A program made the translations under genes and the position numbers. A model generated the notes under the pieces. That model searched no databases and was not told the origin of the DNA. It saw only the letters and a program-made list of their open reading frames with translations. DNA of 64,000 nucleotides from Chloroflexota bacterium (GTDB taxonomy: Bacteria > Chloroflexota > Anaerolineae > Anaerolineales > Villigracilaceae), in the NCBI GenBank assembly GCA_013112685.1, contig JABFGC010000002.1, positions 1,870,902 through 1,934,901 on the forward strand, in the 5' to 3' direction. Shown one piece after another: positions 1-64,000 of this stretch (positions within the stretch are counted from its first letter, which is position 1; each line of letters begins with the position of its first letter).

Positions 1-1
1 G

Positions 2-829
2 GAAGTTTACTCCATTCAAGACATCAACTTAAATGGCTTGCCGGAAATCGTGTTTCTTATTGAAAACACTGTGCTAATAATATTCGAATGGGATGGCAGT
101 TTATTTGCTGAAAAATTAGGCATTAGAGATTACGGGGAAAGCCAATATACAATCAACGATACAAATAACGATGGACTGAAAGAAATAATACTCTCTCGAG
201 GATATCCTCCTTTTTTTGGAAGTGATGAGGTTCCCTGGCGACACTACACTTCAATCTATGTTTGGAATGGATCATCGTACACTCTCGAGGCGAAAGAGTT
301 CGAATACCCTACTTACAGGTTCCAGGCAATTCAAGATGCAGATAATTACGTGCGCGCTGGATTATATGGGAATGCTTTTTCCTATTATCAAGCTGCCATT
401 TCAGATAACAAACTAGATTGGTGGACTCCAGAAAGACATGAGTTCTTGATTTCAACATGGCTCATTCCAAATCCCCCTACACCGCCCTCATCATTACAGC
501 CCGACCTCTCTGAATACCCCCGCCTTGCCGCCTACGCCTACTACCGCATCATGCTCCTCCATCTCGTGCAGGGACAGGATGCTGAAGCCGCGTCTACATA
601 CCAAACCCTGCAAGATACCTTTGGTTCAAATCCGTACGCCGCTCCCTACGTAGAAATGGCAACTGCATTCTGGGAGGCGTACCAGTCCACAAAGCGGGTG
701 TATGATGGCTGCGCAGCGGCAATCCAATACGCGGCGGAACACCCGGAGATTCTCATTCCGCTCGGCAGCGACTATCACGGGGCGCAAAGTCATATCTACG
801 AGCCTGCGGATGTCTGTCCGTTCAGGTAA
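2..829 (+). CDS. FG-GAP/VCBS-like repeat protein with TPR-like C-terminus (5' partial)
   Basis: The reading frame is open to the left edge, so the true start lies outside the window. Two short acidic segments, DINLNGLPEI near the start and DTNNDGLKEI about 40 residues later, match the calcium-binding D-x-N-x-D-G loops of FG-GAP/VCBS propeller repeats. The last ~170 residues are helical, with an A-x-x-Y-Y pattern that suggests TPR-like packing. Base composition changes inside the gene: the first ~470 bp are AT-rich and the remainder is clearly GC-richer, which suggests a mosaic or partly transferred gene. Such proteins are usually exported, but the signal-peptide region is not visible. The substrate or role cannot be told. 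Confidence 0.6.
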   Translation, partial: EVYSIQDINLNGLPEIVFLIENTVLIIFEWDGSLFAEKLGIRDYGESQYTINDTNNDGLKEIILSRGYPPFFGSDEVPWRHYTSIYVWNGSSYTLEAKEFEYPTYRFQAIQDADNYVRAGLYGNAFSYYQAAISDNKLDWWTPERHEFLISTWLIPNPPTPPSSLQPDLSEYPRLAAYAYYRIMLLHLVQGQDAEAASTYQTLQDTFGSNPYAAPYVEMATAFWEAYQSTKRVYDGCAAAIQYAAEHPEILIPLGSDYHGAQSHIYEPADVCPFR

Positions 830-833
830 TGGT

Positions 834-868
834 ATAATCGCTTTACATCTTTTGTTCGATAAGGAGAA
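834..868 (+). promoter_or_regulatory. -10 box and Shine-Dalgarno of the toxin-antitoxin operon
   Basis: A consensus TATAAT lies at 834-839, just after the stop of the previous gene. A strong AAGGAGAAG ribosome-binding site at 860-868 precedes the ATG at 877. This supports independent transcription of the two-gene toxin-antitoxin unit. Confidence 0.6.
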
Positions 869-876
869 GTAAAACG

Positions 877-1089
877 ATGGAAGCGGTCACCATTTCATCA
901 AAGTATCAGGTAGTCATCCCAAAAGAAGTACGGGAACAATTCAACTTAAAACCGGGGCAAAAGATCATGTTCATTCCCTATAACAATGTGCTTCATGTCG
1001 TTATCGTCCCTTCCATCAAACAGGCTCGCGGAATGCTCAAAGGCATCAATACCGACGTTAAACGTGAAGAAGTGGACGAGGAACGATAA
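877..1089 (+). CDS. AbrB/MazE-type antitoxin
   Basis: This 70-residue protein has the swapped-hairpin AbrB fold signature at its N-terminus: the ISSKYQVVIPKEVRE segment, then a G-x-K-hydrophobic turn. Such proteins bind DNA as dimers and neutralise a partner toxin with their acidic C-terminal tail, here rich in E and D. The next gene starts 2 bp after the stop and encodes a PIN-domain toxin, so the pair is a type II toxin-antitoxin system. Autoregulation is the usual behaviour of the family. The start is supported by a strong Shine-Dalgarno. Confidence 0.88.
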   Translation: MEAVTISSKYQVVIPKEVREQFNLKPGQKIMFIPYNNVLHVVIVPSIKQARGMLKGINTDVKREEVDEER

Positions 1090-1091
1090 TT

Positions 1092-1472
1092 ATGAACGTT
1101 GTGGACTCATCGGGATGGCTGGAATATTTTGGGGAAGGGAAAAACGCCAGTTTTTTTTCTCCGCCCATTGAAAAAACCGACCTATTGGTTGTTCCAACGA
1201 TCTGTATTTATGAAGTATTCAAACGCCTGTCGGACATTGTGAGTGAGGACGAAGCCTTGCGGGCGGCTGGAGTCATGTCGCTGGGGAAAGTCGTTGAGCT
1301 TAACCGTCAACTTGCCTTGAACGCCGCAAAAATTTCGCGCGAATTCAAACTTGCTCTCGCAGACAGCATCATCCTTGCCACGGCGCGCGCAAACAACGCC
1401 ACCCTTTGGACCCAGGATGAACATTTCAAGGATTTGGATGGGGTAAAGTACATCGAGAAGAAGTATTTTTAG
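1092..1472 (+). CDS. VapC-like PIN-domain toxin ribonuclease
   Basis: The 126-residue protein carries the PIN-domain acidic set: D5 in the VDSSGWLEYF start, E41 in the IYEVFK helix, D91 in LADSII and D109 near TQDEHF. These residues coordinate Mg2+/Mn2+ in VapC endoribonucleases, which usually cut tRNA or rRNA. Length and order (antitoxin first, 2 bp gap) are normal for a VapBC-type operon. All four acidic positions are kept, so the toxin is predicted to be active. Its RNA target cannot be inferred. Confidence 0.9.
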   Translation: MNVVDSSGWLEYFGEGKNASFFSPPIEKTDLLVVPTICIYEVFKRLSDIVSEDEALRAAGVMSLGKVVELNRQLALNAAKISREFKLALADSIILATARANNATLWTQDEHFKDLDGVKYIEKKYF

Positions 1473-1480
1473 GTTAGAAA

Positions 1481-2095
1481 TCATCTCTTCAACCGCGGCA
1501 AAAACGCAGGCACCCGCCTGCAATATTCCTTCCAATCCCCGCCGAATTCCGCCGACAGCACGGCTTCTTCACGGAAGGCGCGAATCAGGAGCAGCGGTGA
1601 GAGGCAGGCAAAAAAGAAAGTCGTCCACGTAGCGTAGATCAACAACGCGCCAACAGCCGCTGTGATTAAGCCCGCATACATCGGATGACGCACGATGGCA
1701 TACGGTCCCGTTGTGACCAGTCGGTGATCGGCAAACAACTGCGCGCCAAACCCCGTGGAAACGAAATAATTCTCCCCGAGGGCGAGACGTCCCCACAGCA
1801 CAAACGTCATCCCTGGGAAATAAAGCAGCGACCCGATAACCAATACCCAGGCGCGAGCCTGCGGAGAGAAAGTCCATTTCAACGGAACCCAGCCCAGCCA
1901 GGCAATACCGAAGTAGAAAACTGCCGAGGCAAAATAGAACCACCAGTTCCTCAATAGTTTGCCGCCCCTGCCTGTGGAGCGACCGGCTCCCCGCCGTGTG
2001 CCTTTCCAAACCCCGAACAGTACGATCCCCAATGCGACATAAGCAAACACCCCTCCCGCCCAACGAACGACATTCTCGATTGCATTCAGATTCAT
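1481..2095 (-). CDS. Isoprenylcysteine carboxyl methyltransferase-like membrane protein
   Basis: The integral membrane protein (~205 aa) has several hydrophobic helices and a C-terminal ICMT/PEMT signature: GPYAIVRHPMYAG followed by a final E-E-x-x-x-x-x-F-G-x-x-x-x-Y-C-x-x-V-P segment. Family members transfer a methyl group from SAM to membrane-embedded substrates such as prenylcysteine or phospholipids. The start is set at ATG 2095 rather than the longer frame from 2173, because the extension would run into the upstream methyltransferase and is not hydrophobic. It lies downstream of a SAM-dependent methyltransferase on the same strand and is probably cotranscribed. The bacterial substrate is unknown. 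Confidence 0.82.
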   Translation of the reverse strand: MNLNAIENVVRWAGGVFAYVALGIVLFGVWKGTRRGAGRSTGRGGKLLRNWWFYFASAVFYFGIAWLGWVPLKWTFSPQARAWVLVIGSLLYFPGMTFVLWGRLALGENYFVSTGFGAQLFADHRLVTTGPYAIVRHPMYAGLITAAVGALLIYATWTTFFFACLSPLLLIRAFREEAVLSAEFGGDWKEYCRRVPAFLPRLKR

Positions 2096-2130
2096 CGCTT
2101 CACCGCTTTCTTCCCAGCGCGCGGAAAATC

Positions 2131-2934
2131 TCACGGCTTGCGAAACTCGATGCAGTAAAACCATCCCTTCCACGCGTCGAAGATTCGCGTTTCACGCATC
2201 TGCTTTGGCACGAGGTCAATCGGCGGTGCGACCTCTTCGCGCTTGCCCTCGAACGACTCCTTGAAACCGGGGATCACTTTTTCATAGCCTTTTGCACCGC
2301 GTTCGGTCTCATCGGCAATTAAAATACGCGCGCCCGGTTTCGCAACGCGGATCATTTCCTCGATGGCGGATTTTTTATCGTTGAAGAAGTTGATCCCGCC
2401 CACGTGGAAGACGCCCTCGAACGCCTCATCCTTGAACGGTAACTGCTCGGCGTTCCCCAGGAACAAATCCACGCCCCAGCCTTTTTTCGCCGCATACCGC
2501 TGACAGTTTTTCAACTGCCCCAGCGAAATATCCAAGCCGAAGACTTCGCCCACATCCGCGCGGTGGATGATGTACGGCAGGTTCACACCGGGACCAATTG
2601 AAACTTCCAGCACTTTGCCGCCGCGCGGGTCGAGCCGGTCAGTGATCTCGCGCCGTCCCGCTTCTTCATTCATGCCGATAAACGCAAATGCGATTTTGGA
2701 AAAAGCGCGATACCCCCACGAGGTCAAATCGTACATGCGCGAAAAGCGGCGGTTGAATCCGGTCAACTCCTCGGGTTGGATGAAGTGCGGAATCCCCTCC
2801 ACGATGGGAAAAAACCTCCCGCAGCGGGAGCAGGTCAAACGTCCAGAATGAAGCGTTAGCCCATCCGCATTATCCAACTTCAAAAGCCCATGACAGCACG
2901 GGCAGGCAAGCAAATCCAATGTGGTTCTTTTCAT
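2131..2934 (-). CDS. Class I SAM methyltransferase with N-terminal Trm112-like zinc ribbon
   Basis: The 267-residue protein starts with a Trm112-like domain containing two cysteine pairs (C11/C14 and C35/C38) followed by F-P-x-x-x-G-I-P-H-F. A Methyltransf_11 Rossmann domain follows, with motif I VLEVSIGPGVN at about 109-119 and an acidic loop LGLDI. This resembles UbiE/RlmA-type small-molecule or RNA methyltransferases; the exact substrate is open. It is divergently transcribed from the GMC oxidoreductase at 3031 across a ~96 bp gap. The ICMT-like gene follows 35 bp downstream. Confidence 0.85.
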   Translation of the reverse strand: MKRTTLDLLACPCCHGLLKLDNADGLTLHSGRLTCSRCGRFFPIVEGIPHFIQPEELTGFNRRFSRMYDLTSWGYRAFSKIAFAFIGMNEEAGRREITDRLDPRGGKVLEVSIGPGVNLPYIIHRADVGEVFGLDISLGQLKNCQRYAAKKGWGVDLFLGNAEQLPFKDEAFEGVFHVGGINFFNDKKSAIEEMIRVAKPGARILIADETERGAKGYEKVIPGFKESFEGKREEVAPPIDLVPKQMRETRIFDAWKGWFYCIEFRKP

Positions 2935-2996
2935 GGCGGCATCGTCCTTCCCATTTCATCTTATGCCGAATCGAATTAATTTCAAGTGGGAAATGC

Positions 2997-3024
2997 TATA
3001 ATCGTTTTAATTCCACGCGGAGGG
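2997..3024 (+). promoter_or_regulatory. -10 box and Shine-Dalgarno of the GMC oxidoreductase gene
   Basis: TATAAT at 2997-3002 and a GGAGGG ribosome-binding site at about 3019-3024 precede ATG 3031. This fixes the start downstream of an earlier in-frame start at 2986. Confidence 0.55.
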
Positions 3025-3030
3025 CACAAA

Positions 3031-4751
<1,721 letters not shown>

Positions 4752-5633
4752 TTAGAACAGCGCCGGCTGGTATGGCTCGGCTGGCGCATCGGCGTCGTCC
4801 CACGGCAGCGGGGCGATTTTGATTCGGGATGAAATCTGCATGTGGAACTCTCGTGCGATGTACGGAGCCAGCAAATTGTCGGGGGAATGACAGAAGACGA
4901 ACGCTTCTTTTCCCGCCGTTAACTGATCCACGACCCGAGCCGTCCATTCGCCGATGAAGGGTTGGTTCTGTTCCATCTCGGGGTGACCAATGAACCGCAG
5001 GAACGTAAAATCGGCGGTGACTTCCTCGAAGACCGGCACGTCCGGCTTTCTTTCACGCGCTTCCAGCAAGGTCTGATAGACGCTGCCTTCGAGCATTTTA
5101 TCCCCCGCCAGACTGCGGATGGGACGGGTGTCAATCACCACGCGCGCCATGTCCCGTTCAGCCAGCAGTTGATTGAGCGCGGTGCGATGCGGCTCGTCGA
5201 ACCAGTCCAGGTGGCGCACTTCCACGCCGAGGCGCACGTCTTTTGGGAAGGCGTCCAAGAAAGCGGCGAGGTCAGCCGTCAGCCGGGGCGAATAACCGGG
5301 AGGCAGCTGCAGGAACATCGGTCCAAGACGCGAAGCGAGCGGGCGCATGGTTTCGACAAATTCACGGGCGCGTCCCGCGTAATCCGCCAGTTTCCCGTTA
5401 TGGCTGACGGCTTTGGGAATCTTGAGGCAAAAGCGAAAAGTCCCCGGCGTTTGCTCGACCCACGATTCAATCGTCTTTTGCGCAGGCACGGCGTAGAACG
5501 TGGTGTTGCCTTCGATGGCGTTCAGGCGGCGGGCATATTCCCGCAGGAAGTCTGCGGGTTTTGTGCCTTTTGGGTAGAAGTTCCCCACCCAGCCTTTGAA
5601 CGACCAGATCGGACAACCCAGAAAAAGGTCCAT
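4752..5633 (-). CDS. DUF72 (YecE-like) protein
   Basis: The 293-residue protein begins with the DUF72 signature: GCPIWSFKGW, then FYPKGTK, YARRLNAIEGNTTFYA and FRFCLKIPK. The fold is a TIM barrel related to xylose isomerase-like and endonuclease IV-like barrels, but the biochemical role of the family is not established. A conserved FCHSPDN segment near the C-terminus is typical. It ends against a palindromic repeat and starts 3 bp downstream of the PhoD-like phosphatase stop, so the two are probably cotranscribed. Confidence 0.88.
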   Translation of the reverse strand: MDLFLGCPIWSFKGWVGNFYPKGTKPADFLREYARRLNAIEGNTTFYAVPAQKTIESWVEQTPGTFRFCLKIPKAVSHNGKLADYAGRAREFVETMRPLASRLGPMFLQLPPGYSPRLTADLAAFLDAFPKDVRLGVEVRHLDWFDEPHRTALNQLLAERDMARVVIDTRPIRSLAGDKMLEGSVYQTLLEARERKPDVPVFEEVTADFTFLRFIGHPEMEQNQPFIGEWTARVVDQLTAGKEAFVFCHSPDNLLAPYIAREFHMQISSRIKIAPLPWDDADAPAEPYQPALF

Positions 5634-5636
5634 GTC

Positions 5637-7064
5637 TCAGGCGGTGTCAACTGGCGGGAGGGTCTTCCAGTCATCCCGGTTGTAACGCAGGGAAAACGTG
5701 ACGCGGGGCGGCGATGAATCGAAATCCACACGGACGACGCCGAAGTTTTGTCCCGTTTGGCGGAAGAGCCTTCTTTGATTCCCGATCCATTTCGAGAAGA
5801 GGGGATGATAGGTGTTGCTGATGAACATGGAGGTTTGCTCGAACGGTGTCGAGCAGAATTCCCAGATGGGGATGCGGCGTCCGCTCGGGCATCTGAGTTC
5901 GGCGGAGACGGCGTGCGCGGAATGCAGGTCGCCGGTCAGGATGCGCAGACCTTCGATCTCATGTACGGCGAGGAATTCCAGCAGGCGTTCGCGTTCGGCG
6001 GGGAAACCCGTCCAGCGGTCGCGGGTGAAATCGAGCCAGAAGGGATGCAGGATCGTCCCCGACGAGACCAGGAACTTCACAGGATATAAATCGTTGACCT
6101 CCGCCAGCCATTCCTGTAACACCTTCCATTGACCTTCGCTCAGCAGGGATGGTTCCCTGCCTTTCACGCGCATCGTCCGCGTATCCAACACGAAGAACGC
6201 CGCGCCGCCATAGGTAAAACTGTAGGCGAGCGAACCTTCGTCGTGACGCTCGAATCGGAATTTTCCGCTTTCATCGGGTTCGAGCGGAGTCAGCATTTCG
6301 GGCGCGTGCACGGCTTGATGTTCGTGATACGCCTTGAGCGCGGCGCGGATGCGCCCCGGGAACAGGTGACGCTGCTGGGGCGGCACGCCTTTGAGCCAGC
6401 GCAGGAATTTATTGTGCCAGGGGAATATCCGCCCAGCGCCGTTCGGCGTCGCGCCAGTGCCAGTCGTCGTCCACTTCGTGATCGTCGAGGGTCATGAAGA
6501 GCGGCAGGTCCGGCAGGAGCGCGCGCATGGCGGGGCGCGACCAGGCGTATTCGTACACCGCGCGGTATTCTTCGAGCGTCACGGCGATGCGCCCCAGTCC
6601 GTTTTGTTTCTCCACGTCGGCATAGATCTGGTCGCCGAGGAACAAGCCGAAGCGCAAGTCGTCGGCTTCGATGCGGCGATGCAATTCATCCATCGTCCCG
6701 CCGCCGTGTTCATCGGGCGGGAGATAGCACGAGCCAAAGGCAAAAGAGAATGAACGCCGCGCGCCCGGTTTGGGAAAGGTGGTGAAGCGATGAAATTCCT
6801 CCCGCTTCGGTCGGACCCCTGCGGAGGCTGACCGCGTAGCGATAGTTCGTCTCCGGTTTGAGGCGGCTCAACCGCACGACCCCTGCGCATCCATCCCGCG
6901 CGTTGAGTTCCGCTTCCACCCGCGAGTTCGGCGTCCTTCAAATCCGCGCGCGCCGCCAGCCAGACGAACAGCCTGGACGGCGAATCCGCCCGCACCCAGA
7001 TATTTGCGGCGTCATGGCTGAGTCCGCCCACGATGGGACCGAGCAGAAGCAAGGGTGTCGTCAT
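5637..7064 (-). CDS. PhoD-like alkaline phosphatase/phosphodiesterase, frameshifted
   Basis: The start is ATG 7064 (MTTPLLLLGPIVGG). Read across three one-base insertions, the protein shows the PhoD order: an N-terminal beta domain (HDAANIWVRAD ... PETNYRYAV), then FAFGSC, GLFLGDQIYAD, LDDHEVDDDW and a C-terminal LTGDLHSAH. D, N and H residues of these blocks bind the metals in PhoD and related metallophosphatases. Extra bases lie at about 6920, 6817 (CCCC) and 6421 (GGGG). All three shifts are +1 in short homopolymers, which favours sequence error over true decay. There is no clear signal peptide, so the intact protein may be cytoplasmic, unlike secreted Tat-type PhoD. Confidence 0.75.
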
Positions 7065-7258
7065 GCAAACCGTCCTTTCAAACAACCTTAATATAACATA
7101 GGCACAGCGGAATATAACACCCACGGTCACAAATCGCGCTTTCCACCTTCTGAAAAAGCGCAATCTGTGACCGAGTGCGGTATAACATGACGAGAGAAAT
7201 TTTTGGTATGCTTGCGGCGTCAGCCCATCTGTTTATCAGTACTTCACGAGGAGATGAC

Positions 7259-7789
7259 ATGTCCATTAAAGTTTCAGTGTATATCGCAGCCAGCCTCGAC
7301 GGTTTTATCGCCCGCAGGAACGGCGATATTGACTGGCTCACCGGCGGAGAAAGCGGCGAAGATTACGGCTACGCCGAATTCATGTCCACGATTGACCACG
7401 TCGTCATGGGGCGCAACACCTTCGAAAAAGTCCTCACCTTTGGAGGATGGCATTACGAAAAGAAGGTGATCGTCCTCACCAGCCGGAATCTGACCCTCGC
7501 ACCCGATTTGACTCACAAAGCGGAAGCGCTTCATCTTCCGCCCCGGGAGTTGTTACAAGAATTGGAGCGGCGCGAAAGCCGACACATTTACCTCGACGGC
7601 GGCGTGACCATCCAGCGCTTCCTGCGCGAAGATTTGGTGGACGAGATGACCATCACCGTCATTCCGATTTTGATCGGCGAAGGCTTGCCATTGTTCGGAA
7701 AACTGGAAAAGGACGTAAAGCTCGAATTGTCGAAATCCGAATCGTTCGAGAATGGTTTTGTCCAAAACAGGTACAAAGTCCTGCGGTGA
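7259..7789 (+). CDS. Dihydrofolate reductase-like (RibD C-terminal) protein
   Basis: The ~176-residue protein contains IAASLDGFIAR near the N-terminus, then MGRNTFE and YLDGGVTIQRFL. These are hallmarks of the RibD C-terminal/DHFR-like reductase fold, which binds NADPH. Members of this stand-alone group are abundant in soil and sewage bacteria and mostly uncharacterised. GAGGAG a few bases before ATG 7259 supports this start over upstream in-frame codons. The next gene begins 3 bp after the stop, so the pair is likely one transcript. Confidence 0.87.
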   Translation: MSIKVSVYIAASLDGFIARRNGDIDWLTGGESGEDYGYAEFMSTIDHVVMGRNTFEKVLTFGGWHYEKKVIVLTSRNLTLAPDLTHKAEALHLPPRELLQELERRESRHIYLDGGVTIQRFLREDLVDEMTITVIPILIGEGLPLFGKLEKDVKLELSKSESFENGFVQNRYKVLR

Positions 7790-7792
7790 AAC

Positions 7793-8356
7793 ATGGATAT
7801 TTCCCAAACCCTCTACGTCACGGACCGCAAAGACTGGCGGGACTGGCTCAAAAAGCACTACAAGACCGAGACCGAAATCTGGCTGGTCTATCCCAAAAAA
7901 GCGACGGGCAAGCCGCGTATCGAATACAACGACGCGGTGGAAGAAGCCCTGTGCTTCGGCTGGATTGACAGCCTCGTCAAAAAACTGGACGAAGACCACA
8001 CCGTCCAACGCTTCTCACCGCGCAAGCCAAAAACCAAATATTCGCAAGCCAACATCGAGCGCCTGCGGGCGTTGGCAGCGCAGAAGAAGGTCATCAAGGA
8101 AGTGGCGGACACACTGGGCGAGGTGCTGAACGCGGAGTTCGTCATCCCGCCCGATATTTTGTCCGCGATAAAAGCGAACAAAAAAGCCTGGAAGAATTTC
8201 CAAGCCTTTTCGGATGCCTACATTCGGATCCGCATCGCCTTCATAGACGCGGCGCGCAGCCGTCCCGAAGAATTCAAGAAGCGCCTGCGATACTTCATCG
8301 AAATGACAGGGAAGAACAAAACGATCGGCTTCGGCGGAATCGAGAAACATTATTAG
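7793..8356 (+). CDS. YdeI/OmdA-family protein
   Basis: The 187-residue protein matches the YdeI-like family: WLKKHYKTETEIWLVY, then YNDAVEEALCFGWIDS, RFSPRKPKTKYSQ and an OmdA-like C-terminal half with IPPDILSAIKANKKAW and F-I-D-A-A-R-x-R-P-E. Family members have been linked to bacteriocin or peptide tolerance, but the mechanism is unclear. It starts 3 bp after the RibD-like reductase and ends just before a hairpin at 8377-8408 that could terminate the transcript. Confidence 0.85.
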   Translation: MDISQTLYVTDRKDWRDWLKKHYKTETEIWLVYPKKATGKPRIEYNDAVEEALCFGWIDSLVKKLDEDHTVQRFSPRKPKTKYSQANIERLRALAAQKKVIKEVADTLGEVLNAEFVIPPDILSAIKANKKAWKNFQAFSDAYIRIRIAFIDAARSRPEEFKKRLRYFIEMTGKNKTIGFGGIEKHY

Positions 8357-8376
8357 CCGTCCGCCACACGCATTAA

Positions 8377-8408
8377 GACCTGACGGGTTTTCAAAAACCT
8401 GTCAAGTC
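8377..8408. repeat. GACCTGACGGG/CCTGTCAAGTC hairpin repeat
   Basis: An imperfect inverted repeat, GACCTGACGGGTTTT paired with AAAACCTGTCAAGTC, lies between convergent genes. A near-perfect relative is at 58806-58838. It is a dispersed element that may double as a terminator. Confidence 0.65.
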
Positions 8409-8411
8409 TCA

Positions 8412-8792
8412 TTAACGTTCGAGCCTGCAAATCTCCCACTGGCTGACGACGAACGGGTCCCACCAGTTGGAGGGCCAGCGGTAGGCGATGCGGACTTTGT
8501 ACTGGCTGAAATACCTGTGCCAGATCGAGGACTGCGTCGGGGGCGAGCGAAGCACTCTCCACTGGTAGTTTTCGGGGTAGCGCACATCCACGCCGACATC
8601 CACGTAATGATGCCATTCCCCGCGGCTGAAAAAGGTGCCTTTGACGGTTCCCTTGTAATGCCGGGCGCATACCTCGCCCTCCCGCAAACCGACCGAACTC
8701 ATCGAAACCGCCCAAAGGAAAGCAGTACCCATGATCACGGAGAACAATATCAGCACGCTGAAGGGTAAAAATTTTTGAACAACCGGTTTCAT
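8412..8792 (-). CDS. Hypothetical membrane-anchored protein
   Basis: I do not recognise this 126-residue protein. It has one N-terminal hydrophobic helix (about residues 8-29, LPFSVLILFSVIMGTAFLW) with a positive residue before it. A ~95-residue tail follows, rich in aromatic residues (W-H-H-Y-V, W-R-V, W-H-R-Y-F, W-W-D-P-F) and presumably exported. Two cysteines (in EVCARHY and EICRLER) could form a disulfide. The neighbouring genes do not suggest a function. Coding is supported by length, codon use and the sensible topology. Confidence 0.6.
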   Translation of the reverse strand: MKPVVQKFLPFSVLILFSVIMGTAFLWAVSMSSVGLREGEVCARHYKGTVKGTFFSRGEWHHYVDVGVDVRYPENYQWRVLRSPPTQSSIWHRYFSQYKVRIAYRWPSNWWDPFVVSQWEICRLER

Positions 8793-9215
8793 TTTATAAA
8801 TGCAGCTCTATCATCTTCAAACACAAAGGGCGCGAAGGTCACAAAGGTTTAATGCCTTGCAACACATTCCCGCTTCCATGAATTTCAGGCGTCCGATCCT
8901 TCCGCAGGGATTTTACACTATCATTCATGAAACGCTGTTCCGCCTATTTTGGGGTTAATCCCAGTGACCAAGGGGTTCACTTGAAAATCAGCGCCCGCGT
9001 GGAAAACAGCGAAAGTCGGCATCACGTCACGCGGTTTTCTCACCCAAGAGTGTGTGGTGAGAAGACTTCGGAAGTCTTTTCGCCTGCTTTTCCTGTGAAC
9101 GACCCGGCAACTGTCTCAAACGCGACATTCAACCGCGTGCAAAGGGAGGGAACAGCGTTCTTTAAAATATCGTACAATAAACAATAACCAGATTCTCGTG
9201 ACAAGGAGAAATTCC
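8793..9215. other. Intergenic stretch with repeat fragments and a DUF2283-end relic
   Basis: No convincing gene is seen. 8820-8846 contains ACACAAAGGGCGCGAAGGTCACAAAGG, a partial copy of the CACAAAGG/CACGAAGG family seen at 18318-18405. 9066-9137 resembles the 3' end and downstream hairpin of the DUF2283 gene. A possible -10 (TACAAT, 9173-9178) and an AAGGAG Shine-Dalgarno at 9203-9208 serve the serine hydrolase at 9216. Confidence 0.6.
9066..9137 (-). pseudogene. Relic of a DUF2283 gene 3' end
   Basis: On the minus strand the sequence encodes TRLNVAFETVAG, close to the SRLNVVFETVAA end of the intact DUF2283 protein at 11178-11390. It is followed by the same CGGAAGTCTTTTC hairpin arm. Only the last dozen codons remain, so this is a decayed duplicate of the cassette. 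Confidence 0.55.
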
Positions 9216-10603
9216 ATGAAGAAAAAGATCCTGCCCGGCATCGCCGCGTTTCTCGTGATCGCGCTCGTTGCGGGGTATTTTTACATGCTGCCCACATTCC
9301 AGGTGGCGACCGGCTACACCGCCAAAGCCGTATGTTCTTATCATTTTCTCACCGGTCAGGATCTGGAAAACATCTTGGCTGAATTGCCCAGCAATCCACT
9401 CGTTCCCTTCCTGCGACCTGTGATTGACGAAGAAAAAGGCGAAGCGACAGTGACGTTATGGGGATGGGCGGCGGGACAAAAAGCGATTCTGCGCCCCGGG
9501 CTGGGATGCACTCTCCTTGCAGGCGACGGTCCCTTCGAGACTCGATCCGCCTCGATGCCTACACCCGAGCTTCTCGACCCGAACCAGCCCTGGCCCCCTC
9601 GGTGAGGCGGTGACCATCGAAAAATCCCCGGCGCTCGAAGCGATGCTGGATAAATGGTTCCAAGACCCGGACCCTGAAAATCCGCGCCGCACACGCGCTA
9701 TCCTCGTAGTCTGGGATGGACAAATCATCGCGGAGCGATACGGCGAAGGCTTCTCGAAGGATACGCTCTTCCGTGGCTGGTCAATGACCAAAAGCGTGAC
9801 CAACGCCTTGCTGGGCGTGCTCGTGGAACAGGGCAAACTCGACATCCACTCGCCAGCGCCGGTACTCGAATGGCAGGGAGCGGGCGATCCGCGCAGCGCC
9901 ATCACCATTGATCAACTCATCCGCATGAGCAGTGGATTGGAGTTCAACGAAGACTATGGCGACCTCACGGATGGCGTGACGCAAATGTTATACAACCAGG
10001 GAGATATGGCAGCCTATGCCGCGAACAAATCTTTGGCAGGCGACCCCGACACGGTTTGGAATTATTCCAGCGGCACCGCCAACATCCTCTCGCGCATCAT
10101 CCGCGACACGGTCGGCGGCGAGATCACAGACTATTGGGCTTTCCCGAAAAAAGATTTCTTCTACCGCGTCGGTATGAACAGCGCCATCCTCGAGTCCTGA
10201 CGCTTCGGGCACGTTCGTCGGTTCGTCGTACATGTATGCGACCGGCCGCGATTGGGCGCGTTTCGGTCTGCTCTTTTTGCAGGATGGCATATGGGACGGC
10301 GAACGGATTCTCCCCGAAGGCTGGGTGGACTACAGCCGCACACCCACACCCCCATCCCTGGGCGAATACGGCGGCTTGTGGTTGCTGAACGCGGGCGAGC
10401 CGGGCAAACCGGAAACCAAAGAATGGCCCGACATGCCCGACGACCTTTACTATGCATCCGGTCACGACGGACAGGATATCGTGATCATCCCTTCGCTGGA
10501 CCTTGTGATCGTCCGCCTCAGCGTCAGCCGCGGTGACTCGTGGGATATGGCAGAGTTCCTCGCGGATGTGATGGCGGCGGACGAAGGAATGTGGAGGGAG
10601 TAA
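9216..10603 (+). CDS. Serine hydrolase (class C beta-lactamase family), frameshifted
   Basis: The start is ATG 9216 after AAGGAG. An N-terminal hydrophobic segment (about residues 5-23) indicates export or membrane anchoring. The body has the SxxK nucleophile motif SMTK in FRGWSMTKSV, a second-motif tyrosine in WNYSSGT and a third-motif equivalent in GHDGQD, so all three catalytic elements are present. Homologues are esterases, D-aminopeptidases or beta-lactamase-like enzymes; the substrate is not predictable. Two one-base insertions interrupt the frame, near 9595 (CCCCC run) and 10193 (GAGTCCT). Removing them gives a ~460-residue protein. Both look like sequence errors because the conserved blocks before and after are intact. 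Confidence 0.78.
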
Positions 10604-10606
10604 GCC

Positions 10607-10855
10607 ATGTTAGACACAAAAAATTCGACAAGCCGCGCCGCATTGGACAATCGTCTCGGAGTTCTTGTATACCCGCACAATGAATAGGAATACCAGAGAG
10701 CCGTGCGCCTACTGGATGACCTGATTGACACCATTGGCGAAGATGAAAATCATCCCCTCGCTTCCCTGATGGAAATACTCGGTTTGTTGATCGAGAAATA
10801 TGAAGATGAACACGTAAGAGAAATTACAGAAAACCAAGCGAACGTCCCTGAATGA
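10607..10855 (+). pseudogene. HigA-like antitoxin N-terminal fragment with in-frame amber stop
   Basis: From ATG 10607 the frame reads 26 codons, hits TAG at 10685-10687 and then continues in the same frame to TGA at 10853. The second part (EYQRAVRLLDDLID ... ENHPLASLMEILG ... IEKYEDEH) matches the N-terminal region of HigA/HTH antitoxins. No helix-turn-helix domain follows and no toxin gene is adjacent. One base change (GAG or AAG to TAG) would explain the stop. It is best read as a truncated, decayed antitoxin. Confidence 0.6.
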
Positions 10856-10876
10856 AAAATTTCAGGGACGTTTTAT
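10844..10876 (+). terminator. Rho-independent terminator
   Basis: ACGTCCCTGAA and TTCAGGGACGT form an 11 bp stem around an 8 nt loop, followed by TTTATTTT. The stop codon of the antitoxin fragment lies in the loop. Confidence 0.8.
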
Positions 10877-10907
10877 TTTCACCCTCCCTCACCTCGAAGT
10901 GGACTGT

Positions 10908-11074
10908 CCACCCGCGCGCCGTCATCCGAAACTACCCCCACCCTCCTCCCCCAAATCCGACAGAAGTATTTTTGTTGTTATTCAAAGTTCCATGTCGGAT
11001 TTGGGGGAGGTGCCGAAGGCGGAGGGGGTTGACCACCACACCCCGCCGCACGGACAGCCTCCCCTCCCCAAAGC
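10908..11074. repeat. ~167 bp repeat, copy A, with internal 18 bp inverted repeat
   Basis: It is nearly identical to 11763-11927; the visible difference is 2 bp (CACCACACCCCG versus CACCACCCCG). Inside, CCTCCCCCAAATCCGACA pairs perfectly with TGTCGGATTTGGGGGAGG across a ~30 nt AT-rich loop. The two copies flank the DUF2283/DUF4258-like gene pair in direct orientation. Confidence 0.85.
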
Positions 11075-11177
11075 GGACTTCCTCCCGCGCGCCGCCATCC
11101 GTTCCAGTCCGAAGAAAAACAAAAGACTTCCGAAGTCAACAACCTCGGAAGTCTTTTCAGAGTTCTCTTCTTGCAAA
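11075..11177. repeat. Hairpin region downstream of the DUF2283 gene
   Basis: It holds a variant of the GGACTTCC-x-CCCGCGCGCC unit that recurs at about 10901, 11757, 11974 and 12091. A hairpin follows (AGACTTCCGAAGT ... CGGAAGTCTTTT, about 11124-11158) that is well placed to terminate the minus-strand DUF2283 transcript. Confidence 0.55.
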
Positions 11178-11390
11178 TTACGCGGCAACCGTCTCAAACA
11201 CCACATTCAACCGTGAAGAAGCAGGCAAAATATAATTGAGTTTTTCAAACCCAATCACGTTTCCATTTTTATCCTTCATCAAAATCACTTCGTCGCCAGT
11301 TTCTTCGGCGACAGCCTCATCCTGGGGATTACCGAACCAGACGGTCAGCGTATTGCCTTGTTGATCGTAGTAAACCTTTACTTGTGCCAT
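11178..11390 (-). CDS. DUF2283 family protein
   Basis: The 70-residue protein shows the DUF2283 pattern: VKVYYDQQGNTLTVWF, E-E-T-G-D-E-V-I-L-x-K-D, then GNVIGFEKLNYI. The fold is small and beta-rich. Family members sit beside small partner genes and are suspected antitoxin-like or accessory factors, but no activity is established. Its start overlaps the end of the upstream gene (11378) by 13 bp, so the two are translationally coupled. The pair is bracketed by two direct copies of a ~166 bp repeat, which suggests they move or duplicate together. Confidence 0.82.
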   Translation of the reverse strand: MAQVKVYYDQQGNTLTVWFGNPQDEAVAEETGDEVILMKDKNGNVIGFEKLNYILPASSRLNVVFETVAA

Positions 11391-11701
11391 ATTCGTTCTC
11401 CTTCTTTCACCGCGTCAGTTGGATACGCGGTAACCAAGAAACCTTCACCATCCAGACGTTTCGTCACCGCACAAACCCACCTGCCAATTCGTTCAGGCTT
11501 GTAGAAAAGATAAACGCTTGGGTCTTTCTTGCTCAAGCGGATCTCGTCAGGGTTTTGCAGAACATCTTGAACATCGGTTTCACGTCCAAACATGACAGGG
11601 TGCTTGATGGTGACAATCACATTCCAATACTCAACCGTCACGCGGACACGAAAACCAAGCGGCGTTTCGACTTCAAAAAGGATTTCGTTGTTGTCTGTCA
11701 T
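11378..11701 (-). CDS. DUF4258-like small protein
   Basis: The 107-residue protein precedes and overlaps the DUF2283 gene. It contains IKHPVMFGRETDVQDVLQNPDEIR, then YLFYKPERIGRWVCAVTK and GFLVTAYPTDAVKEGE. This pattern (position-specific H-P, N-P-D-E-I, Y-x-K-P, T-A-Y-x-T-D) resembles the DUF4258/barnase-EndoU-colicin-like toxin superfamily, often paired with DUF2283. I infer a toxin-antitoxin-like or domesticated nuclease pair; the assignment rests on motif similarity only. Confidence 0.6.
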   Translation of the reverse strand: MTDNNEILFEVETPLGFRVRVTVEYWNVIVTIKHPVMFGRETDVQDVLQNPDEIRLSKKDPSVYLFYKPERIGRWVCAVTKRLDGEGFLVTAYPTDAVKEGERIWHK

Positions 11702-12232
11702 AGGTTATTTTATATCACAAAACCCCTCCGCATGGACAGCCTCCCCTCCCCAAAGCGGACTTCCACCCGCGCGCCGTCATCCGAAACTACCCCCACCCTC
11801 CTCCCCCAAATCCGACAGAAGTATTTTTGTTGTTATTCAAAGTTCCATGTCGGATTTGGGGGAGGTGCCGAAGGCGGAGGGGGTTGACCACCACCCCGCC
11901 GCACGGACAGCCTCCCCTCCCCAAAGCCTTGCGTTGAGCAGGTGGTTGAGCTTGTCGAAACCCTGTCGAAACGGACTTCCACCCGCGCACCGTCATCCTC
12001 ACCGAAACCATCCACGAATTTTTCACGAATACTCGAATTGCGCACCGCCCATTCGTTTATTCGTGGTTCTTCATTCGTGGACGGCTTTCCACTTCCGCCC
12101 GCACGCCATCATCCGTTCCAGTCCGAAGGCGATGGGTTGAGCATGTCGAAACCACTTCCATGTGCTGAGAAGGGAATTCATTCCCGCCGTTGATCATCCT
12201 TCCCCGTGCTTTATGGCAAAGCCGATAACGTT
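11702..12232. repeat. Composite repeat region including copy B (11763-11927)
   Basis: No gene is supported. Copy B of the ~166 bp repeat occupies 11763-11927. Further on come GGTTGAGC..GTCGAAACC fragments (11941-11970, and 12130-12152 in part) and two more CTTCC-x-CCCGC-x-C-x-CC-x-TCATCC units (about 11974 and 12091). Open frames here are by-products of the GC-rich repeat. Confidence 0.7.
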
Positions 12233-12874
12233 TCAATATGTTTTTAGCAAATTTTCGCTAATTTTGAATTGAGGTGGTCGAATTGACATAGAATATGCAT
12301 CATGCTTTGTAAAGAGCCACTTATGTAATTCTTCTAGTGTATGAATTCGGCTTTTCGTAATAGTAAATTTAGCCAAATTTGCTTTTTCCGCTAGTTTTCT
12401 GGTTTTCAGTGCTTTTTCATCCATACCTACATCCGACACTGTCTCAAAATCCAATTCATATCTCAATGAAATTGGTGGTAAGGAAAATACCCATTTAAAT
12501 ATATTTTCAGTTCTTGGCATGTGGAACTCTGAAGTAATAATTAATAGTTTTCTAAATCCTCTTGTATCAACATGAATTGTGCGTGCAAAGAAACCATTAC
12601 CTATGGTGTCGTAAGAACACGTTTCAACCAATATTTTTTTTGTTGGAATACCTTTGCTAATTAGGTATTGTGCCCCTGCTACCGATTCAAATATTGGAAA
12701 ACCGCGATCATCCAATGGTGGTGGCTTAAGAAGTGTGCCCGCGCTCAAAGTGATTACATGTTCGCCTTTGAATATCTCTACAACTCTGTCAAATCGTCTT
12801 TTGACCCATAAGGGTAATTCGCCGCCTTCTCTTACTCCTCCGCCAGGAACAAGAATTGCATTATGGGCGTTCAT
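12233..12874 (-). CDS. DUF218 (YdcF/SanA/ElyC-like) protein
   Basis: The 213-residue, AT-rich gene encodes the DUF218 core: AILVPGGGVREGGELP, then LSAGTLLKPPP, SVAGAQYLISKGIP and LLIITSEFHMPR. There is no N-terminal membrane helix, so it resembles cytoplasmic YdcF, which binds SAM, more than membrane SanA/ElyC. It is the last gene of a three-gene operon with a membrane protein of unknown family 16 bp upstream and a HAD phosphatase before that. The low GC compared with neighbours suggests horizontal acquisition. The substrate is unknown. Confidence 0.75.
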   Translation of the reverse strand: MNAHNAILVPGGGVREGGELPLWVKRRFDRVVEIFKGEHVITLSAGTLLKPPPLDDRGFPIFESVAGAQYLISKGIPTKKILVETCSYDTIGNGFFARTIHVDTRGFRKLLIITSEFHMPRTENIFKWVFSLPPISLRYELDFETVSDVGMDEKALKTRKLAEKANLAKFTITKSRIHTLEELHKWLFTKHDAYSMSIRPPQFKISENLLKTY

Positions 12875-12890
12875 AATTAGTCTCCTGAAA

Positions 12891-14048
12891 TTATCTGTTT
12901 ATCAAATCGGCTAAACCAGCAATGATTGAGCCAATCGCAACTTCAAAATAAAGTGTGGTACTTGGATTTACAATCCACGCAATTATACAAGTTAATGGAA
13001 TTACTCCAAGAGTAATGACTCTGAACCAGTATTGTCTTAATATCCATGAAAACTGCATAACAGGATTAACTTGTGGCCATCCTTTGGAAAAAACCCTATC
13101 AAAATATCCTCTGCATAAGAAAGCTAGGCTGGATTTTCCATCCAATTTTATCTCCCTGCCATGGAATCCTCTATCGCTTCCAAAAAACCAAACAGTTACA
13201 TAGCAATCCTTTATTGCTTTTTCTTTCGTTTCTACAATTACACATCTTAGAAAAGAGTCTTTGTCATCTTTTCCATAAGTCCTTACATCGAACCTGTTCA
13301 GAAGTTCCAGTGGTAGGCTTAATTTCTTTAGCGAAGAGATTCCGTAAGCACTTGCACTCATATGTTCTTCTTGAGTCGCGCCCTCGATTGTTCTGCCTTT
13401 TGCCCTAGGATCAACAATTAACACCTGAAACTTCAAATCCGTTCTTGAATGTGCCACATCTAGGAGAAATCCTAAAACTCCCGAAGATGAAGGAAGCCAA
13501 GTTCTCCCATGATAAGCCATGAGTTTAATAACACCGTCAATCGGCGCATTTTCTATTGCTTGTTTTAGAATAATTTGAATGGCTTTACTATGTGTCCAAT
13601 CTACATTGGTAATTATTTGTTGCCTGCGGGATATCTGATTTTCGGTCTTTTGCCAGATAGAAGATAATAGCTCATGCACTTCTAGATCAAGCATATTTGC
13701 GCTAGGCGATATGCGTATCACGAGTTGATTAGTAAGAGGTTTTATTGTGGCGAATTCGAGAACACCCGCTTTAATCAATGAATTAATGATTGGCTCTAAA
13801 ACCCCGCCTTCCAAACCAACCCATGGAGCACTTCCAATAAATTTACTAGTTTCCGATATCGATTTCTCAGATAGAGGAATGTATCCATACCTACAGAAGT
13901 AAGAGAGGGTTTTTAAGTATAGATCGCTCGTCGGTAATGATAGTCTTTGCAATATTTCTCGAGCAATATCCTCATGGGCGTGGGATGGACGTGCATCATC
14001 CTCTTTCCTGACTAACTGTTGAAACATCGCATCAATTCTCTTGTCCAT
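12891..14048 (-). CDS. Unknown protein with C-terminal membrane anchor
   Basis: I cannot place this 385-residue protein in a family. The first ~150 residues look helical and winged-helix-like (DIAREILQRL, SLIKAGVLEF). The middle (about 165-300) alternates strand and helix, with FHGRTW-like YHGRTWLPSS, VLIVDPRAKG and FFGSDRGFHGREIKLDG. That weakly recalls phospholipase-D-like or ligand-sensing alpha/beta domains, but no HKD motif is present. The C-terminus has two hydrophobic helices (about 333-375), giving a cytoplasmic domain tethered to the membrane. It sits between DUF218 and HAD genes with short gaps (16 and 25 bp). Low GC suggests transfer. A sensor or effector role is speculative. Confidence 0.55.
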   Translation of the reverse strand: MDKRIDAMFQQLVRKEDDARPSHAHEDIAREILQRLSLPTSDLYLKTLSYFCRYGYIPLSEKSISETSKFIGSAPWVGLEGGVLEPIINSLIKAGVLEFATIKPLTNQLVIRISPSANMLDLEVHELLSSIWQKTENQISRRQQIITNVDWTHSKAIQIILKQAIENAPIDGVIKLMAYHGRTWLPSSSGVLGFLLDVAHSRTDLKFQVLIVDPRAKGRTIEGATQEEHMSASAYGISSLKKLSLPLELLNRFDVRTYGKDDKDSFLRCVIVETKEKAIKDCYVTVWFFGSDRGFHGREIKLDGKSSLAFLCRGYFDRVFSKGWPQVNPVMQFSWILRQYWFRVITLGVIPLTCIIAWIVNPSTTLYFEVAIGSIIAGLADLINR

Positions 14049-14073
14049 TGGAAGTCCCTCATCCTCTCTATGT

Positions 14074-14802
14074 TCAAGTGTGCCGTAATTCGGCGATTCT
14101 CATAAATATATCGGTATGGGAGTTCTCTCTTTTTAAACGATTTATCAAATCAGTTAGGTCATTTATATAGAAGTCGGCTTCAATATCCATTGTGGCTCTC
14201 TTGCCTGTCCTTAAAACTCCAACAAAGCCTTCTTCCTTCGCCAGTTGCATATCATGTTTGCCATCTCCAACAAACATTGTGCTTTGTCTAAAAGCATCAG
14301 TTTCTAGCTTTAATTGTTTTTGGATTTTTCTAAAATGATCCGCGCCTTTCTTGTCTGATGTTGCAGAATAACCCGAACCAAGAACTAATTGAAAGCAATC
14401 CGTTATTCCAGCATGTGAAAGTTTTGCTTCCACAATAGCATTGGTAGATCCACTTGTAACAAATAAGGAATAGCCTGCATTGTGCAGCGCTCGAATAGCT
14501 AGCGGCACATCTTTGAAAGGGGAAAATCTGATTGTCTTTACTCTTGACCAGAATTCGTCCACTAATCGTGTAATGTTTTCACCTCGTATACCCGATTGCT
14601 GTAAAACTATTTGAAATTGCTCATCCAATGGTTTTCCAGCAGTCTCTATATAAATATTTTCCCCCCTCTCTTGCGAGATTCCAAAGCCTTCGTACAACAT
14701 TTTGCCGAATATTTCTTGATGTTGTTTCATGGAATCAATAAGCGTCCCATCTAGATCAAAGATGATATAACCTAGCAACGTATTCGTCTCGTTTATCTTC
14801 AT
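14074..14802 (-). CDS. HAD-superfamily hydrolase (phosphoglycolate phosphatase-like)
   Basis: The gene contains all four HAD motifs: FDLDGTL (nucleophile and acid), TSGST in motif II, a motif III lysine in the SDKKGADH region, and FVGDGKHDMQLAKE for motif IV. The helical cap places it in the C1 subfamily (Gph/PgmB-like), which removes phosphate from small metabolites. ATG 14802 (MKINETN) is preferred over 14853 because a TATACT -10-like box lies just upstream of it. It is the first gene of the low-GC operon that continues with the unknown membrane protein and DUF218. Confidence 0.8.
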   Translation of the reverse strand: MKINETNTLLGYIIFDLDGTLIDSMKQHQEIFGKMLYEGFGISQERGENIYIETAGKPLDEQFQIVLQQSGIRGENITRLVDEFWSRVKTIRFSPFKDVPLAIRALHNAGYSLFVTSGSTNAIVEAKLSHAGITDCFQLVLGSGYSATSDKKGADHFRKIQKQLKLETDAFRQSTMFVGDGKHDMQLAKEEGFVGVLRTGKRATMDIEADFYINDLTDLINRLKRENSHTDIFMRIAELRHT

Positions 14803-14867
14803 GCCATTCAGTATAGCACCATTTCCCGAACTCTTTGAATGCTTTGCACTCAACTCCCTCCCCCCTC

Positions 14868-14894
14868 ACTCCCCCGTCGGCACCGAGATATTCT
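14868..14894 (-). pseudogene. Relic of an aldehyde dehydrogenase 3' end
   Basis: Read on the minus strand it encodes QNISVPTGE followed by TGA, against KNIWVPTGE and TAA at the end of the ALDH gene. Immediately upstream the frame is closed, so only this tail remains. It sits next to the low-GC operon. Confidence 0.6.
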
Positions 14895-15330
14895 GCCCCT
14901 ACCCTAACGGGCACATGTCCCCAATTCCGAAATTGAGGGTTGGGCATTTTCCTGAACCTCCATGAGTCGGGTTTGGAGAGGGTACCTGCATGGTAAACGT
15001 CAAGTCCTCAAATGCCTATACGCAGAGCAGGCGCGGAAAGAGATCCTGTCCAGGGAGGATTTATACCCTTCCTTGAGAGGATTGGAAACCTCCCCTGACT
15101 CGTTTTAAAACACATTTCGATATTTTGGGAAAGACTTCTAAAAGTCTCGGCGAAGACTTCTAAATGTGTATAGAAAGACTTCTAAATGTGTTTCTCCCCA
15201 AAACAGCCCGTTTTGCAAAAAGCCGACCCCGCAACGCCAACGAACGACGGACTTCGGAGGTCTAATTATCCAATATCGAATGCTCCGCTCTTCCCAACTC
15301 CACCGTCAGCGCCCAAGGTGCCCCACCCTG

Positions 15331-15362
15331 CCCTCCCCAAGTCCATGTGGACTTGGGGAGGG
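15331..15362. repeat. Perfect 15 bp stem hairpin, left of the DUF559 gene
   Basis: CCCTCCCCAAGTCCA and TGGACTTGGGGAGGG pair perfectly around a 2 nt loop. It shares the CCCTCCCCAAG arm with the longer hairpin on the other side of the nuclease gene. Confidence 0.85.
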
Positions 15363-15395
15363 TGTCACGAAGTGACGGGAGGGGTTCAAGAGAGG

Positions 15396-15743
15396 CTAAA
15401 GGTTCTCCAAAATCACTTCCAACACTTTCTCGATATTCTTCATCACATCATTGTTGTAAAAGCGCAAGACCCGATAACCTTTTGACTTCAGGAATGCAGT
15501 TCGTTCCGCGTCGTATTCTTCCTGCTCCAAGTGTTGACTACCATCCAATTCAATGACCAGCATTTTGCTCGGGGCGCAAAAATCTGTGATGTAATTTCCA
15601 ATTGCATGTTGGCGGCGAAAACCCACTCCCGCCAAACGATGGGCGCGCAAACGCGACCATAACTTTGCTTCCGCGGGAGTCTGATTTTTCCGCAGTTCCC
15701 CCGCACGGTGCATGATTCTTGGCGTTGAGCGTTTTTCAGTCAT
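15396..15743 (-). CDS. DUF559 endonuclease-like protein (Vsr-related fold)
   Basis: The 115-residue protein has the DUF559 order: an N-terminal R-x-N-Q-T-P-A-E-A-K-L-W helix, the GVGFRRQHAIGNYITDF strand pair, VIELDGSQHLEQ with the catalytic-type D and E/Q-H residues, and a final GYRVLRFYNNDV. The fold belongs to the PD-(D/E)xK/Vsr-like nucleases that nick DNA. It is single and complete, and lies between two hairpins that share a CCCTCCCCAAG stem, 34 bp from one and 26 bp from the other. This layout suggests a nuclease working on, or spreading with, the hairpin. That link is inference. Confidence 0.85.
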   Translation of the reverse strand: MTEKRSTPRIMHRAGELRKNQTPAEAKLWSRLRAHRLAGVGFRRQHAIGNYITDFCAPSKMLVIELDGSQHLEQEEYDAERTAFLKSKGYRVLRFYNNDVMKNIEKVLEVILENL

Positions 15744-15768
15744 GATTGATTTCTGCTACTCGTCCCAT

Positions 15769-15823
15769 GCCCCTCCCCATCCCTCCCCAAGTGCTTTGCA
15801 CTTGGGGAGGGATGGGGAGGGGC
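15769..15823. repeat. Perfect 26 bp stem hairpin, right of the DUF559 gene
   Basis: A 26 nt arm starting GCCCCTCCCCATCCCTCCCC is perfectly complementary to the following arm, with a TTT loop. It ends 8 bp before the ALDH stop codon and could also serve as terminator for either strand. Confidence 0.9.
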
Positions 15824-15830
15824 TAAGAAT

Positions 15831-18300
15831 TTACTCCCCCGTCGGCACCCAGATATTCTTCACCTGCGTCGCCTCATGCAGAAACTCGTGACCTTCTCCC
15901 TGCTCGCGATCCATCCAATCGCGGGGCAGACCGTAGCCGACCCACGTCCGCTTCATATTAGCAGCGGATTCGTTCTCCACGTGGTAACTGCCCTCGGCTG
16001 AGCCGAAGTACCAGACCGCGTCCACGTCTTCGTGCTGGACGAGAGTCTTGGTCAGGTGGTCGCGGTCGCCTGTGACGATGTTGACCACGCCAGGCGGCAC
16101 GTCGGACGTATCCAGCACTTGATAGAAGTCCGTCGCGGAGAGCGGATATTTCTGGCTGGGAATCATCACGACCGTGTTGCCGCGCGCAATGGCAGGCGCC
16201 ATGAGCGAGATAAAACCAAGCAGCGGCATCTCATCGGGACAGGCGATGCCGATCACGCCGACAGGCTCATTGACCGCCACCGTGATGCCGCGCAGGGTGG
16301 TTTCCTGCACAGTGCCGCCGTATTTGTCTGCCCATGCCGCATAGGTGAAGAGACGCTCCACCGCCGCGTCCACTTCGGCTTGTGCGGATTTTTTCGTGCG
16401 TCCCGTCATCTCAACGATTCGCTCGATGAACTCGGCGTTGCGCGCATCGAGATTTTCGGCGATGAAATACAGAATCTGCGAACGGTTGTAACCGTGACGC
16501 ATCGCCCAGCCTGGCTTGGCAACGTGCGCCGCGTGCGCCGCTTCCACCGCGTCGCGGATGTCCTTGCGGTTGCCGTCGCCAACCTGCCCTACGATCATTC
16601 CGTCCGCGCCGATGATGGTCATGGTGTAATGCCCGTCGGGGCGGACCTGTTTGCCGCCGATGTACATCTTCGGGGTGCGGTCCCACACGGGGAAGATCAT
16701 GTCCATTTGCCCGACCAACCGTCGGCGCGGCAGGACGCGCAGGCACATGTTCGCCCCAGGTTAATGGCTTCACAGGTTCATTCGTCGCCGCATCCAAATC
16801 CATTGATGTCAAATCAGGTCGCGGACGATCCATCCATTTCGGTCGAATATATTCAAACAATCCTTCGCGCCCGCCTTCGCGTCCGAATCCCGATTCACGA
16901 TAACCGCCGAAGCCCGACGCACCGTCGAACAGATTCGTGCAGTTGACCCACACCGAGCCCGCCTTGATCTTGCTCGCCACATCGAGCGCGAGATTGATGT
17001 TATCGCTCCACACGCTCGCCGCGAGACCGTAGCGCGTGTTGTTTGCAAGCGCAATCGCTTCTTCGGGCGTGCGGAACGTGAGCGAGACCAGCACGGGTCC
17101 GAAGATTTCCTCCTGCACCGTCGCCGCCGCGGGATCGAGTCCCGTGATGAGTGTGGGTTTGTAGAACAATCCTTTTTCGGGCAGGCGGATGTTCGGCTGA
17201 TAACACTCGCCGCCTTCCGCAATACCTGTCTTCACCCAACTGTCAATCGTCTCCCATTGGGTCTTGTCCACGATGGCGCCCATGTCAATCGCCTTGTCGA
17301 GCGGGTCGCCCACGCGCATGTGTTCCATGCGGGCTTTGAGTTTGCGGATGAATTTGTCCGCGACGTTTTCCTGCACGATGAGCCTTGATCCCGCGCAGCA
17401 GACCTGACCCTGATTGAACCAGATCGCATCCACCACCCCTTCAATTGCTCCATCCAAATCGGCATCTTCGAACACGACGAAGGGACTCTTGCCCCCCAAC
17501 TCCAGCGACAGTTTTTTGCCCGAGCCAGCAGTCTGATGGCGCAGTGTGCGCCCGACATCCGTCGAACCCGTGAAGGCGATCTTGTCCACGTCGGGGTGCG
17601 TGACGATCATCGAACCCGCGCTGCTCGAACCCGTGATGACGTTAACCACGCCAGCGGGCAGTCCCGCCTCCGCGACGATCTCCGCGAACAACAGCGCCGA
17701 GAGCCGCGTGTACGATGCTGGCTTCAACACCACCGTGTTGCCCATCGCAATCGCAGGTGCGATCTTCCATGCCAGCATCAGCAGCGGGAAGTTCCACGGG
17801 ATGATTTGTCCCACCACGCCGACGGGTTGGTAATCGCGCAGTTCGGTTTCCATGAGTTGCGCCCAACCCGCGTAATAGTAAAAGTGACGCGCCAGCAAAG
17901 GCACGTCAATATCGCGCGACTCGCGGATCGGCTTGCCGTTGTCCATGGATTCCAATACTGCCAGCAAGCGATGATGTTTCTGGATGTTGCGCGCAATCGC
18001 GTAAAGATAGCGAGCGCGGACGACGCCTGGGGTCTGGCTCCACGATTCGAAGGCCGTGCGCGCCGCGGCGATGGCGGCATCCACATCCTTCTTCTCCGCC
18101 TGCGCCGTCTCCGCCAGCAACTCCCCATTCGACGGGTCATATGAAGGATAATATTTCGCCCCTTTGGGCGTCACCCATTCGTTGTTGATGAACAGCCCGA
18201 ACTTGCGTCCGTGCTCGTCCAGCCACGCCTTGACAGCATCTGGCGCCTCGGGCGCAGGTCCGTATTCCATGGTTTTGAAGATTTCGAGGAAGGTGGTCAT
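15831..18300 (-). CDS. Two-domain aldehyde dehydrogenase (ALDH16-like), one frameshift
   Basis: The N-terminal ~500 residues form a complete ALDH: the IIPWNF cofactor loop (about 166-171), catalytic base E267 in LELGGKSP, and nucleophile in NQGQVCC (C301/C302). A linker of proline and alanine leads into a second ALDH-like region of ~290 residues (MYIGGKQ ... PVGVIGIACPDE ... VKNIWVPTGE) that ends before any catalytic cysteine. This double architecture, with a truncated second domain, is that of ALDH family 16. An extra base near 16712 breaks the frame at the linker. The deoC gene lies 115 bp downstream on the same strand, so the enzyme may oxidise acetaldehyde from deoxyribose-phosphate cleavage. 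Confidence in ALDH is high; the substrate is inferred. Confidence 0.85.
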
Positions 18301-18317
18301 AGAAACTCCAATTCTTA

Positions 18318-18405
18318 AACACGAAGGACACTAAGGGCACAAAGGTTTTAAGCCTTAAGGTTTTGCCCCTTCGTGTACTTCGTGTACTTCGTGTCCTTTG
18401 TGGTT
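18318..18405. repeat. CACGAAGGACAC inverted/direct repeat between ALDH and deoC
   Basis: AACACGAAGGACACTAAGG on the left faces CTTCGTGTACTTCGTGTACTTCGTGTCC on the right, where the 9 bp unit CTTCGTGTA is tandemly repeated. A partial relative is at 8820-8846. It probably forms a hairpin in the ALDH-deoC intergenic RNA. Confidence 0.7.
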
Positions 18406-18415
18406 AAATACATTT

Positions 18416-19372
18416 TTATCCCATCGGCATGTGATGCTTCGCCGCGTAGTGACCGGTGAGGTAGTGATACAACTGCCGCTCGATGTCGGTCAGCAATGTG
18501 CTCGCACCGAAGCGGAAGAGATGGGGCATCAGCCACTCGTCGCCGAGTTCTTCCTTCATCAGCGACTGCCATGCCATCGCCTGTTTCGCGGAGCCGATCC
18601 CACCTGCAGGCTTGAATCCGATCTTGTAGCCGAAACGGTCGAGATACTCGCGGATGGCGCGCGTCATCACGAGACTGACTTCCAGCGTGGCGTTGACCGA
18701 TTCTTTGCCTGTGGAAGTCTTGATAAAGTCCGAGCCAGCCATCATCGCCACGAGACTGGCTTGATAGACTTGCTTGAGCGTACCGAGGTCACCTGTTGCA
18801 AGGATGGTCTTCATGTGCGCGTCGCCGCAGGCTTCGCGGAATTGTCTGAGTTCATCGTAGAGTGCGCGCCAGTCGCCAGTCAAAACGTAATTGCGGGCAA
18901 TGACCACGTCAATCTCGCGCGCGCCTGCCTCCACCGCCTGCTCGATCTCCTGGATGCGCTGTGGCAGGGGAGTCTGTCCCGCAGGAAAACCTGTCGCAAC
19001 GGAGGCAACTGGAATGTCCGAGCCGCGAAGCGCTTCAACCGCGTCCTTGACTCGGTTTGGATAGACGCACACCGCGCCGACCGTGATCTTCTCGCCATCC
19101 AATCCCATCCGAGAGAGCATATCGGGGCGGATCGGCTGTTTGGCTTTGGCGCACAGGCGTCGCACACGTCCGGGCGTATCGTCGCCTGCGAGGGTGGTCA
19201 GGTCAATGCAGGTGACGGCGCGCAACAGCCACGCCGCCTGCCAATCTTTTTTGACGGTGCGGCGGGCGGGCAGGGTGGCAACGCGGCGCTCAACCGCACT
19301 CTTGTTGACATGCGCGCCCATCACCCAATCGAGATCAAGGGGCACGCCGGGATTTCGGTTGTTTTGGGTCAT
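18416..19372 (-). CDS. deoC: Deoxyribose-phosphate aldolase
   Basis: The 318-residue class I aldolase splits 2-deoxyribose 5-phosphate into glyceraldehyde 3-phosphate and acetaldehyde. The Schiff-base lysine is K218 in DFIKTSTGK, with D155 in REIDVVI and K254 in GFKPAGG completing the triad. The sequence is longer than E. coli DeoC at both ends, as in the eukaryotic/DERA-like subgroup. ATG 19372 is preceded by TTGGAG and is much better than the long upstream frame. It sits in one orientation with an ALDH, forming a likely deoxyribose salvage unit. It is divergent from the small monooxygenase-like gene at 19496. Confidence 0.93.
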   Translation of the reverse strand: MTQNNRNPGVPLDLDWVMGAHVNKSAVERRVATLPARRTVKKDWQAAWLLRAVTCIDLTTLAGDDTPGRVRRLCAKAKQPIRPDMLSRMGLDGEKITVGAVCVYPNRVKDAVEALRGSDIPVASVATGFPAGQTPLPQRIQEIEQAVEAGAREIDVVIARNYVLTGDWRALYDELRQFREACGDAHMKTILATGDLGTLKQVYQASLVAMMAGSDFIKTSTGKESVNATLEVSLVMTRAIREYLDRFGYKIGFKPAGGIGSAKQAMAWQSLMKEELGDEWLMPHLFRFGASTLLTDIERQLYHYLTGHYAAKHHMPMG

Positions 19373-19495
19373 GGAAACTCCAATTTCATTATCTGACGTG
19401 ATTATACAGCGAAAAGCCGTCCCTATATCAGAACCTTCAGGCAAATGCAGGGTTCTATATTCGGATTTACTTTTATTGTTACAAAGGAGCATTCC

Positions 19496-19780
19496 ATGAT
19501 CTACGTACTCGTCCGTTTTACCGTTGAAGACCTCGCAAAGTGGAAACCTGTCTTTGAAGAAGCCGCCAGCCTGCGCAAGAATTTTGGCTCGATGGGCGTC
19601 CGCGCATTCAGCAAAGCAGGTAGCGCAAATGAGGTTGTTGTTTTGGGGGAATATGCGGATAAAGAAAAAGCCGTGCAGATGTTTCAATCGCAGGAATTCC
19701 GAGAGGCAACCCAGCGGGCGGGAGTGAAGGGTACTCCCGAGGTGGCTTTCCTCGACGAGGTATTCAGCCTGCCCGCCTGA
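19496..19780 (+). CDS. Small ABM/dimeric alpha-beta barrel protein
   Basis: The 94-residue protein (MIYVLVRFTVEDLAKWKPVFEE start) has the ferredoxin-like pattern of antibiotic-biosynthesis-monooxygenase-like and related dimeric barrels: an N-terminal strand, W-K-x-x-F helix, EVVVLGEYADKEKA strand-turn and F-x-S-x-E-F-R-E helix. Such proteins are often small oxygenases or binding proteins with no firmly known role. AAAGGAG precedes ATG 19496. It lies between divergent deoC and the MBL-rhodanese gene on the same strand. Confidence 0.6.
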   Translation: MIYVLVRFTVEDLAKWKPVFEEAASLRKNFGSMGVRAFSKAGSANEVVVLGEYADKEKAVQMFQSQEFREATQRAGVKGTPEVAFLDEVFSLPA

Positions 19781-19814
19781 CAATCCCAACTCAAAAGGTT
19801 GTTTCTCAGGGCGG

Positions 19815-19831
19815 TATAATCCACCAATCTA
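19815..19831 (+). promoter_or_regulatory. -10 box placed for a leaderless or near-leaderless mRNA
   Basis: TATAAT at 19815-19820 ends only 10 nt before ATG 19831, and there is no Shine-Dalgarno in between. Transcription would start at or within a few bases of the start codon. Confidence 0.55.
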
Positions 19832-21204
19832 TGCCTGATTATTTCATCGAGCCGTTTGTCGATTCGGGACTCGGCAACTCCGCGTATTTAATCGGATCGC
19901 ACGAGACGAAAAAGGGGATTCTGATAGACCCGCTTCGCGACGTGGACCGGTACCTGTCTGCCGCTTCCGAGCTGGGTCTTACGCTGATACATGTCCTCGA
20001 TACCCACCTGCACGCGGATTTCGTCTCCGGCAACCGCGAGATCGCGCACAAGACCGGCGCGGTGATTGGCGCGAGCGCAGAAGCGAAAGTCGGCTTCGAT
20101 CATCAGCCATTGACCGAAGACTCCGTGATTGATCTCGGTGCGTTCCAAATCCGCGTCATGTCAACGCCGGGGCATACGCCCGAACACATTTCATTTCTCA
20201 TCTTCGAACCCGACGGCAAAGCACCGTCTGCGTTCTTCAGCGGGGGCGCTTTGATCGTCGGCGGCGCGGCGCGCACGGACCTGCTCACGCCGGAATTGAC
20301 CCAGCCGCTGGCGCGCCACCTCTATCACACCATTCATGAAAAATTATTGAAACTGCCTGACGAACTGGAGGTCTTCCCCACACACGGCGCGGGATCGTTC
20401 TGCGTCGCACCGGCTTCACTGGACAGGACGACGACCATCGGACGCGAGCGCAGGACAAATCATCTCGCCCAGCCGCAAAGCGAGGAGGAATTCGTCAAGC
20501 GCGCGTTGGCGGGATTGCCTTCCTACCCCACTTACTACAAATACATGCGCGAGATCAATCAAAGAGGCGCAAAGATTCTGGGCGGCGTTCCTGCGTTGAA
20601 GCCATTCTCCGCGAGCGAAGTCAAAGCCATGCTGGACGATGGAGTGGTTGTCTTGGATGTTCGACACAACAAGGCATTTGGCGAGGGACACATTCCCAAC
20701 TCGTACGGTATTCGTCACGATGCGCCGCTCACCACGTGGGCGGGCTGGCTGATTCCGTTTCGGAGCAGGATTCTGCTCGTGGCGGACGAACCAGACCACA
20801 GATTAAGCGCAACGCGGCAGCTCATCCGCATTGGGTATGACGATCTGGTCGGCTATCTCGATGGGGAAATCGAAGCCTGGGCGCGCGAATTTCCCGTCGA
20901 GACCGTACAAAGCATGGACGCGAAAGAACTGCGCGAGCGGTTGAACGAAGTCGTGCTGGTGGATGTGCGCCAAAAATTGGAATGGGATGCGGGGCATATT
21001 TCGGGGGCGATCCATTTCGAGGGCGGGCGCGTCGCGTGGGACGAGTTGCCGTTCCCGCACGACAAGCCGCTGGCGATCCAGTGCGCGAGCGGAAACCGCT
21101 CGATGTCCGCGATTTCGGTTTTGCGAAGACGCGGGTATCGTAATGTAATTCAGGTGGAAGGCGGGATCAACAAATGGAAGATGCACGGGTTCGAGACGGT
21201 ATAA
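19831..21204 (+). CDS. MBL-fold hydrolase with two rhodanese domains (persulfide dioxygenase-like)
   Basis: The 457-residue protein starts with a metallo-beta-lactamase domain of the glyoxalase II/ETHE1 type: THLHADF with H59, H61 and D63, a later TPGHTPEH and FPTHGAGSFC. Two rhodanese domains follow. The first (about 260-350) lacks the active cysteine, with LLVADEPDHR at that place. The second has C418 in the loop QCASGNRS and should be active. The arrangement matches bacterial persulfide dioxygenase-sulfurtransferase fusions that handle glutathione persulfide or sulfane sulfur. It stands alone on the plus strand, followed 33 bp later by oligopeptidase B. Confidence 0.87.
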   Translation: MPDYFIEPFVDSGLGNSAYLIGSHETKKGILIDPLRDVDRYLSAASELGLTLIHVLDTHLHADFVSGNREIAHKTGAVIGASAEAKVGFDHQPLTEDSVIDLGAFQIRVMSTPGHTPEHISFLIFEPDGKAPSAFFSGGALIVGGAARTDLLTPELTQPLARHLYHTIHEKLLKLPDELEVFPTHGAGSFCVAPASLDRTTTIGRERRTNHLAQPQSEEEFVKRALAGLPSYPTYYKYMREINQRGAKILGGVPALKPFSASEVKAMLDDGVVVLDVRHNKAFGEGHIPNSYGIRHDAPLTTWAGWLIPFRSRILLVADEPDHRLSATRQLIRIGYDDLVGYLDGEIEAWAREFPVETVQSMDAKELRERLNEVVLVDVRQKLEWDAGHISGAIHFEGGRVAWDELPFPHDKPLAIQCASGNRSMSAISVLRRRGYRNVIQVEGGINKWKMHGFETV

Positions 21205-21237
21205 TTTTCAAAATTTGCGAAAACACAGGTTTCAAAG

Positions 21238-23322
21238 ATGACAAAGAAGAATTTCCCCATCGCGCCCAAGCACCCGCGCGAACTCACCCAACACGGCGTC
21301 ACCCGCATTGACAACTACTACTGGATGCGCGACAAAGACGATCCCGAAACCATGAAATACCTGCGCGCCGAAAGCGACTATCTCGAAGAGATGATGCAGC
21401 ACACCAAACCGCTGCAGGCGGCGCTCTTCGCCGAGATGAAGGGAAGGATTCAGGAAACCGATTCAACCGTCCCGGAGAAACGAGGCGGGTACTTCTACTA
21501 TGAGCGGCATGAACAGGGGAAGCAATATCCCATCTTTTGCCGCAAAAAGGGGACGCTGGATTCTCCCGAAGAAATCATCCTCGACCAGAACGAACTGGCG
21601 GAGGGCAAGCCGTTTTGCAACGTCAGCGGCATGGCGGTCAGCCCGGATGGAACGATGCTGGCTTACGTGGCGGATTTTGGCGGCAGGGAGGTGTACACGC
21701 TTTACGTCAAGGATTTGACGAGCGGCAAATACCTGTCCGATGTGATCGAAAACGTTTCGGCGAGCGCCTATGACCGCTACGGCGTGGAATGGGCGAACGA
21801 CAACAAGACGCTCTTTTACATCACGCTGGATGAAACCCTGCGCCCGTACAAGTTGTTCCGTCACACGCTCGGCGCCGACCCGAAAGACGACGTATTGATC
21901 TTCCACGAAACGGACACCGCTTATTACCTGTTCTGCAACAAGACCCGCGACGATGCGCTCATCACAACCTACCATTACAGCACCACCACGCGCGAGGTCC
22001 GCTTTCTGGATGCGAACGACCCCGCGAGCGAACTGCGGATTCTCCAACCGCGCATCCCCGGGCTGGAATACAGCGCCGCGCATCACAAAGGGAAATTCTT
22101 CATCGTCCACAACGACGACGCGAAGAATTTCAAATTGAGCGTTGCGCCGGTCGCCACGCCGGGCAGGGAACACTGGCAGGAGGTGATTCCCCACCGCGAA
22201 GATGTGCTGGTGGACCATGTGGATACATTCGAGGATTACATCGTCGTCCACGAGCGCAAGGGCGGGTTGAAGCAGTTCCGCATCAGCGTCGCCGACGGTG
22301 TGAGCAGCGTCAGTTACGTGCCCTTCCCCGAACCGGCGTACAGCGTTCACCCGGAGGGCAACCATGAATTCAAGACGAACATCCTGCGGTTGAAATACTC
22401 CTCCCTCATTACGCCCAACTCGGTCATTGACGTTCACATGGACACCGGCGAATGGGAGGTGAAGAAGGAGGATGTCGTTCCGAGCGGGTACGACAAATCG
22501 AACTATGCGCTGGAGCGCATCCACGCCGCCGCGCCCGACGGGACAAAGGTGCCGATTTCGATTGCCTATCGCAGGGATTTGCAGAAAAGGGATGGGACCA
22601 ACCCCGCGTTGATGTACGGCTACGGAGCCTACGGCGCGACGATTGACCCTTACTTCGACTCGAACCGCTTCAGCCTGATTGACCGCGGCTTTGTGTACGC
22701 CATCGCGCACATCCGCGGCGGGTACGACATGGGACGCGACTGGTACGAGCAGGGCAAGATGGAGCACAAGCGCAACTCCTTCACCGACTTCATCGCCTGC
22801 GCAGAACATCTCATCCGCGAAGGGTACGCCGCTAGGGACAAATTTGCCATTCAGGGCGCTTCGGCGGGCGGTTTGCTCGTCGGCGCGTGCATGACGATGC
22901 GCCCCGACCTCTTCAAAGCGGTCATCGCCAAAGTCCCTTTCATGGATGTGGTCACGACCATGAGCGATCCCACCGTCCCGCTCACGCTTCAGGAATACGA
23001 CCAGTGGGGCAACCCGGAGAACAAGGAGGCGTTCGAGTATATGCTTTCGTATTCCCCGTACGATAACATCCGCGCAGCGGACTACCCCAACCTGCTCATC
23101 ACCACCGGCTTGAACGACCCGCGCGTGGCGTTCTGGGAGCCCGCCAAATTCGCCGCCAAACTGCGCGAGATGAAAACGGACGATAACCTGGTGGTCTTTT
23201 ACGTCAATTACGATTCCGGTCACGCCGGGGCGAGCGGACGCTACGACTACCTCAAGGAGATCGCCCTCGATTACGCCTTCCTGCTGGACGGGTTTGGGCT
23301 GGCGCCGTCCATGCAAGAATGA
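21238..23322 (+). CDS. ptrB: Oligopeptidase B (S9A prolyl oligopeptidase family)
   Basis: The 694-residue enzyme has an N-terminal beta-propeller beginning HPRELTQHGVTRIDNYYWMRD and a C-terminal alpha/beta-hydrolase domain. The catalytic triad is visible as S542 (QGASAGG), D627 (LNDPRV) and H662 (SGHAG). The family hydrolyses short peptides after basic residues in the cytoplasm; no signal peptide is present. Full length matches the family. It follows the MBL-rhodanese gene closely and may be read from its transcript. Confidence 0.92.
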   Translation: MTKKNFPIAPKHPRELTQHGVTRIDNYYWMRDKDDPETMKYLRAESDYLEEMMQHTKPLQAALFAEMKGRIQETDSTVPEKRGGYFYYERHEQGKQYPIFCRKKGTLDSPEEIILDQNELAEGKPFCNVSGMAVSPDGTMLAYVADFGGREVYTLYVKDLTSGKYLSDVIENVSASAYDRYGVEWANDNKTLFYITLDETLRPYKLFRHTLGADPKDDVLIFHETDTAYYLFCNKTRDDALITTYHYSTTTREVRFLDANDPASELRILQPRIPGLEYSAAHHKGKFFIVHNDDAKNFKLSVAPVATPGREHWQEVIPHREDVLVDHVDTFEDYIVVHERKGGLKQFRISVADGVSSVSYVPFPEPAYSVHPEGNHEFKTNILRLKYSSLITPNSVIDVHMDTGEWEVKKEDVVPSGYDKSNYALERIHAAAPDGTKVPISIAYRRDLQKRDGTNPALMYGYGAYGATIDPYFDSNRFSLIDRGFVYAIAHIRGGYDMGRDWYEQGKMEHKRNSFTDFIACAEHLIREGYAARDKFAIQGASAGGLLVGACMTMRPDLFKAVIAKVPFMDVVTTMSDPTVPLTLQEYDQWGNPENKEAFEYMLSYSPYDNIRAADYPNLLITTGLNDPRVAFWEPAKFAAKLREMKTDDNLVVFYVNYDSGHAGASGRYDYLKEIALDYAFLLDGFGLAPSMQE

Positions 23323-23391
23323 TTGAAAGTTGACGCGAAACGTCCTATAATTCCAACAACAAACACTCGTATTTATCGGTAAGGAGACGCT

Positions 23392-23649
23392 ATGGAACGG
23401 TATCTGATCGAATCCCCGCACCCCATCGAAAAGTGCGACCAGGCAATCCACGACCTGCACGCCGCCGGATATTTGCATCAGTTCGAATGGGGGTGCAAGG
23501 ACAACGACCATACCGGTTGGGCGATCGTCGAGGCTGAAAACCTGGAACACGCAAGACAGATCGTCCCCTGGTACTTGCGCGACAAGGCAAGGATCGTGCG
23601 GCTCGTCAAGTTCGAAGTGGCGGATGAAGAACATCACAAGACCGAATAA
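23392..23649 (+). CDS. Small conserved-looking hypothetical protein
   Basis: I do not recognise this 85-residue protein. It begins MERYLIESPHPIEKCDQAIHD and has a strand-helix-strand pattern with AAGYLHQFEWGC and HTGWAIVEAENLEHARQIVP, suggesting a small ferredoxin-like dimer similar to muconolactone-isomerase-type folds. A TATAAT box lies upstream (about 23347) and AAGGAGA precedes the ATG. A strong terminator follows at once, so it is its own transcription unit. Confidence 0.65.
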   Translation: MERYLIESPHPIEKCDQAIHDLHAAGYLHQFEWGCKDNDHTGWAIVEAENLEHARQIVPWYLRDKARIVRLVKFEVADEEHHKTE

Positions 23650-23651
23650 AG

Positions 23652-23691
23652 AACAAACTCCCGAAGTGTTTTCAACTTCGGGAGTTTGTTT
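23652..23691. terminator. Bidirectional terminator overlapping a stop codon
   Basis: AAACTCCCGAAGT and ACTTCGGGAGTTT form a perfect stem with A- and T-runs on both sides. It serves the gene ending at 23649 and the convergent response regulator, whose stop codon (23672) lies in the stem. The same stem sequence recurs at 27489-27522. Confidence 0.85.
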
Positions 23692-24331
23692 TCAAGCCCA
23701 CGTCACGTGCGCGGACGATGGCCTGGGCGCGGTCTGCCACCTGTAATTTGCTGAAGATGTTGGTGATGTGGTTGCGGATGGTCTTGCTGCTGAGAACGAG
23801 GCGCTGGGCGATCTCGGCATTGTTGCGACCCTCGGCGATCAGGCTAAGGATTTCACGTTCGCGTTCGGTGAGTTCGGGGAAGAGATCGGAGGATTCGATG
23901 GGTTTGACGCCCGCGAAGTAGCGCATCATGCGCTGGGCAATTGCCGCGCCGAAAACCACGCCTCCTCCGCTGACCGTTTGAATGGCTCGCAGTATTTCGG
24001 CTTTGAGCGCTCCCTTGAGTAGATACCCACGCGCGCCCGCACGCATCGCGGCGAAAACTGAGTCATCGTCTTCGAACATGGTGAGGATGAGGATGCCGAT
24101 GTGCGGACTGGTATTGAGGATACGCCGCGTGGCTTCGATGCCATTGACCCCCGGCATGTTGATGTCCATGAGGATGATGTCGGGTTGCAACTCCGCGGCG
24201 AGACGGATGGCTTCGCTCCCCGTTTCCGCGTCGCCGACAAGCGCGAGTTCGTTCGCGGATTTGAGCAACGCGCGCAGTCCGCTTCGGAAAGCGGGTTCGT
24301 CGTCGGCGATGAGGATGGAGGTTTTGTCCAT
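23672..24331 (-). CDS. NarL/FixJ-type response regulator
   Basis: The ~219-residue protein has a receiver domain with the phosphorylatable D56 (ILMDINMPG), acidic pocket D10/D11 and the conserved TMFEDD loop, followed by a LuxR-type helix-turn-helix (LTEREREILSLIAEGRNNAEIA ... SKTIRNHITNIFSKL). It should bind DNA when phosphorylated by the kinase encoded 34 bp upstream. Start ATG 24331 (MDKTSIL) is chosen because the 31 residues before it come from an AT-rich GAGATT-rich spacer. Targets are unknown. Confidence 0.92.
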   Translation of the reverse strand: MDKTSILIADDEPAFRSGLRALLKSANELALVGDAETGSEAIRLAAELQPDIILMDINMPGVNGIEATRRILNTSPHIGILILTMFEDDDSVFAAMRAGARGYLLKGALKAEILRAIQTVSGGGVVFGAAIAQRMMRYFAGVKPIESSDLFPELTEREREILSLIAEGRNNAEIAQRLVLSSKTIRNHITNIFSKLQVADRAQAIVRARDVGLKTNSRS

Positions 24332-24365
24332 GATTGGGTGATTGAGAGAATTAGAGAATTGGAGA

Positions 24366-26477
24366 TTAGAGACTGGAGATTGGGAGTCTTGCAAAGACGC
24401 GCGTTCCGTTGGTTGTTGATTCAATCACACACGTTCCGCCGATTTCTTCGGCGCGTTCGCGCATGGAGGAGAGACCGACGCCTGCTTTGTACGTTTGAGG
24501 GAATCCGATGCCGTCGTCGCTTACGAGGATTTCCAAATCTTTGTTGATGGCAAGAGTTACCGTGCAGGTCTTTGCCCGTGCATGGCGTGACACGTTCGTT
24601 AGCGCCTCCTGAATAATGCGATATGCCGCGACTTCCACGGCGGCGGGGAGGGTGGGTAGCGGCTCCGGGCGAAGAGACGGTGACTTGCAAACCGTTCATT
24701 TGGTATTGCGAAACCTGTTCGCGGATGGCGGAAAGCAAGCCGAGTTGGTCGAGCGCGGGTGGGCGCAAGCCGTATACGAGCCGTCGGATCTCGGTGATGA
24801 GAGTCTGCGATTCGGTCATGCTTTCTTTGAGCAGGGCGCGGGCAGTTTCGGTCTCACTGTCGAGCGCATCCATGGCGGCTTCGAGTTTGAGGGTCTGACC
24901 AGCAAGTTTGGGACCGAGTCCATCGTGCAGGTCGCGGCGCAGGCGCAGGCGTTCCTCTTCGCGCGCAGATACGATCTGTTCGCGCGAGCGCTGCAAGTCC
25001 GCGGTGAGGCGGACGTTGTGGACGGCGACCCCGTCTGCGCGGCGATATCTTCGAGCAGGCGGCGTTCGGCGGGGGTGAACGGTTCGTTCGCCGAACGTTG
25101 GGCGACGCGCAATTCGCCGATGATCTGATTTTGGTGAGTCAACGTCAGAGTGAGAAAAGGCTCGGTGGGCGAACCCGCTTCGGCAGCGGTCTGAAGCGTT
25201 TTTCCATCCGCAAGCAGAATCGCGGCGTAGGGTAGTTTCAACGTCTGGGCAATCGTCTCCACGATCGTGGATAAAACCGAGTCGGGCGTTTGAGTCGATT
25301 CCAAATGCTGGCTGAGTCGCGAGAGGACTTTGTAGGGGTCGTCGCGTTCGCCATACATCAGGCGGTTGACGATTTGTTGCAAGCGCAGGCGAAGAGGATT
25401 GACGAGCAGGGCGATGACGCCTGTGGCGAGGAGCGAGAAGAAAAAGTTGCCGCTCGATTGAAAGAGCGCGCCCAACCCACCGACGACCAACACGTAAAGC
25501 GCGACCACGCAAGCAGTGAGGGTTCCATAGACGAGGGTGCGGTTGAGGAGCAGGTCAATATTCCAAAGGCGATGGCGCAGGATGGAGAAGGCAATGGCAA
25601 TGGGCAAGGCAGACATGACAGGGGACAAGGGCATCTGCCAGAACATGTAAGCGAATGCCTGCGGATTGGGTTGTTCCTGACCCAGCAAGTCGTAGCCTGG
25701 CACAAAGACGCCGATGATCGAGAATAGCGACATGACGAACATGATCAGCGCGACAGCAAACACGATCCATCGGGTCTGCTGGCGTTCGATTTCGTTTGAA
25801 ACGCGCCGATAACGATAGACCTGGCTGAACAGGCATGACGCCCAAAAGGAACCAACGAGTAACCCAAACAACCATCCAGACCAGTTGAGCGGGTTCCACG
25901 GAGAGTCTGGCAGGAAGTTCCAGACGATGCAGATGGGAGTCCAGAGGAGAGCCAGCCAGCGCGTCCAGCCTGGAACGAAACGCCCAGTGGGAAACAGGTA
26001 GAAGAACCAGGCGAAGGTGATCCACGATATTGCGGCAAAGGATTGCTTGATGAAATCCAGCGCGGGGTGGATACCGACCAGCGCGCCAATTGTCGGAGTG
26101 ATGGTGCCGCTACCGACGCCGAAGACCACAAGAAAAAGCGAGGTGAGTAGGGCGATGCGCTCGTCTCCGCAACGCTTGAAGATGATGAAGCCGACGATGG
26201 CGAAAGGCGCGGCGATGACGATTTCCCAAAATATCGTGTACGCGGCGAAAAATGTCGGCGCGATTCCAAGCGCGTTCAGGTTGGAAAGGTTCGTCGGGGA
26301 TGGATGAGTTAACTGCATCCAGCGGAACGGCAGGGCAACGAGAAAGGCGAGGGTTGCCGTCACGCAGACGATCAGCCATACTGAGCGGGCGACTGTGAGG
26401 GCGCGCCCGCTCAAGCGGATCACATTTGTAGTTGGGTGGGCGAGGGGCAGACTGTTCATCGAGTGAAGACTGTTCAT
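24366..26477 (-). CDS. HisKA_3-type sensor histidine kinase with N-terminal membrane domain, frameshifted
   Basis: Frames joined across two indels give a ~700-residue kinase. The first ~350 residues hold about eight to ten hydrophobic helices. A GAF-like domain follows (LPYAAILLADGKTL ... LTLTHQNQIIGELRVAQRS), then the dimerisation box RRDLHDGLGPKLAGQ with the phosphoacceptor histidine, and a HATPase with AAYRIIQEALTNV, VSDDGIGFP and VGLSSMRERAEEIGG. It pairs with the NarL-type regulator downstream. One base is missing near 25030 (CCCC run) and one is extra near 24667. With both corrected every motif is intact, so errors are likelier than decay. The sensed signal is unknown. Confidence 0.83.
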
Positions 26478-26542
26478 TCAAGCCTGCCTGTGATTATACG
26501 GGATACGGTGCTTTCTTATCAGGTATTGCCCTGCGTTACGAA

Positions 26543-26971
26543 TCAGGCTGAATGTGGCGATAGTGCTGCTGTTTGCCGCAAAAACACGAATCCTGTGATG
26601 CCGAAGATCAGGTGCAGGATCAAATACGGAACCGTGGTTGTATATCCGCGCGTCATCCAGATCACATTCACAACGGCATACTGAAACAATTCCAGCGCAA
26701 CCATGGCGCCAATGAAGAAGCGGGCGCGGGCGGGATCTTTGGCGGCGATAAACATCAATACACCCAGCACGATCCATTCGAACATGACAAAGAAATCCCT
26801 GTCTACCACTGCTGTGACGGCGAGAGGATCGCCGCTGTAAGCCGAGGGGAGGGTCGCGGCGTAGGTTTCCGCGTATGATTCGGGGGCGGCTATCCAATAT
26901 CCCAACCCTGCAACACCGAGGAGCAGGTAAAACCCTCCAACGACCCGTAACCACCATTTGAGTTTGTTCAT
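26543..26971 (-). CDS. Hypothetical four-helix membrane protein
   Basis: The 142-residue protein has four predicted helices (about 8-28, 60-78, 84-103 and 110-130). A conserved-looking loop EAPESYA-like PESYAETYA follows helix 1. I infer a small DUF4345-type or DoxX-neighbour membrane protein, but the family is not certain. It is followed downstream by the sensor kinase and preceded by another small membrane protein on the same strand. The two small genes may be targets of the kinase-regulator pair; this is only positional. Confidence 0.6.
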   Translation of the reverse strand: MNKLKWWLRVVGGFYLLLGVAGLGYWIAAPESYAETYAATLPSAYSGDPLAVTAVVDRDFFVMFEWIVLGVLMFIAAKDPARARFFIGAMVALELFQYAVVNVIWMTRGYTTTVPYLILHLIFGITGFVFLRQTAALSPHSA

Positions 26972-27037
26972 TTTGTCATCTCCTTTTCGGTTGCAGTCCC
27001 GCAGATTCTACGGAACCTGCGGGACGATTTACTCAGC

Positions 27038-27391
27038 CTACCCGCCCGTGGACATGTTCGCGCGTCCCACGATGAAGAACCAGACCGCTAATCCCAGATA
27101 GACTAATCCGGGGATATAGCCAACGGCGGTGTCCATGTACGTGCCGCTATATTGACCATACAGAGCGACAAGGCTGCCGCCAAATGTAGCAATAGTGCCT
27201 GTGAGCATGACCGCATTCAGCGCCTTGGATGCGGGAATATCGCGCACGAGCCAGAAAAGGATGCCCAACGAAAGGTAGGCAACAGCGCCTCCATACGCGA
27301 TATAGTCATAACCGCCAGCCATGAAAAAACCTGCGATACCGCCCAGAATATAAAGCACGCTAGCGACCGTGAGAACCAAACTTGATTTCAT
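27038..27391 (-). CDS. Hypothetical small membrane protein
   Basis: The 117-residue protein has four hydrophobic helices separated by short loops, starting MKSSLVLTVASVLYILGG and including YGGAVAYLSLGILFWLV. AAAAGGAGA lies before the ATG. No family is recognised. It lies 66 bp upstream of the four-helix protein at 26543-26971 in the same direction. Confidence 0.6.
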   Translation of the reverse strand: MKSSLVLTVASVLYILGGIAGFFMAGGYDYIAYGGAVAYLSLGILFWLVRDIPASKALNAVMLTGTIATFGGSLVALYGQYSGTYMDTAVGYIPGLVYLGLAVWFFIVGRANMSTGG

Positions 27392-27488
27392 TTTTCATCT
27401 CCTTTTTGGTTGAAAAAGTTTCCGCCAGTATAGGAGAAGAGTTGTCCTTTTGTCATGGGACTGGTGTCCCGATTTGGGTGGGACAAGA

Positions 27489-27522
27489 AAAACTCCCGAA
27501 GCGTTTTTGGCTTCGGGAGTTC
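27489..27522. terminator. Terminator downstream of citrate synthase
   Basis: AACTCCCGAAGC and GCTTCGGGAGTT form a 12 bp stem with a GTTTTTG loop, flanked by A- and T-runs, so it can work in both directions. The stem matches the terminator at 23652-23691, pointing to a dispersed terminator family. An 85 bp tail after it contains repeated CGGATT units. Confidence 0.8.
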
Positions 27523-27615
27523 GTCTTTTTTGTACGCGGATGAAGCGGATTAGACGGATTTCGCGGATTTTCTTTTATTTTTTTCCGTGCAAGTCCAAAA
27601 AATCCGTGTACAGCA

Positions 27616-28935
27616 TTACTGGGCTTGTTTCACCTTCTCCACCGCGTCTTCCAGCATCTTCGTCGTCAGCGATTTGGGACGCTCGATGGGCATGCCCAGC
27701 GCGCGCGACCAAATGTAGTTGGCTGTCACGCCGAGGGCGCGCCCCACGCCGAACAACACAGTGTAGAAATCGAATTCCCGCACGCCGTAATAATACTGGA
27801 GCGTGCCGCTGATGGCATCCACGTTCGGGGCAGGGTTCTTCGCCTTGCCCTGTTCCTTCAGCACGGTTGGGACGACATCGAAAACCATGTCCGCGAGGCG
27901 GACGAGATCGTCGTCCGGGAAGCGCGCCTTGGCGAATTCCATCTGCGCCGTAAAACGCGGATCAGGCACACGCAAAACGGCGTGACCGTAACCGGGGATG
28001 ACTTGTCCGCCGTTGAGCGTATCCCACGAGAACTGGTACAACTGCTCGCGGGTGGGCACGCCGCCGAATTTCTTATGCACGTCCAGCAGCCAGGCAAGAC
28101 ATTCCTGGTTGGCAAGTCCATGCAGCGGTCCCGCAAGACCGCTGAGTCCCGCCGCGAAGGCGAAATAAATGTCCGAGAGCGAGGAACCGACCAGATGCGT
28201 GGCGTGAGCCGAGACGTTCCCCGACTCGTGGTCGGAATGCAGGATGAAATACAGGCGGGATAATTCCGCGTATCCCTTTTTATCGGGCACTTTCATCATG
28301 CGCGCGAAGTTCGCGCCGTAATCCTGTCTGGGATTGTATTTGGGCTTTCCCTTCTCGCCGAAGTATTTCAAACGGTAGATGAACGACGCAACGACGGGCA
28401 GTTTCGCGGTCAAATTCATGCTGTCTTCGAGGGCGGGTTCCCAGTAGTCATCCTTCTTCATGCCTTCGTGATATTTCTTCGCAAAAGCCGAATCCCTTGC
28501 CAGCGCCATCACCGCCTGCGTGAAAAGGATCATTGGATGGGTATCGCGGGGCATGGCTTTCAGCATCTTGTGGACGTAATCGGGGAGTTCGGCGCGTTTC
28601 GCCCATTCGGCTTCCACTTCCAGCGCCTGCTCGCGGGTGGGGACTTCGCCGACAAGCAGCAAGTAATACAGTCCGCCCACCATCGGCATTTTGCCGCCGC
28701 GCGCCTTCGGCAGGGCTTTGAGCAGTTCCGGGATGGACATGCCGCGGAACAGGATGCCATGCGCCGGGTCCACGAAAGAGACGTCGGTCAGCAGGGATTT
28801 GATGTCGCGCATCCCGCCGATCACCTGACCGACCGTCACCTTATCCACCACCACTTCGCCGTGTTCCTTCGCAAGGGATTTGATGCGCTCACGCCAGGCC
28901 GGCAGTTGAGCAGAAATCTTTTCGTGCAGGATCAT
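27616..28935 (-). CDS. gltA: Citrate synthase, eukaryotic-type
   Basis: The 439-residue enzyme condenses oxaloacetate and acetyl-CoA. Signature blocks are HSDHESGNVSAHATHLVGS and GLAGPLHGLANQE, which include the active-site histidines, plus IPGYGHAVLR and the later aspartate region. The sequence and length follow mitochondrial citrate synthases rather than the allosteric E. coli type. AATAGGAG precedes the ATG. Malate dehydrogenase is encoded 122 bp upstream on the same strand, so consecutive TCA-cycle steps are linked. Confidence 0.93.
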   Translation of the reverse strand: MILHEKISAQLPAWRERIKSLAKEHGEVVVDKVTVGQVIGGMRDIKSLLTDVSFVDPAHGILFRGMSIPELLKALPKARGGKMPMVGGLYYLLLVGEVPTREQALEVEAEWAKRAELPDYVHKMLKAMPRDTHPMILFTQAVMALARDSAFAKKYHEGMKKDDYWEPALEDSMNLTAKLPVVASFIYRLKYFGEKGKPKYNPRQDYGANFARMMKVPDKKGYAELSRLYFILHSDHESGNVSAHATHLVGSSLSDIYFAFAAGLSGLAGPLHGLANQECLAWLLDVHKKFGGVPTREQLYQFSWDTLNGGQVIPGYGHAVLRVPDPRFTAQMEFAKARFPDDDLVRLADMVFDVVPTVLKEQGKAKNPAPNVDAISGTLQYYYGVREFDFYTVLFGVGRALGVTANYIWSRALGMPIERPKSLTTKMLEDAVEKVKQAQ

Positions 28936-28961
28936 GAGTGACTCCTATTTTGGGTATGAAG

Positions 28962-29050
28962 TACACAGGGTTAGCAGGTATACAAGCACACAGGTAAACA
29001 GGTATACAGGTATACATGAAACAGGTACACAGGTTTGCTGTGTACCCGGC
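28962..29050. repeat. Degenerate ATACCTGT repeat array in the gltA leader
   Basis: On the minus strand ATACCTGT/ACCTGTGT units recur at least six times within ~85 bp between mdh and gltA. Plus-strand traces are ACACAGGT, TATACAGG and GGTACACAGG. It may be a slippage-prone spacer or a cluster of binding sites; nothing else marks it. Confidence 0.55.
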
Positions 29051-29057
29051 TGTGAAT

Positions 29058-30053
<996 letters not shown>

Positions 30054-30099
30054 TCACTCGGACAAGAAGTACAAAATGTCACTTTTTCGACAGCAAAGG

Positions 30100-30134
30100 A
30101 AAGACTCCGCGGTCGGGCGGACCGGGGAGTCTTT
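30100..30134. terminator. Terminator of the thioredoxin reductase gene
   Basis: AAAGACTCCGCGGTC and the arm GACCGGGGAGTCTTT form a GC-rich stem flanked by A and T runs. It lies 21 bp past the trxB stop on the minus strand and upstream of the mdh promoter region. Confidence 0.75.
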
Positions 30135-30155
30135 CAAACGCTTCTTTCTGGACCT

Positions 30156-31097
30156 TTAGCCTTCTTCTGCTTCGAGGAACCTTGTCGCCTGGATGGCTGC
30201 CGCCGCCCCCATCCCCGCCGAAGTGACCACCTGGCGGAAGGTGGGATCCGCCGCCTCGCCCGCCGCAAACACGCCGCGGACGCTGGTCTCCATCTTTTCG
30301 TTGACCTTGATGTAGCCGAGACCGTTCATTTCCAGTTTGCCCTTGAACATCTCTGTGTTCGGGGTGTGACCGATGAAGATGAACAGACCGTCGGTTTCAA
30401 AGATGGTCTCTTCGCCGGTCTTCACGTTCCTGAGTCGCAACACCTCCACCTTATCCGTCCCGATCACTTCGGTGACAACGGTATCCAGGATGAAGTTCAT
30501 CTTAGGGTGTTCCTTCGCGCGCTTCTGCAAGATCGCGCCCGCGCGGAACTCGTCCCGCCGGTGGATGAGCGTGACCGAAGAAGCGTAACGGGTGATAAAA
30601 AGCCCTTCTTCAAAGGCGCTGTCGCCGCCGCCCACGATGACAACTTTCTTGTCCTTGAAGAACCAGCCGTCGCAGGTGGCGCAGTAGGAAACGCCGCGCC
30701 CGGTCAATTCCATCTCGCCGGGGATGTTGAGATGCACGGGACTCGCGCCGGTGGTCACGATGACCGTATCGGCTTTGTATTCGCCCGCATCCGTCCTGAC
30801 CGTATAGGGGCGCGCTGAAAAATCCACTTCGTTCGCCAGGTCGTATTCGATCCTCGCGCCGAAATTTTCCGCCTGTTTTTGGAACAATTCTCCCAACTGA
30901 GCCCCGCCCACGCCTTCGGGGAAGCCGGGGTAATTTTCGATGGTGTGCGTCAGCGCCGCCTGCCCGCCCAACTGCATGCCGGTCAGCACCACGGGAGCCA
31001 GTTCCGCCCGGGCGGCATACAGAGCCGCTGAAAGTCCCGCCGGACCCGCTCCCAGCACCAAAACTTTTACGTGATTTCCGTTTCCGTTATTCGACAT
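30156..31097 (-). CDS. trxB: Thioredoxin reductase
   Basis: The ~313-residue flavoprotein moves electrons from NADPH to thioredoxin. It has [15 protein letters not shown] (FAD motif), MQLGGQ, the redox pair in CATCDGWFF, and [15 protein letters not shown] for NADPH binding. The C-terminal FAD motif reads [18 protein letters not shown]. The start ATG 31097 (MSNNGNG) follows AGGAAG; the upstream extension is low-complexity. It is followed by a terminator and appears monocistronic. Confidence 0.9.
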
Positions 31098-31217
31098 CGA
31101 TTCTTCCTGATCGTTTGTGATTTCAACCGTATTCGAGACGCCGCCATCTGCCGTCCTATTACCGTCCCGCATTGTATCAGATGCTTACAGGCATGAAAAG
31201 TTGCAGGTGGAGAACAA

Positions 31218-31285
31218 GACGATAGACCATGGACCACAGACGATGGCAAACGGTTTCAAGGGTTGTCCACGGTCCATGGTCCGTT
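31218..31285. repeat. Palindromic GACGATGG-family element (intergenic copy)
   Basis: AGACGATAGACCATGGACCACAGACG faces GTCCACGGTCCATGGTCCG, its imperfect reverse complement. It lies between divergent trxB and the small membrane protein gene at 31410 and belongs to the family at 3721, 4674 and 54986. Confidence 0.65.
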
Positions 31286-31313
31286 AACACTCCTCCAATG
31301 CACCGTCCACAGT

Positions 31314-31365
31314 CTCCACAATCTCTGGCGAGGACGTCCACATTTTCTCCATAATGGATTGATAC
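31314..31365 (+). promoter_or_regulatory. Shared 52 bp promoter element, copy 1
   Basis: It begins CTCCACAATCTCTGGCGAGG and ends GGATTGATAC, 45 nt before ATG 31410. It aligns without gaps to 39307-39358 and 39903-39954. TCCACA-like units at positions 2, 24 and 35 are spaced by multiples of 11 bp, as in OmpR/PhoB-type operators. GATAC at the end sits where a -10 box is expected. Confidence 0.65.
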
Positions 31366-31409
31366 ATTTTGAGGTATCAAAGAAAAAGGATTTTCCTACT
31401 AAGGTCAAC

Positions 31410-31820
31410 ATGGTTTCACAGACTCAACCTGTTCTCATTTTAAAAGGGCTTTTGACATTCTCTGTCATTGCAACTTTGATCCATTTCACGGATAACTATC
31501 TGTACTTTGAACATTACCCCCAACCCGCTTGGATATCGCAATTTGGCATCATTCGAACCTGGTTTTTATGGACGGCAACGGGAGTGTTGGGGTATTGGTT
31601 TTACAAAAACCAGCGGTTCATGCTGGCGCAATTGTGCCTGCTCATTTACGCCTTTTGCGGACTCTCCAGCCTGGGGCATTATCTGTACGGCAGCATGGCT
31701 GAGTTTTCACCGAAAATGCATGTCCTTATCCTGGCAGATGGATTGGCAGGCGCGGGAATCCTTGGGTTTGTTTTGTGGTCGTTTTTCTTCATAGAACGAA
31801 GAATCAAAACTCAGTCATAA
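31410..31820 (+). CDS. Hypothetical four-helix membrane protein
   Basis: The 136-residue protein (start MVSQTQPVLILKGLLTF) has about four helices. Conserved-looking polar positions include HFTDNYLYFEHYP after helix 1 and GHYLYGSM near helix 3. I know no function. It is the first gene of the plus-strand cluster and has the 52 bp element in its promoter. ATG 31410 is chosen because the upstream frame runs through the promoter element. Confidence 0.65.
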   Translation: MVSQTQPVLILKGLLTFSVIATLIHFTDNYLYFEHYPQPAWISQFGIIRTWFLWTATGVLGYWFYKNQRFMLAQLCLLIYAFCGLSSLGHYLYGSMAEFSPKMHVLILADGLAGAGILGFVLWSFFFIERRIKTQS

Positions 31821-31869
31821 GTTGGAACGCGCATCTTCTAGCGAATCAAACCAACCTGGAGGCAGACTC

Positions 31870-32028
31870 ATGCGAAAAGTAGTGTACACATTGTTCCGCA
31901 CATTTCATTTGATGCTGATGACGGAACGCATCATAAGCAAGGCGGTCGTTTCGTTATCAGAGCGGCATGATAAAACGCTTCAAGGAATATTCGAAGAAAA
32001 AAGCCGAAGAATGGCTTCAAAGTCCTGA
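31870..32028 (+). CDS. Small hypothetical protein
   Basis: The 52-residue protein MRKVVYTLFRTFHLMLMTERI... has a good GGAGG site 6 bp before its ATG. It is basic and helical, with a central hydrophobic stretch and a charged C-terminus. The gene lies between a membrane protein and a rhodanese, all in one direction. Evidence for coding is only position and the Shine-Dalgarno. Confidence 0.4.
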   Translation: MRKVVYTLFRTFHLMLMTERIISKAVVSLSERHDKTLQGIFEEKSRRMASKS

Positions 32029-32056
32029 TTTCTAAACTTGACCCAAGGAGAAAATC

Positions 32057-32878
32057 ATGAATCGACATAATGCCCTGATCGAAGCCGAAGAACTCCTACA
32101 ACGAGTAAAAAATGAAAATATTCGCATCTTCGATGCCACCATCACCGACGACGCATACCTGCAAAAGCATATCCCTGGAGCGGTATATTTCGACCATGAA
32201 CGTTTTTCAGATTCCAACAGCCCTTATATGTTTACGATCCCGCCGGAAGGCCTACTTGAAGGACAGATCGGCAGGGCGGGAATTTCCAACGATTCAGAAG
32301 TGATCGTTTACGCCTGCGGGATGCTCCCGTATGCCATCCGCGCCTGGTGGGTGCTGAAGTATGCAGGGCTTGAAAACGTGCGCATTCTCAATGGCGGATT
32401 TTCGGCATGGGAAAAGGCGGGTGGGAGGGTCGAACAGGAGGCGAGGCAGTACGAACCTGCAAATTTCAAAGCGCGTTTCAATCCGTCCATGCTTGCAGAC
32501 AAAGACGAAGTCCTGGCTTCCATGGACAAGGACGAGGTTGCCATCGTCAACGTATTGCCCCAAGAAAGCTATGAAGCCTCGCATATTTCAGGCTCGATTA
32601 ACGTCAACTGCATGGAGTTGATGCAAGGTGATTTTAGTCATGGGTTCGATTACCTCCTTCCCAATGATGATCTGGCACTCAGGTTGAAAGAAGTTTCGCA
32701 AAATGAACGCATCATCACCTATTGTGGCGGGGGAATCGCGGCGGCTGTCAACGCCCTGGCGCACTTGATGATTGGGCACAAGAACGTCGCTGTGTATGAC
32801 GGGTCGATGTATGAATGGCTGGCGGAAAAATTACCCACAGTTGGAACGGGGAAATGGGAGGTGTGGGTGCAGCAATAA
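32057..32878 (+). CDS. Two-domain rhodanese sulfurtransferase
   Basis: The 273-residue protein has two rhodanese domains. The first (about 8-125) contains GAVYFDHERFSD and a cysteine loop VYACGMLPYA. The second has the catalytic-type loop TYCGGGIAAA around residue 224. The family transfers sulfane sulfur from thiosulfate or 3-mercaptopyruvate to thiols. AAGGAG precedes the ATG. It stands in a cluster that also holds a NifS-rhodanese fusion, so sulfur transfer seems to be a shared theme. Confidence 0.87.
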   Translation: MNRHNALIEAEELLQRVKNENIRIFDATITDDAYLQKHIPGAVYFDHERFSDSNSPYMFTIPPEGLLEGQIGRAGISNDSEVIVYACGMLPYAIRAWWVLKYAGLENVRILNGGFSAWEKAGGRVEQEARQYEPANFKARFNPSMLADKDEVLASMDKDEVAIVNVLPQESYEASHISGSINVNCMELMQGDFSHGFDYLLPNDDLALRLKEVSQNERIITYCGGGIAAAVNALAHLMIGHKNVAVYDGSMYEWLAEKLPTVGTGKWEVWVQQ

Positions 32879-32920
32879 ACGACCGTAACGCCAAAACAAA
32901 CCATCAAACAGGAGTACAAA

Positions 32921-33469
32921 ATGACAGCTCGCACAGACACCCGCTCGATCAACACGACCTATGCAAGGATTGCCGGTTTCACTTTCATCTTCTATATCGT
33001 TGCTGGAATGACCAGTCTGTCACTGGGCAGTGATTCCCAGGTTACAGAATTGCTATATTTTCTACAGAACGCCTCCGCCCTCGTGCTGGGCGTGACGCTA
33101 TACATGCTTACACGCGAATATGGCCAGGCGCTCGCTTTGCTAGCACTGACCTTCCGCATTTTGGAAGCGGTGCATGATAAAAGCGAGATCTTCTTCGCAT
33201 TTGGAAGCCTGCTCTTCTGCTGGCTTCTTCTGCGCGGGCGGCTGATCCCCGCAGCCTTGGCATGGCTTGGGGTAATTGCCTCGGCTCTTCTGGTCGTGAT
33301 CCTGCCCCTCCAGCTTGCGGGAGTGCTAGCTGGCGCGGGTTGGGCATCATCAGCTACATGGATGATTTGGATGCCGATGCTGGTATTCGAAGTGACGCTC
33401 GCGCTGTGGCTGATAATCAAAGGGGTAAGCGCCGGACAACAAAATATGACTGTATCAAATTCGATTTAA
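32921..33469 (+). CDS. DUF4386 membrane protein
   Basis: The 182-residue protein starts with the DUF4386 pattern: TYARIAGFTFIFYIVAGM after a short polar leader. About five to six helices follow, ending in WLIIKGVSAG. Function of the family is unknown. It is one of three such proteins here (also 34489 and 39989). The quinone-oxidoreductase-like gene begins 13 bp after its stop. Confidence 0.8.
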   Translation: MTARTDTRSINTTYARIAGFTFIFYIVAGMTSLSLGSDSQVTELLYFLQNASALVLGVTLYMLTREYGQALALLALTFRILEAVHDKSEIFFAFGSLLFCWLLLRGRLIPAALAWLGVIASALLVVILPLQLAGVLAGAGWASSATWMIWMPMLVFEVTLALWLIIKGVSAGQQNMTVSNSI

Positions 33470-33482
33470 TGTAAGAGAAAAA

Positions 33483-34444
33483 ATGAAAACGGTGATCTAC
33501 TCAAATTACGGTTCCCCAGACGTCCTCGAAATCGTGGAGATGGAAAAACCCCTCCCCAAGGAAAATGAAACCCTGGTGAAAGTCCGCGCCTCATCCGTGA
33601 ACATCGCGGAGTGGTACGCCATGACGGGCTTGCCGCTAGCCCGCCTCGGCAGTGGATTCTTCAAGCCAAAGGACACACGTCTTGGGGTGGATTTCGCGGG
33701 CGTGGTCGAGGCGGTCGGCAAAAACGTCACGGATTTCAAACCCGGCGATCAAGTCTTCGGCGGAAGAGGCGGGGCGTGGGCTGAATTCGTCACCGTGCGC
33801 AAAGCAATCGCGCGAAAGCCAGCCAACGTCACATTCGAAGAAGCGGCGGCGGTTCCCACGGCGGGGATCACCGCCCTGCAGGGTCTCCGCGATGTCGGAA
33901 AAATCCAGCCGGGACAGAAAGTCCTGATCAATGGCGCGTCGGGAGGCGTAGGCTCGTTCGCGGTGCAGATCGCGAAGGCATTCGGCGCGGAAGTGACCGC
34001 CGTGTGCAGCACAAGAAACGTCGAGTGCGCCCGTTCGCACGGGGCTGATCATGTTTTCGATTACACCAAGGAGGATTTCACTCGAAGCGCCAGCAGTATG
34101 ACCTGCTGCTCGACGTCAATGGAAGACGATCCTGGTTCGAATACAAGCGCGTGCTCAAGCCGGACGCCACGGCTGTCATCGTCGGCGGACCGAGGACGCC
34201 TCTGATTGGTCCGCTCAGCCATGTCATCGGGATGAAACTCGCATCGCTGGGTTCGAAGCGGAAGGTGTTATTCTTTGTCGCCAAATTCAACCGGGAGGAT
34301 ATGACAGCGCTTAAAGACCTGCTCGAAACCGGAAAGATCAAACCTTTAGTCGAGCGCACTTACCCGCTGACGCAAATCGCCAATGCCATGCGATATTTGG
34401 GTACGGGTCACGCACAGGGAAAAATCGTTGTCATGATGGGATAG
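33483..34444 (+). CDS. NAD(P)-dependent quinone oxidoreductase-like MDR protein, one frameshift
   Basis: Medium-chain dehydrogenase/reductase of the zinc-free quinone oxidoreductase branch: GVDFAGVVEAVGKNV, GGAWAEFV, EEAAAVPTAGITALQ, and the nucleotide-binding INGASGGVGSFAVQIAK. One base is missing near 34091; the frame from about 34091 to 34444 (VLKPDATAVIVGGPR ... TGKIKPLVERTYPL) completes the enzyme. A close relative is at 38312-39283. DUF4386 genes flank it on both sides, and it is probably cotranscribed with them. Confidence 0.82.
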
Positions 34445-34488
34445 ATGAATTTCTGCGCCTCATATACGACAAGATCAGGAGAAAACAA

Positions 34489-35202
34489 ATGACAAACCGA
34501 ACCATTGACACCTCGCCGCAAATCCATGCGCGGGTAGCCGGAATTCTATATTTGATCGTCATCGCCGCGGGAATTATCGCCCAGATGTTCATTAGCGGCA
34601 GGATCGTCGTCAATGGCGACGCTGCGGCGACGGCAGCCAACATTCTGACCCATAAGAACCTGTTTCAATTGGGCTTCACGATCTACCTCATTGAAATGAC
34701 CTCCCAGATTGCCATGACGGTATTCTTATACGTTTTGTTGAAGCCGGCAAGCAGGAGCATTTCCTTGCTTGCGCTATTTTTCGGTCTCACCGGTTGCATC
34801 ATCAAGACGCTTAGCCGTCTCTTTTATATTGCTCCATTGCTCGTCTTGGGAGGTGTCCCCTACCTGAATGTGTTCAACGCCGAACAGCTGCAAGCGTTGG
34901 CGCTCCTCTTGCTCAATGTAAACGACCGGGCGGCAGGAATCGCATTGCCATTCTTCGGAATTTCGACTTTCATGAATGGATATTTGATCTTCCAATCCGC
35001 GTTTCTACCGCGATTTTTAGGTATATTATCCATGCTGGGAGGTTTGGGCTGGCTGACATTCCTGTATCCACCGCTTGGCAACCAATTATTCCCATACATT
35101 GCCGCCCTCGCACTCATTGGGAGTGTGTCGCAGATCCTGTGGCTTTTGATTAGAGGCGTAGACACTGAACAGTGGATAAGGCGTGCTGCCGCATCCACTT
35201 GA
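34489..35202 (+). CDS. DUF4386 membrane protein
   Basis: The 237-residue protein has the typical start HARVAGILYLIVIAAGI, a periplasmic-type segment with GRIVVNGDAAATAANI, then FQLGFTIYLIEM and about six helices. FGISTFMNGYLIFQSAFLPR and LGGLGWLTFLYPPL match the longer DUF4386 subgroup. AGGAG precedes the ATG. No function is known; it lies between an oxidoreductase and a LysE-type exporter. Confidence 0.85.
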   Translation: MTNRTIDTSPQIHARVAGILYLIVIAAGIIAQMFISGRIVVNGDAAATAANILTHKNLFQLGFTIYLIEMTSQIAMTVFLYVLLKPASRSISLLALFFGLTGCIIKTLSRLFYIAPLLVLGGVPYLNVFNAEQLQALALLLLNVNDRAAGIALPFFGISTFMNGYLIFQSAFLPRFLGILSMLGGLGWLTFLYPPLGNQLFPYIAALALIGSVSQILWLLIRGVDTEQWIRRAAAST

Positions 35203-35253
35203 TCAACGAATCTGGATGTTCGATGGGAAAACCCATTCAGATGTTGGAGGAAT

Positions 35254-35880
35254 TTGATGATTGAGCCAGCCAAATTTGTCTTGTTCGCCGGCGTCTCGTG
35301 GGCGCTAATCATCGCCCCCGGACCAGATATGCTCTACGTCATTACCCGCGGGATGGCTCACGGGCGCAGGGCGGGCATCGTGTCGGCAATTGGCGTCATT
35401 TGCGGTATCTTGGTCCACACCATGGCGGCGGCATTCGGAATGACTTTGATCTTCCAGACATCGGCGTCCGCCTTTCTCATGGTCAAATATCTCGGCGCAA
35501 TCTATTTGATCTATCTTGGCATCAAAGCCTGGCAGGATAAAAGTACCTTCAGTCTTCAACCCTCATCCGCACGTACAAGTTCACGGTCTCTTTTCTGGCA
35601 AGGTGTGTTGTCGAACGTTCTCAATCCCAAAATAGCCGTCTTCTTTTTGGCGTTCCTGCCTCAGTTTGTGGATCGGGAGAGCAGTCAGGTGACTTTGCAG
35701 ATGGCAATCCTGGGTCTGACATTTGCGTTCTTCGGGCTGTGTTTCCTGGCCGCGGTCGGCTATTTCGCAGGCGCTGTTGGAGCGTGGTTGACAAATCAGC
35801 CTCGTTACACAAAGTCGTTCCGCTGGCTGACCGGTGGTATTCTGGTCCGTTTGGGTACGCGGCTTGCATTAAGCGAATAA
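35254..35880 (+). CDS. LysE-family translocator
   Basis: The 208-residue protein has six hydrophobic helices and the family motif PGPDMLYVITRG near residues 22-33, followed by GRRAGIVSAIGVICG and WQGVLSNVLNPKIAVFFLAFLPQF. LysE/RhtB proteins export amino acids and related compounds. TTGGAGG lies before the start. It is cotranscribed with the cysteine desulfurase gene 20 bp downstream, which may hint at export of cysteine or a by-product; that is inference. Confidence 0.87.
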   Translation: MMIEPAKFVLFAGVSWALIIAPGPDMLYVITRGMAHGRRAGIVSAIGVICGILVHTMAAAFGMTLIFQTSASAFLMVKYLGAIYLIYLGIKAWQDKSTFSLQPSSARTSSRSLFWQGVLSNVLNPKIAVFFLAFLPQFVDRESSQVTLQMAILGLTFAFFGLCFLAAVGYFAGAVGAWLTNQPRYTKSFRWLTGGILVRLGTRLALSE

Positions 35881-35900
35881 AGTAAACTTGGAGATACACG

Positions 35901-37457
35901 ATGGAAATCCAATACTTTGAATTTTTGAAATATCTTGTTCGTTTCAATCGGCAGGTCTATCTCGATCATAACGCAACGACGCCGGTCGGCGACCGTGTCC
36001 GAAGTAAGATGGAACGGGTTTTGAAATATCAATATGGCAATCCATCGTCCTTTTATGGCTTGGGCAGGAAATCTGCCGGGTTGGTGGAACAAGCCCGGAA
36101 GCAGGTGTCGCAGGTAATTCACGCCGACCCATCCGAGGTCATTTTCACCAGCTGCGCATCTGAATCCAACAATGCGGTGCTCAAATCGGTTGCCGCCCAC
36201 TTTTACCCTAAAAAGAAAAAGATTATTTCCTCACCGATCGAACACCCTTCCGTAACGAATACGCTGGCGTATCTGGAAACCCAGGGTGTGCTTGTCGAAT
36301 ATTGCCGCGTGGACGATAAAGGGCGGGTATTGTTGGCTGATTTGGAGAAGCGGATGGATCGGGATACCTTCCTGGTCTGTTGCATCCTTGCCAACAATGA
36401 AACCGGCGTCATTCAAGACATCGGCACAGTGACGAAGATCGCCAGGCGGCATGGCGCGCTGGTGCTGACGGATTGCGTGCAAGCGTTAGGAAAGATGCCG
36501 ATTGACGTCCACGCCTGGGACGTGGATTACGCCTCGTTCTCGGCTCACAAACTGTATGGACCAAAAGGTATCGGCGCCCTGTACGTAAAACGGGGCAGTC
36601 CCTTCATGCCGCTGCTGCATGGCGGTCATCAGGAAGGCGGGATGCGGGCTGGGACTGAAAACCTCCACAATATCGTCGGGTTTGGCGCCGCCTGCCAGGA
36701 TGTGGACAAACTTCTAGCGCATACCAAACAAATCCGGGTGTTGAAGCGGCAATTGATCCAGCGGCTCAGGGAGATCAAACCCAATTGCGTGATCAACACG
36801 CCGGAAGCCGAAGCGGAATGCCTGCCGAACACGCTCAGCATTACCTTTCCCGGCGTGGACAATGCCGGGCTGATGGGCATGTTGGATTTTCGCGGGATCG
36901 CCGTCTCCGCTGGTTCTGCGTGCAGCACCGGGGAGGACACGCCTTCGCATGTGTTGAAAGCAATCGGCTTATCGGATCAAGCCGCGCGCGAGACCATTCG
37001 GATCAGTTTAGGGCATGGCAACACCGCGCGCGACATCCGGTACATGACACAGGTGGTGCAGGATTTTATTGAAGGCCGCGTCTCGTTTGTTAACATGCTC
37101 GCACCTGCGCAATTGAATGAAACCATCCTGTTCGATGAAAAGACTTTCATCCTCGACGTACGTCCGCCAGACGATCGGAAACAATTCAAGGGGCTGCCGA
37201 ACGCGCATGAGGTCAATCCCCTCCAGGTCGAAAGATATTTGAAACAACTTCCACGCGAGAAGCGAATCCTGGTGTATTGTCCGGGAGGCGGGCTATCCGT
37301 CATGATCTCGTATTACTTGAGGGCAAAAGGCTTCAAGCGCGTCACCAATCTGCGCGGCGGACTCGATGCCTGGAGAAAGCGGCGCGGTGATCTTTATCAA
37401 AAATATGCCGGGCAAAATGTAAGCGTTCTCCAACCAGACTCAGAAATACCCTCGTGA
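35901..37457 (+). CDS. Cysteine desulfurase fused to a rhodanese domain
   Basis: Residues ~18-395 are a NifS/IscS-type PLP enzyme: YLDHNATTP, H115 in SPIEHPS, FSAHKLYGPKG with PLP lysine K217, and the mobile active-site loop SAGSACSTGEDTPSH with C341. Residues ~410-500 form a rhodanese domain (ILDVRPPDD, then C460 in VYCPGGGLS). The desulfurase takes sulfur from cysteine as a persulfide, and the attached rhodanese could receive it within the same chain. The short loop with C341 resembles group I NifS enzymes. AACTTGGAG precedes the ATG. Most cysteine desulfurases are ~400 residues, so the fusion is notable. Confidence 0.9.
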   Translation: MEIQYFEFLKYLVRFNRQVYLDHNATTPVGDRVRSKMERVLKYQYGNPSSFYGLGRKSAGLVEQARKQVSQVIHADPSEVIFTSCASESNNAVLKSVAAHFYPKKKKIISSPIEHPSVTNTLAYLETQGVLVEYCRVDDKGRVLLADLEKRMDRDTFLVCCILANNETGVIQDIGTVTKIARRHGALVLTDCVQALGKMPIDVHAWDVDYASFSAHKLYGPKGIGALYVKRGSPFMPLLHGGHQEGGMRAGTENLHNIVGFGAACQDVDKLLAHTKQIRVLKRQLIQRLREIKPNCVINTPEAEAECLPNTLSITFPGVDNAGLMGMLDFRGIAVSAGSACSTGEDTPSHVLKAIGLSDQAARETIRISLGHGNTARDIRYMTQVVQDFIEGRVSFVNMLAPAQLNETILFDEKTFILDVRPPDDRKQFKGLPNAHEVNPLQVERYLKQLPREKRILVYCPGGGLSVMISYYLRAKGFKRVTNLRGGLDAWRKRRGDLYQKYAGQNVSVLQPDSEIPS

Positions 37458-37542
37458 AAGCCGTTTGTTATGAGACCTTAAGTTCACTGGAAACTCCGCA
37501 ACTCAAATAAGCCGCCATCTCGATGCCATGAAGGAATTGGAC

Positions 37543-37564
37543 AGAAATGTCGTAGAAATGTCAT
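37543..37564 (+). promoter_or_regulatory. Tandem 11 bp repeat upstream of the HTH gene
   Basis: AGAAATGTCGT and AGAAATGTCAT follow one another without a gap. The 11 bp spacing places both on one face of the helix, typical of a direct-repeat operator. A TATATT -10-like box is at 37603-37608. Confidence 0.5.
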
Positions 37565-37631
37565 ATCTTTGACGTTGTGCCGCCATTAATGTCCGGTTAG
37601 GATATATTCCAAAACAGAAATGGAGGTTGGC

Positions 37632-38213
37632 ATGACACAAAGTGAAATGGGCAAACGAGTGATGGAGGAAAGAGTCAGGCTTGGAATGTCTCAGGAAGAT
37701 CTCGCGGGCGAATCGCTTTTGAGCCTGAGAACCGTTCAGAGAATAGAAAGCGGACAAACTTTCCCGCGCGGTGACACCCTCAAACGCCTGGCGGGGGCTT
37801 TAAAAGTCCCTGTAGAAGAACTGATCGACTCAGAACTGGAAGAGGACACGAATTTGGTCGTTCTCATGAATTTGACCCAATTGGCGTTCCTGGCATTTCC
37901 ACTGCTTGGGATAATCATCCCTCTCATTATATGGCTCACAAATCGTAACCGGATACGCGATGTAGATGAAGTCGGACAGTCAATTCTCAATTTCCAAACA
38001 AGTTGGAGCATTCTCATTTTTGCGATCCATATGATTTGCTTGACCCTCATTCTTATTATAGGCGAGGTCACTCAAGCGATCTTTTATGGGTATGTGATCT
38101 CCATGGGGGTTCTTTATCCTTACAACCTCTTTGAGATCCTAATGAACGCCAACCGTTACCGCAAGCATGGCGAAGTTCGATATGGACCGGCATTCAGATT
38201 CCTTAGTTCGTGA
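37632..38213 (+). CDS. Helix-turn-helix regulator with DUF4870-like membrane domain
   Basis: The 193-residue protein has an N-terminal HTH_3 (Xre-type) domain, about residues 5-60: MEERVRLGMSQEDLAGESLLSLRTVQRIE and P-R-x-D-T-L-K-R-L-A. Three hydrophobic helices follow (ALLGIIIPLIIW-like, IFAIHMICLTLILI, YVISMGVLYPYNLF) resembling DUF4870. It is probably a membrane-bound transcriptional regulator. GGAGG before ATG 37632 decides the start. It may act on the tandem repeat just upstream. Confidence 0.8.
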   Translation: MTQSEMGKRVMEERVRLGMSQEDLAGESLLSLRTVQRIESGQTFPRGDTLKRLAGALKVPVEELIDSELEEDTNLVVLMNLTQLAFLAFPLLGIIIPLIIWLTNRNRIRDVDEVGQSILNFQTSWSILIFAIHMICLTLILIIGEVTQAIFYGYVISMGVLYPYNLFEILMNANRYRKHGEVRYGPAFRFLSS

Positions 38214-38311
38214 TAGGGGCAATACCATCGCCGCTTTAACCATCGGGCAGCAGATCACCAATACGTTGGAGAAAATCAAATTATAAAATCCACACAAGAA
38301 AGGTTGTTTTG

Positions 38312-39283
38312 ATGAAAGCCATTCTCTATGAAAAGTACGGACCACCAGGGGTTGCGCTTCAACTCAAGGAAGTCGTCAAACCTGTCCCCGTGAATCATCA
38401 AGTGCTGGTAAAAGTCCGTGCCGCATCGGTGAATGCCAAGGAATGGCGGGGATTCACCATGCCTTTATTCGTAATGCGCCTCTTTGCCGGAGGCTGGTCA
38501 AAACCCAAAGATACAACGATCGGCACCGATGTTGCCGGTGTCGTGGAAGCGGTGGGAGAAAACGTCACGCGCTTCAAACCCGGCGATGAAGTGTTTGGAG
38601 GCGCGCATGGCTCCTTCGCCGAATATACCCTTGCGCGCGAAGCCTATCTGGCATTGAAACCTGCCAACCGCTCTTTTGAAGAAGCCGCCGCCGTGCCAAT
38701 TGCCGCGCTGACGGCGTTACAGGCAATTCGTTATGCAGGCGGGATTCGTCCTGACCAACAAGTTTTGATTCAAGGCGCTTCGGGCGGAGTGGGGATGTAT
38801 GCCGTCCAACTGGCGAAAGCCTCCGGCGCGGAAGTCACTGCCGTGTGCAGTGCGCGGAATCTTGACCTTGCCCATTCATGGGGCGCGGACCACGTAGTAG
38901 ATTACACTAAAGAAGATTTCACGAAAAGCGGCAGGCAGTATGATTTGATTTTGGCGGTTAATGGCTATCATTCGTTGTGGGCGTATCGGCGCGCGCTCAA
39001 GCCGCAGGGCGTATACGTCTGCGCGGGCGGCGACATGCCGCAAATTTTGCAAGCCCTCTTTTTTGCGAAATGGTTCTCGCAAAAAGGCGGTAAAACGCTG
39101 GGGAACATGGGCTTTGCGAAATTCAATCAAGACGATTTGGCGCATCTTGGCGAACTCCTCCAAGACGGCACAATCGCTCCGGTAATCGATCGCTGTTACC
39201 CTCTAAAAGAAACTGCGGAAGCGATTCGTTATGTTATTGACGCTCATGCGCAAAGCAAAGTCGTGATCAAGGTCGAAGATTAA
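38312..39283 (+). CDS. NAD(P)-dependent quinone oxidoreductase-like MDR protein
   Basis: The 323-residue intact paralogue of the enzyme at 33483. Motifs are GTDVAGVVEAVGENV, GSFAEYTLARE, EEAAAVPIAALTALQ, and IQGASGGVGMYAVQLAK for NAD(P)H. No zinc ligands of classical alcohol dehydrogenases are present. The ATG at 38312 follows AGAAAGG; the TTG directly before it is an alternative. It is followed by the second copy of the 52 bp promoter element. The substrate is unknown; many relatives reduce quinones or enones. Confidence 0.88.
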   Translation: MKAILYEKYGPPGVALQLKEVVKPVPVNHQVLVKVRAASVNAKEWRGFTMPLFVMRLFAGGWSKPKDTTIGTDVAGVVEAVGENVTRFKPGDEVFGGAHGSFAEYTLAREAYLALKPANRSFEEAAAVPIAALTALQAIRYAGGIRPDQQVLIQGASGGVGMYAVQLAKASGAEVTAVCSARNLDLAHSWGADHVVDYTKEDFTKSGRQYDLILAVNGYHSLWAYRRALKPQGVYVCAGGDMPQILQALFFAKWFSQKGGKTLGNMGFAKFNQDDLAHLGELLQDGTIAPVIDRCYPLKETAEAIRYVIDAHAQSKVVIKVED

Positions 39284-39306
39284 TTCTTATAACTCGCTTA
39301 CACTAT

Positions 39307-39358
39307 CTCCACAATCCCTCACCTCCCCCTCCATATTTCTTCCACAATGGATTGATAC
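39307..39358 (+). promoter_or_regulatory. Shared 52 bp promoter element, copy 2
   Basis: It begins CTCCACAATC, carries TTCCACAATGGATTGATAC at its end and lies 46 nt before ATG 39404. The centre is more divergent than in copies 1 and 3, while both ends are nearly identical. Confidence 0.65.
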
Positions 39359-39403
39359 AGTTGGCATGTAAGAACAAACCAAATCAATCTATTGGAGGCA
39401 CAA

Positions 39404-39817
39404 ATGTTTCGTAACGGTTTCATCGTTCGGCTGATCGGGGCGCTTCTGCTCCTCGGACTGGTCGCGGCAGGCGGATACATGGCATACAAAGCCGGTGTGG
39501 CGCAGGGGATCGCGCAATCGCCCGCTGTGGCGGAGGCAATCCAGGAAGGCGCCCCCATCTCGCCGATGTACGGACCCGCGTATGGTCACTACGGATACGG
39601 CTTCGGCTTTCATCCTTTCCACCCCCTGGGCGCGATCTGCGGTTCCATCTTCTTCCTCTTCCTGTTCTTCGGGCTGTTGAGACTAGTCTTCTGGGGCCGG
39701 GGACATCACGGTCACTGGCACAAGGGCTGGGAAGGCGGCGCTCCGTCCATGTTCGATGAATGGCACAAACGCGCGCATGGAGAAAGACCCGCTGAAGAAA
39801 AGCAAGAAGAGAAGTAA
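39404..39817 (+). CDS. Hypothetical membrane protein with histidine/glycine-rich segments
   Basis: The 137-residue protein has one helix at the N-terminus (LIGALLLLGLVAAGGYMAY) and a second around residues 80-98 (GSIFFLFLFFGLLRLVFW). A GYGFGFHPFHPLG loop joins them, and the C-terminal tail is rich in H, W and charged residues (GRGHHGHWHKGW). The histidines could bind metal. Similar small proteins are found in Chloroflexota but I know no function. GGAGG lies 6 bp before ATG 39404. Promoter copy 2 lies upstream. Confidence 0.65.
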   Translation: MFRNGFIVRLIGALLLLGLVAAGGYMAYKAGVAQGIAQSPAVAEAIQEGAPISPMYGPAYGHYGYGFGFHPFHPLGAICGSIFFLFLFFGLLRLVFWGRGHHGHWHKGWEGGAPSMFDEWHKRAHGERPAEEKQEEK

Positions 39818-39839
39818 CGAGAACTAAGGGGCGAGTAAT

Positions 39840-39877
39840 GAGTAACGAGGAAGAGCGTAAGCCATTCCTCGTTACTC
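39840..39877. terminator. Perfect 13 bp inverted repeat, likely terminator
   Basis: GAGTAACGAGGAA and TTCCTCGTTACTC pair with a 12 nt loop, directly downstream of the gene ending at 39817. A T-rich tract is weak, so it could also be a dispersed hairpin. Confidence 0.6.
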
Positions 39878-39902
39878 ACAATTCGTTATTCATTCTTCAA
39901 TC

Positions 39903-39954
39903 CTCCACAATCTCTGGCGGGGTCGCCCACAATTCCTCCACATTGGAATGATAC
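39903..39954 (+). promoter_or_regulatory. Shared 52 bp promoter element, copy 3
   Basis: It begins CTCCACAATCTCTGGCGGGG and ends GGAATGATAC, 35 nt before ATG 39989. It is closest to copy 1 in the first 20 bases. Confidence 0.65.
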
Positions 39955-39988
39955 TTTTGGGAAAATCAAACTAAGGAGAAGAAATTTC

Positions 39989-40552
39989 ATGAGCACCTCA
40001 AATCCCTTTCAGAACGCGATTGCATCCTCCCCGCAATCGAAAGCCAGGGTGGCGGGCGTTTTTTACCTGGGAACCATCATAGCCGGGGCATCCGCTTTGG
40101 TGTTTGCAAACGGCCAGATGATAGCGAACATGGTTGCGACAATTTGCTACGTCGGTGTGACTTTGCTCTTCTATCACATCTTCAAGCCGGTCAACAAAAA
40201 TATCTCACTGCTTGCCGCGTTCTTTAGCCTCGCCGGGTGCGTCAGCGGAGCGCTTCGCCCATACGCTGTTCTGCCATCTTTCATTCCGAACCCGCTGGTG
40301 TTCTTTGGGGTCTATTGCCTCCTGATTGGCTACCTCATCTTTAGATCGACTTTTTTGCCGAAAATTTTAGGTGTGCTAATGGCGATCGGAGGTTTAGGCT
40401 GGTTGACTTTCCTATCCCCCTCCCTGGTAGACTCTCTGGCGCCGTTCAACCTGGCGCCTGGCATCCTTGGAGAAAGCGCGCTCACTCTTTGGCTTCTCGC
40501 GAAAGGCGTAAACGTTCAAGAGTGGAAAAAACTGGCGCTGGCGAATGCCTGA
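39989..40552 (+). CDS. DUF4386 membrane protein
   Basis: The 187-residue protein has KARVAGVFYLGTIIAGASALVF at the start and five to six helices. YCLLIGYLIFRSTFLPK and IGGLGWLTFLSPSL are shared with the protein at 34489. AAGGAG precedes the ATG. It is the third DUF4386 member in the cluster and is under promoter copy 3. Confidence 0.83.
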   Translation: MSTSNPFQNAIASSPQSKARVAGVFYLGTIIAGASALVFANGQMIANMVATICYVGVTLLFYHIFKPVNKNISLLAAFFSLAGCVSGALRPYAVLPSFIPNPLVFFGVYCLLIGYLIFRSTFLPKILGVLMAIGGLGWLTFLSPSLVDSLAPFNLAPGILGESALTLWLLAKGVNVQEWKKLALANA

Positions 40553-40578
40553 GTGAGGCGGCTCGAGCGTAATTACCT

Positions 40579-40584
40579 TATAAT
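40579..40584 (+). promoter_or_regulatory. -10 box of the VOC-family gene
   Basis: TATAAT at 40579-40584 with CAAGGAG at about 40617-40623 before ATG 40633. It indicates separate transcription from the DUF4386 gene. Confidence 0.5.
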
Positions 40585-40632
40585 GAAGATCGAGGCTGTT
40601 AATGATAGACTCACGTCAAGGAGTAATCCTTT

Positions 40633-41013
40633 ATGGCTAAAGTACTCGGTATCGGCGGCGTTTTCTTCAAATCCCCTCATCCAGGGAAACCATATCAATG
40701 GTACGAACGCTGGCTGGGCTTCAAAGCAGAACCAGGATCAGGTTTCGCCTTTCCTCCGCAGGACATGCCGAGGCATGGCGTTACCGTATGGAGCGCGTTC
40801 GAATCCACGACCGATTACTTTGCGCCATCAGCGAAGGAGTACATGTTCAACCTGATCGTGGATGATCTGAGAGGCGCTCTTAGACAGGTCAAGGAAGGGG
40901 GCGCTGAGATCATAGGCGAGATTGGGGAATACGAATATGGAAAGTTTGGCTGGTTTATGGACCCGGACGGGAACAAGGTGGAATTATGGGAACCGCCGAC
41001 GGGAGATCAATGA
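40633..41013 (+). CDS. VOC-superfamily (glyoxalase/bleomycin resistance-like) protein
   Basis: The 126-residue protein has one VOC module: GIGGVFFKSPHPGKPYQWYERWLGF at the start, VDDLRGALRQVKEGGAE in the centre and FGWFMDPDGNKVELWEPP at the end. That final block provides a metal-binding glutamate in many members. The family includes glyoxalases, dioxygenases and resistance proteins; this one is a generic single-module form. Confidence 0.88.
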   Translation: MAKVLGIGGVFFKSPHPGKPYQWYERWLGFKAEPGSGFAFPPQDMPRHGVTVWSAFESTTDYFAPSAKEYMFNLIVDDLRGALRQVKEGGAEIIGEIGEYEYGKFGWFMDPDGNKVELWEPPTGDQ

Positions 41014-41069
41014 GGCATTGAAGTAATGCAGAGACTGGTCAAAAAGAGATTATCTGATACCTCATTCAT

Positions 41070-41945
41070 ATGAATATCAAGAATTTCATCGCCCTCCCGG
41101 ATAGCCGTCAATTGTGGTACGCAGAATTCGGCTCGCCGGATGGTTTCCCGGTCCTGTATTTCCACGGCTCGCCCGCTTCCCGCCTTGAGCCTTTGTTGAT
41201 TGGCGACGAGGTCTTACGAAACCTCAACTTGCGCATCATCGCGCCAGATCGTCCCGGAATCGGTCGGTCCACATTCCAGCCAAATCGTGGAATTTCCGAC
41301 TGGCCCAACGATGTGGTCGCCCTCGCAAATGCGTTAAAGCTGGAAAAATTTTCCATCATCGGCAATTCAGGAGGCGCTCCATATGCGGCAGTTTGCGCGG
41401 CGCGGATTCCCGAGCGAATCCATTCCGTTGTCATCGTTTCAGGCGGCTGGCGCATGGACTCTCCAGAGGCAAAGGCTGATCTTCCTTTTATCAACCGTCT
41501 CGTCTTTGTGTTCGCCGATAAAGTTCCCTTCATGCTCGGTATGATGTTCAAAATGATGACCGCTTCCGGCGATGGCGAGCGCAATCAAGAGCTGGCTCAA
41601 ATGAAACAGCGAATGCCGCCTGCCGATTTTGCCGCATTCGAAAACCCGGGACGAATTGAAGCTCTCCACAGGATGATTCGCGAGGCAATGCGTCACGGGA
41701 CCAGGGGCGCCGTATGGGATATGCGCTTATACGTACGCGAATTTGGATTTGAATTAAGTGAAATTCGCATCCCTATTACGCTGTTCCATGGCGAGCAGGA
41801 TGCCAACGCGCCCATTGCATTAACAAGAAGAATGGCTGCCAACTTACCTGCTGCCCAACTAATAACCTACACAAACGAAGCGCATCTGTCAACGCTCTGC
41901 AATCATGTGAACGAAATTGCACAGGCTCTTGTTCAAGGGCATTGA
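41070..41945 (+). CDS. Alpha/beta-hydrolase
   Basis: The 291-residue protein shows the fold's usual order: FHGSPASRLEP (oxyanion strand), PDRPGIGRST, then the nucleophile region IIGNSGGAPYA with serine in G-N-S-G-G, an acid in LFHGEQDANAP and a histidine in NEAHLSTL. Substrate is not evident; homologues include esterases and epoxide-hydrolase-like enzymes. No signal peptide is present. It closes the plus-strand cluster before the two-component pair. Confidence 0.87.
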   Translation: MNIKNFIALPDSRQLWYAEFGSPDGFPVLYFHGSPASRLEPLLIGDEVLRNLNLRIIAPDRPGIGRSTFQPNRGISDWPNDVVALANALKLEKFSIIGNSGGAPYAAVCAARIPERIHSVVIVSGGWRMDSPEAKADLPFINRLVFVFADKVPFMLGMMFKMMTASGDGERNQELAQMKQRMPPADFAAFENPGRIEALHRMIREAMRHGTRGAVWDMRLYVREFGFELSEIRIPITLFHGEQDANAPIALTRRMAANLPAAQLITYTNEAHLSTLCNHVNEIAQALVQGH

Positions 41946-42005
41946 ACCGCGGACCACTTTTTAATCCATGCTCTGCTTTCGATCTCGCCCGTCTAGGTTT
42001 ACCCC

Positions 42006-42689
42006 ATGACCCAACTCATCCTCGTCGTAGATGACGAACCCAAAGTTGCCCGCCTCGCCCGCGATTATCTGGAAAAGAACGGCTTCCGCGTCATCACCGC
42101 CGCTGACGGTCAATCCGCGCTGACAGTTGCCCGGCGCGAAAAACCCGACTTGATCGTCCTCGACCTCATGCTCCCCAAAATTGACGGGCGCGAAGTCTGC
42201 CGCATCCTGCGCCGCGAAAGCGATGTGCCCATCATCATGCTCACCGCGCTCTCCGAGGAAATTGATCAGGTCACCGGTCTCGAAATTGGCGCGGACGATT
42301 ACATCGTCAAGCCGTTTTCGCCGCGCGCGCTGGTCGCCCGTGTCCGCGCGCTTCTGCGCCGCGCACGCGGAGGAGTCAAAGCCCCCAGCGTCATTCGCGC
42401 GGGCGGGCTGGAAATTGACACCGAACGATATTCCGTCAGTTTCAACGACCGTCCCCTCAAACTCACGCCCAACGAGTTCAAACTGCTTTATTTGCTTGCC
42501 AGCCATGCAGGGCAGACCCTCACCCGCGAGCAACTGCTGGATGACATGCACGGCATCGCCTCCGGCTTCGACCGCAGTATCGACTCACACATCAAAAATG
42601 TGAGGAGGAAACTTGAAGCCGCCTCCGGCGAAAACATGATCCAGACTGTGTATGGGATCGGATACCGATTCCTCGACCTCAATAAATAG
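42006..42689 (+). CDS. OmpR-family response regulator
   Basis: The 227-residue regulator has a receiver domain with D53 (IVLDLMLPKIDG), acidic residues D9-D10 and K102-like in YIVKPFSPRAL. The winged-helix DNA-binding domain follows from about residue 135 (LTPNEFKLLYLLASH ... REQLLDDMHG ... SHIKNVRRKLE ... VYGIGYRF). This family binds 11 bp-spaced direct repeats, matching the 52 bp promoter elements 3-11 kb upstream. Regulation of those promoters is an inference. The kinase gene follows 33 bp downstream. Confidence 0.93.
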   Translation: MTQLILVVDDEPKVARLARDYLEKNGFRVITAADGQSALTVARREKPDLIVLDLMLPKIDGREVCRILRRESDVPIIMLTALSEEIDQVTGLEIGADDYIVKPFSPRALVARVRALLRRARGGVKAPSVIRAGGLEIDTERYSVSFNDRPLKLTPNEFKLLYLLASHAGQTLTREQLLDDMHGIASGFDRSIDSHIKNVRRKLEAASGENMIQTVYGIGYRFLDLNK

Positions 42690-42722
42690 GAAACGCCAAC
42701 CCATGAATGCGGATAAACGTTC

Positions 42723-43802
42723 ATGGGTCGGACTCAAATTCACATGAGACCCCCCATTCCCCCACCAGCAAGACGCAGAAGCGGCCGCCGCCTCTTTATG
42801 TCGATATTTTTCTTTGCCATTTTTCTTTGTTTTGTGGGGGGCGTATCGGCAAGCATGTTCGAGTTGTTCAATCACAATCCCAACGCCAAGAATAGCTGGA
42901 TTCTCCTTTGCGCAGCCCCGTTCGGTTTGATCCTGATTTTGTTCTTTACCGTTATTAACTTGTACACCCGCTTCGGCAAGCCGTTGGAGCAAATGTTCAA
43001 CACCATCGACGCCGTCGCCGAAGGCAACCTCTCGGCGCGCGTGCCCGAAAACAGATCGGATATGTTCAGCGAACTGTTCAAGCGCTTCAACAAAATGGTC
43101 GGCGAACTGGAGCGCGCCGAGCAGCAGCGCCGCAACCTCACCGCCGACGTCGCCCACGAACTGCGCACGCCCCTGCACATCATTCAAGGCAACCTCGAAG
43201 GCGTCCTCGATGGCGTCTATCAACCCACCTCCGAACATATCAACAACACGCTGGATGAGACCAAGCTGCTTGCCCGCCTCGTGAACGACTTGCAGACTCT
43301 CTCGCTTGCCGAAACGGGACAACTTCCGCTTCATCCCACCCGCTTCCTGCTTGCCGACCTGATAGCCGACCTCACTTCGAGTTTTTCCTCCCAAGCCGCG
43401 TCCCTCGGCGTTGACCTGACGACAAACATCGCCGACCCGAATCAAAAGATCACCGCCGATTACGACCGGCTCAACCAGGTGTTATCCAACCTCGTCTCGA
43501 ATGCATTGCGGCACACACCCGCGGGCGGGAAAATCTCCATCGAAACAGAATCAATCGTCGGCGAGAAAAGAACCGTGCGGATCAAGGTCAGGGATTCAGG
43601 CGAGGGAATTCCATCCGAAAATCTTCCCTTCATCTTCGACCGGTTTTGGCGCAGCGATAAATCGCGCAGCGGACGCGCACACAGCGGACTTGGGCTTGCG
43701 ATCACGAAACAACTGGTGCAGGCGCACGGCGGGCAGATACAGGTTTCCAGTGAATTGAACAGGGGTACGGAATTCCTAATCGAAATCCCGGAGGTTTCCT
43801 AG
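42723..43802 (+). CDS. HAMP-type sensor histidine kinase
   Basis: The ~355-residue kinase has two membrane helices (about 25-48 and 60-80) flanking a very short loop. A HAMP domain (RFGKPLEQMFNTIDAVAEGNLSARV) follows, then the HisKA box NLTADVAHELRTPLH and a HATPase domain with N-box LSNLVSNALRHTP, G1 VRDSGEGIP, F-box and G2 SGLGLAI. The short extracytoplasmic loop suggests sensing at or in the membrane. It forms a two-component pair with the OmpR regulator. An in-frame ATG at 42744 is an alternative start. Confidence 0.92.
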   Translation: MGRTQIHMRPPIPPPARRRSGRRLFMSIFFFAIFLCFVGGVSASMFELFNHNPNAKNSWILLCAAPFGLILILFFTVINLYTRFGKPLEQMFNTIDAVAEGNLSARVPENRSDMFSELFKRFNKMVGELERAEQQRRNLTADVAHELRTPLHIIQGNLEGVLDGVYQPTSEHINNTLDETKLLARLVNDLQTLSLAETGQLPLHPTRFLLADLIADLTSSFSSQAASLGVDLTTNIADPNQKITADYDRLNQVLSNLVSNALRHTPAGGKISIETESIVGEKRTVRIKVRDSGEGIPSENLPFIFDRFWRSDKSRSGRAHSGLGLAITKQLVQAHGGQIQVSSELNRGTEFLIEIPEVS

Positions 43803-43808
43803 TGGGGC

Positions 43809-43814
43809 TATAAT
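43809..43814 (+). promoter_or_regulatory. -10 box of the membrane protein gene
   Basis: TATAAT seven bases after the kinase stop codon, 26 nt before ATG 43841. Confidence 0.45.
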
Positions 43815-43840
43815 GCTTCGCGCACGGAGTTCCTTCAGCC

Positions 43841-44821
43841 ATGCGCGCGCGCCAACCCACCCTGCTTTTTGTTGTGTTGATGACCTCCCTTGTGGTGTAT
43901 CAGGTCGTCCGCCAGTTGTATGACCCATACTGGCAGGCGCTGGCGGATACATCGTTCGGGATTCTTTCCGGCACACCGGACTGGCTTGCCTACCAAAACC
44001 GCCTGCTGGCTCCATATCTTATTTCCCTGATCTCGCTGACCGGCATTTCGCAGGTTTCTGCGCTCAAGGTATTTGTCCTGTTGGCGGTAACGGCGCAAAA
44101 TTTTCTGCTGTTTTTCCTGCTCCAAAAATCGAAAGCGGCAGGGCGGACGGCGGCGGTTGGGGTTCTGGCGTTTTCCCTGATGTTTCTTTTCATTCAGGAA
44201 TACAGCCTGTATCCCTGGGATTTTGTGGATTTAATTTTGTTCTCGCTGTTCGCCTGGGGGGTGTTTGCGCGAAAGCCGCTGTTTTATTTCGTAATTCTTT
44301 TCTTCGTGACCATCCTCAACCGCGAAAGCGCGCTGTTCATCAGCCTGTTCATGATGTTCGATGCGTTTGAATTCAGCGGTTCTGCGCCGTCGAGCGGAAA
44401 ACCGATCTTAAAATCCAAAGCCAAACTCGTTACGGGACTCTTACTCACACTTGCGGGGATTTTGTACGTTACGGCGGTCCGCCAGTTTTTGTTCGTCAGC
44501 CAGCCGGGCGGATTCAGCGATAGCCGGCACGAGTGGCTTGGGAATCACTTCAACCTGCCGGAAAACCTTTCCGCCCTTTTCATCGAAAACCTATCCAACC
44601 TTCACATCCTGAATTCGCTGTTCCTGTTGGGCTCGACGGCGTATGTGTTTTCATTCGCCAGGCGCGAGTGGAAGGCGGTTCTCCTTTACGCCGCCATGGT
44701 GGTCAACATCCTGATCTTCGGCGTGGTCAATGAGAACAGGCTATACGGAATTCTCCTGCCGTTCCTGGTCTTCTTCATCTTTGTTGCGGGGGATTTCGAG
44801 CGGTCAAACCAGCCCAATTAG
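43841..44821 (+). CDS. Multi-pass membrane protein of unknown function
   Basis: The 326-residue protein has about eight to nine helices with short loops. A loop after helix 1 contains the acidic-aromatic segment RQLYDPYWQALADTSFG and ends ...RLLAPYLISLIS; NRESALFISLF and VNENRLYGILLPF are other distinctive places. The overall look resembles EpsG/DUF-type or GT-C-like lipid-linked sugar enzymes, but no D-D or E-D catalytic pattern is clear. The next gene is uvrC. Confidence 0.6.
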   Translation: MRARQPTLLFVVLMTSLVVYQVVRQLYDPYWQALADTSFGILSGTPDWLAYQNRLLAPYLISLISLTGISQVSALKVFVLLAVTAQNFLLFFLLQKSKAAGRTAAVGVLAFSLMFLFIQEYSLYPWDFVDLILFSLFAWGVFARKPLFYFVILFFVTILNRESALFISLFMMFDAFEFSGSAPSSGKPILKSKAKLVTGLLLTLAGILYVTAVRQFLFVSQPGGFSDSRHEWLGNHFNLPENLSALFIENLSNLHILNSLFLLGSTAYVFSFARREWKAVLLYAAMVVNILIFGVVNENRLYGILLPFLVFFIFVAGDFERSNQPN

Positions 44822-44840
44822 CTGCCTTCAGTTGGCATGA

Positions 44841-44855
44841 TAGAATAACCGCCAA
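44841..44855 (+). promoter_or_regulatory. -10 box giving a near-leaderless uvrC mRNA
   Basis: TAGAAT at 44841-44846 ends 8 nt before the uvrC ATG, and no Shine-Dalgarno lies between. Confidence 0.45.
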
Positions 44856-46726
44856 TGGAAATTTCGGAGAACCTGCAAGGCATCCTTGCCACCCTTCCAT
44901 CCAAGCCGGGCTGCTACCTGTACCGCAACGCCGAAGGGACGATCATCTACGTCGGCAAGGCGGTGAATCTGAAGAACCGCGTGCGGAGTTACTTCCACGC
45001 GGATTCCAGCCACGATAACAAGACCCGCCGCCTGGTGCGCGAAATCGCGGACATCGAGTGGATCGTCGTCGGTTCGGAACTCGAGGCGCTCATCCTTGAG
45101 ATGAACCTGATCAAGAAGCACCGACCCAGGTACAACGTCCGCCTCAAGGATGACAAACGTTACCCGTACATCAAAATCCACTGGAACGAGCCGTACCCGA
45201 AAGTGACCGTCACCCGCCAGATGGCGGAGGACGGCGCGCGCTATTTCGGTCCGTACACTTCGGCGTGGGCGGTCCACCAGACGTTGGAAGTGCTGCGGAA
45301 GATCTTCCCCTACCTGACCTGCGACCGCGAGATCACCGGCAACGACCCACGCGCATGTTTGTATTACGACATCAAACTTTGCACTGCGCCGTGCATCGGG
45401 GCGATTTCAAAGGAAGACTACCGCCAAATGATCTCGGATCTGATGGAATTCCTGGGCGGACACAGCGAGCCGATTGTCCAGCGGCTGCAACAGGAAATGC
45501 AAAAGGCGTCGGACGAGATGCGCTTCGAGAAAGCCGCCGCCCTGCGCGACCAGTTGAAAGCCATGCAGTCCATTATCGAGCGGCAGAAGATCGTCTTCGG
45601 CGCGGACTACGAGGATTCGGATGTCATCGCTATGGCGCGCGCGGACGGTGAAGCCTGCGTGCAAATCTTCTTCATCCGCGGCGGCAAGTTGATCGGACGC
45701 GAATACTTCATCCTCGAAGGCACCGAGGATGCCAGCGACAACGAAGTGATGGCGGAATTCGTCAAACAGTTCTATACCGAAGCGGCGGTCATCCCCGAGC
45801 AGGTGATGCTCCCGCAGGAGATCGAGGAACGCAAGATTATCGCGCAGTGGCTCCGGGCCCAGGCGCGGCGGACAAAAAGTGGAATTGTTCGTCCCGAACG
45901 AGGGTCAACCGAAGGATTTGGTGAAGATGGCGGCGGAGAACGCCTCGGAGACCCTGCAAGCCCTGCGCGCCCAGTGGCAGGCGGACGCTCACCGCCGGAG
46001 CAGGGGCTCAGCGAATTGCAGATCGCGTTGAATCTGCCCGCTCCGCCGAACCGCATCGAATGTTACGATGTCAGCCACACGCAGGGCGTGGCGACGGTCG
46101 GCGCGATGGTGGTCTTCGAGCAGGGCGTACCGTCCAAGAGCCTGTATCGCAAGTTCAACATCGAAAGCACGAGCATCGGCGCGCCGGACGATTTCGCTTC
46201 GATGGAGGAAATGCTCACGCGCCGCTTCCGGCGTTGGAAAGGCTCGCAGGAAACCGAATCCGGTCCGGGGTCCAAAAAGGATGCGTCATTCTCCTTCCTG
46301 CCGGACCTCGTCATCATTGACGGGGGCAAGGGACAGTTGGGGCGCGTGGTCAAAGTCCTTGAACAATTCGATTTATTCGGGAAAGTGCCGGTGGTGGGAC
46401 TCGCCAAGCAGGAGGAGGAGATTTTCTTCCCGCACAAAAGCGAGCCGTTGATTTTGCCGCGTCACTCGCAGGGACTTTATTTGGTTCAGAGAATCCGCGA
46501 CGAGGCGCACCGCTACGGGATCACCGCGCATCGCAAAAAACGTACGAAGCTGGGTCTCGCATCGCAGTTGGACGCCATCCCGGGAATTGGTCCCACACGC
46601 CGAAAGGCGCTCTTGAAACATTTCGGTTCTGTGGATAAGATTAGAGAGGCAAGCATCGAAGAGTTGTTGAAGGTGAAAGGTATGAATGAAACTGCCGCGC
46701 AGAGCGTCAAGGCGCATTTGGAGTAG
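44855..46726 (+). CDS. uvrC: UvrC excinuclease subunit, with a compensated double frameshift
   Basis: Excinuclease ABC subunit C makes both incisions in nucleotide excision repair. It has the GIY-YIG nuclease (KPGCYLYRNAEGTIIYVGKAVNLKNR, about 17-45), a UVR helix pair (about 200-235), an RNase H-like domain (YDVSHTQGVATVGAMVVF; LVIIDGGKGQLG) and C-terminal helix-hairpin-helix motifs (IPGIGPTRRKALLKHFGS). Residues ~338-381 do not look like UvrC. Reading the next frame there restores GQKVELFVPNEG ... MAAENASETLQALRAQWQ. One extra base near 45869 and one missing near 45997 cancel each other. The protein is otherwise complete. Confidence 0.9.
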   Translation: MEISENLQGILATLPSKPGCYLYRNAEGTIIYVGKAVNLKNRVRSYFHADSSHDNKTRRLVREIADIEWIVVGSELEALILEMNLIKKHRPRYNVRLKDDKRYPYIKIHWNEPYPKVTVTRQMAEDGARYFGPYTSAWAVHQTLEVLRKIFPYLTCDREITGNDPRACLYYDIKLCTAPCIGAISKEDYRQMISDLMEFLGGHSEPIVQRLQQEMQKASDEMRFEKAAALRDQLKAMQSIIERQKIVFGADYEDSDVIAMARADGEACVQIFFIRGGKLIGREYFILEGTEDASDNEVMAEFVKQFYTEAAVIPEQVMLPQEIEERKIIAQWLRAQARRTKSGIVRPERGSTEGFGEDGGGERLGDPASPARPVAGGRSPPEQGLSELQIALNLPAPPNRIECYDVSHTQGVATVGAMVVFEQGVPSKSLYRKFNIESTSIGAPDDFASMEEMLTRRFRRWKGSQETESGPGSKKDASFSFLPDLVIIDGGKGQLGRVVKVLEQFDLFGKVPVVGLAKQEEEIFFPHKSEPLILPRHSQGLYLVQRIRDEAHRYGITAHRKKRTKLGLASQLDAIPGIGPTRRKALLKHFGSVDKIREASIEELLKVKGMNETAAQSVKAHLE

Positions 46727-46734
46727 GAGCCAAA

Positions 46735-47073
46735 ATGGTTTCAGAAACGCTCGTCGTTCCAGAGGCGATTTACCCTTATGCAAGAAGAATAACGGGTCAA
46801 TCGAATTTTCATCTTGCATCGTTGCCCGCGGCAAAAAATACGGTTCAATCGCGCATAAAAGAGGCCGAGGCGCTTATCACCGGTTTAGAAAACAAATATA
46901 AAATGACATTCCCCGAACTCGAGGAAGTCTGCCGCGACGAAAGGATCGAGAATCCATATTCATACGAAGTGGAAAAAGATGATTGGGACTGGGAAACCGC
47001 CATTGAGGACCATAAATCATTGGACGAAATTTATCGCTGGATAATCAGCGTGGAAGAGAATCTATCAAAATGA
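46735..47073 (+). CDS. Small acidic hypothetical protein
   Basis: The 112-residue protein is helical with a heptad-like middle (NTVQSRIKEAEALITGLENKYK) and an acidic C-terminus (EKDDWDWETAIEDHKSLDEIY). It resembles small antitoxin-like or adaptor proteins, but I cannot name a family. Its stop overlaps the start of the next gene by 4 bp, so translation is coupled to a single-domain response regulator. Confidence 0.55.
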   Translation: MVSETLVVPEAIYPYARRITGQSNFHLASLPAAKNTVQSRIKEAEALITGLENKYKMTFPELEEVCRDERIENPYSYEVEKDDWDWETAIEDHKSLDEIYRWIISVEENLSK

Positions 47074-47450
47074 AAGAAGTCTGGATCGTGGACGACGACG
47101 AGGAGATGGGTCATGCCATCGGCTTGATGCTGCAGCTGCTGGATTACGTTCCCAAAAAATTTCTGAACCCGCGCCCGGCGGCGCAGGCTCTGCTGGCGGG
47201 CAAGCGTCCCGAACTGCTGATCCTGGACATCAACATGCCGGAAGTGACCGGGCTGGACATGCTCGAGTTCCTCCGCCGCCGCAAGGAATGGAAGGACTTG
47301 CCTGTCATCATGCTCTCCTCCGAGGCGGCGGACGTGATGGTGGACAAAGCCCTGCGCATGGGTGCGGACGGCTACGTGATGAAACCTGTTACAATTGACG
47401 AACTGGAAAAGGCGATGGCGCAAGCCTTTTACAAACACCTTTCAAAGTAA
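47070..47450 (+). CDS. Single-domain response regulator (receiver only)
   Basis: The 126-residue protein is a CheY-like receiver: D8-D11 acidic cluster, phosphorylation site in LLILDINMPEVTG, S/T switch in IMLSSEAAD and lysine in GYVMKPVTIDEL. There is no output domain, so it works through protein contacts. It overlaps the preceding acidic protein gene. No kinase is adjacent. Confidence 0.88.
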   Translation: MKEVWIVDDDEEMGHAIGLMLQLLDYVPKKFLNPRPAAQALLAGKRPELLILDINMPEVTGLDMLEFLRRRKEWKDLPVIMLSSEAADVMVDKALRMGADGYVMKPVTIDELEKAMAQAFYKHLSK

Positions 47451-47460
47451 GCGAGTACGA

Positions 47461-47610
47461 ATGACTGGAAAAATTTCGAGAACCAAAAAACAAACCCGGG
47501 GCGCGGAGGAAGTTTCCTCCCGCCGGCAGCGTGCCGCGCAGATTCTCTTTGCGGTCTTTGCCGTGATTCTCATCCTTTCGATGGTGCTTTCCGCAGTTAC
47601 AAACTTCTAG
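47461..47610 (+). CDS. Small single-helix membrane protein
   Basis: The 49-residue protein has a basic N-terminus (MTGKISRTKKQTRG ... SSRRQRAAQ) and one C-terminal helix (ILFAVFAVILILSMVLSAV). It lies 10 bp after the receiver gene. Size and tail-anchored layout recall SecE-like or small anchor proteins, but SecE conserved residues are not visible. Function unknown. Confidence 0.5.
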   Translation: MTGKISRTKKQTRGAEEVSSRRQRAAQILFAVFAVILILSMVLSAVTNF

Positions 47611-47760
47611 CGTCCCCAACTGCCATACTCCCCGCGCGCGGCTCCCTCTGGTGCCGCGCTTTCTTGTGTGACAAAAAGTACCGCAAGATTCATTTTGCAC
47701 ACCCAGAGCGACATAAATGTCGCGGTACTGCGGCACTTCAAGAGATGACAAGGAACCAAT

Positions 47761-48837
47761 ATGCTCGATAAATTACAGGCGATCGAAGAAAAATTCGAAC
47801 AACTCGGCAACGAACTGCTCGAAGTGGGCAACGACTACAAACGCGCGGCGGAGGTCAGCAAGGAGCGCGCGGGTCTCGAACCGCTGATCGAGAAGGCGAA
47901 GGAATACCGTCAGGCGCTGAAAAGCCTGGAGGAGGCAAAAACCATTCTCGCGTCCGAAAATGATGCGGAACTGACCGCCCTTGCCAAAGCGGATATCGAA
48001 GACCTCGCACCCAAAATCGAAATCCTCGAAAAGGAAATCAAGGGACTGCTCGTGCCGAAAGATCCGCGCGACGACAAGAACGTCATCGTGGAAATCCGCG
48101 CGGGAGCGGGCGGAGACGAAGCCGCCATCTTCGCCGCGGATTTGTTCCGTATGTACACGCGCTACGCCGAAGACAAAAAATGGAAGACCGAGATCATGTC
48201 GGAGAATGCGATCGGCGTGGGCGGATACAAGGAAGTCATCTTTGAGGTCAAAGGCAGGGGCGCGTACTCGAAGTTGAAATATGAGTCGGGCGTGCATCGC
48301 GTGCAGCGCGTGCCAGCCACCGAAGCGCAGGGACGCATCCATACCTCCACCGCCACCGTCGCCGTGCTTGCCGAAGTGGACGACGTGGAGATTGACATCC
48401 CCGAAAGCGACATCGAGATCGAAGTGTTCCGTTCATCGGGCGCGGGCGGACAGAACGTGCAGAAGAACTCCACCGCCGTGCGCCTGTATCACAAGCCCAC
48501 CGGCATGGTCGTCACCTGCCAGGACGAGCGCTCGCAGTTGCAGAACAAACTGCGTGCCATGAGCATCCTGCGCGCGCGGTTGTACGAAATCGAAGAGCAG
48601 AAACGCCACGCCGAACTCGAAGCCGACCGCCGCTCGCAGGTTGGTTCGGGCGAACGCTCGGAGAAAATCCGCACCTACAATTACCCGCAAAACCGCGTCA
48701 CCGATCACCGCATCGGTTTGTCCAATTACAACCTGCCCGCCGTGATGGACGGCGACATTGACGAATTCATTGACGAACTCACCACCCGCGACGAAGCCGG
48801 GAAACTCGCCGCCACCAGCGTGGACGACGACGAATAA
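47761..48837 (+). CDS. prfA: Peptide chain release factor 1
   Basis: The 358-residue factor ends translation at UAA and UAG. GGQ at residues 229-231 ([17 protein letters not shown]) triggers hydrolysis of peptidyl-tRNA. The tripeptide region [12 protein letters not shown] and the domain layout are those of RF1 rather than RF2. A helical N-terminal domain is complete. The modifying enzyme PrmC is encoded 3 kb downstream, after an intervening glycosyltransferase-transporter block, whereas prfA and prmC are adjacent in many bacteria. Confidence 0.95.
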
Positions 48838-48927
48838 CCTTATGCAAAACAGGCTGGAACTTCCCAGCCCGTTTTCCGTCCTACCGTATCACATTTTATC
48901 CGGTTTGAACGCATGGAATGGAGCGTC

Positions 48928-50064
48928 ATGAAAAAGTTTCAACTCCCGCTTCGCCTTCTTGCGATTGTTGCAGTCCTTTTCGTTGGATGGGCTCTCCGCG
49001 CCCGCGCCGTGGACATGCTGTCCATTGATTATGACGAAGACGATTACCTGCGCGCCGGTCAGGAATACGCGCATCTCATTCGGACTTCGGACTGGTCCGG
49101 TTTTCTGGAAACGAACTACCGCCCCGAACACCCCCCGCTGGCGAAGATCGTCATCGGCTTGAGTCTTCTCTCCGCGCCGGAAAAGGAACTGACGCCGGAC
49201 CGCGCCACCACTGCCGAGCCGGATAAATTCCTGCCGCGCGAACTGGTGAAACCGGCGCGCACCGCCAATGCCGTCCTCGGCTGGCTGACCGTGGCTCTGC
49301 TGGCGTTCGTCAACCCGCTGGCGGGACTCGCGCTTGCGACTCACGCCTTCACCATCAAGTATGTTTCGCAGGTCATGCTCGAAGCCCTGCCCGCGCTGAC
49401 GAGTTTCCTCACCGCGCTGGCGTACCTGCAATTCAAAAAGAATCGCGGAATGGGCTGGCTGGCTGCGTCGGCTGTCTTCCTCGGTCTGACTGCCGCCTCA
49501 AAGTACCTGTACTGCGTGGTCGGCATCGCCATTCTCGCCGATTGGTTCCTCGATGCAAGGGCGCGCGATGAAGTCAAGCCTTTTGTCAGGCAAGCCGGCT
49601 TGTGGGGAGTTTTGGCAGTCGTCGTCTTCTTCGCGGCGGATCCCTTCCTTTGGGCGGACCCGCTCACCCATCTGCGTGAATCGGTCTTTTATCATGCCGG
49701 GTATTCCACCGGCGCGGCGGAAGTCCAGCGCTCGAACTTCCCTTTTTGGCAGCCGCTCAACTGGCTGGTTTTCTCGCCTTCGTTCTGGCACCCGGATGTC
49801 TTTCTCTTTACGCCGGATTTTCTGATCGCCCTCTTCGCCGTCTTCGGTGCGGCGCGCCTGTGGAGGAAGGAGCGTCTGTATGCCTTGTGGCTTGGGCTTG
49901 CCGTCCTTTTCCTCCTGTTTTGGCCCACCAAGTGGCCCCAATACGTGCTGACCCTGACCGTGCCGCTCTCGCTCGCCGCCGCCGAAGGCTTGACCCAGAC
50001 CTGGCAGGGACTCGTCGCCGCTTTCAAAAACCGCAACCTGAACCGGCAGCCATACAACAAAAGG
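48928..50064 (+). CDS. GT39/ArnT-like membrane glycosyltransferase domain, probably fused to MalF
   Basis: About 380 residues with 9-10 helices. After helix 1 comes an acidic loop LSIDYDEDDYLRAGQEYA, which matches the D-E catalytic loop of GT-C (GT39/PMT) transferases, then NYRPEHPPLAKI, another hallmark. The family moves sugars from lipid carriers to acceptors outside the membrane. ATG 48928 follows GGAGCG; 48913 is an alternative. The frame runs into MalF coding sequence; one extra base near 50064 (AAAA/GGG) would join both parts into a single ~700-residue protein. No separate start for MalF is evident. Confidence 0.72.
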
Positions 50065-51052
50065 GAATCGCGCCAAGCCGTTCCCCTGGCTCGTCCCGGG
50101 GCTGGTTGCCTTCGCCGTTTTGACCCTCCTGCCGTTCCTCTTCCAACTCGCCGTCTCCATCACGGACTTCAACAGCGCGTCCATCCGGGACGGCTTTCAG
50201 GGCGGCATTTGGCGTGAAGTGTTCGGCGGGCTGACGGGTCAGATCGAAGCGGCAAACCCCGAATTCCCCTTCCGTTCCAACGAGGTCCAATACACCGGCT
50301 TTTCGGGTTATCTGCCCATCTTCCAGTTCGTCACCAGCGACGGCATCTTCATCTTCAACATCCTGTGGATGACCGTCTCCACCAGCCTGCAAGTGATCCT
50401 GGGGCTTGGGCTCGCCATCCTGCTCAATCAGCGCGGCGTGCGGCTGGGAAAATTCTGGCAGGCGCTTTTCATCCTGCCGTGGGCGATCCCCGAATTCATC
50501 GGCGCGTTGTTGTGGCTGAACATTTTCATCCCGGAGATCGGCTGGCTCAGCCTTGCCGCGCAAAAATACGGAGACGCTTTTCCCTTGCAGTTCTTCATCG
50601 GCTGGGAAAGGACGCCCAACCTGTGGTTCCTGGTCTTTCTCATCCCCGCCATCTGGTATGGATTCCCGCTCATCATGCTCGCCGCCAGCGCAGGGCTGAG
50701 GACGATTCCCAAAGAGGTTTTTGAAGCCGCCACCATGGACGGCGCGAACAGTTGGCAGGTGCTGCGCCACATGACGCTTCCCCTGCTGATGCCCGTTCTT
50801 CTGCCCGCCATCATCATCCGCGGAATCTACGCCTTCAACCAGTTCTATCTTTTCCAGGCGTTCTTTTTTACAAACAGCACGTTTGCCACGCTTTCGTACA
50901 ACCTCTTCAATCCCTCCGGGTCGTTCGACCTGCCCGGCGGGCAGTTCGGCGCCTCCGCCATCATCAACATCATCACCGTCGTCATCCTGATCGGCCTGGT
51001 CAGCCTGTTCAACCGCGAAATGCAAACCCGCGAGGAGTTCCGCAATGCGTAA
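50065..51052 (+). CDS. MalF-type ABC sugar permease
   Basis: The frame gives KPFPWLVPGLVAFAVLTLLPF and then the BPD permease domain, ending in NREMQTREEFRNA. The EAA loop is clear: EAATMDGANSWQVLRHMTLPLLMP. The periplasmic region with FNSASIRDGFQGGIW resembles MalF. In this frame there is no good start codon before a TTG at 50120 inside the first helix, and the frame is closed upstream near 50033. That supports translation as part of the preceding protein once a one-base insertion is removed. MalG overlaps its end by 8 bp. No binding protein or ATPase is seen nearby. Confidence 0.82.
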
Positions 51053-51896
51053 CCTGTCCATCTCCCGCCAGATCGTCACCCAGTTGGTTTTTCTGCTGGT
51101 CGGTTTGTTCATCCTCGTCCCCATCTGGAGCACCGTTCGTCTCGCCTTCGACGGCTCCCTGCGCGGACGTCCCACCGAATTCACCTGGCTGCCAAAGAAA
51201 TTTTCGACCGAAGCCTTCACCGCCGTACTGGACCGTCCCTATCAATCGGTGGAATTCAGCGTCCTCCTGCGCAACAGCATGGTCGTTTCGATCGGAGCCG
51301 CCATCCTCGCCATCCTCCTCGGACTCTCGCTCGCCTACGGCTTTGCGCGCTTCCGCTTCCCCGCCCGCAACAGCGGACTCTTCGTTCTCCTGCTCGCGGC
51401 GCTGCTCCCGCCGATTGCCTTTGCCACGCCGCTTTACATCATCCTCAGCCTGCTCAAACTCCGCACCACCCTGCTCGGTTTGACCATCGTCTATGCCGCG
51501 TTTGCCATGCCGTTCGGCGTCTGGAACATGCGCGCCGCCTTCCAAGCCATTTCAAAGGAAGTGGAGGAAGCCGCCTATCTCGACGGCGCAAACAACTTCC
51601 AATCCTTTCTGCACATCAGCCTGCCCATCTCCCTGCCGTCCATCGCCGTCACCGCCATGATTGCCTTCCTGATGGGTTACACCGAGTTCGCCATCGGCTG
51701 GCTCTTCGTGGACAAAGCCGATAACGTCACGCTTTCCATGGCGGTCTACGCCCTCGTCAACGGACAGTTCTCCGGCGCGCAGCCGTGGAGTTATCTCGGC
51801 TCGCTCGCCATCATCATGTCCATCCCGGTCATCGTCATCTTCATCCTCTTCCAGCAGACCCTGATGGAACGCCTCCTGTTCCGAGAAACCTCATGA
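51045..51896 (+). CDS. MalG-type ABC sugar permease
   Basis: The 283-residue permease has six helices and the EAA loop EEAAYLDGANNFQSFLHISLPISLP. FDGSLRGRPTEFTWLPKKFS in the periplasmic loop resembles MalG-type permeases. It overlaps MalF and ends in ATGA with prmC, so it is cotranslated on both sides. The transported sugar is unknown; the partner ATPase is probably encoded elsewhere (for example a shared MsmX-like ATPase), which is inference. Confidence 0.88.
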   Translation: MRNLSISRQIVTQLVFLLVGLFILVPIWSTVRLAFDGSLRGRPTEFTWLPKKFSTEAFTAVLDRPYQSVEFSVLLRNSMVVSIGAAILAILLGLSLAYGFARFRFPARNSGLFVLLLAALLPPIAFATPLYIILSLLKLRTTLLGLTIVYAAFAMPFGVWNMRAAFQAISKEVEEAAYLDGANNFQSFLHISLPISLPSIAVTAMIAFLMGYTEFAIGWLFVDKADNVTLSMAVYALVNGQFSGAQPWSYLGSLAIIMSIPVIVIFILFQQTLMERLLFRETS

Positions 51897-52753
51897 GCGT
51901 CACGGCAGGTGAATACCTCAAACAAATTGCCCCAAAACTTACCGATGAATTCTCGGAACGCGACGCGCAGGTTTTGCTCGCGCACGTGATCGGACATCCG
52001 CGCGCGTGGCTGCTCGCTCATTTGGAAACGCCTCTGAATCCGCCGCAGGTTGATTCGGCAAATCAAGCCTTTTCCCGGCTGGAGGCGGGCGAACCCCTGC
52101 CCTACATCCTCGGTCACTGGGAATTTTACGGTCTCGATTTCGACATCACCCCCGATGTCCTGATTCCCCGCCCCGAGACCGAACTGCTCGTGGAAAGAGC
52201 CATCCGCTGGCTGAAGGACTCGCCCGAACGGCGCACCGTCGCAGACGTTGGCACGGGGTCGGGCGTCATCGCGGTCGCGGTCGCCATGCGCGTCCCGGAT
52301 GTGCGCGTCCTCGCCACCGATATTTCCCGCGCCGCGCTCCGGGTCGCCCAGCATAACGCGCAAAAATTCAACGTCCACCACCGCATGGATTTCCTGCAAT
52401 GCGACCTGCTCCCCACGCACGTTGACCCTCTGCCCACCGACAGTCACTTCGACCTCATCTGCGCCAACCTGCCCTACGTCCCGACGAAAACTTTACACGG
52501 CCTCCCGGTCTTTGGTCGTGAACCAACTCTCGCCCTGGATGGAGGCGAAGACGGTCTCGACCTGTATCGCCGCCTGCTCGCCCTGTCCATAAACTGGCTC
52601 GCTCCCAGAGGCGCGCTCCTGCTGGAGATCGAAGCCGCGCAGGGGATGAAAGCCCTCAGCCTCGCATACGACCTCTTCGCCGAATCCACCATTCAACTGC
52701 ACAAAGACCTCGCCGGACGCGACAGACTGCTCGAAATCCATTTGCACGAATAA
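51893..52753 (+). CDS. prmC: Release factor glutamine methyltransferase PrmC
   Basis: The ~286-residue enzyme methylates the GGQ glutamine of release factors. It has an N-terminal helical domain with GEPLPYILGHWEFYG, SAM motif I VADVGTGSGVIAVAVA and, in place of the usual NPPY, the sequence NLPY in LICANLPYVP. RPETELLVERA is also typical. Start ATG 51893 overlaps the malG stop (ATGA). It is in one operon with MalF/MalG and tsaC. Confidence 0.9.
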   Translation: MSVTAGEYLKQIAPKLTDEFSERDAQVLLAHVIGHPRAWLLAHLETPLNPPQVDSANQAFSRLEAGEPLPYILGHWEFYGLDFDITPDVLIPRPETELLVERAIRWLKDSPERRTVADVGTGSGVIAVAVAMRVPDVRVLATDISRAALRVAQHNAQKFNVHHRMDFLQCDLLPTHVDPLPTDSHFDLICANLPYVPTKTLHGLPVFGREPTLALDGGEDGLDLYRRLLALSINWLAPRGALLLEIEAAQGMKALSLAYDLFAESTIQLHKDLAGRDRLLEIHLHE

Positions 52754-52762
52754 AATAGAGAC

Positions 52763-53371
52763 ATGAAAACCGAAATTCTCCCCGCGGCAAATCTCCAGCG
52801 CGCGCTCGACGTTCTGAAAACCGGCGGCATCGTCGCCTTCCCCACCGATACCGTCTACGGGCTGGGCGCGCCCGCCTTCGACAACCCCGCCATCGAAAGC
52901 ATCTACGCCGCCAAAGACCGTCCCATCGAAAAAGCCATCCCGATTTTGATCGGCGATTTGAGCGACCTCGAAAAAGTTGCGATGAACGTCCCGGACATGG
53001 CTCTCCGTTTTGCCGCCCGCTTCTGGCCCGGACCGTTGACCTGCGTCATCCCCAAACAGCCGACTCTCCCCCCAGCCGTCTCTGCCACTCCCACCGTCGC
53101 CGTGCGCATCCCGAACCATCCCGATGCGCTCGCCCTGCTCCGCGCCGCCGGACCGATGGCGGTCACCTCGGCGAACATCTCCGGCGCGCAAAGCCCGACC
53201 ACCGCGCAGGAAGTATACGAACAACTCAACGGGCGTATCCCATTGATATTGGACGGCGGCAGGACGCCCGGCGGCATTCCATCCACGCTGGTGGATTGCA
53301 CCGGAGACAAACCCGTCATTTTGCGCGAAGGACCGATTGCTCTCGAAACATTGCTTGCCGCCCTCGGTTAA
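52763..53371 (+). CDS. tsaC: Threonylcarbamoyl-AMP synthase
   Basis: The 202-residue YrdC/Sua5-domain protein makes threonylcarbamoyl-AMP for the t6A37 tRNA modification. GGIVAFPTDTVYGLGAPAF and AAKDRP-x-x-K-A-I-P form the nucleotide and threonine pocket, and MAVTSANISGAQSP is the third conserved block. It starts 9 bp after prmC. The partner TsaD is encoded convergently 121 bp downstream. Confidence 0.93.
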   Translation: MKTEILPAANLQRALDVLKTGGIVAFPTDTVYGLGAPAFDNPAIESIYAAKDRPIEKAIPILIGDLSDLEKVAMNVPDMALRFAARFWPGPLTCVIPKQPTLPPAVSATPTVAVRIPNHPDALALLRAAGPMAVTSANISGAQSPTTAQEVYEQLNGRIPLILDGGRTPGGIPSTLVDCTGDKPVILREGPIALETLLAALG

Positions 53372-53492
53372 TCTCTCATCGAACGCTTAATCAAAGTTCA
53401 GCCGCTATTTAACTGCCCAAATATAATGAAAGTTGCATTCTCCTGAATTACTCCCCTGTCCGGCTCGGGCAAGCCGCTGGGGAGTGATTTTT

Positions 53493-54522
53493 TTAAGATA
53501 ACGGCCAGGTCGGCAGGATGTCCATCTCCAACTCGGAGACGTGACCCAGTGCGTAACGGAAATATCCCGCCGCGCCGATCATCGCCGCGTTGTCGGTGCA
53601 AAGCGAAAGGGGCGGAATGTGCACGGGGAATTCCGTCTGCGCTTTGAATGTCTGGCGCAAAGCGCGGTTGGCGGAAACGCCGCCCGCCACCAGGATTTCC
53701 TTCGCGCCGAATTCGCGCGCCGCGTCCATCGTTTTCTTGAACAGCACATCCACCACCGCTTTTTGGAACGAAGCCGCCAGGTCATGCACGGGGATTCCGT
53801 TGCTGCGCTTTTTCAAATCCTGCACCTCATAAAGGACGGAGGTTTTCACTCCGCTGAAGGAAAAGTTCCAGGTTCCATCGAGCCAGGCGCGGGGGAAGTT
53901 GAAGCGCGAAGCGTCGCCTTCCTCCGCGGCTTTCTGCACGGAAGGTCCGCCGGGGTAGGGTAAATCCAACAGCCGCGCCACCTTATCGAAGGCTTCACCC
54001 GCCGCATCGTCCAGCGTGGAGCCGAGGCGCTGGTAGGTCAAGTGGTCGGTCATCAGATTCAACTCGGTGTGACCACCCGAAACGAGTAATGCCATGAGCG
54101 GGAATTGCGGCGCGGGCGGGACGGGATCGCCTGCGTTGTACACCCACGCGGAATAAATGTGTCCCTCCGGGTGATTCACGCCGACGATGGGTTTATCGAG
54201 CGCGAGCGCGATGCCCTTCGCCATGTTCATGCCGACGATGAGCGATCCGGCGAGACCGGGTCCCCTGTGTGACGGCGATCGCGTCAATATCGTTGAGCGT
54301 GAGGTGCGCCTGCGCAAGCGCCGCCTGCACAACAGGGATGATGCTCAACACATGCTGGCGCGACGCGACTTCGGGAAACACGCCGCCATAGCGGGCATGG
54401 ACTTCCATTTGAGACGCAACAACGGACGAAAGCAGCGCGCGTCCGTTTTCGATGACGGCGCACGCGGTTTCATCGCACGAGGTTTCGATGGCAAGGATTC
54501 GGGCAGGTTTCAGATCGGACAT
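53493..54522 (-). CDS. tsaD: tRNA threonylcarbamoyladenosine transferase subunit TsaD, one frameshift
   Basis: TsaD transfers the threonylcarbamoyl group to A37. [17 protein letters not shown] opens the ASKHA fold, HPEGHIYS carries the metal histidines, and [24 protein letters not shown] and [12 protein letters not shown] follow. An extra base near 54268 breaks the frame inside the VT-x-GPGLAGSL motif. Both halves are otherwise well conserved. Because tsaD is essential in most bacteria, a sequencing error is the best explanation. It is convergent with tsaC. Confidence 0.88.
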
Positions 54523-54583
54523 ATTCCTTTTTTACCACAGAGTATCCATGAAAGGGTTTCACCCCGAAGGATGAAAAAGGAGT

Positions 54584-54625
54584 CCAGAAGTTCTACTTCT
54601 GGAATTCCGCAAGTGGAACTTGCGG
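54584..54625. terminator. Two consecutive hairpins upstream of tsaD
   Basis: CCAGAAG/CTTCTGG and CCGCAAGT/ACTTGCGG form two adjacent stems. The second is followed by AGTCTTTCTATTTT on the plus strand. On the minus strand they lie just beyond the 3' end of the ATPase relic. Confidence 0.5.
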
Positions 54626-54686
54626 AGTCTTTCTATTTTAGAGCACGTAAAGAAAAAATAGTTTTAGATCTTGTGGTGAATTCTTT

Positions 54687-54988
54687 CTACAAATATCTCA
54701 AGAAGGCATCGGGGTTCGCAAGAAAATCCCGTGTCAAGTTGACGTGCTCCAATTCATTATATTTCACTTCGCGGATTGCGCCATCTTGAAATTGCAAAAT
54801 CTGCGCGCCGGGAAAGGCAAGGAGGATGGGCGAATGTGTGGCGATGACAAACTGCGCCTCTTCCCCGACCATTTGCCTGACAGCCGCAAGAAAACTGAGC
54901 TGCCGGAACCGTTCTCGCCCACGAAGAAAGTCACAGGCGCGGTGAATTCAATCCCGGAAAGCAAGCGGACGACGGGAACGTTTTCCAT
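54687..54988 (-). pseudogene. Internally deleted AAA/ABC-type ATPase
   Basis: The N-terminal piece reads GIEFTAPVTFFVGENGSGS, an incomplete Walker A with the K-S/T lost. In another frame it passes straight into EEAQFVIATHSPILLAFPGAQIL, the D-loop/H-loop end of the same ATPase type, and finishes NPDAFLRYL. About 120 or more central residues are missing. The predicted start ATG at 54986-54988 lies at the edge of a palindromic repeat. The gene is a relic and probably inactive. Confidence 0.75.
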
Positions 54989-55012
54989 GGTTCATCGTCC
55001 GCCGTCTATGGT
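54986..55012. repeat. Palindromic GACGATGG-family element (short copy)
   Basis: The minus strand reads ACCATAGACGGCGGACGATG then AACCATG. It sits between the ATPase relic and the M24 peptidase stop codon and matches arms of the elements at 4674 and 31218. Confidence 0.5.
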
Positions 55013-55014
55013 TG

Positions 55015-56232
55015 TTATCTCTTTTTCCACTTTTTCATCGGTAAAACAAAATCATACGGGTAGTCCGCGAGTTTTTCCACCGAGCCGTCGGGGCGCATCC
55101 AATAGGAATCCTCGATGCGGAAGCCCATTCCCTGCTCCGGGTAATACAGCCCCGGTTCGATGGTGAAGACGGCGCCCGGTTTGAGGCGGTTATCGTCCGA
55201 GGCGGTATGCCTGCTCCAGCTCTCGTGGAGGTTGAGACCAAGCCCATGCCCCAGCGAGTGGACGTAACCTTCGGTCAGGACTCCCTCCGTGTGCATGGGG
55301 GTCTTGTGACCGTTCGCGTTGAAGGCGTCGCAGACGAATTTCTGGTAGTCCTTGAACGCGGCGTTCATGTCAATGTTCTCGACGACCTTTTCGTAGACGG
55401 TTTTGACCTCATCGAACAATTTCTGCGTTTCGGGGGCGGCGTAACCCAAACTCCACGTGCGGGTGAAATCGTAGTAGTAGCCGCCGCCCGCCTCGGCAGG
55501 ATAGAAGTCGAACACGATGGTCTGACCGAGGCGCATCAAGTCGGCGGGATTGCCCGAGGAGTGCGGCACGCCCGCATCGCGCCCGACGGCAAAGATAAAA
55601 CCGGATGGCAGCTCCGCGCCCAGTTCCGAAGTCCAGAGGCGGATTTTCGAGTGGACGTCGCCCACTGTCAGCGGGGAGCCATCCTCTTTCAACAGGACTT
55701 CATCCTCCCGCACATCACGGGATGTGAGGTATTCACGCACCTTGTCCACCACTGCAGCGGTGACTTTGCCCACCTTGCGTATGCGCTCCACTTCCCGCTC
55801 GTCCTTCGATTCCATGGCGTACATGAAAATCGAATCTTCCTGGTTCTCGCCGACCAGTTCCAGTTCGGGCAGTTCCGCTTTGATGCGTTCGGCGATGTGC
55901 AAAGCCATGCCCAGATCGGTGTGACCAAACATGCCGACCCGCCCCGCTGTAATGCCGCACTCCGTCAGGATTTCCTTCGGGCGTTTTGCCAAGTCTTCCA
56001 TTGCGCCGGTACGCAGGGGAATCACCTTCAAGCCGCTTTTTTCGGCTTCGTCGCGTTCCATGGCATTGCAGTACAAAACGGGCGCTTCGCCGCGTTTTTT
56101 GATCAGCACCGCTTTATTGACGTGCCCGCCGCCTGTCAGGTAATACATGGGCGGATTGTGCTCGGCATTGCCGAGAACGATCATGGCGTCCAGGCTGCGG
56201 GATTGCATCAAAGCATCGAGGTCTGATTTCAT
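55015..56232 (-). CDS. M24-family Xaa-Pro dipeptidase-like metallopeptidase
   Basis: The 405-residue protein has an N-terminal creatinase-like domain (about 1-140) and a C-terminal pita-bread domain. Metal ligands fit the M24 pattern: FDFYPAEAGG (D), YDFTRTW (D), HSLGHGLGLNLHE (H), FTIEPGLYYPE (E) and FRIEDSYWM (E). Members cut Xaa-Pro dipeptides or act as aminopeptidases P. It overlaps the upstream gene by 4 bp (ATGA), so the two are coupled. Confidence 0.9.
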   Translation of the reverse strand: MKSDLDALMQSRSLDAMIVLGNAEHNPPMYYLTGGGHVNKAVLIKKRGEAPVLYCNAMERDEAEKSGLKVIPLRTGAMEDLAKRPKEILTECGITAGRVGMFGHTDLGMALHIAERIKAELPELELVGENQEDSIFMYAMESKDEREVERIRKVGKVTAAVVDKVREYLTSRDVREDEVLLKEDGSPLTVGDVHSKIRLWTSELGAELPSGFIFAVGRDAGVPHSSGNPADLMRLGQTIVFDFYPAEAGGGYYYDFTRTWSLGYAAPETQKLFDEVKTVYEKVVENIDMNAAFKDYQKFVCDAFNANGHKTPMHTEGVLTEGYVHSLGHGLGLNLHESWSRHTASDDNRLKPGAVFTIEPGLYYPEQGMGFRIEDSYWMRPDGSVEKLADYPYDFVLPMKKWKKR

Positions 56233-56813
56233 GGGGTCTCCAGTTGGTTGAGTTTCGAAAATTCGCGTGCAATGTCTTCGTTCTCGAATTCCAATTGCAC
56301 GAGTTTTTTATCGCGCAGGAACTTCACAGATATACCGATCAATTGGTCGGCTTCGCTGAACATGGCAAGGACCGTCAACGGGCGGCGGGTCACCAGCCTT
56401 CCATAAAACGGGATTGCCAGCGTTTTGACGATTGCCTCGACCATCGTCCCGCCAAGGATGCCGGCGAACAGTCCCGCCGCACCGCCCAGCACAAAAGGCG
56501 TGTTGAGAGTTTGCGGTGATGTCCCTTCGGGGGCAAGCAGCGTCACCGGCACGAACACGACCGCTCCCACAATAAGCCCGGCAATCAAAAATGGAACAAG
56601 CGTCACTTTGGCGACGCCGCGTTCCTTCTCGGCGCAGGCTTTGCACATAGGCACTTTCATCTCCAGGGTCACGGGCTTATTGCGGATCTGTACGCCCATG
56701 TTGAGGGATATGCCCAGCATCTCTTCCTTCGGCTTGCCGCAGCTCACACACCGCTCCGGGAATTTGAAGGCCGGCGGTTTTTTCAGGTCGGGTATGGGGA
56801 GTTGGAAAATCAT
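56229..56813 (-). CDS. Membrane protein with CxxC zinc-ribbon-like pairs
   Basis: The 194-residue protein has cysteine pairs C22/C25 (RCVSCGKPKEE) and C57/C60 (MCKACAEKE), which could form a zinc ribbon. Two helices follow (VPFLIAGLIVGAVVFVPVTLL and FVLGGAAGLFAGILGG). The C-terminal part reads VLAMFSEADQLIGISVKF and EFENEDIAREFSKLN. No family name can be assigned. It is translationally coupled to the M24 peptidase. Confidence 0.65.
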   Translation of the reverse strand: MIFQLPIPDLKKPPAFKFPERCVSCGKPKEEMLGISLNMGVQIRNKPVTLEMKVPMCKACAEKERGVAKVTLVPFLIAGLIVGAVVFVPVTLLAPEGTSPQTLNTPFVLGGAAGLFAGILGGTMVEAIVKTLAIPFYGRLVTRRPLTVLAMFSEADQLIGISVKFLRDKKLVQLEFENEDIAREFSKLNQLETP

Positions 56814-56875
56814 TTTTCACCTGTAAAACTCCGAAGGAGCGGCATGATTATAGAGCGATGAAAAAAATTCGATAG

Positions 56876-56998
56876 TGGTAAAGGAGGAAGTGAAGTAGAG
56901 TGAGATCGTATCTCGCTCTACTCAGCGCATCACTTCAGTCGCAGGGGCGACCCGTTCTGGCAAAACAGGCAGCCAATCTGTAAGAAAGGGGTTGCCCC
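56876..56998. repeat. Palindromic repeat between selA and the membrane protein gene
   Basis: GAAGTGAAGTAGAGTGAGAT faces ATCTCGCTCTACT and TCACTTC. A second hairpin-like pair, AGGGGCGACC with GGGTTGCCCCT, follows. Its left end GTAAAGGAGGAAGTGAA is repeated exactly at the right edge of the window (63984-64000). Confidence 0.65.
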
Positions 56999-58365
56999 TA
57001 CCGCGTAACATCAGTTAGTAAATTCTTCAACCCTACCAGTAATGCACCCTCCTGCTGGGGCAGGACGGTGCGCGGGTCGAGCAGCACTTTATCGTTCTCC
57101 GTCCGCGCGATGATGGGCGGGTTATTTCTTCGCAGGGCGCGCAAAAATTTTTCGGCGGACTTAACCCTGAGTTCGAGCAAAACGGTCGGGATGGTTTCGC
57201 CGGGAAGCGACCCTCCGCCCACCGTGGATTGACCTTCGACCACTTCACCCTGTCCCAATTCCATGCGCCACGCCTCCGCCCGACCCCGAACCTGTTTCAA
57301 CGTAAGCGACATCATCTTCAGGATGGGGATTTCGCGCTCCGCCTCATCCTTGAGGTAATGCGCGAGTGTGGCAGATAACCCCGCCAGGCACGTCTTATCG
57401 GCTCGGACGGCTCGCGCCAGCGGATGTTTTTTGATCTTGTCGAGCAGGGATTTCCTGCCGACGATCATTCCCGCCTGCGGACCGCCCAACAGTTTATCGC
57501 CGGAGAACATGACCAAATCCACGCCGGCTTGCAGGGATTCCTGCACCGTCGGTTCGTGAGAGAAACCGTATTTGGCGGTGTCGTACAACGCGCCGGAGCC
57601 GAGGTCATCCACAACAGGGATGCCCGCTTTGTGAGCCGCATCCACGATGTCTTTCAAACCAGGCTCTTCGGTGAAGCCGATGATCTTGAAATTGGAACGA
57701 TGCGCACGCATGACCAGCGCGGGCGCTTCTTCGAGAGCGGATTGATAATCGGATAAACGGACTTTGTTGGTCGTGCCTATTTCCACCAACTTCGCGCCGG
57801 ATTGTTTCATCACGTCCGGCACGCGGAAGCCACCGCCGATTTCGACCAGCTGCGAGCGGGCGATGACCACGCCCTTTTTGTGCGCCAGCGCAGAAAGCGC
57901 AAGCAGGACAGCCGAAGCGCAGTTGTTGACCACGAGCGCGGATTCTGCGCCGGTCAATTTTTGCAGAAACGCTTCGGCGTGGATCAAACGCGAGCCGCGC
58001 TTGCCGGTTTCCAGGTCGAATTCGAGGTTGGAGTAGCCGCGAGAGACAACGTCCATGGCGTGGATGGCGGCGTCGCTCAATGGGGCGCGTCCCAGGTTGG
58101 TGTGCAGGATCACCCCGGCGGCATTGATAACTGGGTGAAGGGTTTGCGCCGTCCAGGCGGAGAGGGTGGATTCGGCTTCGGCGAGGATCGAGTCGGTAGA
58201 TGGCAGACCAGCCAGCGTCCCGGATTTGAAGCGCGCGCGAACCTCGTCCAGTGTTTGGCGCAGGGCATCCAACGTCAGCGGTCTGCCGAAGCGCGCAATC
58301 AGAAGCGCGGTCGTTTCGGTTTGAAGGAGTCGCTCGATGGAGGGGAGGTTACGAAGGGTCGTCAT
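56998..58365 (-). CDS. selA: L-seryl-tRNA(Sec) selenium transferase
   Basis: The 455-residue PLP enzyme converts seryl-tRNA(Sec) to selenocysteyl-tRNA(Sec) using selenophosphate. The family start RNLPSIERLL, HTNLGRAPLS, NLEFDLETGKRGSR and VNNCASAVLLAL are present. The PLP lysine is K291 in SGDKLLGGPQAG. Length and motifs are complete. selB, selC and selD are not in the window. Its start overlaps the end of the upstream gene by 17 bp. A functional selenocysteine system in the organism is implied but no Sec-containing gene was identified here. Confidence 0.93.
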   Translation of the reverse strand: MTTLRNLPSIERLLQTETTALLIARFGRPLTLDALRQTLDEVRARFKSGTLAGLPSTDSILAEAESTLSAWTAQTLHPVINAAGVILHTNLGRAPLSDAAIHAMDVVSRGYSNLEFDLETGKRGSRLIHAEAFLQKLTGAESALVVNNCASAVLLALSALAHKKGVVIARSQLVEIGGGFRVPDVMKQSGAKLVEIGTTNKVRLSDYQSALEEAPALVMRAHRSNFKIIGFTEEPGLKDIVDAAHKAGIPVVDDLGSGALYDTAKYGFSHEPTVQESLQAGVDLVMFSGDKLLGGPQAGMIVGRKSLLDKIKKHPLARAVRADKTCLAGLSATLAHYLKDEAEREIPILKMMSLTLKQVRGRAEAWRMELGQGEVVEGQSTVGGGSLPGETIPTVLLELRVKSAEKFLRALRRNNPPIIARTENDKVLLDPRTVLPQQEGALLVGLKNLLTDVTR

Positions 58366-58762
58366 CGTGAATCACGGGCGGACGGCGGTTGGCTTTCTCG
58401 CGGATGCGGATGAAATATTCCGCGGCAATGAATCCACCCGCAAGGCCGAGGATGACGTAGAGCGTGACGAGGCGTCCGAGTTGGAGCCAGGCGAGCGTTG
58501 CGCCATAGATGCCCACCCACGTCGCCTGCCGGATGATGACGTTGGCTTCGGCGGGCGGGTCGGACGGAAAGCGTTGATGGAAGTAAAAGACGATGGGAAG
58601 CGTCGTGCCGGTGAGCGCCATGAGCAGCAGGGCGAAAAATCCCCAGCGCGACCAGACGTAGGGAAGGGACGCCGTAATGACCAGATACAACCCGCCCCAG
58701 CCGATGAGCGCAAGGGCGAGGGCGGAAAACCCGAACGGTTTGAAATGAAGTTTTTCTTCCAT
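58349..58762 (-). CDS. Hypothetical four-helix membrane protein
   Basis: The ~137-residue protein has four helices (starts MEEKLHFKPFGFSALALALIG; ends IAAEYFIRIREKANR). No family is recognised. TATAAT on the minus strand (58775-58770) ends 7 nt before ATG 58762, with no room for a Shine-Dalgarno, so the mRNA should be leaderless. Its 3' end overlaps selA, so selA is probably read from this promoter. Confidence 0.6.
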   Translation of the reverse strand: MEEKLHFKPFGFSALALALIGWGGLYLVITASLPYVWSRWGFFALLLMALTGTTLPIVFYFHQRFPSDPPAEANVIIRQATWVGIYGATLAWLQLGRLVTLYVILGLAGGFIAAEYFIRIREKANRRPPVIHDDDPS

Positions 58763-58769
58763 TGACAGA

Positions 58770-58775
58770 ATTATA
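58770..58775 (-). promoter_or_regulatory. -10 box for a leaderless transcript leading into selA
   Basis: The plus strand shows ATTATA, i.e. TATAAT on the minus strand, seven bases before the start codon at 58762. Confidence 0.55.
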
Positions 58776-58805
58776 CCCGCATCAGATTCTGCCCAATGGA
58801 GAAGA

Positions 58806-58838
58806 GACCTGACAGGTTTTTGGAAACCTGTCAGGTCT
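58806..58838. repeat. GACCTGACAGG/CCTGTCAGGTC hairpin repeat
   Basis: GACCTGACAGGTTT and AAACCTGTCAGGTC pair perfectly. It is a dispersed copy of the element at 8377-8408. It lies past the stop of the VWA gene (minus strand) and may be its terminator. Confidence 0.75.
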
Positions 58839-59883
58839 ACAACAAGGGGTTCCAAATGATCGAAAGCACAATGGCAAGCACGACGAACAATGCCGCTATC
58901 GCCGCGAAGAAGACGCTGATCTCGACGGTCTCGGTGACGGTAAACAACTGGGTGGGCAATTTGTCGAAGACTTCCTGCAATTCGGTGGCGCTCTCGGCAA
59001 GGTGATACGAACCGCCGGTGATGTCGGCAACCTGCCTGAGCGTGGCTTCGTCAATCTCGCGGCGGAAATTGCCGCCGCCCCCTCCGCCGCCCATGAACGG
59101 GTCGAACGGATTCGAATACGCGGCATACGGACTGCAATTCATCGGCGCGGTGTTGTTGGTCGTGCCGAAACCGATGGTGTAGACTCGTACGCCGCGGGCG
59201 GTCGCCATGCGCGCGGCTTCGAGCGGATGGATGCCGGTGGTGGTCACGCCGTCGGTCAACAGGACGATGATGGCAGGCACGTAAACGCCTTCGGGCAGCG
59301 GCGTCACTTCAAGACTTGTGTAGGGGCTGACGACCGAATCGTCAATTTCGGAGATGGCGTTGAGCGACATAAGGATGCCTTCGCCGATGGCGGTGCGCCG
59401 TGCCGTGGCAATGTTCTGGATGGTCGCTTCCAGCAGGGCGCGGTCGGTGGTCGGGCGCTGGGCTATCGCCGCAAACCCTGCAAACACGACGATGCCGATC
59501 TGCGTATTCGAGTCCTGCGCCCTGATGAATTCCAGCGCGGCGGCTTTGGCGGATTCCAACCGGTTCGGGAAAATATCGGTGGAGCACATGCTGCGCGAGA
59601 CGTCAATGGCGAGGATGATGGTGGCGTTGGAGGCAGGCAATGTGACCGTGGAAACGGGCCGCGCCATCGCCATGATGAGGCTGGACATCGCCAGCAGGAA
59701 CAGCGCGAACGGCAGGTGACGCTTCCATTGAGATTGTTTGGGCAGGGCGGCGCGAATCAGCGACAGGCTCGAGTAGCGCACGGCGAACGGTCTGCGGCGG
59801 CGCAGAATCAGGATATAGGCGAGAATCGAAAGCGGGATCAGCGCAAAAAGATATAAGATTGGCGACCAAATGTATTCCATCAT
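58837..59883 (-). CDS. BatA-like VWA-domain membrane protein
   Basis: The 348-residue protein has two N-terminal helices around RRRRPFAVRYSSLSLI, a von Willebrand A domain from about residue 85 and a C-terminal helix. The MIDAS metal site is complete: DVSRS (D-x-S-x-S), a threonine in the T-x-x-A-I-G-E-G region and LTDGVTTTG. A GGGGGGG stretch interrupts the C-terminal half of the VWA domain. It is the last gene of a MoxR-DUF58-VWA-VWA cluster in one direction. Such modules are linked to assembly or remodelling of envelope proteins. Confidence 0.88.
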   Translation of the reverse strand: MMEYIWSPILYLFALIPLSILAYILILRRRRPFAVRYSSLSLIRAALPKQSQWKRHLPFALFLLAMSSLIMAMARPVSTVTLPASNATIILAIDVSRSMCSTDIFPNRLESAKAAALEFIRAQDSNTQIGIVVFAGFAAIAQRPTTDRALLEATIQNIATARRTAIGEGILMSLNAISEIDDSVVSPYTSLEVTPLPEGVYVPAIIVLLTDGVTTTGIHPLEAARMATARGVRVYTIGFGTTNNTAPMNCSPYAAYSNPFDPFMGGGGGGGNFRREIDEATLRQVADITGGSYHLAESATELQEVFDKLPTQLFTVTETVEISVFFAAIAALFVVLAIVLSIIWNPLL

Positions 59884-59914
59884 AACCTCCAGCGCCGAAC
59901 CCCCCTCACCCTAA

Positions 59915-59987
59915 CCCTCTCCCAAAGGGAGAGGGGACTCCCTTCCCCCTGCGGGGGAAGGGCTGGGGAAAGTACCCCAAAGGGGTA
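59915..59987. repeat. Three consecutive GC-rich hairpins
   Basis: CCCTCTCCC-AAA-GGGAGAGGG, CCTTCCCC-CTGC-GGGGAAGG and TACCCC-AAA-GGGGTA follow one another between the two VWA genes. The first two resemble the CCCTCCCC hairpins near the DUF559 gene. Confidence 0.75.
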
Positions 59988-59996
59988 TGAGGGCAT

Positions 59997-61003
59997 TCAC
60001 GGCACACGGCTAAACCACAACAACGACAACGCGCCGCCGACCAATAAGAGCAAGATGCTCATGCCCGCAAAGATCGCAGTGACTTCGGTTTCCTCGCGTT
60101 CCATCCGCAGGCGCGGCTCGATGCTTTCGTAAATCTCGCGCAGGTCTTCCGCATCCCGCGCGTTGAAATATGTCCCTTCGGTGATTTCGGCAACCTGCCT
60201 GAGGATGGCTTCATCCACCTGCGTGAAAACCGTAAATCCGTTGACCGTCAACTGTATGCCTTCGGTACTGCCGATCGCAATCGTATGGATGCGCACGCCG
60301 CGCTCCGCCGCGAACTCCGCCGCCATCAGCGGGTCGGGGCCCATGTTGTTCTCGCCGTCGGTGAGCAGGACGATGACCGAGGATTGGTCTGCGGAAACTT
60401 CGGGGGTCGCGTTGAGCGGCGCGGGAACCTGCGCGCCTTCGAATCCCGTGATCGGCGTCTGACCCGTCAGGTTGGCAATTGTGTTCAGCGAAGCCACGAT
60501 CCCATTCGCCAGCGACGTGCCGCGCTCCGGCTTCAAGCGTTCGATCGCTTCAATGACGGCGCCTGGTCTGCCGACGGAATCTGCACAGAGAGTCCGCTTT
60601 CGCTGAACGCCACCACGCCGATCTCCACCGTCGAAGGCTGGCGCGAGACGAAGTCAATCGCCACCGCTTTGGCGGCTTCGAGCCGGTTCGGCTCGAAATC
60701 CTCCGCCGCCATGCTGCCGGAGACATCGAAGGCAAGGATGACGATTCCCTCCACTTTGGGCAGACCCACCACCATCTGCGGGCGCGCCAGCGCGATGAAC
60801 AAAACCGTCAGCCCGACCAGAAACAAAATCGCGGGGATGTGCCGCCTCGTCCCGACGCCGCGCCCCGACGCCTGCTGTACCAAGCCCAAACTTCCGTAAC
60901 GAAGCGCGAGTTGATGGCGGCGTCTTTGCATCCGCAGGTACAACAGCGCCAGCAGCGGAATCGTCGTCAATGTCCAAAGCATGGAAGTCCAAATGAACGA
61001 CAT
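59997..61003 (-). CDS. BatA/BatB-like VWA-domain membrane protein, one frameshift
   Basis: The first part (from ATG 61003) has two helices and a VWA domain start with MIDAS DVSGSMAAEDF. The second part, in another frame, continues RGTSLANGIVASL, LLTDGENNMGPDPL and a C-terminal helix VTAIFAGMSILLLLVGG. One base is missing near 60564, in GCGCCGTC, where GCGGCCGTC would restore IPSADQAAVIEAIERLKPE. The joined protein has ~335 residues and is a paralogue of the preceding VWA gene. Order in the operon is MoxR, DUF58, this gene, second VWA. Confidence 0.83.
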
Positions 61004-61010
61004 GGCTTCG

Positions 61011-61911
61011 TCATCTCCGGCGCTGGCGGCGCAGCATCACAAAACTGGCAATCGCGTGAATCAAATCGGATTCGGTGGAGAGCGGCAGCACATCCACGCC
61101 TGCGCGTTTGAACGCTTCGCTCAATGCCGCCTCGCGTTCGCGCGCCGCCTCCATGAACCGCTGGCGGAACTTTTTATCGTGCGTATCCACGTACAACTGC
61201 TCGCCCGTCTCGGCATCCTCCAGCACCACATAGCCCACATCCGGCAGGGATACCTCGCGCGGGGTCCCAGAGGCGGATCGCAATCACCTCGTGGCGGCGG
61301 CTGAGCAAACTCAACGAACGCTCCCAGCCCGGTGCGCTGATGAAATCCGAAACGATAAAAACCAGCGAACGTTTTTTGACGGCGTGCAATGCGCCTCTGA
61401 TCAAAATGGACAGATCGGTCATCGGCGCGCGGGACAGGCGCGGCTGTTTGAGGAGGTCGTTGATGAGACGCAGGACGTGCAGCCGCCCGCCTCTTGCCGG
61501 GACTGTGTGCTGGATGCCGCTCCCAAACATGATCGCCCCGACGCGGTTTCCGTGCCGCGTGAGCAGGCGCGACAACGTGCCGACGAAATCAATCAACACG
61601 TTCCGCTTTTGGTTTTCGAGCGCGCCGAAATCCACCGAGGGACTCAAATCCAGCAGGAACCATGCGATGATTTCGCGGTCTTCCATGTACTGGCGGACGT
61701 AGGGCGCATCCATGCGCGCGCTGACGTTCCAGTCAATGTAGCGGATGTCGTCCTCCGGCTGGTATTCGCGCAGGTCGGCAAAGTCCACGCCGAAGCCGCG
61801 AAAGAGACTGCGGTAATCGCCCTGCAAATATCCGTCCAGGCGGCGGATGACCTGCCAATCGAGCCGGTGCAGGATGCGCTCAGGAGTTCGCGCGGACGTT
61901 GAAGTGTTCAT
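61011..61911 (-). CDS. DUF58 family protein, one frameshift
   Basis: The ~300-residue protein has the DUF58 signatures: GVDFADLREYQPEDDIRYIDWNVSAR and a VWA-like C-terminal part with LLDLSPSVDFG and FIVSDFISAP. An extra base near 61263 (CCCC) breaks the frame; the remainder (REVSLPDVGYVVLEDAETGEQ ... LSTESDLIHAIASFV) continues in the next frame. It overlaps the moxR end by about 32 bp and ends 8 bp before the VWA gene, consistent with one operon. Confidence 0.85.
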
Positions 61912-62888
61912 TCAAAGGCACCACAGGGATCGGGATGCGGTCGAGGATTTTCGTGAGAATTTCATCGCTGGTCACTTCGTCCGAAAGCGCTTCGTACGAA
62001 AGCACCAGCCGGTGACGGATGACATCCAGCGCCATATCCAGCACATCCTGCGGCAGGACGTAACTGCGTCCTCTCACGAAGGCGAGCGCTTTGGCGGTGA
62101 GAATCAAATTGATCGAGGCGCGCGGGCTGGCGCCGAAGGTGATGTAACGTTCGAGGTCCGTCAGACCCACATCCCTCGGGCTGCGCGTGGCGTTCACAAG
62201 TTTGACCGCATATTCGATGAGCGACGGGTCCACATACACTTGATCTGCCTTCTTTTGCAACTCGACCAGCTGCTCGGTGGTGAGCACTTTCTGGACGGTT
62301 TGCAATGTGCCCGTCATGCGCTCTACGATGACGAATTCCTCCGTCGGGTTGGGGTAGCCGACCAGCACCTTGAGCATGAAGCGGTCCACCTGCGCTTCGG
62401 GCAGGGCGTACGTCCCTTCGGTTTCGATGGGGTTTTGAGTCGCCAGCACCAGGAACGGGTTCGGCACTTTGAAAGTCTCGCGCCCGATGGTCACCTGCCG
62501 CTCCTGCATCACTTCGAGCAGGGCGCTTTGCACCTTGGCGGGCGCGCGGTTGATCTCATCCGCCAGCAGGAGGTTCGTGAACACCGGCCCAAGCGAGGTG
62601 TTGAACTCGCCGGTCTTCTGGTTGTAGATGCGCGTGCCGACCAGGGCCCGCAGGGACGAGGTCCGGCGTGAACTGGATGCGTTTGAATTCGCCGCCGATG
62701 GAATCCGCCAGCGTTTTGATCGCCATCGTCTTCGCCAGCCCCGGCACGCCTTCCACGAGGATGTGTCCGCGCGCGAGCAGCGCCACGATGAGCCGCTCGA
62801 GCAGGTGGTCCTGTCCAACGATGACCTTCTTCACTTCGTACAGCACACGTTCCATGGGAAGTTTGTTCTCGCGGTTCGTTTGTTCCAT
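61880..62888 (-). CDS. MoxR-type AAA+ ATPase, one frameshift
   Basis: The protein has Walker A GVPGLAKT, Walker [12 protein letters not shown], a sensor 1 asparagine in [10 protein letters not shown] and an arginine-finger region [17 protein letters not shown]. MoxR ATPases act as chaperones with VWA and DUF58 proteins, usually for maturation of secreted or membrane complexes. An extra base near 62650 (GGGCCC) shifts the frame inside FTPDL-x-PA-x-LVGTR. The gene is intact otherwise. It is the first gene of the module. Confidence 0.88.
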
Positions 62889-62905
62889 ATCTGCTCCTTA
62901 TTTCA

Positions 62906-62997
62906 TGTCATTGCGAGTGGCGCCAAGGCGCCACGAAGCAATCTCCCAGCCGAGCGGGGATTGCTTCGTCGTCACTTCGTTCCTCCTCGCAATGACA
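62906..62997. repeat. TGTCATTGCGAG palindromic repeat
   Basis: TGTCATTGCGAG on the left faces CTCGCAATGACA on the right. Inner arms CGAAGCAATC and GATTGCTTCG pair as well, giving a branched hairpin of ~92 bp. It lies between the protease and moxR. GTCATTGCGAG-type repeats of this shape occur in many bacterial genomes. Confidence 0.85.
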
Positions 62998-63004
62998 TAA
63001 CAAA

Positions 63005-63844
63005 TCAATACGGCGGCGAGCCCATCCCGCCGACAGCAACGTTGATGGGGACGGCAAACCCGATGCCGACAAAGAAATTTTCTTCGGTGGGATTGATCAG
63101 CCCGGTGACAATGCCGATGACGTGACCGTAACGGTTCAACAGCGGACCGCCGGAGTTGCCGGGGTTTGCCGCGGCGTCGAACTGGATCATGCCGGGGATT
63201 TCCACGTTACTGCCCGGCACGCGAAAGACGCGGTCAAAGCCAGAGACGACTCCCGAACTCATCGAACTGTACAAGCCGAACGGGTTCCCGACCACAAAGG
63301 CTTCATCCCCCACCCGCATCGCACCGGGGTTGCCCAACACTGCAGGGACGACGAACAACGGCGTATCCAACGCCTGGATGACGGCGAGGTCGAGTTCGGG
63401 CATTTCCGTGATGACCTGCGCCTCAGACTCTGTGCCATCCGCAAAGGTGACGGTGATGCGGCTTGCGCCCCGGATGACGTGCAGGCTGGTGAGGATGTCT
63501 CCAAAACTGTCCACGACCACGCCACTTCCCAAGCCGAAACCGGATTCAGCGTCCCGATGCTGTTCCTCCGTTTGAATCAAAACCAGCGACGGCTGGATGA
63601 TCTGGTACACCTGCGCCGAATACGCAGGCGGCGGAGTGGCGGACGCCATCGCCGAAGCGACCGACGCGTTGACGTCCTCCGCGCTGAGTTGGCTGGGTTG
63701 GACGACGACGAAGTGATAGAGCAGGATGACCAAAAGGGCGGCAAAAACTCCCAAGGCGAAGGGCAGCCCCCGCCGCAGAAGCGAAGCGATGTCCTTCATC
63801 CGCCCTTTCCATCGCTTGATTTTCGTTTCAGACGATTCGCTCAT
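63005..63844 (-). CDS. HtrA/S1C-type membrane-anchored serine protease without PDZ
   Basis: The 279-residue protein has a positively charged start, one membrane helix (about 27-48) and then a trypsin-like domain. The triad is H122 (TSLHVI), D152 (ELDLAVI) and S231 (NPGNSGGPL). Unlike DegP it has no PDZ domain after the protease; the chain ends in AVPINVAVGG. It is predicted to face outward and to act in envelope quality control. It precedes the MoxR operon on the same strand, separated from it by a palindromic repeat. Confidence 0.9.
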   Translation of the reverse strand: MSESSETKIKRWKGRMKDIASLLRRGLPFALGVFAALLVILLYHFVVVQPSQLSAEDVNASVASAMASATPPPAYSAQVYQIIQPSLVLIQTEEQHRDAESGFGLGSGVVVDSFGDILTSLHVIRGASRITVTFADGTESEAQVITEMPELDLAVIQALDTPLFVVPAVLGNPGAMRVGDEAFVVGNPFGLYSSMSSGVVSGFDRVFRVPGSNVEIPGMIQFDAAANPGNSGGPLLNRYGHVIGIVTGLINPTEENFFVGIGFAVPINVAVGGMGSPPY

Positions 63845-64000
63845 GCACAGTTCCTTGATAAAAGGGAGAACGTCAGATGCGATTCAATGCTTAATAACAC
63901 TATAAGGCTTGTATTTTAGATAAAGATGAGAGAATTTGCCCCATTCTTACACTCAAGAAGTTTGGTTACAAATTTCGGTCGCAGTAAAGGAGGAAGTGAA
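63845..64000. other. Right-edge intergenic sequence with start of a repeat
   Basis: No gene is seen. The last 17 bases equal the left end of the palindromic repeat at 56878-56894, so another copy probably begins here and continues outside the window. Confidence 0.5.

Follow-up and report, generated by a model that had tools for sequence, protein, structure and literature searches.

Introduction

Several described systems resemble the locus studied here. The PIT element, also named BoxC or the intrastrand triplex motif (TM), is a palindromic repeat of E. coli and more than 260 genomes (Holder et al. 2015, PMC4666352, which cites Hoyne et al. 2000 for PIT). Its core is CCCTCTCCC-loop-GGGAGAGGG, followed by TTA or CCG and a third block, GGGTGAGGG, and it also occurs in inverted A+B pairs. 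It is linked to unstable loci. That study, which names no nuclease, found no mobility gene nearby and called the origin of the repeats unclear. Enterobacter sp. 638 carries 100 copies, for which the authors of that genome proposed a terminator role (PMC2869309), although earlier work cited in PMC4666352 found no terminator activity for PIT elements.

REPIN-RAYT systems consist of palindromic dimers of tagged hairpins dispersed in the genome, with a nuclease gene (TnpA_REP) bracketed by the same repeats. RAYTs are Y1 HUH enzymes, and most known REPs carry a GTAG or CGTC tag (PMC3733652). A third group comprises the EDxHD homing endonucleases, such as I-Bth0305I, and Vsr. A DUF559 gene of Thermosynechococcus has been discussed among inteins as a relative of the EDxHD homing endonucleases (PMC9403480). 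The E. coli member of DUF559 is ycjD.

Here we describe a DUF559 gene bracketed by hairpins in a member of the Chloroflexota, and show that such bracketing recurs in a dozen or more bacterial phyla. No paper joining DUF559 to hairpins, REPs or PIT elements was found in the open-access text searched, which did not include subscription papers or preprints. The link to DUF559/YcjD, the nuclease-bearing long form of the repeat and its in-frame insertion into genes are additions made here, whereas the dispersed repeat itself has been described before.

Architecture of the locus

The analyzed stretch, referred to in the following as the window, is 64,000 nucleotides of contig JABFGC010000002.1 (GCA_013112685.1), from a 4.6-Mb genome. 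Its relevant features are as follows.

15396-15743, minus strand: DUF559 (PF04480) gene, 115 aa, with a predicted Vsr-like fold
15321-15384: two-hairpin unit on the 3' side of the gene, with outer arms CCCC(ACCC)..GGGAGGGG around the hairpin at 15331-15362 and a small hairpin, GTCACGAAGTGAC
15769-15823: 26-bp-stem hairpin on the 5' side of the gene
15832-15852: 3' end of the aldehyde dehydrogenase (ALDH) gene, the original copy of a 21-nt repeat flanking the insert (TACTCCCCCGTCGGCACCCAG)
15296-15316: second, diverged copy of the same 21-nt repeat (AACTCCACCGTCAGCGCCCAA)
10936-11031: nuclease-free unit (hairpin 10945-11010 plus a small hairpin and outer arms)
11791-11886: direct-repeat copy of the preceding unit (hairpin 11800-11865)
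59903-59991: nuclease-free PIT-like unit

The first-pass annotation had reported a DUF559 gene between two hairpins with a shared arm, and this observation was confirmed. The hairpin at 15331-15362 has a 15-bp perfect stem and a 2-nt loop and lies 33 nt past the stop codon of the gene, while that at 15769-15823 has a 26-bp perfect stem and a 3-nt loop and lies 25 nt before the start. The two share a 12-nt arm, ACTTGGGGAGGG. The sequence CCCTCCCCAAG, allowing up to one mismatch, occurs eight times in the window against 1.2 expected, and none of 100 shuffles reached this number. When folded as single strands, the two hairpins lay at z = -6.3 and -10.0, and no shuffle folded as well. The larger two-hairpin unit that contains the 15331 hairpin, with outer arms CCCC/GGGG, had been missed by the annotation.

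The related nuclease-free hairpins that the annotation had listed were also found, with small shifts in position. Those at 10945-11010 and 11800-11865 (18-bp stem, 30-nt loop) have the same plan and are copies of one another in direct orientation, about 855 bp apart; the unit at 10936-11031 folded at z = -6.8. Together the two units bracket a small two-gene module, encoding a DUF2283 protein (11178-11390) and an unknown protein (11378-11701), reminiscent of a hairpin-flanked cassette. The element at 59903-59991 is a two-hairpin unit with 9-10-bp stems, CCCTCTCCC and CCCTTCCCCC arms, and pairing outer arms.

The window gene's own hairpin type (CCCTCCCCAARTCC..) has only two exact-pattern sites in its genome, and a looser pattern, CTCCCC.AARTY, gave three, so that the idea of the exact window hairpin as a high-copy family was rejected. 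The broader type CCCTCYCC..GGRGAGGG has 110 matches in the genome, against 2 for a control pattern. The dispersed units, such as that at 59903 and a unit in the methionine synthase gene, metH (locus L087; genomes, contigs and loci of the comparison set are designated G, C and L), have the PIT core and third block listed in Table 1 of PMC4666352. The hairpins that bracket the window gene are a variant with a similar plan but a different core, CCCTCCCCAAGTCC..GGACTTGGGGAGGG followed by GGGTGGGG.

The predicted nuclease

The 115-residue protein matched PF04480 over residues 11-115 with 139 bits (E = 5e-41) against a cut-off of 20.6 bits. The only other model to match was the related MTES_1575, and there was no match to a Y1 domain, which a RAYT would have. 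An AlphaFold2 model (pLDDT 89) gave a Vsr-like fold. The closest solved structures were NGO0050 of Neisseria gonorrhoeae (3hrl, Z 15.7, 47% identity), the homing endonuclease I-Bth0305I (3r3p, Z 11.8) and Vsr (1cw0, Z 9.8), with TnsA lower (Z 6.7). Residues E25, D54, E65, D67, H71 and D78 were invariant; for the pattern scan, a first, broad alignment was too diverse and a tighter one was used.

The window gene is a free-standing ORF, not carried in an intron or intein. In four genomes, however, DUF559 sits inside intein-like insertions at the DPTC/CGSGTT motif of DNA methylases (L049, L050, L053, L054). The Pfam Intein_splicing model matched weakly, below its cut-off, in the two that were scanned, and CCC-hairpin-derived peptides occur inside the insertions as well. 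These insertions give independent support for a homing role. In-frame DUF559 plus hairpin-derived peptides (e.g., SPLPLGEG, PHPPAPSPKALGEGE) were also seen inside DNA methylase/type ISP and other large ORFs (L017, L041, L048, L051, L052, L055), and L052 has dozens of such peptide repeats in one 2024-codon frame.

Association of DUF559 genes with hairpins

To test whether the arrangement is general, we first examined 30 DUF559 loci of the class, chosen by HMM score alone. Nearly all had CCCTCYCC/CCCCTTCC hairpins close to the gene, and 23 of 30 had them on both sides. In loci L018, L042 and L032, the hairpin unit forms tandem arrays (134-140-bp period in L018 and L042) with the DUF559 gene inside or beside the array.

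We then scanned GTDB genomes with two DUF559 peptide patterns, which yielded 80 loci found by protein alone. By record title these come from a dozen or more phyla, including Chloroflexota, Cyanobacteriota, Planctomycetota, Pseudomonadota, Bacteroidota, Nitrospirota, Acidobacteriota, Myxococcota and Armatimonadota, although many are MAGs and single assignments may be wrong. Hairpins with the C-rich arm first lay on both sides in 35 of 69 loci (51%), compared to 4 of 488 (0.8%) other ORFs on the same contigs (p = 9e-32), and on either side in 87% compared to 8%. Their density was 2.81/kb near the gene and 0.078/kb more than 1.5 kb away, a 36-fold difference, and they outnumbered hairpins of the opposite order 156 to 8. 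The annotation had specified that hairpins equally common far from DUF559 genes would refute its proposal; this condition was not fulfilled.

The two sides of a locus carried the same hairpin core type in 48 of 54 cases (23.8 expected, with a maximum of 35 in 2000 shuffles), and core type was moderately clustered on the nuclease tree (28 changes compared to 34.3; 2 of 300 shuffles were as low). No general target duplication was found: in 59 loci, the longest match between the flanks outside the outer hairpins was 6.2 nt, compared to 5.8 nt in shuffled flank pairs, so no standard transposition signature exists.

In 150 genomes of the Anaerolineae class, the pattern CCCTCYCC..GGRGAGGG had a median count of 40 in genomes with a strong DUF559 hit and 6 in the others (p = 5e-12, not corrected for phylogeny), while the reversed control pattern gave 2 and 2. 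Eleven of 101 DUF559-negative genomes nevertheless carried at least 40 hairpin sites. Moreover, most hairpins in the window's own genome lie far from DUF559 (110 pattern matches against 11-19 DUF559 hits, many of them remnants). These observations, together with the tandem arrays with the gene inside (L042, L018), would fit a model in which the nuclease is a guest, a homing-type gene that uses existing PIT-type repeats as landing sites or recombination arms, while the repeats spread by other means, such as replication slippage or an unknown enzyme. We consider this less likely, because both flanks are usually complete units and not halves of one split target, because hairpin number follows DUF559, and because of the matched cores and their clustering on the nuclease tree, but it is not excluded.

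Alternatively, an ordinary HUH/Y1 (RAYT) transposase might move the hairpins, with DUF559 as a bystander. Y1_Tnp is present in 110 of the 150 genomes, including the window's own. However, 0 of 20 Y1 genes in the class were bracketed, compared to 23 of 30 DUF559 genes. Y1 had no clear effect on hairpin number among DUF559-negative genomes (p = 0.11), whereas DUF559 had strong effects within both Y1 classes. In addition, the tag in the units read is CCCTCAYCCC, not the GTAG or CGTC described for most REPs. This explanation is therefore very unlikely.

Occupied and unoccupied sites

In one bacterial family, unit-DUF559-unit is inserted in frame in metH, between the pterin-binding and B12 domains, in 12 genomes (G111, G061, G089 and nine others). 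In G061, each flank is a complete palindromic dimer, CCCTCACCCCTAGCCCCTCTCCC...GGGGATGAGGG. At the same site, other genomes have a 12-18-nt linker (G027, G164), one complete unit (G152), a half unit (G174) or tandem units. The 12 metH nucleases form one clade (support 96) among 104 DUF559 proteins, but are patchy on the host metH tree, where their presence requires 11 changes, at least 5 of them forced by strong branches. One lineage tied to one site with patchy presence is what homing produces. Insert and host distances correlate weakly (rho 0.33, p = 0.034), however, so ancient insertion with repeated loss is not excluded and may explain part of the pattern.

At the window locus, relatives G027 and G227 run from the ALDH end into GGGAAGAGC without the nuclease, while in the window the element lies between the two diverged 21-nt copies of the ALDH 3' end. 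After the second copy, the sequence resumes as in relatives without the insert (comparison with relatives L201 and L060). The 21-nt repeat is better seen as part of what looks like an insertion hotspot than as a target duplication: in the genus, different modules, such as a nucleotidyltransferase-like gene, follow the ALDH 3' end, and diverged copies of its last ~21-28 nt recur downstream next to hairpin units (L197-L207, L060). The window ALDH itself (15831-18300) is split into two overlapping frames of 629 and 305 aa, whereas most relatives have one open frame of about 815 aa, reflecting either a frameshift or an assembly error.

The 67-bp core of the lone unit at 59903 recurs at many sites throughout the genus at roughly 85-97% identity. 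At the same site, G233 has one hairpin, G206 an inverted unit, and others nothing or unrelated repeats. The same permissive sites, this one (L229, L232, L233, L237) and that in metH (L088, L092, L098-L101), hold other short repeats in other species, e.g., GTCATGCCGAGCGCAGCGAAGCATCT, CAGATGAACTCAGATAAAT and GTAGACACGTACACAGGTACACA.

A further possibility was that the hairpins are transcription terminators or structural ends that accumulate around a small nuclease beneficial to the host (in repair or defense), with no mobility. The perfect, stable stems, the terminator role proposed for Enterobacter sp. 638 and the retention of ycjD in 3365 of 5426 complete E. coli genomes are consistent with this view. 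The rarity of such hairpins beside other ORFs, the in-frame insertions inside metH and methylase genes, and the occupied and empty states of one site speak against it, as does the reported lack of terminator activity of PIT elements, and we consider it unlikely.

DUF559 loci in E. coli, Klebsiella and N. gonorrhoeae

In those 3365 E. coli genomes, ycjD lies between sapF and fabI; it is found in place of eefRABCD in phylogroups A, B1 and C (PMC12817139). Because ycjD-negative strains carry the eefRABCD operon at sapF-fabI, this is not a simple empty site, and it was rejected as such. K-12 has 23 PIT sites. In a strain with K-12-like coordinates, triplex motif No. 9 of K-12 lies 168 bp past ycjD, next to a decayed second copy. 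The PIT element is on one side only; just upstream of ycjD, on the opposite side, is a 17-bp perfect hairpin of unrelated sequence (TCACCTCATTCTGACAA..; L256, 636-680). A Klebsiella record has a broken DUF559 gene followed by a PIT pair. A DUF559 locus in N. gonorrhoeae, assumed to be NGO0050 itself, is bracketed by direct repeats with a CTCTCCC hairpin, a different variant of the sequence; the title of the 3hrl entry makes no link to repeats.

A candidate repeat-and-nuclease mobile element

Most likely (probability about 0.55), the gene and its flanking hairpins are one mobile unit: a free-standing Vsr/EDxHD homing-type nuclease paired with a PIT/BoxC-type palindromic repeat. In this view, the full repeat unit is a palindrome of about 65-90 bp, comprising the tag CCCTCAYCCC, the hairpin CCCTCTCCC-loop-GGGAGAGGG, a spacer, a second hairpin and the inverted tag. 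The long form is unit-DUF559-unit, with the units in direct orientation, and the lone unit is the short, gene-less form. The sequences directly demonstrate the association, the structure of the units, their dispersal, the occupied and unoccupied versions of the same sites and the in-frame insertions, while the fold is a prediction. The activities of the nuclease, on the other hand, are inferred from sequence alone: it would recognize the C-rich arm, as duplex or as an extruded hairpin, and cut there or at an unoccupied site; break repair would copy the unit, with or without the gene, into the gap; and recombination between the two flanking units would remove the gene and leave one unit. That the nuclease moves the hairpins is likewise an inference. 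In the family studied in detail, the behavior looks more like homing to particular sites than like random transposition.

The annotation had interpreted the locus as a candidate for an undescribed hairpin-mobilizing system, with a layout recalling REP hairpins and their RAYT transposase but with a nuclease of another fold. This interpretation was partly supported. The association far exceeds chance in unrelated genomes, hairpins and gene are gained and lost at defined sites, and the layout is REPIN-RAYT-like with a different predicted fold, but the hairpins are not an undescribed repeat, since the core of the dispersed units matches the PIT/BoxC/triplex motif. The units at metH and 59903 are, like REPINs, pairs of hairpins in inverted order that form a larger palindrome and are dispersed in the genome. 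We nevertheless classify the gene as DUF559 with a Vsr/EDxHD fold and the dispersed units as PIT-type, and not the system as REPIN-RAYT, with which it shares neither enzyme nor tag, although it appears to work like one.

A more far-reaching reading, which we regard as tentative, is that DUF559/YcjD is the long-missing mobilizing enzyme of PIT/BoxC/triplex palindromes, and that these form a bacteria-wide class of repeat-plus-nuclease mobile element, built on a PD-(D/E)XK-like homing nuclease instead of an HUH transposase and able to insert in frame into host genes. If this is right, bacteria have a second repeat-and-nuclease mobile system that arose independently of REP/RAYT, and a family of unknown function gains a role. 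As ycjD is the E. coli member, the association provides a named candidate that can be deleted, overexpressed and purified in a laboratory strain.

DUF559 remnants were also found in a different setting. In genome G000 (C1, 963-979 kb; L012 18000-20000 and L013 1-14000), an integron-like array of toxin-antitoxin and AbiE-type modules (Gp49, HigB, BrnT, nucleotidyltransferases, AbiEi/AbiEii) has each module separated by a DUF559 remnant. All remnants are in the same orientation, and several carry a CTCCCCCAAATCCGAC hairpin. A similar array lies in another genus of the family (G148, C18; L063 5600-11700).
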